Origin: Bacteroidales bacterium
GTDB lineage: Bacteria > Bacteroidota > Bacteroidia > Bacteroidales > UBA932
NCBI GenBank assembly: GCA_024402135.1
Contig: JAKSJN010000018.1
Coordinates: 1 to 43,847 of the forward strand
Length of the DNA: 43,847 nucleotides
Direction of reading: 5' to 3'
The stretch's first letter is position 1. Each line of letters begins with the position of its first letter. Positions 1-43,847 of this stretch are shown piece after piece. The position numbers and the translations under genes were made by a program. The notes beneath the pieces were generated by a model. The model saw only the letters and a list, made by a program, of their open reading frames with translations. It made no database searches and was not told the origin of the DNA.

Positions 1-53
1 AGAGCGCATCCTTGGTAAGGATGAGGTCATGAGTTCAATTCCCATCATCGGCT
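1..53 (+). tRNA. tRNA-Thr (GGT), 5' truncated by the window edge
   Basis: The anticodon arm is CATCC, loop TTGGTAA, GGATG, with anticodon GGT at 14-16, which reads ACC threonine codons. A T arm with loop TTCAATT and the 3' acceptor half CATCGGC (46-52) plus discriminator T (53) follow. The 5' acceptor and most of the D arm lie outside the window. CCA is not encoded after position 53. The tRNA sits 39 nt upstream of tuf, so the two are probably cotranscribed, as is common in Bacteroidota. Confidence 0.93.
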
Positions 54-92
54 CTATTTTTTTGTAACAACACAAACAAACGACATAATATT

Positions 93-1280
93 ATGGCAAA
101 AGAAACCTTTAAAAGAGACAAGCCGCATGTTAACATCGGTACTATCGGCCATGTTGACCACGGCAAGACCACTCTGACCGCCGCTATTACCACAGTGTTG
201 GCAAAGGCAGGCCTTTCAGAGGTTAAGTCATTCGACCAGATCGACAACGCACCTGAGGAGAAGGAGCGTGGTATCACCATCAACACCGCACACGTTGAGT
301 ATCAGACCGCTGCACGTCACTATGCTCACGTTGACTGTCCGGGCCATGCTGACTATGTGAAGAACATGGTTACTGGTGCTGCTCAGATGGACGGTGCAAT
401 CCTCGTAGTTGCTGCTACCGACGGTCCAATGCCTCAGACCAACGAGCACGTTCTTCTCGCTCGCCAGGTAAACGTACCTAAGATGGTAGTTTTCCTTAAC
501 AAGGTTGACCTTGTTGACGATGAGGAGATGCTTGACCTCGTAGAGATGGAGGTTCGTGACCTTCTCAGCAAGTACAACTTCGACGGTGACAACGCACCTG
601 TTATCCGTGGTTCAGCTCTTGGTGCTCTTAACGGAGAGCCAGAGTGGGAGGACAAGGTAATGGAGCTCATGAACGCTGTTGACGAGTACATTCCACTTCC
701 TGTACGTCTTACCGACAAGCCATTCCTTATGCCTATCGAGGACGTATTCTCAATCACCGGTCGTGGTACTGTAGTTACCGGCCGTATCGAGGCAGGTACC
801 ATCCACGTTAACGATCCTGTAGAGCTCGTTGGTTTCAGCGAGAAGCCTCGTACCTCAGTTTGTACTGGTGTCGAGATGTTCCGCAAGCTCCTCGATCAGG
901 GTGAGGCTGGTGACAACGTAGGTCTCCTCCTCCGTGGTGTTGACAAGAAGGAAGTAAAGCGTGGTGAGGTTGTTGCCAAGCCAGGTTCTATCACTCCTCA
1001 TACCGAGTTCGTAGCTCAGATCTACGTCCTCAAGAAGGAAGAGGGTGGTCGTCATACTCCATTCAGAAACAAGTATCGTCCTCAGTTCTTCATCCGTACT
1101 CTTGACGTTACCGGTGAGATCAACCTTCCAGAGGGAGTTGAGATGGTTATGCCAGGCGATAACGTTGAGATCAACGTTAAGCTCATCACCGCAGTTGCTA
1201 TGAACGAGGGTCTTAGCTTCGCAATCCGCGAGGGTGGACGTACCGTCGGCGCTGGCCAGGTTATCAAGATCGTTGAGTAA
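93..1280 (+). CDS. tuf: Elongation factor Tu
   Basis: EF-Tu carries aminoacyl-tRNA to the ribosomal A site as a GTP complex in the cytoplasm. The 395-residue product has the full three-domain length. GTPase motifs are visible: P-loop GHVDHGKT at residues 19-26, switch I RGITIN at 60-65, DCPGH at 82-86 and NKVD at 137-140. Domains 2 and 3 follow, ending in [10 protein letters not shown] near the C-terminus. The ATG at 93 gives the canonical MAKETFKR start. It lies between tRNA-Thr and tRNA-Trp, ahead of secE-nusG, which is the usual Bacteroidota order. Codon use is strongly restricted (CGT, GGT, ACC, AAG, GAG), as expected for one of the most expressed genes. Confidence 0.99.
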
Positions 1281-1295
1281 TTTCAACAAATCATA

Positions 1296-1325
1296 AAGGT
1301 GTCCGGTCTTCGGACGGGACACCTT
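1296..1325 (+). terminator. Hairpin with UUCG tetraloop between tuf and tRNA-Trp
   Basis: AAGGTGTCC (1296-1304) pairs perfectly with GGACACCTT (1317-1325). After a G-G mismatch, GTC/GAC closes a TTCG tetraloop (1309-1312). It ends 4 nt before the tRNA-Trp. No T-tract follows, so it is not a classic intrinsic terminator. It could protect the 3' end of tuf mRNA after tRNA processing, or cause a pause. Confidence 0.6.
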
Positions 1326-1329
1326 CCTT

Positions 1330-1403
1330 AGGGGAATAGAACAAGGGTAGTTCATCGGTCTCCAAAACCGCGGATGTGGGTTCGAATCCTGCTTCCCCTG
1401 CCA
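1330..1403 (+). tRNA. tRNA-Trp (CCA anticodon)
   Basis: The acceptor stem AGGGGAA (1330-1336) pairs with TTCCCCT (1393-1399). The anticodon loop CTCCAAA contains anticodon CCA at 1362-1364, and the T loop is TTCGAAT. Discriminator G is followed by an encoded CCA at 1401-1403, unlike the tRNA-Thr at the window start, which lacks it. It lies between tuf and secE and is probably released from the same transcript. Confidence 0.96.
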
Positions 1404-1490
1404 AAAATATATATCAAAGGTTACGATTTGGTAATTGTTTAACAGACACTGCTTCTGCTTCCCAATCTGCGGTGTCCATTAAAGGTAAAG

Positions 1491-1679
1491 ATGAGAAAGT
1501 TTATTAACTATCTGAAAGAGTCCTATGTTGAGCTCAGCAAGAAGACTACTTGGCCAAGCTGGAAGTCACTCCAGAGCTCGGCTCTTCTCGTGATGCTCGC
1601 TACCGTTATCATTGCGGTTGCTCTCTTGGTTATCGACTTCCTTTTCCAGCATCTGATGACAGCAATTTACACATTGTAA
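1491..1679 (+). CDS. secE: Preprotein translocase subunit SecE
   Basis: SecE is the small essential clamp subunit of the SecYEG channel in the inner membrane. The 62-residue protein has the short single-spanning form typical outside Proteobacteria. An amphipathic N-terminal helix contains the conserved ESYVELSKKTTWPSW stretch (about residues 10-24), followed by one hydrophobic segment at about 30-52. It starts 87 nt after tRNA-Trp, and nusG follows after 13 nt, the near-universal secE-nusG pairing. Family membership rests on motif and context because the protein is so short. Confidence 0.96.
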   Translation: MRKFINYLKESYVELSKKTTWPSWKSLQSSALLVMLATVIIAVALLVIDFLFQHLMTAIYTL

Positions 1680-1692
1680 TTCCGTTGAATAT

Positions 1693-2259
1693 ATGGGTGA
1701 AATGAAATGGTACGTTCTTCGTACAGCAGGCGGAAAGGAGAAGAAGGCAAAGGAATATCTCGTTAAGGAGATTGAGAGAAGCGGTCTGCAGGATCAGGTC
1801 GGTCAGGTTCTTGTACCGGCCAAGAATGAAATCGTAACTAAAAATGGAAAGAGGAAGGCAGTTGAAAAATTGCTCTTCCCCGGTTATGTTTTTATCCAGG
1901 CAGAACTCAGCGCTCGTCTTGAAGATATTATCCGCAACCTTGTTCCCGGCATGTCCGGCTTCCTTACAGAGAACAAATCTACCAGTGGAACCCAGACCGA
2001 GAGAAAGCCGGTCCCTATCAGAGATGAAGAGATTCAGCGTATTCTCGGTGAACTGGACGAAAATGCCGACAATGCAGCCGAGACCGAGGTCAACTTCGAG
2101 GTTGAAGACAAGGTCAAGATTACTGACGGTCCGTTCAGTGGATTCAGCGGTACTGTTGAAGATATTCTGGAAGACAGAAGCAAGCTCAAGGTTGCCGTAC
2201 AGATTTTCGGCAGAAAGACTTATTTAGAGCTCAGTTTTACACAAGTAACTAAAGAATAA
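1693..2259 (+). CDS. nusG: Transcription termination/antitermination protein NusG
   Basis: NusG binds the RNA polymerase clamp and links it to Rho or the ribosome. The 188-residue protein has the NGN domain (KWYVLRTAGGKEKK near the N-terminus, FPGYVFIQ near residue 58) and a C-terminal KOW domain (about 135-188) with GPFSGFSGTV. The ATG at 1693 is used here; an in-frame ATG at 1702 would give MKWYVL and is also plausible, since no Shine-Dalgarno site decides between them. It lies between secE and rplK with short gaps, so it is part of the same operon. Confidence 0.97.
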   Translation: MGEMKWYVLRTAGGKEKKAKEYLVKEIERSGLQDQVGQVLVPAKNEIVTKNGKRKAVEKLLFPGYVFIQAELSARLEDIIRNLVPGMSGFLTENKSTSGTQTERKPVPIRDEEIQRILGELDENADNAAETEVNFEVEDKVKITDGPFSGFSGTVEDILEDRSKLKVAVQIFGRKTYLELSFTQVTKE

Positions 2260-2268
2260 CAAAGTAAC

Positions 2269-2712
2269 ATGGCAAAAGAAGTTACCGGATTCATTAAACT
2301 CCAGATCAAAGGTGGAGCAGCAAATCCAGCACCTCCGGTAGGACCGGCACTCGGTTCCAAAGGCTTGAACATTATGGACTTCTGCAAGCAGTTCAATGCT
2401 GCTACGCAGGCACAGGCAGGTAAGGTCCTTCCTGTTGTTATCACCGTGTTCAGCGACAAGTCCTTCACTTTCGAGGTAAAGCAGCCACCTGTAGCTATCT
2501 CTATCAAGGAGGCAGCAAAGGTACAGAGCGGTTCTGGCGAGCCTAACAGAAAGAAGGTTGCATCTATCACCTGGGATCAGGTTAAGGCAATCGCAGAAGG
2601 CAAGATGCCTGACCTCAACGCATTCACACTCAAGTCAGCGATGTCAATGGTTGCAGGTACAGCAAGAAGTATGGGTATCACTGTTACAGGAGAATTTCCT
2701 GAGAACATCTAA
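2269..2712 (+). CDS. rplK: 50S ribosomal protein L11
   Basis: L11 binds 23S rRNA at the GTPase-associated centre. The 147-residue length is normal. The N-terminal domain shows the proline-rich [16 protein letters not shown] stretch (about residues 20-35), and the C-terminal rRNA-binding domain ends in [10 protein letters not shown]. It starts 9 nt after nusG, and rplA follows after 12 nt, the standard L11-L1 pair. Confidence 0.99.
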
Positions 2713-2724
2713 TTCCACATCGCT

Positions 2725-3432
2725 ATGAGCAAGATGACAAAGAATCAGAAGGCCGTGATGGCCAAGTATGACCACACCAAGGTCTACTCACTCCAGGAAG
2801 CATGTGGACTCCTCAAGGATATCACATACACCAAGTTTGACTCATCAGTAGAGGTTCACACCAACCTCGGTGTTGACCCTCGTAAGGCTAACCAGATGAT
2901 CCGTGGCGTCGTTACTCTTCCTCATGGAACCGGTAAGGTTGTCCGCGTACTCGCTCTCTGTACTCCTGACAAGGTTGAAGAGGCTACTGCAGCAGGTGCT
3001 GATTATGTAGGTCTCGACGAGTACATCGAGAAGATCAAGGGTGGTTGGACCGACGTTGACGTTATCGTCTGCACCCCTTCAGTCATGGCTAAGGTCGGCG
3101 CACTCGGTCGTATCCTCGGACCACGTGGCCTCATGCCAAACCCTAAGACCGGTACCGTTACCATGGAGATCGGTAACGCTGTAAAGGAAGTTAAGGGTGG
3201 TAAGATCGATTTCAAGGTTGACAAGACCGGTATCGTTCACGCAGCAGTAGGTAAGGTTTCCTTCACTCCACAGCAGATCGCTGAGAATGCAGCTGAGTTC
3301 CTTAACGCAGTAAGCAAGCTCAAGCCTTCAGCTCTCAAGGGTACCTACATGAAGAGCGCTACCATCTGTACTACCATGAGCCCTTCAGTTAAGATTGACC
3401 TCAAGGCATTCCTTAGTGGTGCTGAGAAATAA
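2725..3432 (+). CDS. rplA: 50S ribosomal protein L1
   Basis: L1 forms the mobile stalk at the ribosomal E site and in many bacteria represses its own operon by binding the mRNA. The 235-residue product has the family length and the signature [17 protein letters not shown] at about residues 128-144. Codon choice is highly biased, like tuf. It lies directly after rplK; rplJ begins 14 nt downstream, leaving no room for a long leader between L1 and L10. Confidence 0.99.
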
Positions 3433-3446
3433 AAACGCTCGACATT

Positions 3447-4022
3447 ATGAAGAAAGAAGTAAAAGATCAGGTAATTGAGAGCATCTCAGCGCTTCTCAGC
3501 GAATATCCTAATTTCTACGTTACAGACATCGCAGGTCTCGACGCAAAGGATACTACCAAGCTCCGTCGCGCTTGCTTTGAGAACGATATCAAGCTCACTG
3601 TTGTTAAGAACACCCTTTTCTCACTCGTTGTAAAGCGTCTTGAGAACGAGGAGATGTCAAAGATCCTTGAGACTCTTGTTGGCAATACCGCCATCATGTA
3701 CACTCAGGTTCCTAACGCTCCTGGCAAGCTCATCAAGAAGCTCAACAAGGAGGGCATGGCTAAGCCGGTTCTTAAGTCAGCTTATGTACAGGAGTGCGCT
3801 TACGTCGGTGCTGACAAGCTCGATCAGCTCGCTGCTATCAAGACCAAGAACGAACTCATCGGAGACGTTATCGGTCTTCTCCAGTCTCCTGCACGCCGCG
3901 TAATCGCTGCTCTCCAGAATGTAGCAGAAGGCGCAGACGAGGCAGCTATCATCAAGGCTCTCGCATCAGCAGCAGCTCCAGCTGCAGAGGCTCCTGCAGA
4001 GGAGGCTCCAGCAGCAGAATAA
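3447..4022 (+). CDS. rplJ: 50S ribosomal protein L10
   Basis: L10 anchors L7/L12 dimers to the ribosome to form the stalk. The protein has 191 residues. The N-terminal rRNA-binding domain runs from KKEVKDQVIESISALL. The C-terminal L12-binding helix is followed by an alanine/proline/glutamate-rich tail (about residues 170-191), which accounts for the length above the usual 165-175. It precedes rplL, as expected. Confidence 0.98.
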   Translation: MKKEVKDQVIESISALLSEYPNFYVTDIAGLDAKDTTKLRRACFENDIKLTVVKNTLFSLVVKRLENEEMSKILETLVGNTAIMYTQVPNAPGKLIKKLNKEGMAKPVLKSAYVQECAYVGADKLDQLAAIKTKNELIGDVIGLLQSPARRVIAALQNVAEGADEAAIIKALASAAAPAAEAPAEEAPAAE

Positions 4023-4063
4023 TTCAGAATAAACAAATAACAATTTAAAAATATTAAAGTATT

Positions 4064-4435
4064 ATGGCAGACGTAAAAGCACTTGCAGAAGAGTTGGTAA
4101 ACTTGACTGTAAAAGACGTTCAGGAACTTGCTAACATCCTCAAGGAGGAGTATGGTATCGAGCCTGCAGCAGCAGCAGTTGTAGTTTCAGCTGAGGGCGG
4201 CGCAGAGGCTGGTCCAGCAGAGCAGACTGAGTTCGATGTAATCCTCAAGTCAGCTGGCGCAGCTAAGCTTGGTGTTATCAAGGTTGTTAAGGAGGCTCTC
4301 GGTCTCGGTCTTAAGGAGGCTAAGGAGCTTGTTGACAAGGCACCTGCAACTCTTAAGGAGAAAGTATCTAACGCAGAGGCTGAGCAGCTCAAGGCTACCC
4401 TTGAGGAGGCTGGCGCAGAGGTTGAGATTAAGTAA
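4064..4435 (+). CDS. rplL: 50S ribosomal protein L7/L12
   Basis: L7/L12 is the multicopy stalk protein that recruits translational GTPases. The 123 residues comprise an N-terminal dimerisation helix pair (1-32), an alanine/glycine-rich hinge (about 34-52) and the globular C-terminal domain with [20 protein letters not shown] (about 67-86). A 41-nt A+T-rich gap separates it from rplJ. A strong terminator hairpin lies 34 nt downstream, so rplL may be made in excess over rpoBC. Confidence 0.99.
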
Positions 4436-4469
4436 CTTCAACCCCTTCCCTGCGAATGGGACAAAAACA

Positions 4470-4507
4470 GGTTTAGAGCCAGGGTTAAAAGGCTCTAAAC
4501 CTTTTTT
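4470..4507 (+). terminator. Intrinsic terminator/attenuator between rplL and rpoB
   Basis: GGTTTAGAGCC (4470-4480) pairs perfectly over 11 bp with GGCTCTAAACC (4491-4501) around a 10-nt loop, followed directly by six T residues (4502-4507). rpoB starts 34 nt later and I see no consensus promoter in between, so partial read-through most likely sets the ratio of ribosomal proteins to polymerase subunits. Confidence 0.85.
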
Positions 4508-4541
4508 CCGTATAGATTTTTACTCTTTATAAAGGCAGAAT

Positions 4542-8366
<3,825 letters not shown>

Positions 8367-8393
8367 TTTTACGACATCTGACATTATCGAAAT

Positions 8394-11300
8394 ATGCCAA
8401 CATATAATAACAAGGATAAAAAGGTCAAGAACAATTTCTCGAAGATCTGCATCTCTCTTGCATCCCCTGAGGACATCAACAACAACTCAAGGGGTGAGGT
8501 GCTGAAGCCTGAGACCGTAAACTACAGGACATACAAGCCTGAGCGTGACGGTCTGTTCTGCGAGAAGATTTTCGGACCTACCAAGGACTATGAGTGCTAC
8601 TGCGGAAAGTACAAGAGAATCCGTTACCGCGGCATCATCTGCGACAGATGTAAGGTCGAGGTAACCGAGAAGAAGGTACGCCGCGAGCGTATGGGTCACA
8701 TCACCCTTACCGTTCCTGTAGCGCACATCTGGTACTTCAAGTCAGCTCCTAACAAGATTTCTGCTCTTCTCGGTCTTCCTGCAAAGAAGCTCGAGTCGGT
8801 AATCTACTACGAAAAGTATATCGTTGTAAATCCGGGCGCCAGCGGCCTCGAGAAGATGGCTCTCCTCTCAGAGGACGAGTACCTCGATGTTGTAAGCCAG
8901 CTTCCTGGCAACTACAACCTCTCTGACGACGATCCTGAGAAGTTCGTTGCAAAGATGGGTGCAGAGGGTATCTATGACCTTCTCTGCGGCATCGATGTTG
9001 ACGCTCTCGGCAAGGAACTCCGTCAGAAGATGCTCACCGAGACCTCTCAGCAGAGAAAGGCTGAGCACCTCAAGAGACTTCAGGTTGTAAAGTGGTTCCA
9101 GGAGTCAAAGGGTGTGAACAAGCCAGAATGGATGATCATGAAGGTCATCCCTGTCATCCCACCTGATCTCCGTCCGCTCGTTCCGCTTGATGGTGGCCGC
9201 TTCGCTACCTCAGACCTCAATGACCTCTACAGACGCGTCATCATCCGTAACAACCGTCTCAAGAAGCTCATCGAGATCAAGGCTCCGGAAGTGATCCTCC
9301 GCAACGAGAAGCGTATGCTCCAGGAGGCAGTTGATTCACTCTTCGACAACTCGAAGAAGTCATCAGCAGTCAAGAGCGAGAGCAACAGAGCTCTCAAGTC
9401 TCTTTCAGACAGCCTCAAGGGTAAGCAGGGACGTTTCCGTCAGAACCTCCTCGGTAAGCGTGTGGACTATTCAGCACGTTCCGTTATCGTCGTAGGTCCT
9501 GAACTCAATATGCATGAGTGCGGTCTTCCTAAGCTCATGGCTGCCGAACTTTATAAGCCATTCATCATCAGAAAGCTTATCGAGAGAGGTATCGTAAAGA
9601 CCGTCAAGTCTGCGAAGAAGATTGTCGACCGCAAGGACGCAGTCGTTTGGGATATCCTCGAGAACGTGATGAAGGGTCATCCAGTTCTCCTGAACCGTGC
9701 ACCTACCCTGCACCGACTCGGTATCCAGGCGTTCCAGCCTCGAATGATTGAAGGCAAGGCTATCCAGCTTCACCCACTCGCATGTACCGCATTCAACGCG
9801 GACTTCGATGGTGACCAGATGGCAGTTCACCTTCCACTCGGCAATGCAGCCGTAATGGAGGCTCAGCTCCTCATGCTCGGCTCACACAATATTCTCAACC
9901 CTGCCAACGGTGCGCCTATCACCGTGCCTTCACAGGACATGGTGCTCGGTCTCTACTACATTTCAAAGGTAAGACCGGGAGCAAAGGGCGAAGGCATGAC
10001 TTTCTATGGTCCTGAAGAGGTCATCATTGCTTACAATGAGAAGAAGGTCGATATGCACGCACTCATCAAGGTACGTCTTCCAAAGGACAAGCTCGACCTT
10101 TCTAAGGGATACGAGATTGTGGAGACCACTCCAGGACGTATCATCGTGAACCAGCAGGTACCTGATGAGGTTCCATACGTGAACAAGGTCCTCGGAAAGA
10201 AGGCACTCCGTTCCATCATTACCGACGTCATCAAGAATACCGGTGTCACCCGTACAGCCAAGTTCCTTGACGATGTGAAGAACCTCGGTTACTACCAGGC
10301 ATTCCGTGCAGGTATCTCATTCAACCTTGGTGATGTACTCATCCCTGAGGAGAAGGCAGGCCTCATCGACAATGGTTACAAGACCGTCGAGGAGCACAAG
10401 ATGAACTTCCTCATGGGTTACCTCACCGACCGTGAGCGTTATAACAAGGTCGTTGACCTTTGGACTTCAATCGACAACAAGCTTACCGGCATCGTCGAGA
10501 AGAACATTTCATCAGCCGATCAGGGCTTCAACCCTGTATGGATGATGCTTGATTCAGGAGCCCGTGGTTCAACCCAGCAGATCAAGCAGCTCTGTGGTAT
10601 GCGTGGTTTGATGGCGAAGCCTCAGAAGTCCGGTGCTACCGGTGCTGACGTTATCGAGAATCCTGTCATCTCCAACCTTATGGAGGGTATGTCAGTGCTC
10701 GAGTACTTCGTCTCTACCCACGGTGCACGTAAGGGTCTTGCCGATACCGCACTCAAGACTGCGGATGCAGGATACCTTACCAGACGTCTTGTTGACGTTT
10801 CACACGACGTGATCATCACTGAAGAGGACTGTGGCACTCTCCGTGGACTTATCGCTACCGCGATCAAGAACAAGGACGAAGTTGTCGAGACTCTTGGAGA
10901 GCGTATTCTCGGACGAGTTACCGTCCATGACATATTCAATCCTCTTACCGGAGAACTCATCCTGCCTGCAGGTGCCGAGATCCGCGAGAAGGATGCCGAT
11001 CTCATCAACTCACTTCCTATCGAGCAGGTCGAGATCCGTTCAGTACTCACCTGCGAATCCCGCAAGGGTGTCTGCGCCAAGTGTTACGGCCGTAACCTCT
11101 CTACCAGCCGTATGGTTGAGAAGGGCGAGGTTGTCGGCGTGATCGCTGCACAGTCAATCGGTGAGCCTGGTACACAGCTTACCCTCCGTACATTCCACGG
11201 TGGTGGTACCGCATCAGGTTCTGCAGTTGAGACCGGAATCGACAGCAAGTTCGACGGTAAGCTCAAGTTTGAGGAGCTCCGTACCATCGAGCGTTTCAAC

Positions 11301-12644
11301 AGCAAGCTTGGCGAGACCGAGACCGTTGTTGTCAGCCGAATGACCGAACTTCGCATCATCGATGAGAACACCGGCATCACTTTCTCTCAGTACGATATCC
11401 CTTACGGATCAGTACTCTTCAAGAAGGATGGCGATACTGTCAAGAAGGGTGACGCTATCTGCGAGTGGGATCCATACAACGCAAGTGACATTGTCGAGTG
11501 CGCAGGTACCGTACGCTATGAGAACATGGTAAACGGTGTTACCTTCCGCGAGGACATTTCTGATATGGCTGCAAAGAGCGAGCGTGTCATCATCGAGTCC
11601 CGTGACAAGAGCATGACTCCTGCCCTCCATATCGAAGGCGCTGACGGTCAGATCGTGAAGGTCATCAACCTCCCTGTTGGAGCACACGTGCTCTTCGCTG
11701 ACGGCGAGTCTGTAAATGTCGGTGACGTGGTTATCAAGATTCCTAGAATCATCGGTAAGTCTTCGGATATCACCGGAGGTCTCCCACGAGTTACCGAACT
11801 CTTCGAGGCCCGCAATCCTTCCAACCCTGCAATCCTCTCCGAGATCAATGGTGAGGTTCACATGGAGAAGGTCAAGAGAGGTAACCGCGAGATCGTTGTC
11901 AAGAACCGTTCAGGTGTTGAGGCTCACTATCTCGTACCGCTCAGCCGCCAGATCCTTGTACAGGAAAATGACTATGTGAGAGCCGGCAGCCGTCTTTCTG
12001 ACGGTGGAGTCTCTCCTTCAGATATCCTTGCTATCCTCGGTCCTGTAAAGGCTCAGGAGTACATCGTGAACGAGGTACAGGCAGTGTACCGCCTTCAGGG
12101 TGTAAAGATCAACGACAAGCACTTCGAGATCATCGTTCGTCAGATGATGCGCAAGGTCGAGATCGTAAAGCCAGGAGATACCGAATTCCTCAACGAGGAG
12201 CTCGTGGACAAGTGGGCATTCATGGATGCCAACGATGCAATCTACGGCAAGTTCTTCGTCATGGATCCAGCAGATTCTGACAGATACGAGATGGGTGACA
12301 TCATCGATGCACGTCAGGTCCGCAACGAGAATGAGGCACTCAGCCGCCGTGGCGCCCAGATGATGGTTGTCCGCGAGGCTCAGCCAGCAACCGCAAAGCT
12401 CATTCTCCAGGGTATCACCAGAGCAGCCCTCAAGACCAACAGCTTCATCTCTGCAGCATCATTCCAGGAGACCACCAAGGTCCTCAGCGAAGCTGCAATC
12501 CGCGCAAGAGAGGACAAGCTCGAGGGTCTTAAGGAGAACGTCATCTGCGGACATCTCATCCCTGCAGGTACCGGTCTTATCGACTACCAGGATATCATCG
12601 TAGGTAACAAGAGCGAGGCTATCGACGAGCTCAACGAGCTCTAG
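8394..12644 (+). CDS. rpoC: DNA-directed RNA polymerase subunit beta'
   Basis: RpoC is the catalytic clamp subunit of RNA polymerase. It has 1416 residues. The N-terminal zinc site is visible as Cys68, Cys70, Cys83 and Cys86. The magnesium-binding motif NADFDGDQ lies at about residues 467-474, and a second zinc cluster appears around [11 protein letters not shown] (about 887-897). The bridge/trigger region reads [21 protein letters not shown]. It is the last gene of the long plus-strand operon and is followed by a perfect palindromic terminator. Confidence 0.99.
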
Positions 12645-12660
12645 GCTAAGTTCAATATAT

Positions 12661-12694
12661 AAAGAAGGGCGACTCGATCGAGTCGCCCTTCTTT
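12661..12694. terminator. 34-nt perfect palindrome, terminator after rpoC
   Basis: AAAGAAGGGCGACTCGA (12661-12677) is followed immediately by its exact reverse complement (12678-12694). The RNA would form a long GC-rich stem ending in CTTCTTT on either strand. It lies 17 nt after the rpoC stop and between convergent genes, so it can terminate rpoC and also stop read-through from the opposite side. Confidence 0.8.
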
Positions 12695-12796
12695 GTATAT
12701 ATATCGCGAAGCGAATTCGCATCAGCGAATCGGCCGTGCCGTGTATTTGTGAGTTTACGAACAAATACGGAAAGGTGGAAAGGCCGTAGGGGTTGC
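12695..12796. other. Structured non-coding stretch between rpoC and aroE
   Basis: No gene is seen here. It contains a 10-nt palindrome GCGAATTCGC (about 12710-12719) and an 8-bp inverted repeat GTATTTGT/ACAAATAC (12743-12750 and 12761-12768) with a 10-nt spacer. Together with the flanking hairpins it forms a run of inverted repeats that may be the remains of an intergenic repeat element. Confidence 0.4.
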
Positions 12797-12815
12797 AGGG
12801 GGAGTATCTCCCCCT
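12797..12815 (-). terminator. Short GC-rich hairpin downstream of aroE
   Basis: AGGGGGAG (12797-12804) and CTCCCCCT (12808-12815) form a perfect 8-bp stem with a 3-nt loop, starting 3 nt after the aroE stop on the minus strand. No T-tract follows in that direction, so termination strength is uncertain. Confidence 0.5.
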
Positions 12816-12818
12816 TGA

Positions 12819-13712
12819 TTATGATACAGCCATTAATGCTGCGATATCCGGAGTCTCTCCAGTCATGAGAGCATAGCCGGAAACGGCCTGGAACAGAAGC
12901 CAGCGCTTCCCGTTTATGTACATCGCGCATGCGTTCTCCATGGCCTCTCCGAGAGCCGCGGGAAGGACAGGGTCGCGATAATTGGCCTCCAGGACAATCT
13001 TTGGCCCACCTGCTCTGCTGATGAAATCCTCCATCTTTATCTCAGCAAGCTGGTCGCATGATCTTGGCAGTGTATAGATTATCAGATCCGCCTCTATCAC
13101 GGCATTTCTAAGCTCCTCCAGTGTGATCACTGTCATATTGTATTCAGGGATACCCTTGATGAACATCTCCGCCTTGTCGTATGTGCGGTTCGCGATAGTC
13201 ACAGAGTAACCCATCTCGGCGGCTGCAACTGCTGCGGCCTTTCCCGCACCACCGCACCCGACAATCAGTGCCTTTGGCCTTCTTCCGTAGACATCTGTCA
13301 GCGACTGTCTGACCGCCTGATGTACCTTCTTGTGGCCGTCCTTACCGAAAGAGGCGTAACAGCTGGCGACAAGGCCAGGGAACAGGGCGTCAGCCACGGT
13401 AAGGATTACTCCTGAGAAATCCGAGTTATGGCATGCGATACCATCTTCTTCCTTGATAAGGATGTTGGCAGCCCCGATGAGTACACATGGGCCTGACACA
13501 ATGTCGGCTTTCTCGAACGCCTGCTCTTTGAACGGAGCGGTCACGTTGATTGCCTTGTATGACTTGAGGAACTTCTTGAATGAAGATTCAAAGTATTCGC
13601 CCTCGATCAGATCGTAGGGGTAGCGGCCGTTATACGCCGCCTTGAATAGCCTGGGGCTGCCAGAGTGGCCTATGGGATGACCTATGAGTCCGAATGCGGG
13701 AATGTCTTTCAT
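12819..13712 (-). CDS. aroE: Shikimate dehydrogenase
   Basis: AroE reduces 3-dehydroshikimate to shikimate with NADPH in chorismate synthesis. The 297-residue product has the N-terminal substrate domain motif GHPIGHSGSPRLF (11-23), NVTAPFK with the catalytic lysine Lys62, and NSD at 96-98 with the catalytic aspartate Asp98. The Rossmann domain has GCGGAGKAA (152-160), and ANRT (174-177) fits NADP preference. Two usual threonines are changed: GAxNT reads GAANI (80-84) and NTD reads NSD. About 20 residues are added before the Rossmann domain. It is the last gene of the lysS-methyltransferase-DUF486-aroE cluster. The next pathway enzyme, aroK, lies 4.7 kb away in another unit. Confidence 0.92.
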   Translation of the reverse strand: MKDIPAFGLIGHPIGHSGSPRLFKAAYNGRYPYDLIEGEYFESSFKKFLKSYKAINVTAPFKEQAFEKADIVSGPCVLIGAANILIKEEDGIACHNSDFSGVILTVADALFPGLVASCYASFGKDGHKKVHQAVRQSLTDVYGRRPKALIVGCGGAGKAAAVAAAEMGYSVTIANRTYDKAEMFIKGIPEYNMTVITLEELRNAVIEADLIIYTLPRSCDQLAEIKMEDFISRAGGPKIVLEANYRDPVLPAALGEAMENACAMYINGKRWLLFQAVSGYALMTGETPDIAALMAVS

Positions 13713-13737
13713 GCTTCTGTATGGGGCTGAAAAATGC

Positions 13738-14106
13738 CTATTTGAGGAATACGAAGAATACTGCCATGATCAGGCAGCCGAATGCGACGAAGTGGTTCCA
13801 GTGCAGAGCCTCACCCTTGAAACAAAGTGTCACGATAAGGGTGAACACTGTGAGCGAGAGCACTTCCTGGATGACTTTCAGCTGCATGAGGCTGAATGGC
13901 CCGCCGTTTCCGACGAAGCCTATGCGGTTCGCAGGGACCTGGGCACAGTATTCAAAGAGCGCTATGCCCCATGAGAAAAGGATGACTCCTATCAGAGGCC
14001 AGCTGTTGGAAATCTTCATCTCCTGGAGCTTGAGATGGCCATACCATGCGAATGTCATGAAGACATTTGAAGTAATAAGCAGTAGTATTGTCCAGATTGC
14101 TTTCAT
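13738..14106 (-). CDS. DUF486 (DMT-like) small membrane protein
   Basis: This 122-residue inner-membrane protein has four hydrophobic segments (about residues 4-22, 38-53, 75-97 and 104-121). It carries the family-typical SNVFMTFAWYGHLK near the start and EYCAQVPANRIG at about 52-63, which I recognise as DUF486, a four-helix group related to drug/metabolite transporters. The substrate is unknown. It lies 2 nt downstream of the SPOUT methyltransferase and 25 nt upstream of aroE, so it is probably cotranscribed, although no functional link is evident. Confidence 0.82.
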   Translation of the reverse strand: MKAIWTILLLITSNVFMTFAWYGHLKLQEMKISNSWPLIGVILFSWGIALFEYCAQVPANRIGFVGNGGPFSLMQLKVIQEVLSLTVFTLIVTLCFKGEALHWNHFVAFGCLIMAVFFVFLK

Positions 14107-14108
14107 TT

Positions 14109-15014
14109 CTATCTGTTGCTGTTACGCTGACGTACGGCCTCATATAGCAGGATTGCTGCACTCACTGAAGCATTCAGTGAATCGAGGCGTCCCAGCATTG
14201 GTATCTTGATATGTGCGTCGGCAGCTTCGCGCCACTGATCGGTCAGTCCTGTAGCTTCTGTGCCGATGGCGATGGCTGTTCCGCAGCACATATCCGTATC
14301 ATAGTACCACTCCGAATCCTGGAGCTGTGCGGTGTAGATCCTGATCCCTTTTTCTTTAAGAAATGTGATGGCATCAGTGCTTGCGCAGCAGGCTATCTGC
14401 TGTGTGAACACCGCTCCTATGCTTGCCCTGACAAGATTTGGGTTATAGATGTCTGTAAGAGGGTCACATATGAGTACGGCATCTGCGCCGGCAGCATCCG
14501 CACTGCGGAGCACAGCCCCCAGGTTGCCAGGCTTTTCAACGCCTTCCAGCACGATAACCAGCGGGTTCTCGCCCAGCTCAAGGCTATCCAGGCTGTTCTC
14601 CTTCGAATATACCTCCGCGATGACGCCCTCCGTGCCTCCTCTGTATGCAACCTTGTCATATACAGCCCTGCTCACCTCTATCACGCTATGGCTTTCAAGG
14701 CCAATTGGTAAATTGAGGCTTGAGGTTGGCAGAATGCCCCCGGCAACCCTGCCACCCTCGGCATGGTAAGAGGGGGGACCCTTCAGGGTGGGGTCGAGCG
14801 AAGTGAGACGTTGTCCGGGGGCATTCTGCCAGCCGTTCAATATCTCAGGGCAGATGAAGACGGTACGCAGTCTGAAGCCGGCATTGATGCAATGCTCCAG
14901 CTCGCGGCGTCCCTCCACTACAAAAACGCCCTTCTCGCGTCTCAGGCGTGATTTTTCCTGAAGCGCGAGAAGTTCCTTTATCTTTGGATTCTGGACCGAA
15001 GTGATCTGTTCCAT
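14109..15014 (-). CDS. SPOUT-class (TrmH/SpoU family) RNA methyltransferase, with an in-frame repeat insertion
   Basis: It transfers a methyl group from S-adenosylmethionine to a ribose 2'-OH in rRNA or tRNA; the exact target cannot be read from sequence. Of 301 residues, the N-terminal L30e-like substrate domain covers about 1-135 (VFVVEGRRELEH at 30-41). The SPOUT domain has motif 1 NLGAVLR (164-170), motif 2 GTEATGL (251-257) and motif 3 IPMLG then SLNASVS (271-285), so the trefoil-knot active site is intact. Residues about 61-97 are encoded by a palindrome-bounded repeat and look unrelated to the family. They would form a loop in the substrate domain before the conserved SHSVIEVSRAVYDKVAYR. 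It starts 2 nt after the lysS stop. Confidence 0.9.
   Translation of the reverse strand: MEQITSVQNPKIKELLALQEKSRLRREKGVFVVEGRRELEHCINAGFRLRTVFICPEILNGWQNAPGQRLTSLDPTLKGPPSYHAEGGRVAGGILPTSSLNLPIGLESHSVIEVSRAVYDKVAYRGGTEGVIAEVYSKENSLDSLELGENPLVIVLEGVEKPGNLGAVLRSADAAGADAVLICDPLTDIYNPNLVRASIGAVFTQQIACCASTDAITFLKEKGIRIYTAQLQDSEWYYDTDMCCGTAIAIGTEATGLTDQWREAADAHIKIPMLGRLDSLNASVSAAILLYEAVRQRNSNR
14725..14833. repeat. Palindrome-bounded repeat element (MITE/REP-like) inside a coding region
   Basis: The left arm reads TGGCAGAATGCCCCCGGCAAC (14727-14747, 21 nt, close to the limit quoted). The right arm at 14810-14831 is its reverse complement apart from one extra base, and the match extends outward to about 14725 and 14833 with one further mismatch. 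The roughly 62-nt interior is GC-rich and holds further pairing segments such as ACCCTTCAGGGT. The element of about 109 bp lies wholly inside the methyltransferase gene and is open in its frame, adding about 36 residues. It resembles in concept the Rickettsia palindromic elements found within genes. No transposase is present, so any mobility would be in trans. Confidence 0.72.
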
Positions 15015-15016
15015 CC

Positions 15017-16603
15017 TTATTCGTTGCTCTCCTGAGCCTCTTCCTTGTTCTCCTTCTTGAGAGTCTTCTCTGGACGCATCTGAGGGAAGAAGAGGACATC
15101 CTGGATGGTGCTCTGTCCGGTCATGAACATGGTAAGGCGGTCGATGCCCATGCCAAGGCCTGAGGTAGGAGGCATGCCATATTCGAGCGCACGTACGAAA
15201 TCCATATCGATGAACATAGCTTCGTCATCGCCCTTGCTCTTGAGCTTGGCCTGCTCCTCGAAACGCTCGAACTGATCGATAGGGTCATTCAGCTCGCTAT
15301 ATGCGTTCGCAAGCTCCTTGCCGCATACGAAAAGCTCGAAACGCTCGGTGAGATCCGGGTTGTTGCGGTGGCGCTTTGTAAGAGGAGACATCTCGACAGG
15401 GTAGTCGGTGATGAATGTAGGCTCGATGAGCTTATCCTCGGCATATGCACCGAAGATGGCGTCGATGAGCTTGCCTTTGCCCATTGAAGGCTCGATATCG
15501 ACGTTGAGCTTCTTGCAGGTGGCGCGGAGCTGATCCTCGTCCATGCCGCTAACGTCAACACCGGCGTACTCCTTGATGGCCTCGAGGATCGGCAGTCTGC
15601 GGAATGGCGGCTTGAAGTTCACCTTGTGCTCGCCGATGGTTACCTCGGTGGTGCCGTTGACCTTGAGAGAGATCTTCTCAAGCATCTTCTCCACGAACTC
15701 CATCATCCAGATATAATCCTTGTATGCGACGTAGATCTCCATGCAGGTGAACTCCGGGTTGTGGGTCTTGTCCATACCCTCGTTGCGGAAATCCTTAGCG
15801 AACTCGTATACACCGCTGAATCCACCTACGATGAGTCTCTTGAGATAAAGCTCATTTGCGATACGGAGGTAGAGAGGAATGTCGAGGGCGTTATGGTGAG
15901 TAATGAAAGGACGTGCAGTCGCACCTCCCGGGATGCTCTGGAGGATTGGGGTCTCAACCTCAAGGCAGCCTGCCTCGTTGAAGTACTCACGCATGGTGGC
16001 GATGATCTGTGAACGCTTGATGAAAGTCTCCTTCACCTGTGGGTTCACGATCAGGTCTACATATCTCTGGCGATAGCGGAGCTCAGGATCTGTGAATGCA
16101 TCGAATACCTTGCCGTCAAGCTCCTTTACGATAGGGAGAACCTTGAGCGACTTGCTGAGGAGTGTAAGTTCCTTCGCATGAACGCTGAGCTGTCCGGTCT
16201 GGGTTATGAATGCGTAACCCTTGATGCCTACTACGTCACCAATGTCAAGAAGCTTCTTGAAAACGGTGTTGTACATGGTCTTGTCCTCTCCTGGGCAGAT
16301 CTCGTCACGCTTTACATAGCACTGGATACGTCCCTTCTCGTCCTGAAGTTCCATGAAGGATGCCGCGCCCATGATGCGGCGTGACATGATGCGGCCGGCG
16401 ATGCAGATGGTCGTTCCCTTGTATTCGTGTATATCAGTGTCAGGATGTGAATTGCTCCAGTTCTCGAAGCGGCTCTTTATCTTGCTGGTTGTAGCCGAAA
16501 CAGGATAGAGCGGAGCAGGATAAGGCTCGATGCCGATCTCACGCAGCTTCTTGAGTGATTCTCTTCGGAGCAGTTCCTGCTCGCTGTATTCGATATTTGC
16601 CAT
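15017..16603 (-). CDS. lysS: Lysine-tRNA ligase (class II)
   Basis: LysS charges tRNA-Lys with lysine. The 528-residue protein has an N-terminal OB-fold anticodon-binding domain (about 60-175) and a class II catalytic core. The core shows GGATARPF (motif 1 region, about 233-240), motif 2 [20 protein letters not shown] (about 268-287) and motif 3 [12 protein letters not shown] (about 482-493). It is the first gene of a four-gene minus-strand unit. A -7-like TAAATTTG lies 36 nt upstream, and the intergenic region is shared with the divergent recJ. Confidence 0.98.
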
Positions 16604-16638
16604 TTTCGTATGTGTTTGTTCTATTTTCGTTTAAGACA

Positions 16639-16646
16639 CAAATTTA
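16639..16646 (-). promoter_or_regulatory. Putative -7 box for lysS
   Basis: On the minus strand the bases read TAAATTTG, an exact match to the Bacteroidota -7 consensus TAnnTTTG, ending 35 nt before the lysS ATG. The expected -33 TTTG is not clear; the region is A+T-rich. Confidence 0.55.
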
Positions 16647-16679
16647 ACATAAAAAATTCATTATTGTGATAATAATGGG

Positions 16680-16687
16680 TATCTTTG
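16680..16687 (+). promoter_or_regulatory. Putative -7 box for recJ (near-leaderless)
   Basis: TATCTTTG matches TAnnTTTG exactly. Only 6 nt separate it from the most likely start codon (ATG at 16694), so transcription would begin at or within about 3 nt of the start codon. No clear -33 element is seen in the A+T-rich stretch upstream. Confidence 0.6.
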
Positions 16688-16693
16688 TATGAT

Positions 16694-18430
16694 ATGGCAA
16701 AGGAGAGCAAATGGATACTCAAGGCTCCGGCAGATGCCGGGAAGGTCAACAGGCTGGCGACGGAAGTCGGAATTGACAGCGTGTTGGCCGAGCTTCTCGT
16801 AAAGAGAGGTGTCGAGACCTTCGAGGAAGCCCGCTCATTCTTCCGTCCTAACCTCGCAAACCTGCATGATCCTTTCCTTATGAAGGACATGGACCGCGCG
16901 GTTGAAAGACTGCATGCTGCAGTGGTTTCAGGTGAGAAGATCCTCATTTATGGAGACTATGACGTGGACGGAACTACAGCTGTAGCTCTGGTGTATTCTT
17001 TCGTCAGCCGTTTTACCAAAAACATCGATTTCTACATTCCGGACCGTAATGATGAAGGATACGGTGTATCGCTCAAGGGTATCGACTGGGCGACCGAAAA
17101 CGGATTCAAGCTCATCATCACTCTTGACTGCGGAATCAAGGCCATAGAGAAGACAGCGTACGCTGCGTCCAAGGGCGTGGACATGATCATCTGTGACCAT
17201 CACCTTCCGGACAATGAACTGCCTGCTGCCGTTGCCGTGCTCGATCCAAAGCGTGAGGACTGCCATTATCCTTTCGATGACCTGAGCGGATGTGGAGTCG
17301 GCTTCAAGCTTGTCCAGGCATATGCGAAGAAGTACAATGTCGCTTTCGAGACCCTTCTTCCGCTGCTTGACTACCTTGTGGTCAGCATTGCATCTGACCT
17401 TGTATCAGTGACAGGTGAGAACCGTATCCTCGCTCATTTCGGACTAAAGCAGCTGAACGAGTCTCCACGTGCCGGACTCCAGGCCATGATTGACCTGTCA
17501 AAGCTTGAGGTAGGCCACATCACAATCGATGATATAGTTTTCAAGATCGGACCACGTATCAACGCGGCAGGCCGTATGGAAACCGGACGGCTCGCAGTTG
17601 AACTTCTTACCACGGACGATCTCGGTATGGCCATGCAGATAGGCGAGAAGATCAACGACAATAACAATGACCGCAAGAGCATCGACCGGGAAATCACCCA
17701 GGAGGCACTCGAGATGGTCCAGAACGGAAACAGCCTCGCCTGGAAGAATGCGACCATAGTATATAACCCATCCTGGAACAAGGGCGTCGTCGGTATTGTC
17801 GCATCGCGTCTTGTGGAGGCCTTCTATAAGCCGACAATCGTTCTTACCAAGTCAAATGGATTTGTGACAGGCTCTGCACGAAGTGTCCAGGGATTCGATC
17901 TCTATGAAGCTATCGAGAGCTGCTCGGATCTTCTTGAGAACTTTGGCGGCCATGTATATGCTGCTGGCCTCACCATGCGCGAGGAAAGGCTTCAGGAGTT
18001 CAGTGAGCGTATCGACAAGTTCATCGGAGAACGCATTACCAAGGATATGCTGACACCTGTAGTGACCATAGACGCGAAGCTTGACTTCTCCAGGATCACA
18101 CCGAAGTTCTTCCGTATCCTCAAACAGTTCCAGCCATTCGGACCAGGCAACAACAATCCACTGTTCCTGACCGAGAACGTCTACGACAGCGGCAACGGTC
18201 GAAAGGTCGGTGCCGGTGGCGTGCATATGAAGCTGGACCTCATCCAGGAAGATCAGCCATACCGTCAGATTTCCGCCATTGCGTTCAACATGTCGGAATA
18301 CTACGACTACATCAAGGCGGGCAATCCTTTTGACGTCTGCTACTCGATAGTCGAGAACTATTACAGGGGAAATTCAACCATTCAGTTGAGGGTCAGATCT
18401 CTTCGTCAGCGCGAGGAGGACATGATCTAA
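16694..18430 (+). CDS. recJ: Single-stranded-DNA-specific exonuclease RecJ
   Basis: RecJ degrades single-stranded DNA 5' to 3' in recombination and mismatch repair. The 578-residue product shows DHH-family metal motifs: GDYDVDG with Asp88, Asp90 and Asp92, then LDCGI (about 143-147), and CDHHLPD near 168. A DHHA1 domain with GRMETGRLAVELL-type sequence and GSARS / GGHVYAAG follows, then a C-terminal OB-fold part with FGPGNNNPLF. I chose the ATG at 16694 (MAKESKW); a TTG nine bases earlier is in frame but overlaps the promoter box. Its last 38 bp overlap the end of the convergent aroK. Confidence 0.95.
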   Translation: MAKESKWILKAPADAGKVNRLATEVGIDSVLAELLVKRGVETFEEARSFFRPNLANLHDPFLMKDMDRAVERLHAAVVSGEKILIYGDYDVDGTTAVALVYSFVSRFTKNIDFYIPDRNDEGYGVSLKGIDWATENGFKLIITLDCGIKAIEKTAYAASKGVDMIICDHHLPDNELPAAVAVLDPKREDCHYPFDDLSGCGVGFKLVQAYAKKYNVAFETLLPLLDYLVVSIASDLVSVTGENRILAHFGLKQLNESPRAGLQAMIDLSKLEVGHITIDDIVFKIGPRINAAGRMETGRLAVELLTTDDLGMAMQIGEKINDNNNDRKSIDREITQEALEMVQNGNSLAWKNATIVYNPSWNKGVVGIVASRLVEAFYKPTIVLTKSNGFVTGSARSVQGFDLYEAIESCSDLLENFGGHVYAAGLTMREERLQEFSERIDKFIGERITKDMLTPVVTIDAKLDFSRITPKFFRILKQFQPFGPGNNNPLFLTENVYDSGNGRKVGAGGVHMKLDLIQEDQPYRQISAIAFNMSEYYDYIKAGNPFDVCYSIVENYYRGNSTIQLRVRSLRQREEDMI

Positions 18431-18926
18431 GATACATCTCCACCATTTCAGCGACATCATAGACTCCGAGTATGTCCGTGTCCGCCTGGATATGGGCTGC
18501 TCCTCTGTATGCTGAGTCGCGTCTTTCCATCATCTCGCGTATTCTGTCCAGGTCGGCACCATCCAGCAACGGACGGTTGCCCAGCCGCTTGCTGGTTCGC
18601 TTCTGTACCGTTTCAGGGCTTGCCTGCAGCCATACACAGGTTGTACGTCCATGAACAAGTTCAGCACATTCCGGGGTGGTCACTGCTCCGCCTCCGAGAG
18701 AAAGGATCATGTCGTCATGCTCGTCCAGGACTTCGCGAAGGTGCTGGAGCTCCTTTGCCCGGAATCCCTTTTCTCCGTCAGTTGCGAAAATATCGGCAAT
18801 GCTGCGACCTTCTCGGCGTATGATCTCGTCGTCAAGGTCGATGAACGGCATATTGAGGCGGGTGGCAAGAATCTTTCCGATGGTGCTCTTGCCACATCCC
18901 ATGAATCCTGTAAGTGAAATGACCAT
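18393..18926 (-). CDS. aroK: Shikimate kinase
   Basis: AroK phosphorylates shikimate at the 3-OH using ATP. The 177-residue protein has the P-loop GFMGCGKST (7-15), the shikimate-binding aspartate in DLDDEI (30-35) and FRAKE with Arg56. It also has the GGGA loop (78-81) and LID-region RPLL (118-121). Its ATG shares one base with the parC stop (TAATG), which suggests translational coupling. The 3' end overlaps recJ tail to tail by 38 bp. The C-terminus past about residue 165 is hydrophilic and extends slightly beyond the usual end. Confidence 0.95.
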   Translation of the reverse strand: MVISLTGFMGCGKSTIGKILATRLNMPFIDLDDEIIRREGRSIADIFATDGEKGFRAKELQHLREVLDEHDDMILSLGGGAVTTPECAELVHGRTTCVWLQASPETVQKRTSKRLGNRPLLDGADLDRIREMMERRDSAYRGAAHIQADTDILGVYDVAEMVEMYLRSCPPRADEEI

Positions 18927-21649
18927 TAGAAAAGTGTAAGTTCCTCATCCGGCGCCTCTGGAGAAGGGAAGTCGCTTCCGCTTCTCTCCTCGATGCTCTC
19001 GATAGGCTCGATGGTTTCTTCAATTTCGGGAACCACTGGCTCCTCCTCAGGCTCAGGAAGCTCGTCCTCCGGCTTCTCAAGAGGCTCGATGAACTCTACG
19101 GTCTTGATGTCGAAGCTGTGGCACTTCTTGCCCTTTGCTGTGACGCCCTTCTTGGCTATGAATTCTTCAGCATCCACATTTTCAGGGTCTCTGTGGGCAT
19201 GCTTTCCTCCGAATGTGATACGGAACTGAGGGTGCTTGTCATCGACGAGGCCAATGAGTTTTGAACCCTTCGCGTCCGAGATGAAGCAGACAGGATTGTT
19301 ATCGCTTGGGACGAAAGCAAAGCGCTTTACATAGAACGCCTTGACCTTGTCTGTCGCATCAAAGTAGAGTGCGGTGAATGTCTTGTCAGGATCAAGCTTC
19401 TCGATTCTGAGCACGTCGCCCTGGTAGCGGCTTGCCAGGTCAAAGGTAGTGGTATAGTAGGTACCGTTCTTGAATACAGCCAGTACCTTGTCATCCGTGT
19501 CGAACTGACCGAGATACAGACCGCGTCCGTCATCATTCAGTTTCTGGATGTCCTCGTCATACCAGATGTCCTTGCCGGAGATTGTCGATACTCCACGGCT
19601 CTTGAGCTGGATCTTCGAGATCGGGTTCTTGCTTACCAGGTTTCCGCGGGACGTCTTTCCCTTGATGTCAAGGGTAGAGAAGTCATACTCCATGGTAAGC
19701 TTCTTGAGCTTCGGACGTGGCCGCAGGTTGATCTTGACGGTCTCGGCCTCGCCATTATGGTTCGCAGTGAACCAGAGTATGGTCGAACCAGGTTTTGCCT
19801 GGGTTATCTCGTAATCCTTGTCGCGGGTGACCGATGTGATGGCAAAACGCTTGGCGTAGTATATCGATTCCTTACCGTCGCGATAGATGATGTTATATAT
19901 GGTTCTGCTGTCATTGCGGTTGAAAACTGCAACGTAGAGCAGGTCCTTGCCGAAGAATGCCTTCTCGCTGACCTTTGTGACTCTGTAGCGTCCTTCCTTG
20001 TTGATGACGATGATCTCGGACATGTCTGAACAGTCGCAGATGAATTCTCCGTTGTCATCCTTCTTGAGGTTGGTGCCGACAAAACCTTCAGCCAGGTTGG
20101 CGTAGAGCTTGGCATTGTTATGAGCAACCTTGTCAACGCGTATGCTCTCGAATCCGCTGAGTTCAGTCTGGCGAGGGAAGTCCTTGCCATAACGCTTCTT
20201 GAGATCCTTGAACCATGCGATGGTGTAGCGGTTGATGTGCTCGATGTCATCCTTGACGCGTGCCATTTCATCCTCGATGGCACGGATCTTTTCGTCAACG
20301 ACCTTGGTGTCGAACTTGGAGATCTTGCGTACAGGCTTCTCGACAAGCTTCAGGATGTCCTCCATGACAATCTCACGGAAGAAGAGGTCCTGGTAGAACT
20401 TCATCTGTGTGAAGATGTCGTTCACCTGCTCTTCCCAGCTCTTCTGGTCCTGCTCCAATACCTTGTAGATGCGGTTCTCGAAGAAGATGCGTTCGAGCGA
20501 ATACATGTGCCATTCGCCCTCAAGTTCGCCCAGGCGTATCTCCAGCTGGCTCTTGAGCAGGTCTCGCGTATGTTCTGTGTCATAGATGAGAATTTCGTTG
20601 ACATCCATGAACTGAGGCTTGTTGTCCTTGATTACACAGGCATTAGGCGAGATGTTGCACTCGCAGTCGGTGAATGCGTACAGAGCGTCGATGGTCTTGT
20701 CAGGAGACACATCGTTAGGAAGGTGGATGAGGATGTTCGCCTTGCTGGTGGTCATGTCCTCAACCTTCCTGATCTTGATCTTACCCTTGTCCTTGGCCTT
20801 GAGGATCGATTCGATAAGGCTGTGTGTGGTCTTGCCGTAAGGGACCTCGGTGATTGCGATGGTATTCTTGTCAACCTTCTCTATGCGTGCGCGTACCTTT
20901 ACCATACCACCTCGACGACCGCGCTTGTAATTGCTGCAGTCGGCAAAGCCTCCGGTAGGGAAGTCCGGATAGATTTCGAAATCCTTTCCTTCGAGAATGG
21001 CGATGGAAGCGTCGATCAGTTCGTTGAAATTGTGAGGGAGGATCTTTGACTGCATTCCGACTGCGATGCCCTCGGTACCCTGTGCGAGCAACAGAGGGAA
21101 GCGTACAGGAAGCTCGGTAGGCTCCTGTGCGCGTCCGTCGTATGAAGTCATCCACTTGGTGATCTTCGGGTCGAATATGACCTCCTTGGCAAATTTGCTG
21201 AGTCGTGCCTCGATGTATCGGGCAGCTGCGTTTGCATCACCTGTGATGATGTTACCCCAGTTTCCCTGGCAGTCCACACTGTAACCTTTCTGGCCAAGCT
21301 GGACCAGGGCTCCGAGGATGGATGAGTCACCATGTGGGTGGAACTGCATGGCCTGGCCGACGATGTTGGCAACCTTGGTGTACTTGCCGTCATCGATGCG
21401 GTACATCGCATGAAGCACACGGCGCTGCACAGGCTTGAGACCGTCCACGATATGCGGAACGGCGCGCTGCAGTATCACATAAGATGAATAGTCCAGAAAC
21501 CATTCCTTGAACATGCCGGAAAGCTTGAACTTCCGGCTGTCATCCTTGAGAAGTCTGTCATATTTTCCGGATGGCTGAGCATCTTCCGCAACCATTCCTT
21601 CCTCGACAGGCTCTTCGCCCTCTATGATGTCCTCGAATTCCTCACTCAT
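18926..21649 (-). CDS. parC: DNA topoisomerase IV subunit A
   Basis: This subunit cuts and religates DNA in the type IIA decatenase. Of 907 residues, the breakage-reunion domain carries the active-site pair Arg144-Tyr145 in AAARYIEARL. The C-terminal beta-pinwheel spans about 530-820, and an acidic Glu/Pro-rich tail covers about 850-907. I see no canonical GyrA box (QRRGGKG-like) in the C-terminal domain, which favours ParC over GyrA. The quinolone-region helix reads HPHGDSSILGALVQ. The Ser83-equivalent is Ser109, but the acidic residue normally four positions later is Gly113. No parE is in the window. It lies 26 nt downstream of era and overlaps aroK by one base. Confidence 0.88.
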   Translation of the reverse strand: MSEEFEDIIEGEEPVEEGMVAEDAQPSGKYDRLLKDDSRKFKLSGMFKEWFLDYSSYVILQRAVPHIVDGLKPVQRRVLHAMYRIDDGKYTKVANIVGQAMQFHPHGDSSILGALVQLGQKGYSVDCQGNWGNIITGDANAAARYIEARLSKFAKEVIFDPKITKWMTSYDGRAQEPTELPVRFPLLLAQGTEGIAVGMQSKILPHNFNELIDASIAILEGKDFEIYPDFPTGGFADCSNYKRGRRGGMVKVRARIEKVDKNTIAITEVPYGKTTHSLIESILKAKDKGKIKIRKVEDMTTSKANILIHLPNDVSPDKTIDALYAFTDCECNISPNACVIKDNKPQFMDVNEILIYDTEHTRDLLKSQLEIRLGELEGEWHMYSLERIFFENRIYKVLEQDQKSWEEQVNDIFTQMKFYQDLFFREIVMEDILKLVEKPVRKISKFDTKVVDEKIRAIEDEMARVKDDIEHINRYTIAWFKDLKKRYGKDFPRQTELSGFESIRVDKVAHNNAKLYANLAEGFVGTNLKKDDNGEFICDCSDMSEIIVINKEGRYRVTKVSEKAFFGKDLLYVAVFNRNDSRTIYNIIYRDGKESIYYAKRFAITSVTRDKDYEITQAKPGSTILWFTANHNGEAETVKINLRPRPKLKKLTMEYDFSTLDIKGKTSRGNLVSKNPISKIQLKSRGVSTISGKDIWYDEDIQKLNDDGRGLYLGQFDTDDKVLAVFKNGTYYTTTFDLASRYQGDVLRIEKLDPDKTFTALYFDATDKVKAFYVKRFAFVPSDNNPVCFISDAKGSKLIGLVDDKHPQFRITFGGKHAHRDPENVDAEEFIAKKGVTAKGKKCHSFDIKTVEFIEPLEKPEDELPEPEEEPVVPEIEETIEPIESIEERSGSDFPSPEAPDEELTLF

Positions 21650-21675
21650 TATCTGTTGGTCTTTGGTTCAGTGTT

Positions 21676-22566
21676 CTAGGCCTCCTCGTAGCCGAAGCGG
21701 CGAAGTTCCTTGCGGCTCTCTCTCCAGTCAGGGTCGACCTTGACATAGATAGAAAGGAATACCTTCTTCTCGAAGAACTCCTCCATATCGATTCGTGACT
21801 GTGTGCCGACACGCTTGAGAGCCTCGCCCTTCTTTCCGATGATGATACCCTTCTGGGAGTCGCGCATCACATAGATGACAGCTCCGATATCGTATCTCTC
21901 GCTTCCTTCCTTGAAGGATTCGATCTCGACCTGACAGCTGTAAGGGATCTCCTGGTTGTAGTTCAGCAGGATCTTCTCTCGGATGATTTCCGATGCGAAG
22001 AAGCGCAGGTTCTTGTCGGTGAAGGTGTCTTTGTCGTACCAGGCAGGACTGAACGGCAGATTCTCGAGAATGGCGCTGAATACGCTGTCAAGGTTGAACT
22101 TCTCCTGGGCTGATGCCGGGATGATGATTGCCTTGGGCAGCTGCTCCTTCCACCATGCCATCAGTTCGAGAACCTTTGCCTGGTCGCTGATATCTATCTT
22201 GTTGATGACAAGAATGACTGGACAGCCGATCTTTTTCAGCTTGTCAACATATTCAACATTCTTGTCCGCGGTCTCCACGGTATCGGTGACGTACAGGATT
22301 ATGTCTGCGTCGCCGATTGCCGTGTCCACGAAATTCATCATGTTCTGCTGAAGCCTGTAGTTCGGCTTCAGGATGCCCGGAGTGTCGGAATATACGATCT
22401 GGTAATCCTCTCCGTTGACTATGCCCATGATACGGTGCCTGGTCGTCTGGGCCTTGGCGGTCACGATGGAAAGCTTTTCGCCTACCATCGCGTTCATGAG
22501 GGTCGACTTTCCTACGTTAGGATTGCCGATGATGTTTACGAATCCCGAGCGATGCTTGTTCTCCAT
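21676..22566 (-). CDS. era: GTPase Era
   Basis: Era is a GTPase that helps assemble the 30S subunit by binding the 3' end of 16S rRNA. The 296-residue product has G1 GNPNVGKS (14-21), the TTRH effector stretch, G3 DTPGI and G4 NKID. The C-terminal KH domain has GIIIGKKGEALKRVGTQSR (about 241-259), where the GxxG loop is intact. Its ATG shares a base with the stop of the upstream pseudouridine synthase (TAATG), so the two ribosome-related genes are likely coupled. Confidence 0.98.
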   Translation of the reverse strand: MENKHRSGFVNIIGNPNVGKSTLMNAMVGEKLSIVTAKAQTTRHRIMGIVNGEDYQIVYSDTPGILKPNYRLQQNMMNFVDTAIGDADIILYVTDTVETADKNVEYVDKLKKIGCPVILVINKIDISDQAKVLELMAWWKEQLPKAIIIPASAQEKFNLDSVFSAILENLPFSPAWYDKDTFTDKNLRFFASEIIREKILLNYNQEIPYSCQVEIESFKEGSERYDIGAVIYVMRDSQKGIIIGKKGEALKRVGTQSRIDMEEFFEKKVFLSIYVKVDPDWRESRKELRRFGYEEA

Positions 22567-24035
22567 TATACGTAAGCTCCCATCTTAAGGATGTTCACCT
22601 CGCCCTCGTTGAGGAATCTCCAGTGACCCTTCTCGAGGCCCTTCTTGGTAAGGCCTGCGAAATATACTCTGTCAAGTGCGCGTACATCATATCCGAGTGA
22701 TTCGAAGATGCGGCGTACGATGCGGTTCTTGCCTGAGTGGATCTCGATGCCGAGCTTGCGATGGTCGTTGGCGTCGGTATATGAAAGGGCGTCAGCTGCG
22801 ATGTCGCCATCGGTGAGAGTGATGCCTGAAAGGATCTTGTCGAAGTCTTCCTGGGTAAGCTCATGATCGAGGAATACCTGGTAGATCTTCTTCTTGTCGT
22901 ATGATGGGTGGGTAAGTTTCTCTGCAATCTCGCCATCGTTGGTGAACATGAGCACACCGGTGGTGTTCTTGTCCAGACGGCCTACAGGGAATACTCGTGA
23001 AGGACAATCCTTGAGGAGGTCCATCACTGTCTTGTCTGCATGAGGGTCGCTCGCGGTGGTTACGAAACCCTTAGGCTTGTTCATCACGATATAGACCTTT
23101 TCCTCTCCCTTGAGACGCTCACCGTTGAAGCGGATATCATCAGTGATGACGTTGACCTTGACACCGAGTTCAGTGACAACCTCACCGTTCACGGTCACTA
23201 CGCCAGCCTGGATGTAGGTGTCGGCCTCGCGGCGTGAACATACGCCTGAGTTCGCAATGAACTTGTTGAGGCGGATTTCCTCCTTGAATCCGGTTGCCGC
23301 TGTATCATTGTCAGAGTAGCTTGACATGTCAGGAGCCGGACGGCTGCTGATCATTGTATTGATTCCAGCCTCGTCGATCTCGTTGAACTGATATTCCGGT
23401 CTTTTCTTGAATCCTGGACGTCCATCCGGTCTGCCGAAGCTGCGGCCGCCATTGTTGCCGCCGAATCCACGACGCTGACCGCCGTTGAAACTTCTGCGCT
23501 CTCCGTTTCCGTAGCTTCTGCGCTCGCCGTTGTTGAATGAACGGCGCTCTCCGCCTTCGCCATAGCTGCGACGCTCGCCTCCATTGCTGTAGCTTCTGTG
23601 TTCGCCGTTATTGAAACTTCTGTGCTCTCCGTTTCCGTAGCTTCTGCGCTCACCGTTGTTGAATGAACGGCGCTCTCCGCCATTGCTGTAGCTTCTGCGC
23701 TCGCCGTTATTGAAACTTCTGTGCTCTCCGTTTCCGTAGCTTCTGCGTTCGCCGTTGTTGAATGAGCGGCGTTCTCCGCCTTCGCCATAGCTGCGACGCT
23801 CGCCACCGTTGCTGTAGCTTCTGCGCTCACCATTGTTGAATGAGCGGCGCTCTCCATTCTCGCCATAGCTGCGACGCTCTCCGCCTTCGCCATAGCTTCT
23901 GCGCTCACCATTGCTGCGGCTGTTGTAGCCACGGTGCTCTCCTGAGCTCTGCTGTTCTCCATAGCCGACCTTCTTGCGAGGTCTGAGTCTTCTTCCTTCT
24001 GCGGAAAAATTTCCGTCTTTCTTGTAATCTTCCAT
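22566..24035 (-). CDS. RluB-type rRNA pseudouridine synthase with GERRS-repeat N-terminal tail
   Basis: It isomerises a uridine to pseudouridine in rRNA; the RluB/RsuA group acts on 23S or 16S rRNA. Of 489 residues, an S4 RNA-binding domain lies at about 253-300 (IRLNKFIANSGVCSRREAD). The catalytic domain holds the active-site aspartate in GRLDKNTTG (352-360, Asp355) and SGKNRIVRRIFESLGY (434-449). The first 220 residues are low complexity: a basic stretch, then 17 GE(R/H)RS(Y/F) units (43-187) and a glycine-rich linker. The tail is rich in Arg, Ser, Gly and aromatics, like RGG-type RNA-binding tails. RluB proteins in this phylum often have basic tails, but this regularity is unusual. It overlaps era by one base. 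Confidence 0.9.
   Translation of the reverse strand: MEDYKKDGNFSAEGRRLRPRKKVGYGEQQSSGEHRGYNSRSNGERRSYGEGGERRSYGENGERRSFNNGERRSYSNGGERRSYGEGGERRSFNNGERRSYGNGEHRSFNNGERRSYSNGGERRSFNNGERRSYGNGEHRSFNNGEHRSYSNGGERRSYGEGGERRSFNNGERRSYGNGERRSFNGGQRRGFGGNNGGRSFGRPDGRPGFKKRPEYQFNEIDEAGINTMISSRPAPDMSSYSDNDTAATGFKEEIRLNKFIANSGVCSRREADTYIQAGVVTVNGEVVTELGVKVNVITDDIRFNGERLKGEEKVYIVMNKPKGFVTTASDPHADKTVMDLLKDCPSRVFPVGRLDKNTTGVLMFTNDGEIAEKLTHPSYDKKKIYQVFLDHELTQEDFDKILSGITLTDGDIAADALSYTDANDHRKLGIEIHSGKNRIVRRIFESLGYDVRALDRVYFAGLTKKGLEKGHWRFLNEGEVNILKMGAYV
23475..23909 (-). repeat. Coding tandem repeat, 17 units of 24-27 bp (GERRSY/GERRSF)
   Basis: In the frame of the pseudouridine synthase, residues 43-187 consist of 17 consecutive units of 8 or 9 residues with core GERRSY or GERRSF (sometimes GEHRS), followed by variable NN, GN, SNG or GEG. 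Blocks of several units recur in the same order, so the array probably grew by unequal exchange. It keeps the frame throughout. Confidence 0.92.
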
Positions 24036-24093
24036 TGATTTCTGCCTCTCGGCGTTTTAAAAAAATTGTGTGTTTTGTGTATGGCTCACGCCA

Positions 24094-24879
24094 TTACTTG
24101 AGTTTGAAAATATAAGTGATTGTACCCTCCTGCGATTCAGGAGCATCAGCTTTCTGATTGAAGTGGGACTCCATCGCAGCTTTTCTTGCTGCCTTCCAGA
24201 GGTCCTTGTCAGTTACGGTTGTCCCCTCTACGCCGGCAACGGCCGACTTGACAGTTCCATATCTATCCACTATAATCTTGACGACTACGGTTCCGCTCGC
24301 CTGTGTGCCGTATGAAGGGCGTGTGAGCGAGCCGACGACGTTTCGTCCCTGGAGATGGGCATTAGGTGCACCTTCAGCCTTGCCGCTGTCGGTATTTCCC
24401 TGAGGTTGACCGGCCTTGAATCCGGTCGATGCTGTTGTCGCGGTATGTGGCGCGGTAAGACTTGTGTCCTTTTTCGCCATTCCCGGGAACGCGGCACGAG
24501 GATCGAGCTTCGGCTCTTCCTTTCTTGGAGGCTCCGGGGTCTCGATGTCACCGTGTGTGTCCGGTCTGGTCGCAGGAGTCAGGTTCTGCTTGGTCTCGGC
24601 AACGTGTGGGGACTCGCTCTTCTGGATGAGTTCCACAGGTTTGCTGAGGTCAACCTCTTCCGCACGCGGGGCTGATCCGCGGAAGTTCTGCACTACCGGT
24701 TCGATCTCCTCGGTGAAGTCCATGAGGAAGGTGGATTCCGGTGGCGGCGGATAGAGATACTTCATGCCGGTGAATGAGCAGAATACCGCGCAGAGCACAG
24801 GAATGCCCACGGCAAGGACTCCACCGATGATGTTGCCCTTCCGTTCCTGCTGTTCTCTTTCGCGTAGATACTGTTTCAT
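24094..24879 (-). CDS. TonB-family energy transducer
   Basis: It transmits proton-motive force from ExbB/ExbD across the periplasm to outer-membrane receptors. The 261-residue protein has one N-terminal membrane anchor (about 17-38), followed by a Pro-rich start (YPPPPEST). A long disordered periplasmic stretch rich in Pro, Glu, Thr and Lys covers about 50-185. The C-terminal TonB-like domain (about 186-261) has GTVVVKIIVDRYGTVKSAVAG and ends in ITYIFKLK. It follows exbD by 6 nt in an exbB-exbD-tonB order. A short ATGGC/GCCAT stem at its stop codon is a weak candidate terminator. Confidence 0.9.
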   Translation of the reverse strand: MKQYLREREQQERKGNIIGGVLAVGIPVLCAVFCSFTGMKYLYPPPPESTFLMDFTEEIEPVVQNFRGSAPRAEEVDLSKPVELIQKSESPHVAETKQNLTPATRPDTHGDIETPEPPRKEEPKLDPRAAFPGMAKKDTSLTAPHTATTASTGFKAGQPQGNTDSGKAEGAPNAHLQGRNVVGSLTRPSYGTQASGTVVVKIIVDRYGTVKSAVAGVEGTTVTDKDLWKAARKAAMESHFNQKADAPESQEGTITYIFKLK

Positions 24880-24885
24880 CTCGAA

Positions 24886-25296
24886 TTATTCCGGCTGTGT
24901 CGCCAATATGACCTTGTAGTGATTGCGCTTTGCGATATTCATCATTCCGACTATTTCCTTTACGGGAACGCTTTCGTCAGAGTAGATGCTGAAGGTAGGA
25001 TCCTCCTCGGCCTGGAGAAGCTCGACGATCGAGTCTTCCACCTGCTCGTAGCTTACAGGCTGGGAGTTGCCGTTCACGTGGTAGGTGTATGTGTCGTCGC
25101 CCCAGTCCTTGATGGAGACGCTGACGGTAGCCTTTGCGGATACCTGGCCCGTGCTCTTCGGAAGGAGAAGCTTCAACGCGTTCGGATTGACGAGGGTCGA
25201 AGTCACCAGGAAGAAGATGAGCAGCAGGAACACGATGTCGGTCATGGATGACATCGCCATTTCCGAAAGCGGCTTGCTTGTTCTCTTGATTGCCAT
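24886..25296 (-). CDS. exbD: ExbD/TolR-family biopolymer transport protein
   Basis: ExbD is the proton-channel partner of ExbB. The 136-residue protein has a short cytoplasmic N-terminus, one transmembrane helix at about 19-36 with the essential aspartate in MTDIVFLLLIFFLV (Asp20), and a periplasmic domain to the end. Length and topology match the family. It is tightly packed with exbB (6-nt gap) and the tonB gene. TolR is an alternative name, but the adjacent TonB-type gene favours ExbD. Confidence 0.92.
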   Translation of the reverse strand: MAIKRTSKPLSEMAMSSMTDIVFLLLIFFLVTSTLVNPNALKLLLPKSTGQVSAKATVSVSIKDWGDDTYTYHVNGNSQPVSYEQVEDSIVELLQAEEDPTFSIYSDESVPVKEIVGMMNIAKRNHYKVILATQPE

Positions 25297-25302
25297 AGGG
25301 AA

Positions 25303-26019
25303 TTACTCTTCAGTTGTGTCAGGCTCGTTTACGAGGTCCATGAGGTCCATGGTGGTGTTCTCCATCTTGTATACGAGGGTAGAGATCTGGCCGCTGAGGA
25401 AGTTGTATCCGAAGTATGCGAGGATACCTACGATAAGACCTCCCACGGTGGTCACCATCGCGGTGTAGATACCGCTTGAAAGAAGGGTGATGTCGATGTT
25501 GTTACCGGCCTGTGACATGTTGAAGAATGCCTGGATCATACCGATTACGGTACCGAGGAATCCGATCATAGGTGCGCCGCCGGCTGTGGTTGCAAGGAAT
25601 GAAAGTCCCTTCTCGAGACGGGCAACCTCGATGTTGCCGGTGTTCTCTACGCTTGCACGGATCTCGGCCTGGGAATAACCCATCTTTGAGAGGCCTTTCT
25701 CCACGAGGCGTGCGATAGGGGAATCGTATCTCTGGCACAGGGTGATGGCAGACTTGATCTTGCCGTCATGGATGTAGTCCCTGATGTCGTTCATGAAGTT
25801 CTTGTCGATCACGTTTGCCTGGCGGATCATCCACCACTTCTTGCCGAAGATGAAGATCGCTACGATCGAGAGGATGAGAAGCACGACCATGAGCGGACCG
25901 CCCTTGGTGGCCATGCTGATGAGGGAAAGGTTCATCTCCTGCTGAACAGGAGTGGCTGCTGCGCTGTTGATTGCATCTGCGGCTGCCTGAAGTGAATCGA
26001 GGTTGGTTTGTAAAAGCAT
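25303..26019 (-). CDS. exbB: MotA/TolQ/ExbB-family proton channel protein
   Basis: ExbB forms the pentameric inner-membrane scaffold that works with ExbD to energise TonB. The 238-residue protein has membrane segments at about 41-59, 140-163 and 180-206. The family-typical TTAGGAPMIGFLGTVIGMI lies in the second and MVTTVGGLIVGI in the third. A cytoplasmic loop lies between the first two. A good -7 box lies 57 nt upstream on the same strand, so it is the first gene of the exbB-exbD-tonB unit. Confidence 0.93.
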   Translation of the reverse strand: MLLQTNLDSLQAAADAINSAAATPVQQEMNLSLISMATKGGPLMVVLLILSIVAIFIFGKKWWMIRQANVIDKNFMNDIRDYIHDGKIKSAITLCQRYDSPIARLVEKGLSKMGYSQAEIRASVENTGNIEVARLEKGLSFLATTAGGAPMIGFLGTVIGMIQAFFNMSQAGNNIDITLLSSGIYTAMVTTVGGLIVGILAYFGYNFLSGQISTLVYKMENTTMDLMDLVNEPDTTEE

Positions 26020-26076
26020 ATCTCTTTAAGTTTTTATTCGTTTGCGGTGTGCTTTGAAGGCACTTTGTACAACTTG

Positions 26077-26084
26077 CAAATATA
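26077..26084 (-). promoter_or_regulatory. Putative -7 box for exbB-exbD-tonB
   Basis: The minus strand reads TATATTTG, an exact TAnnTTTG match, 57 nt before the exbB start. A T-rich stretch (AGTTTT) about 19 nt further upstream could act as the -33 element. It lies in the gap after truA. Confidence 0.6.
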
Positions 26085-26136
26085 ATGCAAAAATATGACG
26101 ATAAAAACTCCCGAGAGGCTATTTCCGTAGGAAAAA

Positions 26137-26970
26137 TCAGTACTTTACGGCTGATAGAAACAGTGCGTGGCCCGGAACGGACTCTCCTGCGAGCGAACGG
26201 GCAGGAATTTGAGACAGAGACGTCTGCGCGGTATCGCCGGAAGATGGCTGCACCTCGCGTATCAGCTTCGCGAAATCCTCCACGCTGCGTTTGCCGCGTC
26301 CGACTTCTACAAGGGTGCCGACAAGGGCTCTGACCATGTTCCTGAGGAACCTGTCTGCGGATACACGGAAATACCAGTACTGGGCTCCGTCACCGGCCGC
26401 ATCGCCTCCCATGACCGTCTTTTCGGATGGGGTGTACTGCTCCCAGAATGCTTCGTACACGGTACATATCGGTGTCTTGGCATCGGACCCGAGTTTCTGG
26501 AAACATGAGAAGTCGTGGGTGCCTGCAAGAAGTGAGGCTGCCTGGTTCATCTTGTCAAAATCAAGCGGGAATGTACAGAGCCAGGAATGATTTCTTGTGA
26601 ATGGGTCCTTCTTGGTATGGAGAAAATATGTATATTCGCGTCTTGTAGCGCTGAAACGCGCGTGGAGGTCTTCTCCGGTCTCCCTGATGCTGTGTACGAC
26701 GATTTCCTTCGGAAGCATGGCATTCAATTTGTAGCGGAACTGCTCCGCACCTGCTCCGGAAAGCGATGGATTGTCCGTATCGAAATGAGCGACATATCCG
26801 GAAGCGTTGACTCCGGTGTCCGTGCGTCCTGCGCCGGTTACGGAAACGGGACATCCGAGAAGGGTCGAAGCGGCATGCTCGATGCAGCCCTGGACGCTTG
26901 GAGCGTTAGGCTGGATCTGCCACCCATGGAAAGCCGATCCGTCGTAGGAGAGTGTGATGAAGTACCTCAT
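26137..26970 (-). CDS. truA: tRNA pseudouridine(38-40) synthase TruA
   Basis: TruA converts uridines 38-40 of the tRNA anticodon stem-loop to pseudouridine. The 277-residue product has the N-terminal SYDGSAFHGWQ and the active-site GAGRTDTGVNA with catalytic Asp51. A C-terminal half with FRVSADRFLRNMVRALVGTLVEVG completes the family pattern. The -7 box TAAATTTG lies only 7 nt upstream of its ATG, implying almost no leader. It is divergent from moxR across a 27-nt gap. Confidence 0.97.
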   Translation of the reverse strand: MRYFITLSYDGSAFHGWQIQPNAPSVQGCIEHAASTLLGCPVSVTGAGRTDTGVNASGYVAHFDTDNPSLSGAGAEQFRYKLNAMLPKEIVVHSIRETGEDLHARFSATRREYTYFLHTKKDPFTRNHSWLCTFPLDFDKMNQAASLLAGTHDFSCFQKLGSDAKTPICTVYEAFWEQYTPSEKTVMGGDAAGDGAQYWYFRVSADRFLRNMVRALVGTLVEVGRGKRSVEDFAKLIREVQPSSGDTAQTSLSQIPARSLAGESVPGHALFLSAVKY

Positions 26971-26977
26971 TGAGATG

Positions 26978-26985
26978 CAAATTTA
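26978..26985 (-). promoter_or_regulatory. Putative -7 box for truA (near-leaderless)
   Basis: The minus strand reads TAAATTTG, matching TAnnTTTG, with 7 nt between it and the truA ATG (26970). Transcription should start within about 3 nt of the start codon. No clear -33 TTTG is present at the right distance, where the sequence already belongs to the divergent moxR gene. Confidence 0.5.
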
Positions 26986-26997
26986 AGAAAATAATAT

Positions 26998-27990
26998 ATG
27001 GAAAGCGTCAACATTAAAGAACTGAATGACAGAATCCAGAAGGAAAGCGCCTTCGTCGACCTCCTCAGCATGGAGATGTCGAAGGTCATCGTTGGCCAGA
27101 AGCAGCTCGTCGAGAACCTGCTGATCGGTCTTCTTGCCGACGGCCACATCCTGCTGGAAGGTATGCCTGGACTTGCAAAGACCCTGGCCATCAATACGCT
27201 GTCCCGCGCGATCAATGCGGACTTCAGCCGTATCCAGTTCACTCCGGACCTCCTTCCTGCCGACGTGACAGGAACCCTGATCTATTCCCAGAAGAACGAG
27301 CGTTTCGAAGTACATAAGGGTCCTATCTTCGCCAATTTCGTATTGGCTGATGAAATCAACCGTTCTCCGGCAAAGGTGCAGTCTGCACTGCTCGAGGCCA
27401 TGCAGGAGCGTCAGGTCACTCTTGGAGACGAAACCTTCAAGCTCCCCGAGCCGTTCCTCGTTATGGCGACCCAGAACCCTGTGGAGCAGGAGGGAACATA
27501 TCCTCTTCCAGAGGCTCAGGTAGACCGTTTCATGCTCAAGGTCATCGTCAATTATCCGAAAAAGGAAGAGGAGCGCATGATCATCCGCATGCACAATGCA
27601 GGAGAATATCCAAAAGCTAACGCGGTAATCAGCCCTGAGGACATCATCCGTGCACGCAAGCTTGTCAAGGAAGTGTACATGGACGAGAAGATTGAGCGCT
27701 ATATCGTGGATATCGTATACGCCACCCGTACCCCGGAGGATTACGGTCTGGCCAACCTCAAGAATCTTATCTCCTATGGAGCATCTCCACGTGCAAGCAT
27801 TTCTCTCAGCATGGCTGCCAAGGCGTATGCATTCATCAAGCGCCGCGGCTATGTCATCCCTGAGGATGTCCGTGCAGTATGCTACGAAGTGCTCCGCCAC
27901 CGTATCGGACTCAGCTACGAGGCTGAAGCCGAGAACGTGACCCCGGAGGAAATCATATCACAGGTAATCAACGCTGTCATAGTTCCTTAA
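26998..27990 (+). CDS. MoxR-family AAA+ ATPase (BatI-like)
   Basis: MoxR ATPases act as chaperones that load or remodel partners with von Willebrand A domains. The 330-residue protein has Walker A EGMPGLAKT (54-62), Walker B VLADEI (115-120), sensor-1 region MATQNP (156-161) and the conserved EGTYPLPEAQVDRF (165-178). It opens the bat-type operon, with the DUF58 gene starting 3 nt after its stop. I see no consensus promoter in the 27 nt upstream, so its promoter is probably inside truA or of another type. Confidence 0.95.
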   Translation: MESVNIKELNDRIQKESAFVDLLSMEMSKVIVGQKQLVENLLIGLLADGHILLEGMPGLAKTLAINTLSRAINADFSRIQFTPDLLPADVTGTLIYSQKNERFEVHKGPIFANFVLADEINRSPAKVQSALLEAMQERQVTLGDETFKLPEPFLVMATQNPVEQEGTYPLPEAQVDRFMLKVIVNYPKKEEERMIIRMHNAGEYPKANAVISPEDIIRARKLVKEVYMDEKIERYIVDIVYATRTPEDYGLANLKNLISYGASPRASISLSMAAKAYAFIKRRGYVIPEDVRAVCYEVLRHRIGLSYEAEAENVTPEEIISQVINAVIVP

Positions 27991-27993
27991 GGG

Positions 27994-28884
27994 ATGGAAT
28001 CCAATCGCGCCACAGACCTGCTTAAAAAGGTCAGGAAGATCGAGATACGCACACGTGCGCTCTCCCATCAGGTATTCGCCGGTGAGTACCATTCGGCCTA
28101 CAAAGGCCGTGGTATGGCATTCAGCGAGGTCAGGGAGTACCAGTGGGGTGACGATGTCCGCAACATGGACTGGAACGTCACCGCACGCCTTCGTGCGCCG
28201 TATGTGAAGGTCTTCGAGGAAGAGCGCGAGCTGACGGTGATGCTGATGATCGATGTAAGCCGTTCCGGCCTGTTCGGAACGTCAAGCATGACCAAGCGCG
28301 ATGCCATTGCCGAAGTCGCGGCCATCCTTTCTTTCTCCGCGATCATCAATAACGACAAGGTAGGGGCCTTGTTCTTCAGCGACCATGTCGAGAAGTTCAT
28401 TCCTCCGAAAAAGGGTCGCAGTCATCTGCTCCATATCATCCGCGAGATCATAGAACTCGAGCCGTCATCGGATGGTACGGATATCGGTGCCGCCCTGGGC
28501 TACCTGACACGTGCCATGAAGAAGAAATGTACGGTATTCATGCTGAGCGACATGCTGGATGTGGACGAGGCAGGTGTTCCGCGCTATGAGGATGCCCTGA
28601 AGGTGGCCGCGGGACGTCATGATCTCAGTGTCCTGAAGATATATGATCCGCGAGAAAGGGAGATTCCAAACGTCGGACTTGTTCATGTGAAAGACTCCGA
28701 GACCGGCAGGTCTTCCTGGGTCAATACAGCCAGCCGCCGTGTCCGCGATTCGTATTCGGCATGGTTCCGCAACGTTTCCGACAACGAGACCCGCATTCTG
28801 AACAAGTACAGGATTGACACGGTCGATATCGGAACCGACCAGGATTTTGTGAAAAGGCTCATGGTATTTTTCAGCAAGAAGTAA
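27994..28884 (+). CDS. DUF58 domain protein with degenerate VWA fold
   Basis: The 296-residue protein has the DUF58 signature VREYQWGDDVRNMDWNVTAR (46-65) and a metal-site-like DVSRS (87-91) after MLMI, indicating a von Willebrand A fold. No signal peptide or membrane segment is obvious, so it is probably cytoplasmic or membrane-associated. DUF58 proteins are the standard partners of MoxR ATPases. The stop overlaps the start of the next gene in TAATG. Confidence 0.93.
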   Translation: MESNRATDLLKKVRKIEIRTRALSHQVFAGEYHSAYKGRGMAFSEVREYQWGDDVRNMDWNVTARLRAPYVKVFEEERELTVMLMIDVSRSGLFGTSSMTKRDAIAEVAAILSFSAIINNDKVGALFFSDHVEKFIPPKKGRSHLLHIIREIIELEPSSDGTDIGAALGYLTRAMKKKCTVFMLSDMLDVDEAGVPRYEDALKVAAGRHDLSVLKIYDPREREIPNVGLVHVKDSETGRSSWVNTASRRVRDSYSAWFRNVSDNETRILNKYRIDTVDIGTDQDFVKRLMVFFSKK

Positions 28885-29849
28885 TGGGAAAGAGACACAT
28901 CATATCACTGATAGCAGGTCTGACTGCGCTGTGCGGCATTGCGGCCGCTGCAGGCGTGGATGGGCCTGGACAGTCGTTCCTCCGTCCACTCCAGCAGCGC
29001 GACTCGGTGCTGATTGCCGACCAGCTGCTATATGGATTCGAGATGCAGGGCGTCGAGGATGGTACACAGCTCGGCCTTCCTGATTTTTCAAAGGGATTCC
29101 GGGACAGTGTCGAAGTCGTGCGCGGCTGGCAGATCGATACGCTGACCAGGCCGAACAAGACCCCGCGGGACATAAGGGCTTCAGTCATAATTGCTTCGTT
29201 CGATGAAGGAACATATGATCTTCCGGCACTCGGTGTCGTGAGGATGACTCCTGACGGACGACTCGATACTTTGGTGTTCGATCCTCAGGTGCTTGAAGTG
29301 AAGACCATGCCGGTAGATACCGCAACGTTTGAGATCCATGACATAAAAGGTCAGATCCGTTATCCTGTGACATTCAGGGAGATTCTTCCTTATCTCATTG
29401 CTTTCCTGGTATTTGCGGCAATCGTGGCACTCGTGGTATGGCTCATCCAGCGCCGCAGGCTCGCCAGCCACGACAAGGTCAGCAACGATCCTGCTCATAT
29501 TGTTGCGCTGAGGAAGCTTGACCGTTTCCGTGGTGACAAGTTCTGGGCTCCTGAGAAACAGAAGGCATATTATTCCGGAATCACGGATGCCCTCCGATTC
29601 TATATGGCAGACCGCTTCGGAATCGATGCGATGGAAATGACCACAGCCGAGATCTTCGATGCGCTCAAGGGTGATTCCGATCTCGAAAAAGAATTATATT
29701 CTGAAGCGAAGGACCTTTTCGAGACGGCTGATTTCGTGAAATTTGCAAAACATACTGTCGATGATGACACCAATGCCAAGGCTTTGCCGGCAGCGGTCAG
29801 ATTCATCATGTCGACATATATCGAGGAAACGAAGGAGGAGGATAAGTAG
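28884..29849 (+). CDS. Signal-anchored membrane protein of the bat operon (DUF4381-like)
   Basis: The 321-residue protein has an N-terminal signal peptide (about 1-22), an extracytoplasmic beta-rich domain (about 25-160), one transmembrane helix (about 165-188, LIAFLVFAAIVALVVWLI) and a helical cytoplasmic domain (about 200-321). The cytoplasmic part (YYSGITDALRFYMADRFGID...) resembles the cytoplasmic helical segment of the BatD protein encoded downstream. Its place between DUF58 and BatA is usual in Bacteroidota bat operons, where this gene is often left as hypothetical. Function is unknown; it probably bridges the VWA proteins to the periplasm. Confidence 0.75.
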   Translation: MGKRHIISLIAGLTALCGIAAAAGVDGPGQSFLRPLQQRDSVLIADQLLYGFEMQGVEDGTQLGLPDFSKGFRDSVEVVRGWQIDTLTRPNKTPRDIRASVIIASFDEGTYDLPALGVVRMTPDGRLDTLVFDPQVLEVKTMPVDTATFEIHDIKGQIRYPVTFREILPYLIAFLVFAAIVALVVWLIQRRRLASHDKVSNDPAHIVALRKLDRFRGDKFWAPEKQKAYYSGITDALRFYMADRFGIDAMEMTTAEIFDALKGDSDLEKELYSEAKDLFETADFVKFAKHTVDDDTNAKALPAAVRFIMSTYIEETKEEDK

Positions 29850-29852
29850 GTC

Positions 29853-30836
29853 ATGTTTTTCCAGTATCCAAAAATGCTGTGGCTTCTTGCCATTCCGGTG
29901 CTGCTCATCCTGCATTACATCTACAGGGAGATCGCAGGCCGCAGCCCGCATCTTCGCGTTTCCACCTCTGCACCGTGGAGGCTCAAGGGCTCCGGAATCT
30001 ACGGCGTTGTGCGCCATATCCCGTTTGTGCTGAGGATTGCGGCTCTTTCTTTGATAATCGTGGCTTTGGCCCGTCCGCGCTCCTCTTCCGAGATGGAGAG
30101 GATAGACACCGAAGGAATCGACATCACTTTCGCGATGGATGTTTCAACCAGTATGCTTGCCAGGGATTTCACCCCTGACCGTATCAGCGCTGCAAAGGAC
30201 ATTGCGATCGAGTTTATCGCCCAGCGCCCGAGTGACCGCATGGCAATCGTGGTCTTCGCTGGAGAAAGCTATACCCAGTGCCCGCTTACTACCGACCGTG
30301 CGACTCTGATCAACCTGATGAAGGAAGTCCAGACAGACCTCATCGAGGATGGAACTGCCATTGGAAACGGACTGGCAACGGCTGTTGCCCGTATGGCGGA
30401 TTCCGATGCCAAGAGCCGCGTGATAATCCTTCTTACCGATGGTGTGAACAACTCTGGTGAAATCGCTCCGGAAACGGCTGCTGAAATTGCAAAGACTTAT
30501 GGCATACGAGTTTATACCATTGGAGTCGGAGCAAACGGCGAGGCTCCGTACCCCGTCATGACTCCGTGGGGAATAGAGGTCCAGAAAGTCCGTGTGGAAA
30601 TCGATGAAGATCTTCTCCAGAATATAGCTGAGGCCACCGGCGGCCGTTATTTCCGCGCTACCGACAACACGAAGCTTGCCGAGATCTATGCCGAGATCAA
30701 CCGTATGGAAAAGGCCCGCACAACCATTGACAGTTTCCCTATATACAAGGAACTTTTCCCACGTTGGGGACTTGCCGCCCTGGTATGCCTGCTGCTTGGA
30801 ATCCTTGTGAGCGCACTTATCAAACGGATGCCGTAA
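29853..30836 (+). CDS. batA: BatA, von Willebrand factor A membrane protein
   Basis: The 327-residue protein has two N-terminal membrane helices (about 7-24 and 56-75), an extracytoplasmic VWA domain and a C-terminal helix (about 306-323). The metal-ion site DVSTS lies at 96-100, with TDGVNNSG further on. Bat proteins form a membrane complex linked to oxygen tolerance and stress in Bacteroides; the exact activity is not settled. It is followed by a close paralogue, batB, after 14 nt. Confidence 0.93.
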   Translation: MFFQYPKMLWLLAIPVLLILHYIYREIAGRSPHLRVSTSAPWRLKGSGIYGVVRHIPFVLRIAALSLIIVALARPRSSSEMERIDTEGIDITFAMDVSTSMLARDFTPDRISAAKDIAIEFIAQRPSDRMAIVVFAGESYTQCPLTTDRATLINLMKEVQTDLIEDGTAIGNGLATAVARMADSDAKSRVIILLTDGVNNSGEIAPETAAEIAKTYGIRVYTIGVGANGEAPYPVMTPWGIEVQKVRVEIDEDLLQNIAEATGGRYFRATDNTKLAEIYAEINRMEKARTTIDSFPIYKELFPRWGLAALVCLLLGILVSALIKRMP

Positions 30837-30850
30837 ACGACTGAATAGAA

Positions 30851-31852
30851 ATGCTGTATTTTGCAAATACCATATATCTTCTGCTCATTCCTCTGGTGCT
30901 TCTCATACCGGTGGGATATGCTGTGCAGAGAAGGTTGAGGCGTAATCGTCTGCGTCGTTTCGGCGACGAGGAACTGGTGCGCCAGCTCATGCCGTCCTAT
31001 TCCGGCACCAAGGGATGGGTAAGGACTATCCTTACTGCCGTTGCCCTGTTCTTCTTCCTGGTCGGACTTGCACGTCCGCAGATCGGAGCCAAGCTAAGTG
31101 AGCATGAAGCACGCGGCGCGGAAATCATGATATGTCTTGACGTATCCAACTCCATGCTTGCCGAGGACTATTCGCCAAATCGACTGGACCGCGCCAAGCT
31201 GGCAATATCACGAATCGTCGATCGTCTCCAGGATGACCGTATCGGTCTTATAGTTTTCGCAGGTTCATCTTTTGTCCAGCTACCTATCACCACCGACTAC
31301 GTGTCGGCGAAGATGTTCCTCAATACAATTGACACACAGTCGGTTCCGATTCAGGGAACTGCTATGGGAGATGCCATCTTCACTGCTCTCAGGAGTTTCA
31401 GCGCCCAGAGTGAGAAAAGTCGTGCGATGATACTTATCACTGACGGAGAAAACCATGAAGACGACGCTGTGGATGCCGCACGGCAGGCAGCAGAGATGGG
31501 AGTGAAGGTATATACCATCGGTGTCGGGTCGGCTCAGGGCCAGCCTATCCCGATGGATGGAGATCTGCTCAAGGACCGTGAAGGCAACATCGTCGTGACC
31601 AGGCTTGACGAGTCGACTCTGCAGCAGGTTGCACAGGCTGGTGGCGGAGCGTATGTCCATGCAGGAAATGAGGAATTCGGACTCAATCCGATAATTGACG
31701 ATATACGAAAGATGGAGGATGAAGAGTTCAACTCCGTAGTCTTCGAGGAATTTGACGAGCAGTATATGTACTTCTTCGCCATCGCATTTGCATTGCTTGT
31801 GCTCGAAATGCTCATAGGTGACCGCAAGTGGAAAAAACAGCTTTTTTCATGA
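30851..31852 (+). CDS. batB: BatB, von Willebrand factor A membrane protein
   Basis: The 333-residue protein is a paralogue of BatA, with helices at about 7-24 and 58-74 and a C-terminal one (about 308-325). The VWA metal site is DVSNS (97-101). TDGENHEDDAVDAARQAAEMG and VYTIGVGS match the BatA pattern, indicating an old tandem duplication. Its TGA stop overlaps the batC start in ATGA, suggesting translational coupling. Confidence 0.93.
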   Translation: MLYFANTIYLLLIPLVLLIPVGYAVQRRLRRNRLRRFGDEELVRQLMPSYSGTKGWVRTILTAVALFFFLVGLARPQIGAKLSEHEARGAEIMICLDVSNSMLAEDYSPNRLDRAKLAISRIVDRLQDDRIGLIVFAGSSFVQLPITTDYVSAKMFLNTIDTQSVPIQGTAMGDAIFTALRSFSAQSEKSRAMILITDGENHEDDAVDAARQAAEMGVKVYTIGVGSAQGQPIPMDGDLLKDREGNIVVTRLDESTLQQVAQAGGGAYVHAGNEEFGLNPIIDDIRKMEDEEFNSVVFEEFDEQYMYFFAIAFALLVLEMLIGDRKWKKQLFS

Positions 31853-32598
31853 AACTCAGATATTTACTGGTAATATTCACGCTCCTCGCCTGTCTGGACC
31901 TCAGTGCCCAGGTGGATCGTCGTGAGGTTCGTTCCGGAAACCGCAGCTTCAAGAAGGAAGTATGGCGTGAAGCGGAGGTCGAGTATAGAAAGGCACAGCT
32001 GAAGGACAGCCTGTCGCTGGCAGCCGGCTATAACCTTGCCAATACTCTGTACCGCCAGGAAGATTACGAAGGTGCTGCAAAGGCCATGGAACCGGTAAAG
32101 GAGGTCGCTGCCGGCAGCTCCGACTATTTCTATAACCTTGGAGACATTGCACTCCAGAAGAAGGACTACCAGGCTGCTGTAGACGCGTTCAAACAGTCCC
32201 TGTTGCTGAATCCGGCGGATCTTGATGCCAAGGAGAATTACATCTACGCCAAGAAGATGCTTGAGAATCAGCAGAATGGCGGAGGTGGAGATAACAACCA
32301 GGACAACAACGACCAGAACCAGGACCAGGACAATCAGGATCAGAACAACGATCAGAACCAGAATCAGGACGACAATCGTAACAACGACGACAACAAGGAT
32401 AACAACAACGATAATAATCAGGACGACAAGGGCGATAACGGTGACGGACAGTCACAGCCACAGGATTCGAAGATCTCTCCTCAGCAGGCGCAGCAGATGC
32501 TCCAGGCCATTCAGGCAAAAGAGAAAGAGACCCAGGATAAGGTGAACAAGGAAAAGGCAGCCCTGCTCAAGTCCCGTCATAAAGAAAAGAACTGGTAA
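31849..32598 (+). CDS. batC: BatC, secreted TPR protein with Asn/Asp/Gln-rich tract
   Basis: The 249-residue product from ATG 31849 has a signal peptide (MKLRYLLVIFTLLACLDLSA) and TPR repeats at about 25-135 (AGYNLANTLYRQEDYEGAAKA; FYNLGDIALQKKDYQAAVDA). A tract of about 60 residues made almost only of Asn, Asp and Gln follows (about 140-203), then a charged C-terminal helix. An upstream in-frame ATG at 31828 lies deep inside batB and would spoil the signal peptide. TPRs suggest binding of the BatA/BatB complex in the periplasm. Confidence 0.9.
   Translation: MKLRYLLVIFTLLACLDLSAQVDRREVRSGNRSFKKEVWREAEVEYRKAQLKDSLSLAAGYNLANTLYRQEDYEGAAKAMEPVKEVAAGSSDYFYNLGDIALQKKDYQAAVDAFKQSLLLNPADLDAKENYIYAKKMLENQQNGGGGDNNQDNNDQNQDQDNQDQNNDQNQNQDDNRNNDDNKDNNNDNNQDDKGDNGDGQSQPQDSKISPQQAQQMLQAIQAKEKETQDKVNKEKAALLKSRHKEKNW
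32262..32460 (+). repeat. Low-complexity Asn/Asp/Gln coding tract in batC
   Basis: The DNA is dominated by AAC, GAC, CAG and GAT codons in irregular short repeats such as GACAACAAC and CAGAACCAG. It encodes an acidic, disordered, polar linker between the TPR domain and the C-terminal helix. Confidence 0.8.
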
Positions 32599-32599
32599 T

Positions 32600-35206
32600 A
32601 TGGGAAAGAAACTGATACTCGCATTGTTTGCGGCATTCGCATGCATCGCAGCCGCAGCCCAGAACACCATACGTGTAGAAGTGCCCGATGTGGTCGCTGC
32701 GGACGAACAGTTCAATGTGACCTTCATCATCGAGGGAGAGAACTCTCCGTCAAGCTTCTCATGGGAGCCGGGAAGTGAATTCCAGCTCGTATGGGGACCG
32801 CAAAAGGGTTCGTCTACTTCAATCTCGATTATCAACGGAAAGCGCACGAGATCGGCTCAGACGACATATACATATGTGCTGATGCCGAAGAAAGCCGGCA
32901 GTTTCGCCATAGCAGCAGCGCATGCCGAGGTCAAGGGCAATTCCATTTCATCATCTCCCAAGAGTATAAATGTCGTAAGCGGAGGCAGCCGCAGCCAGTC
33001 ATCAGGCAGCAGTTCTGCCCAGAACAGCGGCGGCAATGATCCGCGCCAGACAGGAGATATTCCTGCGGACGACCTCTTCATGAGGCTTACTCTCAGCAGG
33101 ACCAGCGTGGTTGTGGGAGAGCCCGTGACAGCGACCCTGAAGCTTTACCACCGTACCAACATCGCTGGTTTCGAGGATGCTCATTTCCCTAGTTTCAACG
33201 GTTTCTGGAGTCAGGAAATCCAGGCTCCACAGAACATCGAGTTCAAGCGTGAGAGCCTCAATGACGTGATATACAACTCTGCCGTCCTCCGCAGCTGGAC
33301 CCTTATCCCGCAGCAGGCCGGAGATATAAAGATCGATCCTGCTGAACTTATCTGCCTGGTCAATGTAAGGGCTCCGTCACGAGGAAACAGCATCTTTGAC
33401 AGCTTCTTCCAGGACGAGTACCGCACAATACGCAAGCGTGTATCCACCAGTGCGGCTACCGTCCATGTCTCCAAGCTTCCTGCCGGCGCTCCAGATTCGT
33501 TCGGAGGCGGTGTGGGCAAGTTCAATATCAGCGCATCCGTCAACAGGGACTCACTCCAGGCACATGATGCGGCATCGCTTACGGTGACCATCACCGGAAG
33601 TGGCAATCTTTCATTGCTTGAGGCGCCTAAGGTAAGTTTCCCGTCGGATTTCGAGGTTTATGATGTCAAGGTGAAGGATGGCGGCAATGGCAAGAGTTTC
33701 GAATATCCGTTCATACCTCGCAGCCATGGAGAGTTCACTATCCCTGCCATTGAATACAGCTTCTACGATATCAGTGCCGGCAAGTATGTTACGGTCAGCA
33801 CCGATCCTATATTGATGAAGGTTGCACGCGGTACCAATACGGGGAACGAGGGTTCCGGCAGCCTGAGCCAGGCAGGAAACGGAGTCATCCGCAAGGATGT
33901 CCGTGACCTGGGTTCCGATATCCGCTACATATCCACCCGACTTCCGCACTTCGCAAAGAAGGGCTCGTTCTTTGTCGGATCTCCATTGTTCATCATACTG
34001 CTCGTCCTCCTGCTCGCTTTTGCTGCAGCTGCGTGGTTCATCATGCGCAGCATGGCCGCAAGACGTGCCGACGTGGTCGGTGCACGTAACAGGGGAGCGG
34101 TCAAGATGGCAGGCAAGCGCCTTGCCCGTGCCGGGGATTATCTCAAGAATGGCCTTCCTACGGCCTTCTACGAGGAACTTCACAAGACTCTGATCGGCTT
34201 CATCTCCGACAAACTCAACATCGATCTTGCCGACATGAGCCGTGACAATATCGCGCAGTCGCTTACTGATGCAGGAGTCAGCTCGGAATTGGCAGAACAG
34301 TTTAACGGACTTCTTGATGCATGCGAATTCGCCCGTTATGCACCTGATTCCGGCAACGACTCTATGAACACCCATTATGAGACTGCGCTTGCAGTCATAT
34401 CGTCAATAGATTCAAGCATGAAAGGAAAAAAATCTGGTTCAGCCAAGGCGGCCGGCGCCATTCTCGCACTCCTGATGGTCATGCCGTGGAATGCCATTGC
34501 CGCCGGATCCGATGATGTTCTCTGGCAGTCAGGATGCGAAGCTTATTCGGCAGGAGACTGGGAAACTGCCCTGCATGACTGGGAAAGTATTTCCGACATG
34601 GGACTCGAATCTCCTGAGCTTTATTATAATATAGGTAACGCCTGGTACAAATCCGGAGATATTGCGCATGCCATTCTCAACTACGAGCGTGCCCTTAAGC
34701 TTGATCCGTCATATGATGACGCACGATTCAACCTTGAGTTTGCAAATGCGAGTGTTCAGGACCGCATCGAGACTGTTCCTGCGTTTTTCCTCAAGCAGTG
34801 GCGGGATGCAATCTCAAGAACCCTGTCATCTGACACCTGGACGGTTCTTTTCCTGATCATGCTGGCAGGAGCACTTGCCGGTCTGCTGACCTTTCTGCTC
34901 GCTTCATCTACCGGAAAGCGAAAGCTGGGCTTCTTCGGAGGCATTGCGCTTGCAATTCTCTCACTCATCTGCATCGACTTCTCAATCGGTCAGAAGAACG
35001 ATTACCGTAGACAGGATTCCGCTATCGTGATGCGTCCGGTTACTTCGGTGAAGAGTTCTCCTAGCGGGGACTCGGCGAAGGACCTGTTCATCCTGCATGA
35101 AGGAACAAAGGTCAAGGTACTTGAATCCGTAAGAGACTGGGATAACATCAGCCTTTCTGATGGACGCCAGGGATGGATACCATCACGTGACATAGAAATC
35201 ATCTGA
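32600..35206 (+). CDS. BatD-BatE fusion protein
   Basis: The 868-residue product joins two proteins usually encoded separately. Residues 1-20 are a signal peptide. An extracytoplasmic BatD region with Ig-like beta domains follows (about 22-455), then a transmembrane helix (about 463-482) and a cytoplasmic helical segment (to about 605). A second hydrophobic stretch AAGAILALLMVMPWNAIAAG (about 615-634) looks like the old BatE signal peptide. After it come TPRs (about 636-720; LYYNIGNAWYKSGDIAHAI), two membrane helices (about 746-768 and 776-797) and a C-terminal SH3-like domain (about 805-868). It starts 1 nt after the batC stop. The frame is open throughout with no sign of a sequencing frameshift. 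Confidence 0.88.
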   Translation: MGKKLILALFAAFACIAAAAQNTIRVEVPDVVAADEQFNVTFIIEGENSPSSFSWEPGSEFQLVWGPQKGSSTSISIINGKRTRSAQTTYTYVLMPKKAGSFAIAAAHAEVKGNSISSSPKSINVVSGGSRSQSSGSSSAQNSGGNDPRQTGDIPADDLFMRLTLSRTSVVVGEPVTATLKLYHRTNIAGFEDAHFPSFNGFWSQEIQAPQNIEFKRESLNDVIYNSAVLRSWTLIPQQAGDIKIDPAELICLVNVRAPSRGNSIFDSFFQDEYRTIRKRVSTSAATVHVSKLPAGAPDSFGGGVGKFNISASVNRDSLQAHDAASLTVTITGSGNLSLLEAPKVSFPSDFEVYDVKVKDGGNGKSFEYPFIPRSHGEFTIPAIEYSFYDISAGKYVTVSTDPILMKVARGTNTGNEGSGSLSQAGNGVIRKDVRDLGSDIRYISTRLPHFAKKGSFFVGSPLFIILLVLLLAFAAAAWFIMRSMAARRADVVGARNRGAVKMAGKRLARAGDYLKNGLPTAFYEELHKTLIGFISDKLNIDLADMSRDNIAQSLTDAGVSSELAEQFNGLLDACEFARYAPDSGNDSMNTHYETALAVISSIDSSMKGKKSGSAKAAGAILALLMVMPWNAIAAGSDDVLWQSGCEAYSAGDWETALHDWESISDMGLESPELYYNIGNAWYKSGDIAHAILNYERALKLDPSYDDARFNLEFANASVQDRIETVPAFFLKQWRDAISRTLSSDTWTVLFLIMLAGALAGLLTFLLASSTGKRKLGFFGGIALAILSLICIDFSIGQKNDYRRQDSAIVMRPVTSVKSSPSGDSAKDLFILHEGTKVKVLESVRDWDNISLSDGRQGWIPSRDIEII

Positions 35207-35211
35207 CAGCC

Positions 35212-37098
35212 ATGTCTATGAAGAAATATCTGCTTATGCCGCTGGTCTTCGCGATCTGCGGCATTTTCTGCGCCAAAGCCCAGACTAAGCCGGTACGGTT
35301 TGCATTCATGACTGACCTCCACTGGTCTGCCTCTCTGACCTCGTCCCAGGCCGCCCTTCATGCCTGTGTCAACGATATCAACTCGCGTAACGATATAGAT
35401 TTCGTTGTCGTAGGCGGAGACCTGACTGATTTCGGTTCTGATTCCGAGATAGCGGATGTAAAGGCTGTCCTCGACCGTCTGCGGCCGAAGGTGTATGTCG
35501 TTGCCGGCAACCACGACGCAAAGTGGTCAGAGAGCGGCTGCAATACTTTCGAGAAGGTCTTCGGTTACTCTCACTTCGAGTTCGAGGAAGGCGGCTGGCG
35601 TTTCCTGGGCTGCAACAGCGGACCGGACATGCGCATGGCTCCTGCCCTGCTGCCGCGAGAGAGCATGCTCTGGCTGGAAGGTCTGGAGGAAGGCAGAAAG
35701 TCGATATTTTTCAATCATTATCCCCAGGACAGCTCTGTCCTTAACTATTTTGATGTTACACGTCAGTTGAAAAAGAAGGACGTCCGCTTCGAAATCGGCG
35801 GCCACTGGCACGTGAATACCGTTCTTGATTATGGAGGAATACCGGCAGTCCTTGGACGTTCAACCCAATCGACGGCAACAGCGGTTCCGGGCTACAATGT
35901 ATTCACCCTGCTCAATGACAATATCTCAGTGTCGGAAGTCCGTATCTATAGTGATGCATGTTCGGTCGAACTCTCTCCATGGTATGAGCACGAACTGGCA
36001 CATGTGGATGACAGAACCGTCTATGATGAACATGGACTTCCGGATGATTATCCCTGGATGAGATACGATGTCAACGACAGTTATCCCCAAGTTCATTCCG
36101 TCTGGTCTTTCCAGGAAGATGCAAATATCGCGGGTGGCTTCGCACACAAGGGGAGCGTGGCATATTATGTCACAACAGAAGGTGCCGTCAAGGCTGTCTC
36201 ATTGAAGGATGGCTCCGAACTCTGGCAATACATGCTTCCGGGAAAAGCCTATTCCACTCCTGCGGTCTCCGGCCGTTTCCTCGTCGTCGGATGTGCTGGC
36301 GGTGGTGTATATGCTCTTGATTCGAGGAAAGGAACCTTGCTTTGGAAAAAGGATACGGAAAAGTCCGTTCTTGGATCACCTGTAATATATAAGAATAAGG
36401 TATATATCGGTGGCTCGGATGGATGCTTCCGCGCTTTGAACCTTAAGGATGGGTCGTCTATCTGGACCTTTACTGATGTCGAAGGGTTCGTCGAGTGCCG
36501 TCCTTTCGTTGATGACGCACAGGTCGTATTCGGTTCATGGGCCGGAAGGATGTATTCTCTTGACCCGGATGATGGACATCTTCAGTGGACATGGAAATGT
36601 GAGAAGTCCTCCAGGATGTATTCGCCTGCGGCATGCTGGCCCGTGAAGGCTGCCGGGCGTATCTTCTTTGCCAATCCGGACAGGTTCGTATATGCTCTTG
36701 ATGCGTCGACCGGCCGTGAAATTGCAAGATTCGAGGGTGCACGCGAGTCTGTCGGCATCTCGGAGGACGGTAAAACCATATACTCTAAATCAATGTTCCA
36801 TCATACTCTCGCGATAGATGCCGCCAGTCTTGCTCTCAAATGGAATGAAGAGAACGGAACCGGTTATGAAATATCTCCGACAGCGATAGCCGAAATAGCT
36901 GGAATGCTTCTCATTCCGACCGACAAAGGCAACCTCATAGCGATGTCGGCGCAGGATGGATCCATTCTCTGGGCTCACAAGATTTCCATCGCCCTGGTCA
37001 ATCCGCTTACGGTCTGGGAAGACAATGCTAGTGTCCTGATACTCAGTTCCACCATGGACGGACGGGTGGAATTGATGAGTCTGGTAAAAACGTTTTGA
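35212..37098 (+). CDS. Secreted metallophosphoesterase with PQQ-type beta-propeller
   Basis: The 628-residue protein has a signal peptide (about 1-24) and a calcineurin-like phosphoesterase domain with all metal motifs: MTDLH (33-37), GGDLTD (68-73), GNHD (99-102), FNHYP (about 168) and GGHWH (about 194-198). A C-terminal PQQ/WD-like propeller (about 295-628) has repeats such as DGSELWQ, KGTLLWKK, DGSSIWTF and DGHLQWTW. Substrate is unknown. The ATG at 35212 is 5 nt after batDE; an in-frame ATG at 35218 (MKKYLL) is equally possible. The tight spacing puts it in the bat transcript, although I do not know it as a standard bat component. Confidence 0.88.
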   Translation: MSMKKYLLMPLVFAICGIFCAKAQTKPVRFAFMTDLHWSASLTSSQAALHACVNDINSRNDIDFVVVGGDLTDFGSDSEIADVKAVLDRLRPKVYVVAGNHDAKWSESGCNTFEKVFGYSHFEFEEGGWRFLGCNSGPDMRMAPALLPRESMLWLEGLEEGRKSIFFNHYPQDSSVLNYFDVTRQLKKKDVRFEIGGHWHVNTVLDYGGIPAVLGRSTQSTATAVPGYNVFTLLNDNISVSEVRIYSDACSVELSPWYEHELAHVDDRTVYDEHGLPDDYPWMRYDVNDSYPQVHSVWSFQEDANIAGGFAHKGSVAYYVTTEGAVKAVSLKDGSELWQYMLPGKAYSTPAVSGRFLVVGCAGGGVYALDSRKGTLLWKKDTEKSVLGSPVIYKNKVYIGGSDGCFRALNLKDGSSIWTFTDVEGFVECRPFVDDAQVVFGSWAGRMYSLDPDDGHLQWTWKCEKSSRMYSPAACWPVKAAGRIFFANPDRFVYALDASTGREIARFEGARESVGISEDGKTIYSKSMFHHTLAIDAASLALKWNEENGTGYEISPTAIAEIAGMLLIPTDKGNLIAMSAQDGSILWAHKISIALVNPLTVWEDNASVLILSSTMDGRVELMSLVKTF

Positions 37099-37374
37099 GT
37101 TCGGAAATGTGAATTTTTCTTTAATTTTTGCAACAAATCGATGGGAAAATGCATCTTTTCAACGATTAGATAGCTTTTGAGCGCATTGAAACGTACATAT
37201 ATTTGAAAAAATATATTGCAAATATGCTTTTTGATGCATAACTTTGTGCATTGATTATTGTGCCCATACTGTGAGGTATTGTGTCCGAACGGGAATGAAG
37301 GCCGTAATCGATGCTTGTTACAGCGAGAAACAAATACTAATTATAGTTTAACTTTTTTTTAATTTTTAATGTTT
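37099..37374 (+). promoter_or_regulatory. Long A+T-rich promoter region with two -33/-7 candidates
   Basis: No gene is seen in this 276-nt gap. It holds TTTG (37176-37179), 18 nt, TATATTTG (37198-37205), and ATTG (37215-37218), 20 nt, TAACTTTG (37239-37246). The second gives a leader of about 120 nt ending in a very T/A-rich stretch before the ATG, which fits Bacteroidota ribosome sites. An ATATTTG/CAAATAT inverted repeat (37199-37205 and 37219-37225) overlaps both promoters and could be an operator. Confidence 0.6.
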
Positions 37375-40335
37375 ATGAAAAAAATCATTAGAATGGCTGC
37401 TATGCTCGCCGTTGCCGGTGCAGCATTGCTTACCAGCTGTACTAAGGATTATTCAGGCGACATCAAGGGTCTTCAGGACAGAATGGACGCAGCTGAGAAG
37501 TCTCTCACCGCTATCCAGGGTCAGATCAACAATGGCGCTATCCTTACTGCAGTAAACAAGACCGCTAATGGTATCCAGGTTGTTACCACCAACGGTACTT
37601 ATGAGATCACCAACGGCCTCAACGGCGCTGACGGAAAGCCAGGTGCTGATGGAAAGCCAGGTGCTGACGGAAAGCCAGGTACCGTATGGACCATCGGTGA
37701 GGATGGTTACTGGTACTGTGACGGCGTTAAGTCTGACTATGCTAAGGGTTCAACCGTAGCTGTAGTTGACGGAAAGCTTATGATCGACGGCGAAGAGGCT
37801 GGTCTTGCACAGGGCCTTACCGCTGTTTATGACGAGGAGAACCAGACTCTCGTACTCTACGGTGTAGAGGGCTTCGAGGAGGGTTATACCATCGGTACCG
37901 GCGTTGAGATCGGTTACATCTCAGTTCTTCCTGGTGACGTTCTCGCTCAAGAGTTGTATCATGGATATAAGGGCAACTATGCTAGACTTACCATCTATAA
38001 CGTTACCGAGAAGGAGAACACCTTCGGTCCTGCAAAGGGTGAGAAGGTAGAGTTCACCGAGGGCAAGTCACTCAACAAGGGTGCTGACATGCTTCTCCGT
38101 GTTTCTCCAGTCAACGCTAAGATCGATCCTGCAAAGCTTTCTCTCATCAACACCAAGGGTGAGGTTCTCGAGCATGTAGTTGCTGAGGCTGTTAAGCCTT
38201 ATGACAAGCTTTTGACTGAATCTAGCGAAACCAAGGCTGGTCAGAATGGTCTCTATGTTGTTACCTTCAATCTTGAGGAGGGTGCTGATACCGCTGCTTT
38301 CAAGGCAGCTGTTGCAACTACCATCAAGGATCGTCAGGACGAATGGGAGGAGAACATTCTCTTTGCTGTTAAGCACGACAAGTCTATCTCAGGTTACGAC
38401 GTAGTCCTTGGCCTTGAGGATGACGCTATCTGCTCAGACGGTAAGGAAGGTCTCCACGACATTCTCATCAACGAGACTTCAATCGCTGAGATCCACAACC
38501 GTTACACTGAGTGCGAGGATGGTGAGACTACCGATCACCTTACCGAGCTTACCTGGCTTGACGACGTTCCTGCAGTTGCTCCTATTCTCGAGGACAGCAA
38601 GGACGGCAAGATCAAGGCTAACGTAGGTGGCCGTCTTGAGGGCGACGTTATTGGCTATCCTGAGGATAACCGTCAGGAAATGGACCTCCTCTATGTTGTA
38701 AAGGGCGAGAAGATCACCATCAAGTTCGTTGAGCCTACCGTTAAGGCATTCTATGTAGAGCTCGATTCTGAGTACGCTCTCGAGTCTACCCCTTCTGAGA
38801 TCAACGCTTGGAACTCTTACGAGTACGAGAATGTTGGTACCAAGAAGCAGGTTGCTACCCTCCAGATGGGTTCTGAGGGTTACATCACCATCAAGGACCT
38901 CAACAATGTTGCAGGTGACATCATCGGTTTCCGCGTTTACGCTGCTAACCTCGATGGTACCCTCTGCGATCCAGATGGTAAGGCATTCTATGTATACGTA
39001 GGCGAGGCTGCTACCAACAGCGACATCACTGTTGACATCAACGCTGCTTCTTACGTTGACGCTACCCTCGGTATCGAGGCTCCTGCTGCTACCACCGGTC
39101 TCCTCAAGATCGCTGACGTTGCTCCTGAGCTCGAGCTCAAGAACGCTAACGGTGCTGTTAAGGGTTGGACTGCTGCTAAGACCAACGATCCTAAGGACGA
39201 GGTATTCACCGTTAAGTTCTACGACAAGAAGAAGGCTGAGATCACCGACGCTGCTAAGTACGCTTCTGCAGTTTACGTTGAGGTTTCTACCGACGATATC
39301 ACCAAGTTCTACGATAACGCTACCTACACCCAGACTCTCCTTACCTACAACGATAAGAACGGTCTTGTACAGAAGATCACCGCTAACATCACCAAGGTTA
39401 TGCCTACCGAGGCTGAGCTCGTAGAGTTCCGTCCTAAGCAGGAGACCGAGGATGGTTCAGGCATCTTCAAGGCTTACATGATCCCATTCTTCAACAAGGA
39501 TGCAGCTGATCTCGCTGGCCAGCAGGCTCAGTACAAGGTTGCTAAAGAGCCAGCTGCAGTTGGTACCAAGGATCTCAACAACGTATTCTACGGCCTTGAT
39601 GAGACCTATGTATTCACCGTTGCTAACGCTGTTTACAACGAGAAGACCAAGAAGTTCGACCAGCCACTCGTTATCGCTTACACTGACAACTCAGTTACCG
39701 GTCTTACCTATGACATGACCGTTGCTACCGATCTTATCGACAATAAGACCCAGCATGCTATCACCGTCGAGGTTAACTACGGTGCTATCTCTACCACCAA
39801 GGATAAGGATGGCGAGCCAGTTGTTAAGGAGTACAAGGTTAAGGCTGATCAGACCCTCCAGGTTATCTTCGCTTGCTGGCATGACGCTGAGAAGTACGTT
39901 TGGAAGACTGACGTTGACGCTAAGACTGGTAAGGTTACCAAGGATTACACTCCTGCACCACAGTGGACCGCTGAGGCTAAGGGTGACGAGGCAGAGTTCA
40001 CTGCTATCCTTGCTACCTCTTCTTACAACAACGACTTCTTCGGTGACATGAGCGTTGCTGACATCATGGAACTCGGATGGCTTATCCTCGCAGTTGATGA
40101 GGATGGTAAGGAAATCGCTCCTGAGCTTGTTTACGAGCCTAAGAAGCAGGTTAACCCTTACTTCATCCCTTCTATCGAAGAGGGCAAGATCAAGTTCGAG
40201 CAGATCTCTACCCAGGTTGATGCAGCTCCAGTTGCTGACCACAAGGAGACTCTCAAGATCTACGTTCAGGATGCATTCGGACACCAGTCTGCAATCAGCA
40301 CCGAGATCGTTGTAAAGAAGCCTAACACCAAGTAA
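37375..40335 (+). CDS. Large surface lipoprotein, DUF4988 (PL29 N-terminal-like), paralogue 1
   Basis: The 986-residue lipoprotein (from ATG 37375) has a signal peptide with lipobox LLTSC (Cys22), then KDY, a partial match to Bacteroidota surface-export signals. A short coiled coil (GLQDRMDAAEKSLTAIQGQI) and an ITNG(L)NGADGKPG collagen-like stretch (to about residue 102) form a DUF4988-like stalk. Residues about 165-555 are a beta-rich region absent from its neighbour. Residues about 558-986 form a module shared with the next gene. I cannot name that module and see no enzyme motif. Codon use (GCT, ACC, GGT, CGT, AAG) is as biased as tuf, implying very high expression. An in-frame ATG at 37369 is less likely. 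Confidence 0.8.
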   Translation: MKKIIRMAAMLAVAGAALLTSCTKDYSGDIKGLQDRMDAAEKSLTAIQGQINNGAILTAVNKTANGIQVVTTNGTYEITNGLNGADGKPGADGKPGADGKPGTVWTIGEDGYWYCDGVKSDYAKGSTVAVVDGKLMIDGEEAGLAQGLTAVYDEENQTLVLYGVEGFEEGYTIGTGVEIGYISVLPGDVLAQELYHGYKGNYARLTIYNVTEKENTFGPAKGEKVEFTEGKSLNKGADMLLRVSPVNAKIDPAKLSLINTKGEVLEHVVAEAVKPYDKLLTESSETKAGQNGLYVVTFNLEEGADTAAFKAAVATTIKDRQDEWEENILFAVKHDKSISGYDVVLGLEDDAICSDGKEGLHDILINETSIAEIHNRYTECEDGETTDHLTELTWLDDVPAVAPILEDSKDGKIKANVGGRLEGDVIGYPEDNRQEMDLLYVVKGEKITIKFVEPTVKAFYVELDSEYALESTPSEINAWNSYEYENVGTKKQVATLQMGSEGYITIKDLNNVAGDIIGFRVYAANLDGTLCDPDGKAFYVYVGEAATNSDITVDINAASYVDATLGIEAPAATTGLLKIADVAPELELKNANGAVKGWTAAKTNDPKDEVFTVKFYDKKKAEITDAAKYASAVYVEVSTDDITKFYDNATYTQTLLTYNDKNGLVQKITANITKVMPTEAELVEFRPKQETEDGSGIFKAYMIPFFNKDAADLAGQQAQYKVAKEPAAVGTKDLNNVFYGLDETYVFTVANAVYNEKTKKFDQPLVIAYTDNSVTGLTYDMTVATDLIDNKTQHAITVEVNYGAISTTKDKDGEPVVKEYKVKADQTLQVIFACWHDAEKYVWKTDVDAKTGKVTKDYTPAPQWTAEAKGDEAEFTAILATSSYNNDFFGDMSVADIMELGWLILAVDEDGKEIAPELVYEPKKQVNPYFIPSIEEGKIKFEQISTQVDAAPVADHKETLKIYVQDAFGHQSAISTEIVVKKPNTK
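37624..37680 (+). repeat. Three 18-bp tandem repeats encoding collagen-like GADGKP
   Basis: GGTGCTGACGGAAAGCCA occurs three times in tandem (37624-37641, 37642-37659, 37660-37677) with two base changes, followed by GGT. It encodes Gly-X-Y triplets GADGKP x3, a rod-like linker between coiled coil and globular domains, and is prone to copy-number change. Confidence 0.9.
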
Positions 40336-40365
40336 TTCAAGTCCGCAAGGACAAATCTGATAATC

Positions 40366-40398
40366 GGAGGCTGTCCATACAGGGCAGCCTCCTTTTTT
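40366..40398 (+). terminator. Intrinsic terminator between the two paralogous lipoprotein genes
   Basis: GGAGGCTGTCC (40366-40376) pairs with GGGCAGCCTCC (40382-40392) over 11 bp with one G-T wobble and a 5-nt loop, followed by six T residues (40393-40398). A smaller GTCC-GCAA-GGAC hairpin lies before it (40341-40352). Paralogue 2 starts 12 nt after the T-tract, so it may depend on read-through. Confidence 0.88.
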
Positions 40399-40410
40399 AA
40401 AACCTGAGCT

Positions 40411-42444
40411 ATGAAATTTGTTCATAAACTCTCATTATACGCTGCCTGCTTTGTTGTGGCCGCATCCTGCGTTCCCCGCAGTTTCCTTGAGCGTCTCGAC
40501 TCTCTCGAGGACAAGGTGAAAGATCAGCAGACACTCCTGGAGCAGTACCAGCAGCGTCTCCAGACCCTCGAACTTCTCTGCGGCCAGATAAACACCAACG
40601 TTACCGGCATCCAGACGATTATTCAGGGACTTTCAAATAATCTCAGTATCGTTTCCGTCACTCCTGTCATGAACGACGGGGTCGAAATCGGCTTCGTGAT
40701 CAGATTCTCCGACGACTCTTCTACCACCATCTATCACGGAACAAATGGTAAGGATGGCGTTGACGGAAAGGACGGCAAGACTCCTTCCATCGGCGTGAAG
40801 GCCGACAAGGACGGCGAGATGTACTGGACCATCGACGGCGAGTGGCTTCTCGACGCTTCCGGAAACAAGGTCGCTGTCAACAAGTCTGTCGCTCCTAAGT
40901 TCAAGATCGACGAGGGCGACTGGTACGTATCATTCGACAATGGCAAGACCTGGGACGAGATCGATGTCATCGGCGAGGAGGAGGACAGCGATGATTTCTT
41001 CTCTTCTGTAACCTACGACAACAAGAACCTCTATCTTACCCTCGCTGACGGAACCGTCATCACCATTCCACTTTCAAAGGTAGAAGAAGCTGAAGAGGAG
41101 GAGGACATGCCTGTCGTTCCCGGTGGAATGGCGCTCAGACTTGCATACTCTCCGCTTTCGGAGCCAGGCACCAAGTCTGCCACCACCGGCATGCTCGAGC
41201 TCGCCAAGGTCGCTCCTAGCCTCACCATCAAGGCCGCTGACGGCAAATATGAGGACTGGGCTCCTTCAGGAGACAACCGTCCTGAGAAGGTGACCTTTGA
41301 CGTCAAGTTCTACAACAAGTCAAAGGCGCAGATCAAGAACATCCCCGCAGGTCTTGTAGATGCTGTATACGTTGAGGTATCCACCGAGGACATCTCTCAG
41401 TTCTATGATGGCAAGACCTATGTCCAGACTCTCAAGACCTACAATAAGATGAACGGTCTCGTGCAGACAATCACCCTGCACGTCACCAAGGTCATGCCTA
41501 CCAAGGCCGACCTCGTCGAGTTCCGTCCTATGCAGGAGGTTGTTGAGGGAAGCGGACTCTTCCGCGCATACATGATTCCTAACCTGAACCCTAATGCGTC
41601 ATCTCTCGCGGATCAGCAGGCGCAGTACCAGGTCGGACCTGAGCCTTCCCTCTACGGCTCGAAGGATCTCGGAAATGTCTTCTATGACCTCAGCTCTAAG
41701 ATCGAGTTCCGTATCGTCAACGCCGCATACAACGAGGATACCGAGGACTACACCGACGACATCATTGTGAAGTGCGCCGGCAGCGCAACCTCGGGCAATC
41801 TCTTCCCGCTCAGCGTGGAGAACGAGCTCATTGACAACGAGACCGTGCACAAGGTGATCGTGTCTTACAACTTCGGAAGGATCTCCAACGATGCGTCTGT
41901 TGACAAGAACGGCAAGCCTGTCGGTCCTCGCGACTACGTTCTCGAGTCCGAGCAGGATCTCTCCGTCATCTTCTCTTGCTGGCACTATGCTGCAAGCCTC
42001 GACTGGAGAGTGGAGAAGGACAAGAACGGCAAGGTGACCAAGGACACCAAGCCTCAGCCTAAGTGGTCCGCAGAGGCTGCAGGCGACGAGGCCGCGATGT
42101 CTGACATCATCGTTACCAGCAGCTATAACAATGACTTCTTCGGCGACCTGACACTCGACGAGATCATCAACGACCTCGGTTGGCTCAAGCTCTCGGAGAA
42201 CAAGGCTGGCAACACCATCGAGCTCGTCTATGAGCGCACCGGCAAGAAGGATCAGGTAAACCCTTACTTCGTTCCTTCAATCGAAGGTGCAACCATCGTC
42301 TTTACCCAGATCAATACCCAGAGCGACTCGGCTCCTGTTCAGGATCACGAAGAAACTCTCAAGATTTACGTAGAGGACGCTTTCGGACACGTATCGGCCA
42401 TTTCTACCAGTGTAACAGTAAAGGCTCCCGGAAAGGCAAACTAG
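40411..42444 (+). CDS. Surface lipoprotein, DUF4988 (PL29 N-terminal-like), paralogue 2
   Basis: The 677-residue lipoprotein has a signal peptide with lipobox VAASC (Cys20) and a longer coiled coil (about 26-60, LERLDSLEDKVKDQQTLLEQ). A DUF4988-like beta segment with GTNGKDGVDGKDGKTPS lies at about 110-126, with YWTIDGEWLLDASGNKV after it. A short acidic linker (EEAEEEEDMP) precedes residues about 241-677, which are homologous to residues 558-986 of paralogue 1. Shared blocks include VYVEVST, NGLVQ, KVMPT, VEFRP, SSYNNDFFGD, QVNPYF and ETLKIYV. No catalytic motif is recognised. It probably arose by duplication, with loss or gain of the middle region. Confidence 0.8.
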   Translation: MKFVHKLSLYAACFVVAASCVPRSFLERLDSLEDKVKDQQTLLEQYQQRLQTLELLCGQINTNVTGIQTIIQGLSNNLSIVSVTPVMNDGVEIGFVIRFSDDSSTTIYHGTNGKDGVDGKDGKTPSIGVKADKDGEMYWTIDGEWLLDASGNKVAVNKSVAPKFKIDEGDWYVSFDNGKTWDEIDVIGEEEDSDDFFSSVTYDNKNLYLTLADGTVITIPLSKVEEAEEEEDMPVVPGGMALRLAYSPLSEPGTKSATTGMLELAKVAPSLTIKAADGKYEDWAPSGDNRPEKVTFDVKFYNKSKAQIKNIPAGLVDAVYVEVSTEDISQFYDGKTYVQTLKTYNKMNGLVQTITLHVTKVMPTKADLVEFRPMQEVVEGSGLFRAYMIPNLNPNASSLADQQAQYQVGPEPSLYGSKDLGNVFYDLSSKIEFRIVNAAYNEDTEDYTDDIIVKCAGSATSGNLFPLSVENELIDNETVHKVIVSYNFGRISNDASVDKNGKPVGPRDYVLESEQDLSVIFSCWHYAASLDWRVEKDKNGKVTKDTKPQPKWSAEAAGDEAAMSDIIVTSSYNNDFFGDLTLDEIINDLGWLKLSENKAGNTIELVYERTGKKDQVNPYFVPSIEGATIVFTQINTQSDSAPVQDHEETLKIYVEDAFGHVSAISTSVTVKAPGKAN

Positions 42445-42530
42445 GCTTCGGTCTCTGAATCCATTCTTGACATGAATCCCAGAACGGTTTCCCGGCCTGA
42501 TGTGGATTAGTGTTACTGACTCTTTTATAA

Positions 42531-42573
42531 AGTCGGCAAACTCGAAAAAGTTTGCCGACTTACTTATTTTTTT
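42531..42573 (+). terminator. Intrinsic terminator after lipoprotein paralogue 2, overlapping the ompA promoter
   Basis: AGTCGGCAAACT (42531-42542) and AGTTTGCCGACT (42549-42560) form a perfect 12-bp stem with loop CGAAAA. TACTTA then a run of seven T residues follow. The TTTG in the 3' arm (42551-42554) is also the -33 element of the next promoter. Confidence 0.88.
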
Positions 42574-42583
42574 GCTACCTTTG
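42551..42583 (+). promoter_or_regulatory. Consensus Bacteroidota promoter for ompA
   Basis: TTTG (42551-42554), 21 nt, TACCTTTG (42576-42583) is a near-perfect match to the -33/-7 consensus. The predicted start near 42588 gives a leader of about 50 nt that is A+T-rich (ATTATTAATTAATATTTATAAACA) just before the start codon, as in highly translated genes of this phylum. Confidence 0.8.
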
Positions 42584-42637
42584 TGAATTAGAGGTCTAAT
42601 AGGCAAATTATTAATTAATATTTATAAACAAGTGAGT

Positions 42638-43711
42638 ATGAAAAAGATTTTTGCTACTATCGCACTCATCGCTCTTTCACTCAGCGCATTCGCTCAGAAG
42701 AGCGACTTCGCACCTAGCTGGTACGGCTATGTAAAGGGTGGTGTTGGTTACACCGTTGGTGAGACCACTGACAACAACCTTATCACTCCAGGTGCAGCTC
42801 TTGGCCTTGGCTATCAGATGTCTCCTGTATTCGGTCTTCGTGGCGACCTTTCAGGTATCCAGGGTAAGGGTTACCTTCCTGCATACGATGAGGGTTATGC
42901 TTTCAACTATGGTCAGCTCAGCCTCGACGCTACTCTCGACATCCGCAACCTTCTTGGTGGTTACAAGCAGCGCGTTCTCAGCCCATATCTCCTCGCAGGT
43001 ATCGGTGGAAACCTCCGTTTCAACAACTCTGAGGTAAACGCTGGTCACCTCCGCGCAGAGGATTACTACTGGGACAAGGCTACCGTAAGCCCTGCAGGCC
43101 GTGCAGGTATCGGTATCGACATCAACGTTACTGAGAATCTCGCTATCGTTGCTGAGGTTGCTACCAACCTCCTCTCAGATGGCTTCAACTCAAAGAACGG
43201 TGGTGCTGAGTCAAAGTTCGACCATCAGTATCAGGCTCTCGTAGGTCTCAAGTTCGCTTTCGGCAAGAAGAAGGTTGCTGCTCCAGAACCAGAGCCAGCT
43301 CCAGTCGTAAAGGAAGAGCCTAAGCCAGAACCAAAGCCAGTCGTAAAGGAAGAGCCTAAGCCAGAACCAGTTGTTGAGCCAGAGCCACTCTACGTTTCAG
43401 ACAACATCCTCTTCCTCATCAACAAGTGGGATATCCGTACCTCTGAGATGCCTAAGATCAATGAGATCGTAAAGGTTATGAACGAGTATCCAAATGCTAA
43501 GCTTTCTATCGTTGGTCACGCTGACAAGGACACAGGTACCGCATCACGCAACCTCTTCCTTTCAGAGAAGCGTTCACAGGCTGTCCTCAACAAGCTCGTT
43601 GAGCTTGGCGTAGCTAAGGATCGCATCACCACCGACTTCAAGGGTGACAAGGCTAACCAGTTCCCTACACCAGAAGGAAACCGCGTAGCAGTTTGCGTTA
43701 TTACTGAGTAA
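42638..43711 (+). CDS. OmpA-family outer-membrane protein
   Basis: OmpA proteins link the outer membrane to peptidoglycan. The 357-residue protein from ATG 42638 has a signal peptide ending SLSAFAQ, an eight-stranded beta-barrel (about 22-208), a Pro/Glu/Lys linker (about 213-250) and an OmpA-like peptidoglycan-binding domain (about 251-357). The last includes IVGHADKDTG, NLFLSEKRSQAV and a final NRVAVCVI. The Asp and Arg that normally hold diaminopimelate are present. An in-frame GTG six bases earlier is less likely than the ATG. Codon use is strongly biased, and it has a strong promoter of its own. Confidence 0.94.
   Translation: MKKIFATIALIALSLSAFAQKSDFAPSWYGYVKGGVGYTVGETTDNNLITPGAALGLGYQMSPVFGLRGDLSGIQGKGYLPAYDEGYAFNYGQLSLDATLDIRNLLGGYKQRVLSPYLLAGIGGNLRFNNSEVNAGHLRAEDYYWDKATVSPAGRAGIGIDINVTENLAIVAEVATNLLSDGFNSKNGGAESKFDHQYQALVGLKFAFGKKKVAAPEPEPAPVVKEEPKPEPKPVVKEEPKPEPVVEPEPLYVSDNILFLINKWDIRTSEMPKINEIVKVMNEYPNAKLSIVGHADKDTGTASRNLFLSEKRSQAVLNKLVELGVAKDRITTDFKGDKANQFPTPEGNRVAVCVITE
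43301..43369 (+). repeat. 33-bp direct repeat in the OmpA proline-rich linker
   Basis: Two identical 33-bp copies (43301-43333 and 43337-43369) separated by AAG encode PVVKEEPKPEP twice. Length variation here would change the distance between barrel and cell-wall domain. Confidence 0.9.
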
Positions 43712-43726
43712 TTTTTCGCAAAAAGT

Positions 43727-43757
43727 TTTGGAATATTAAATTTCCATCGTATATTTG
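43727..43757 (+). promoter_or_regulatory. Consensus promoter upstream of tRNA-Val
   Basis: TTTG (43727-43730), 19 nt, TATATTTG (43750-43757) matches the Bacteroidota consensus. Transcription should start near 43762, about 31 nt before the tRNA. Confidence 0.78.
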
Positions 43758-43759
43758 CA

Positions 43760-43789
43760 GTCCCGTTCAGCGAACGGGACTGTTCTTTT
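43760..43789 (+). terminator. Hairpin with T-rich tail between ompA and tRNA-Val
   Basis: GTCCCGTTC (43760-43768) and GAACGGGAC (43772-43780) form a perfect 9-bp stem with a 3-nt loop, followed by TGTTCTTTT. It can terminate ompA mRNA. It also begins at the predicted start site of the tRNA promoter, so it may be the 5' end of the tRNA precursor. Confidence 0.7.
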
Positions 43790-43792
43790 GAC

Positions 43793-43847
43793 GGGAGCTT
43801 AGCTCAGTTGGTTTAGAGCATCTGCCTTACAAGCAGAGGGTCGGGGG
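43793..43847 (+). tRNA. tRNA-Val (TAC), 3' truncated by the window edge
   Basis: The acceptor half GGGAGCT starts at 43793, followed by the D arm GCTC...GAGC, and anticodon arm TCTGC-CTTACAA-GCAGA with anticodon TAC at 43828-43830 (valine). The T arm begins at the window end. Confidence 0.93.

Follow-up and report, generated by a model that had tools for sequence, protein, structure and literature searches.

An in-frame palindromic repeat in a Bacteroidales RNA methyltransferase gene, with a core common to many copies and arms that mostly are not

Within the 43,847-nt stretch of Bacteroidales DNA that we analysed (the window), an RNA methyltransferase gene carries a 111-nt palindrome that is probably one copy of a small palindromic mobile repeat family, common in its genus, which we take to be Cryptobacteroides. 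The core of this element is common to the copies while the arms mostly are not; genes hold many copies in frame, oriented either way; and between close species the element is found inverted or exchanged at one locus. The window holds a single copy, the others of this genome lying elsewhere.

The element in the methyltransferase gene

The features of the window copy and its host gene are the following.

14109..15014, minus strand: host gene, a SpoU/TrmH-family RNA 2'-O-methyltransferase of 301 aa (open reading frame, Pfam and a solved relative)
14724..14834, minus strand: whole palindromic element, 111 nt or 37 codons, residues 61-97, open in the gene frame
14815..14834, minus strand: arm on the 5' side of the gene strand (inverted-repeat search)
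14741..14815, minus strand: conserved core, matched at 68.4 bits by covariance model R1, which was built partly from the window copy
14793..14809, minus strand: inner hairpin H0 (GTC...GAC), after a CGTC motif
14778..14789, minus strand: inner hairpin H1 (ACCC-TGAA-GGGT), its stem varying between copies
14755..14774, minus strand: inner hairpin H2 (CCCTC...GAGGG), the best paired helix in the 12-sequence alignment
14724..14743, minus strand: arm on the 3' side of the gene strand, 95% complementary to the other arm

The two arms, each of 20 nt and 95% complementary, are spaced 71 nt apart, and the predicted fold lengthens their stem by way of a bulge. Positions 14720-14838 fold as RNA with a minimum free energy of -61.9 kcal/mol, as compared to -41.8 ± 3.9 kcal/mol for shuffled sequences (z = -5.2; none of 200 shuffles folds as well); with DNA parameters, z is -5.6 against shuffles. 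A chance palindrome is ruled out by this fold and by the further copies of the core in the genome. An earlier note on this DNA had described inverted arms around an internally paired interior at about 14725..14833, inserted in frame at residues 61-97 or so of an RNA methyltransferase; both descriptions are borne out, with a strong palindrome bounded at 14724-14834 and 37 codons that are open in the frame of the gene.

A Pfam scan of the host protein places SpoU_methylase at residues 152-291 (E 2.5e-35); for an MRM3-like substrate-binding domain the best stretch is residues 9-64. The best solved relative is 9h1k, whose chain residues 23-75 match query residues 4-57 and whose residues 88-276 match query residues 110-299; since these aligned blocks are only 12 residues apart in 9h1k, query residues 58-109 hold about 40 extra residues. 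An AlphaFold model made from two sequences is of low confidence (mean pLDDT 55, pTM 0.47); its longest stretch with pLDDT below 50 spans residues 64-101, and residues 64-109 are modelled as coil in the N-terminal part, with a helix before and a strand after. Judging from Pfam and this low-confidence model, the element's loop appears to sit within the N-terminal domain of the methyltransferase and not between two domains. The outcome in the window looks like a 37-residue extra loop in an enzyme that otherwise seems intact.

A common core with arms specific to each locus

By blastn the core is found again at several places in the same genome, where seven copies have a common core and differing arms. 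These seven cores, together with five from the methyltransferase hinges of relatives, made up the 12 sequences from which we built R1, the single covariance model behind all of our model searches. R1 finds 12 places in the genome of the window at E≤0.1, of which a contig end truncates one, and at E≤0.001 it matches 33 of 61 related genomes, namely 33 of the 37 that belong to the genus and none of the 24 from other families. The element is thereby multi-copy and dispersed when searched against its genome and relatives, a single-copy sequence is ruled out by the 12 places and the blastn matches, and the earlier proposal of a repeat family colonising coding regions in this Bacteroidota lineage is supported. 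When 197 genomes were drawn more widely from the order and hits were filtered strictly at E≤0.0001, five genomes including our own had matches; the four outside the genus were one from another genus of the family and three from other families, and one further genus member in this draw had no match at that threshold. A pattern scan of named genomes returned at least 120 stretches; among the matches listed, 80 titles are Bacteroidales, Bacteroidia or Prevotellaceae, nearly all titles are metagenome-assembled or uncultured, and many isolate names suggest rumen or other gut. Our total collection comprises 305 distinct element copies.

The common core is about 70-120 nt long and has three hairpins and no protein of its own. 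In many copies H0 ends in GAC and is followed by CCCC[A/T]CC; the stem of H1 is highly variable among copies; and H2 consists of CCCTC/GAGGG, then GGGTGGC. CGTC precedes H0 in several copies by eye, with GCCTC, AACTTC and other forms elsewhere. For the 12 sequences, from which the structure used in the test was itself drawn, the covariation score of the core is 0.348 as compared to 0.173 ± 0.022 after shuffling, above all 500 shuffles; of the five covariation measures one, the count of further pair types, is not unusual (17 versus 15.3 shuffled, with 17 reached by 106 of 500). A search of Rfam with the window copy alone brought no family near its gathering score.

Arms were compared as the 30 nt to either side of the core, and as a control we crossed copies, so that the left and right arms of a pair came from different ones; six of the 305 copies lack 40 nt on both sides and were left out. 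The arm-to-arm score is at least 10 in 267 of 299 copies versus three of 299 crossed pairs. Within six genomes the cores are alike (mean similarity ratio 0.62 to 0.87), and the left arms of different copies score near background (means 5.0 to 6.6, shuffled 5.0; one of 78 copies was dropped from this comparison). There are exceptions: single left-to-left arm pairs in one genome score up to 15, and inner arm segments common to some copies can be seen by eye, GGCAG-TCTTTTCC in the genome of the window and GGCAGCTC in G008. Bearing in mind that all of these genomes are draft assemblies, and that the titled ones are mostly metagenomic, repeats could be mis-joined. The exact arm-to-arm matches are mostly short (median 12 nt; at least 21 nt in 37 of 300 copies), which to some extent argues against assembly error as the explanation.

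Copies inside genes and the methyltransferase hinge

In a first set of 78 copies, 60 fall within an open frame that leaves 30 codons to either side of them. Across the collection, frames of at least 200 codons, with at least 50 on each side of the element, enclose 189 of the 284 assessable copies (another 21 of the 305 are too near a sequence end for frame assessment), and these divide into 97 sense and 92 antisense. Five of the 95 remaining copies are flanked on both sides by one of these host proteins, in a test that recognises only the host proteins already found. Because DNA this rich in GC can hold open frames by chance, host frames were scanned with Pfam: of the 47 in the first set with at least 250 codons, nine are methyltransferase loci and the other 38 were scanned. 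Families on both sides of the element, or one family spanning it, were found in 21; eight have two stretches of one family, eight a family on one side only, and one has none.

Judged by Pfam family, the hosts include MetH, PDH E2, GH92, GH3, KsgA, PurD, Fmt, AroC, IspH, FtsK, TldD and RsmF, with TruB as a host in the genome of the window. Many hosts in the scanned sample are housekeeping enzymes, and the element is often between domains; MetH holds two copies, both of them so placed, and in PDH E2 one and the same linker is open with the element in either orientation (L098 antisense, L117 sense). These placements suggest that bacterial genes can absorb such hairpin DNA as extra protein loops, and the hundreds of copies are a record of loops that, whichever of two translations is used, tolerate some 30-40 extra residues. 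Two further repeats came to our attention in host genes. Residues ~600-650 of a CitC-CitG protein (the L115 frame) match many unrelated places in the genus and seem to be a second protein-coding repeat. In the GH3 gene, another repeat-like stretch, starting TCGGAGCGAAGCGAC, lies beside the element site and is common to both species (L254 and L195).

A further observation concerns the hinge of the methyltransferase. We aligned 30 methyltransferases, our own included, of which eight have the element. The residues that the earlier note had singled out as foreign to the enzyme, 61-97, are accordingly absent from the other 22: in 20 the hinge is short, and in two (L029 and L034) it holds, by our reading, other repeats or remnants. 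Elements at this hinge occur in both orientations, those of L028 and L033 being antisense. A tree that leaves out the hinge requires four changes of the element, at least three of them forced by well-supported branches, and on it the methyltransferase of the window pairs with an orthologue that lacks the element (support 97/92). Insertion at this hinge probably occurred more than once. The pattern is most simply read as repeated arrival at a single tolerant loop, and losses can explain part of it. The earlier note was right about a family in coding regions, and it overlooked the locus-specific arms, the two orientations, the inversion and exchange, and this re-use of the hinge. At the same loop, the L029 hinge of another species (G006) has a different repeat: GAPRDDNNEG in tandem, along with a REP-like TCATTCCGAGCGAAGCGAAGGAATC unit.

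Of the known systems, Rickettsia palindromic elements (RPE) come closest in behaviour and CGTC-tagged REPs in build. Two features of RPE are present in this family: it is a dispersed palindromic repeat of roughly 100-150 bp, and it inserts in frame in unrelated protein genes. Locus-specific arms, about equal use of both orientations and inversion between close species go beyond the comparison with RPE that the earlier note had drawn; the first two, together with the re-use of linkers, may set this family apart from RPE. CGTC beside a hairpin, which the excerpted literature describes for CGTC-tagged REPs, may be a likeness to this family, in which several copies have CGTC before H0 by eye and others have different forms. 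Loops like GAGCGAAGCGA may be a further likeness between the two. RPE are ~150 bp long, and nearly half were in frame in unrelated genes in their first report, according to an excerpt of PMC10969869. CGTC-tagged REPs, which include RPE-4, RPE-6 and the dRS3 of Neisseria, are reported in Bacteroidetes, have no linked transposase, and are sometimes nested in longer palindromes and sometimes intragenic (PMC3733652, in excerpt). CGTC-tagged REPs are single stem-loops of 20-40 bp, whereas this family has three hairpins inside a stem that varies with the locus, and two thirds of its assessable copies are in long open frames. The earlier note knew of no named Bacteroidota family with such behaviour; our search of the literature on coding palindromes, restricted by licence, agrees in that no named Bacteroidota coding-palindrome family was recognised, though CGTC-type REPs are reported from the phylum (PMC3733652, in excerpt). 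The present family extends coding palindromes beyond Rickettsia to uncultured Bacteroidales of the rumen and gut.

Inversion, mobility and the origin of the arms

Orthologous loci were paired by flank identity, and pairs that were more than 99.6% identical or lacked 25-nt arms were dropped. In 73 pairs with flanks at least 84% identical, which have loci and species in common and are therefore not independent, the arms are conserved in 53 (35 in the same orientation, 18 inverted) and unrelated in 20 (6 in the same orientation, 14 inverted); the threshold score for calling arms conserved was 9, random pairs averaging 6.1 with a 95th percentile of 9.5. At RsmF (L226 versus L121) the whole unit is inverted, arms included, and between L296 and L301, with a flank identity of 98.4%, the whole palindrome has been exchanged. 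A first count of inversions was rejected, in that it lumped true inversions together with whole-palindrome exchanges; the 73-pair analysis separates them. Locus-specific arms and whole-palindrome exchange call for an insertion mechanism beyond ordinary direct-repeat transposition.

In-place inversion in 18 of the 53 pairs with conserved arms, together with the two open orientations at one PDH E2 linker (L098 antisense, L117 sense), would fit a site-specific invertase that flips the segment and alternates a protein loop. Chanin et al. 2024 reportedly describe such intragenic invertons of gut bacteria, with inversion in coding sequence between inverted repeats; we know of no report of one dispersed repeat family among them. 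We consider this reading very unlikely, bearing in mind that the arms differ between loci and have short exact matches (median 12 nt), unlike a common recombinase site, that many hosts are housekeeping enzymes, and that inversion is known here as differences between species rather than as flipping within one population. Correia elements, which are mainly intergenic in Neisseria and have fixed terminal repeats, resemble this family as small repeats with inversion, but the present copies are often in genes and their arms are locus-specific. An excerpt of PMC10969869 describes Correia elements as small MITEs with reported inversion.

The paired loci also bear on whether the insertions are old, with a hairpin kept by selection on RNA (messenger stability, termination or translation) and arms that changed in compensatory steps. 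The arms do remain complementary while differing between loci, and the core stems covary. Against this, unrelated arms in 20 of the 73 pairs, at flanks at least 84% identical, seem too fast a change for stepwise compensation; the inner hairpins, with 97 sense and 92 antisense copies in genes, are transcribed about equally often from either strand; and 22 of the 30 aligned methyltransferases manage without the element. We judge RNA selection of this kind to be unlikely.

Near-empty orthologous sites were compared with filled ones in 55 pairs, which are not independent and include one from within a single locus. On average the score is 8.0 for the better arm, 5.4 for the other arm and 5.3 for control arms. 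A native arm is present at a minority of sites, and most empty sites resemble neither arm. Near-empty MetH sites of two related species, L332 (flank identity 88.7%) and L385 (79.7%), have one arm-like segment and no core, with scores of 13 and 17 versus control maxima of 8 and 7; CitC-CitG (L240, 76-77% identity) is similar, with scores of 12 and 16 versus controls of 9 and 10. The high scores of L161 (26 and 18) arise where the model boundary falls in native flank, and the score of 17 for L371 has a control at 15. Many other species have shorter linkers at the MetH and CitC-CitG sites, so that one-arm sites can be scars of loss and not pre-insertion targets; some MetH linkers are longer. That the arms are generally an inverted copy of native flank fitted MetH and CitC-CitG; most of the 55 pairs do not fit, and these data do not support copying of the target flank as a general rule.

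Locus-specific arms would also result if the element targeted existing palindromes, such as terminators or REP-like hairpins, with the core entering their loops. REP dimers nested in longer palindromes are described from other bacteria in the excerpted PMC3733652, some intergenic copies of our family have terminator-like arms with an A-run and a T-run (L128/L296), and a short ready hairpin can be seen by eye at two near-empty sites, L194 and L240. The second arm is nevertheless at the control level in the 55 near-empty pairs (5.4 versus 5.3), so a ready palindrome is not the rule; near-empty MetH sites have at most one arm and the GH3 site L195 has neither; and at one site with 98.4% flank identity the arms have been swapped wholesale between species. 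Pre-existing palindromes as a general target are unsupported by these pairs, and we regard the proposal as improbable.

A single Y1 transposase match is found in the genome of the window; its frame has 134 codons, and no element copy lies within 1.5 kb on each side of it. Y1 matches occur in 27 of the 37 genus genomes, mostly in frames of ~290-370 codons, a RAYT-like size (L438-L457). We scanned 26 of the Y1 loci found in the genus (25 genus loci and our own) for up to ~2.2 kb on each side, some being cut by contig ends. This family is like RAYT-mobilised REPs and REPINs in being a short structured repeat without a gene of its own, in a genus where many genomes encode Y1-domain proteins; it differs in that no copy adjoins 24 of the 25 scanned genus loci, the single exception being a copy within a KsgA-like gene, at ~0.9 kb from the Y1 frame. 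No dedicated transposase tracks the element at the scanned Y1 loci, and a plain RAYT/REP explanation is unsupported because copies do not flank Y1 genes there.

The explanation we prefer is that each copy is a structured core that closes a stem. The core would spread as single-stranded or cruciform DNA through a host or borrowed activity, and mirror arms would be made or remade at each landing site, perhaps by fold-back copying of flanking DNA at insertion or by template switching afterwards. This arm-making step is the least certain part of the explanation, and we put it at somewhat under an even chance. The arms could then allow the unit to flip in place, and selection would remove gene-breaking insertions, with the result that the surviving insertions lengthen a loop or linker by an open stretch that is a multiple of three. 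We also entertain, as a speculation that is rather more doubtful, a stronger form of the idea: insertion would leave an inverted copy of the target flank with the core at the fold-back tip, giving every site a palindrome of its own, and that palindrome might serve as a flip switch, by which linkers of housekeeping enzymes throughout the genus would alternate two unrelated peptides and be repeatedly rebuilt.

The window contains other repeats as well. A nearly perfect, terminator-like palindrome of 46 nt stands directly after an rpoC-like gene (12655-12700); a 161-nt repeat is present in five overlapping copies that are at least 60% identical (23473-23936); and three tandem units with an 18-nt spacing read as collagen-like GADGKPG (37624-37680).
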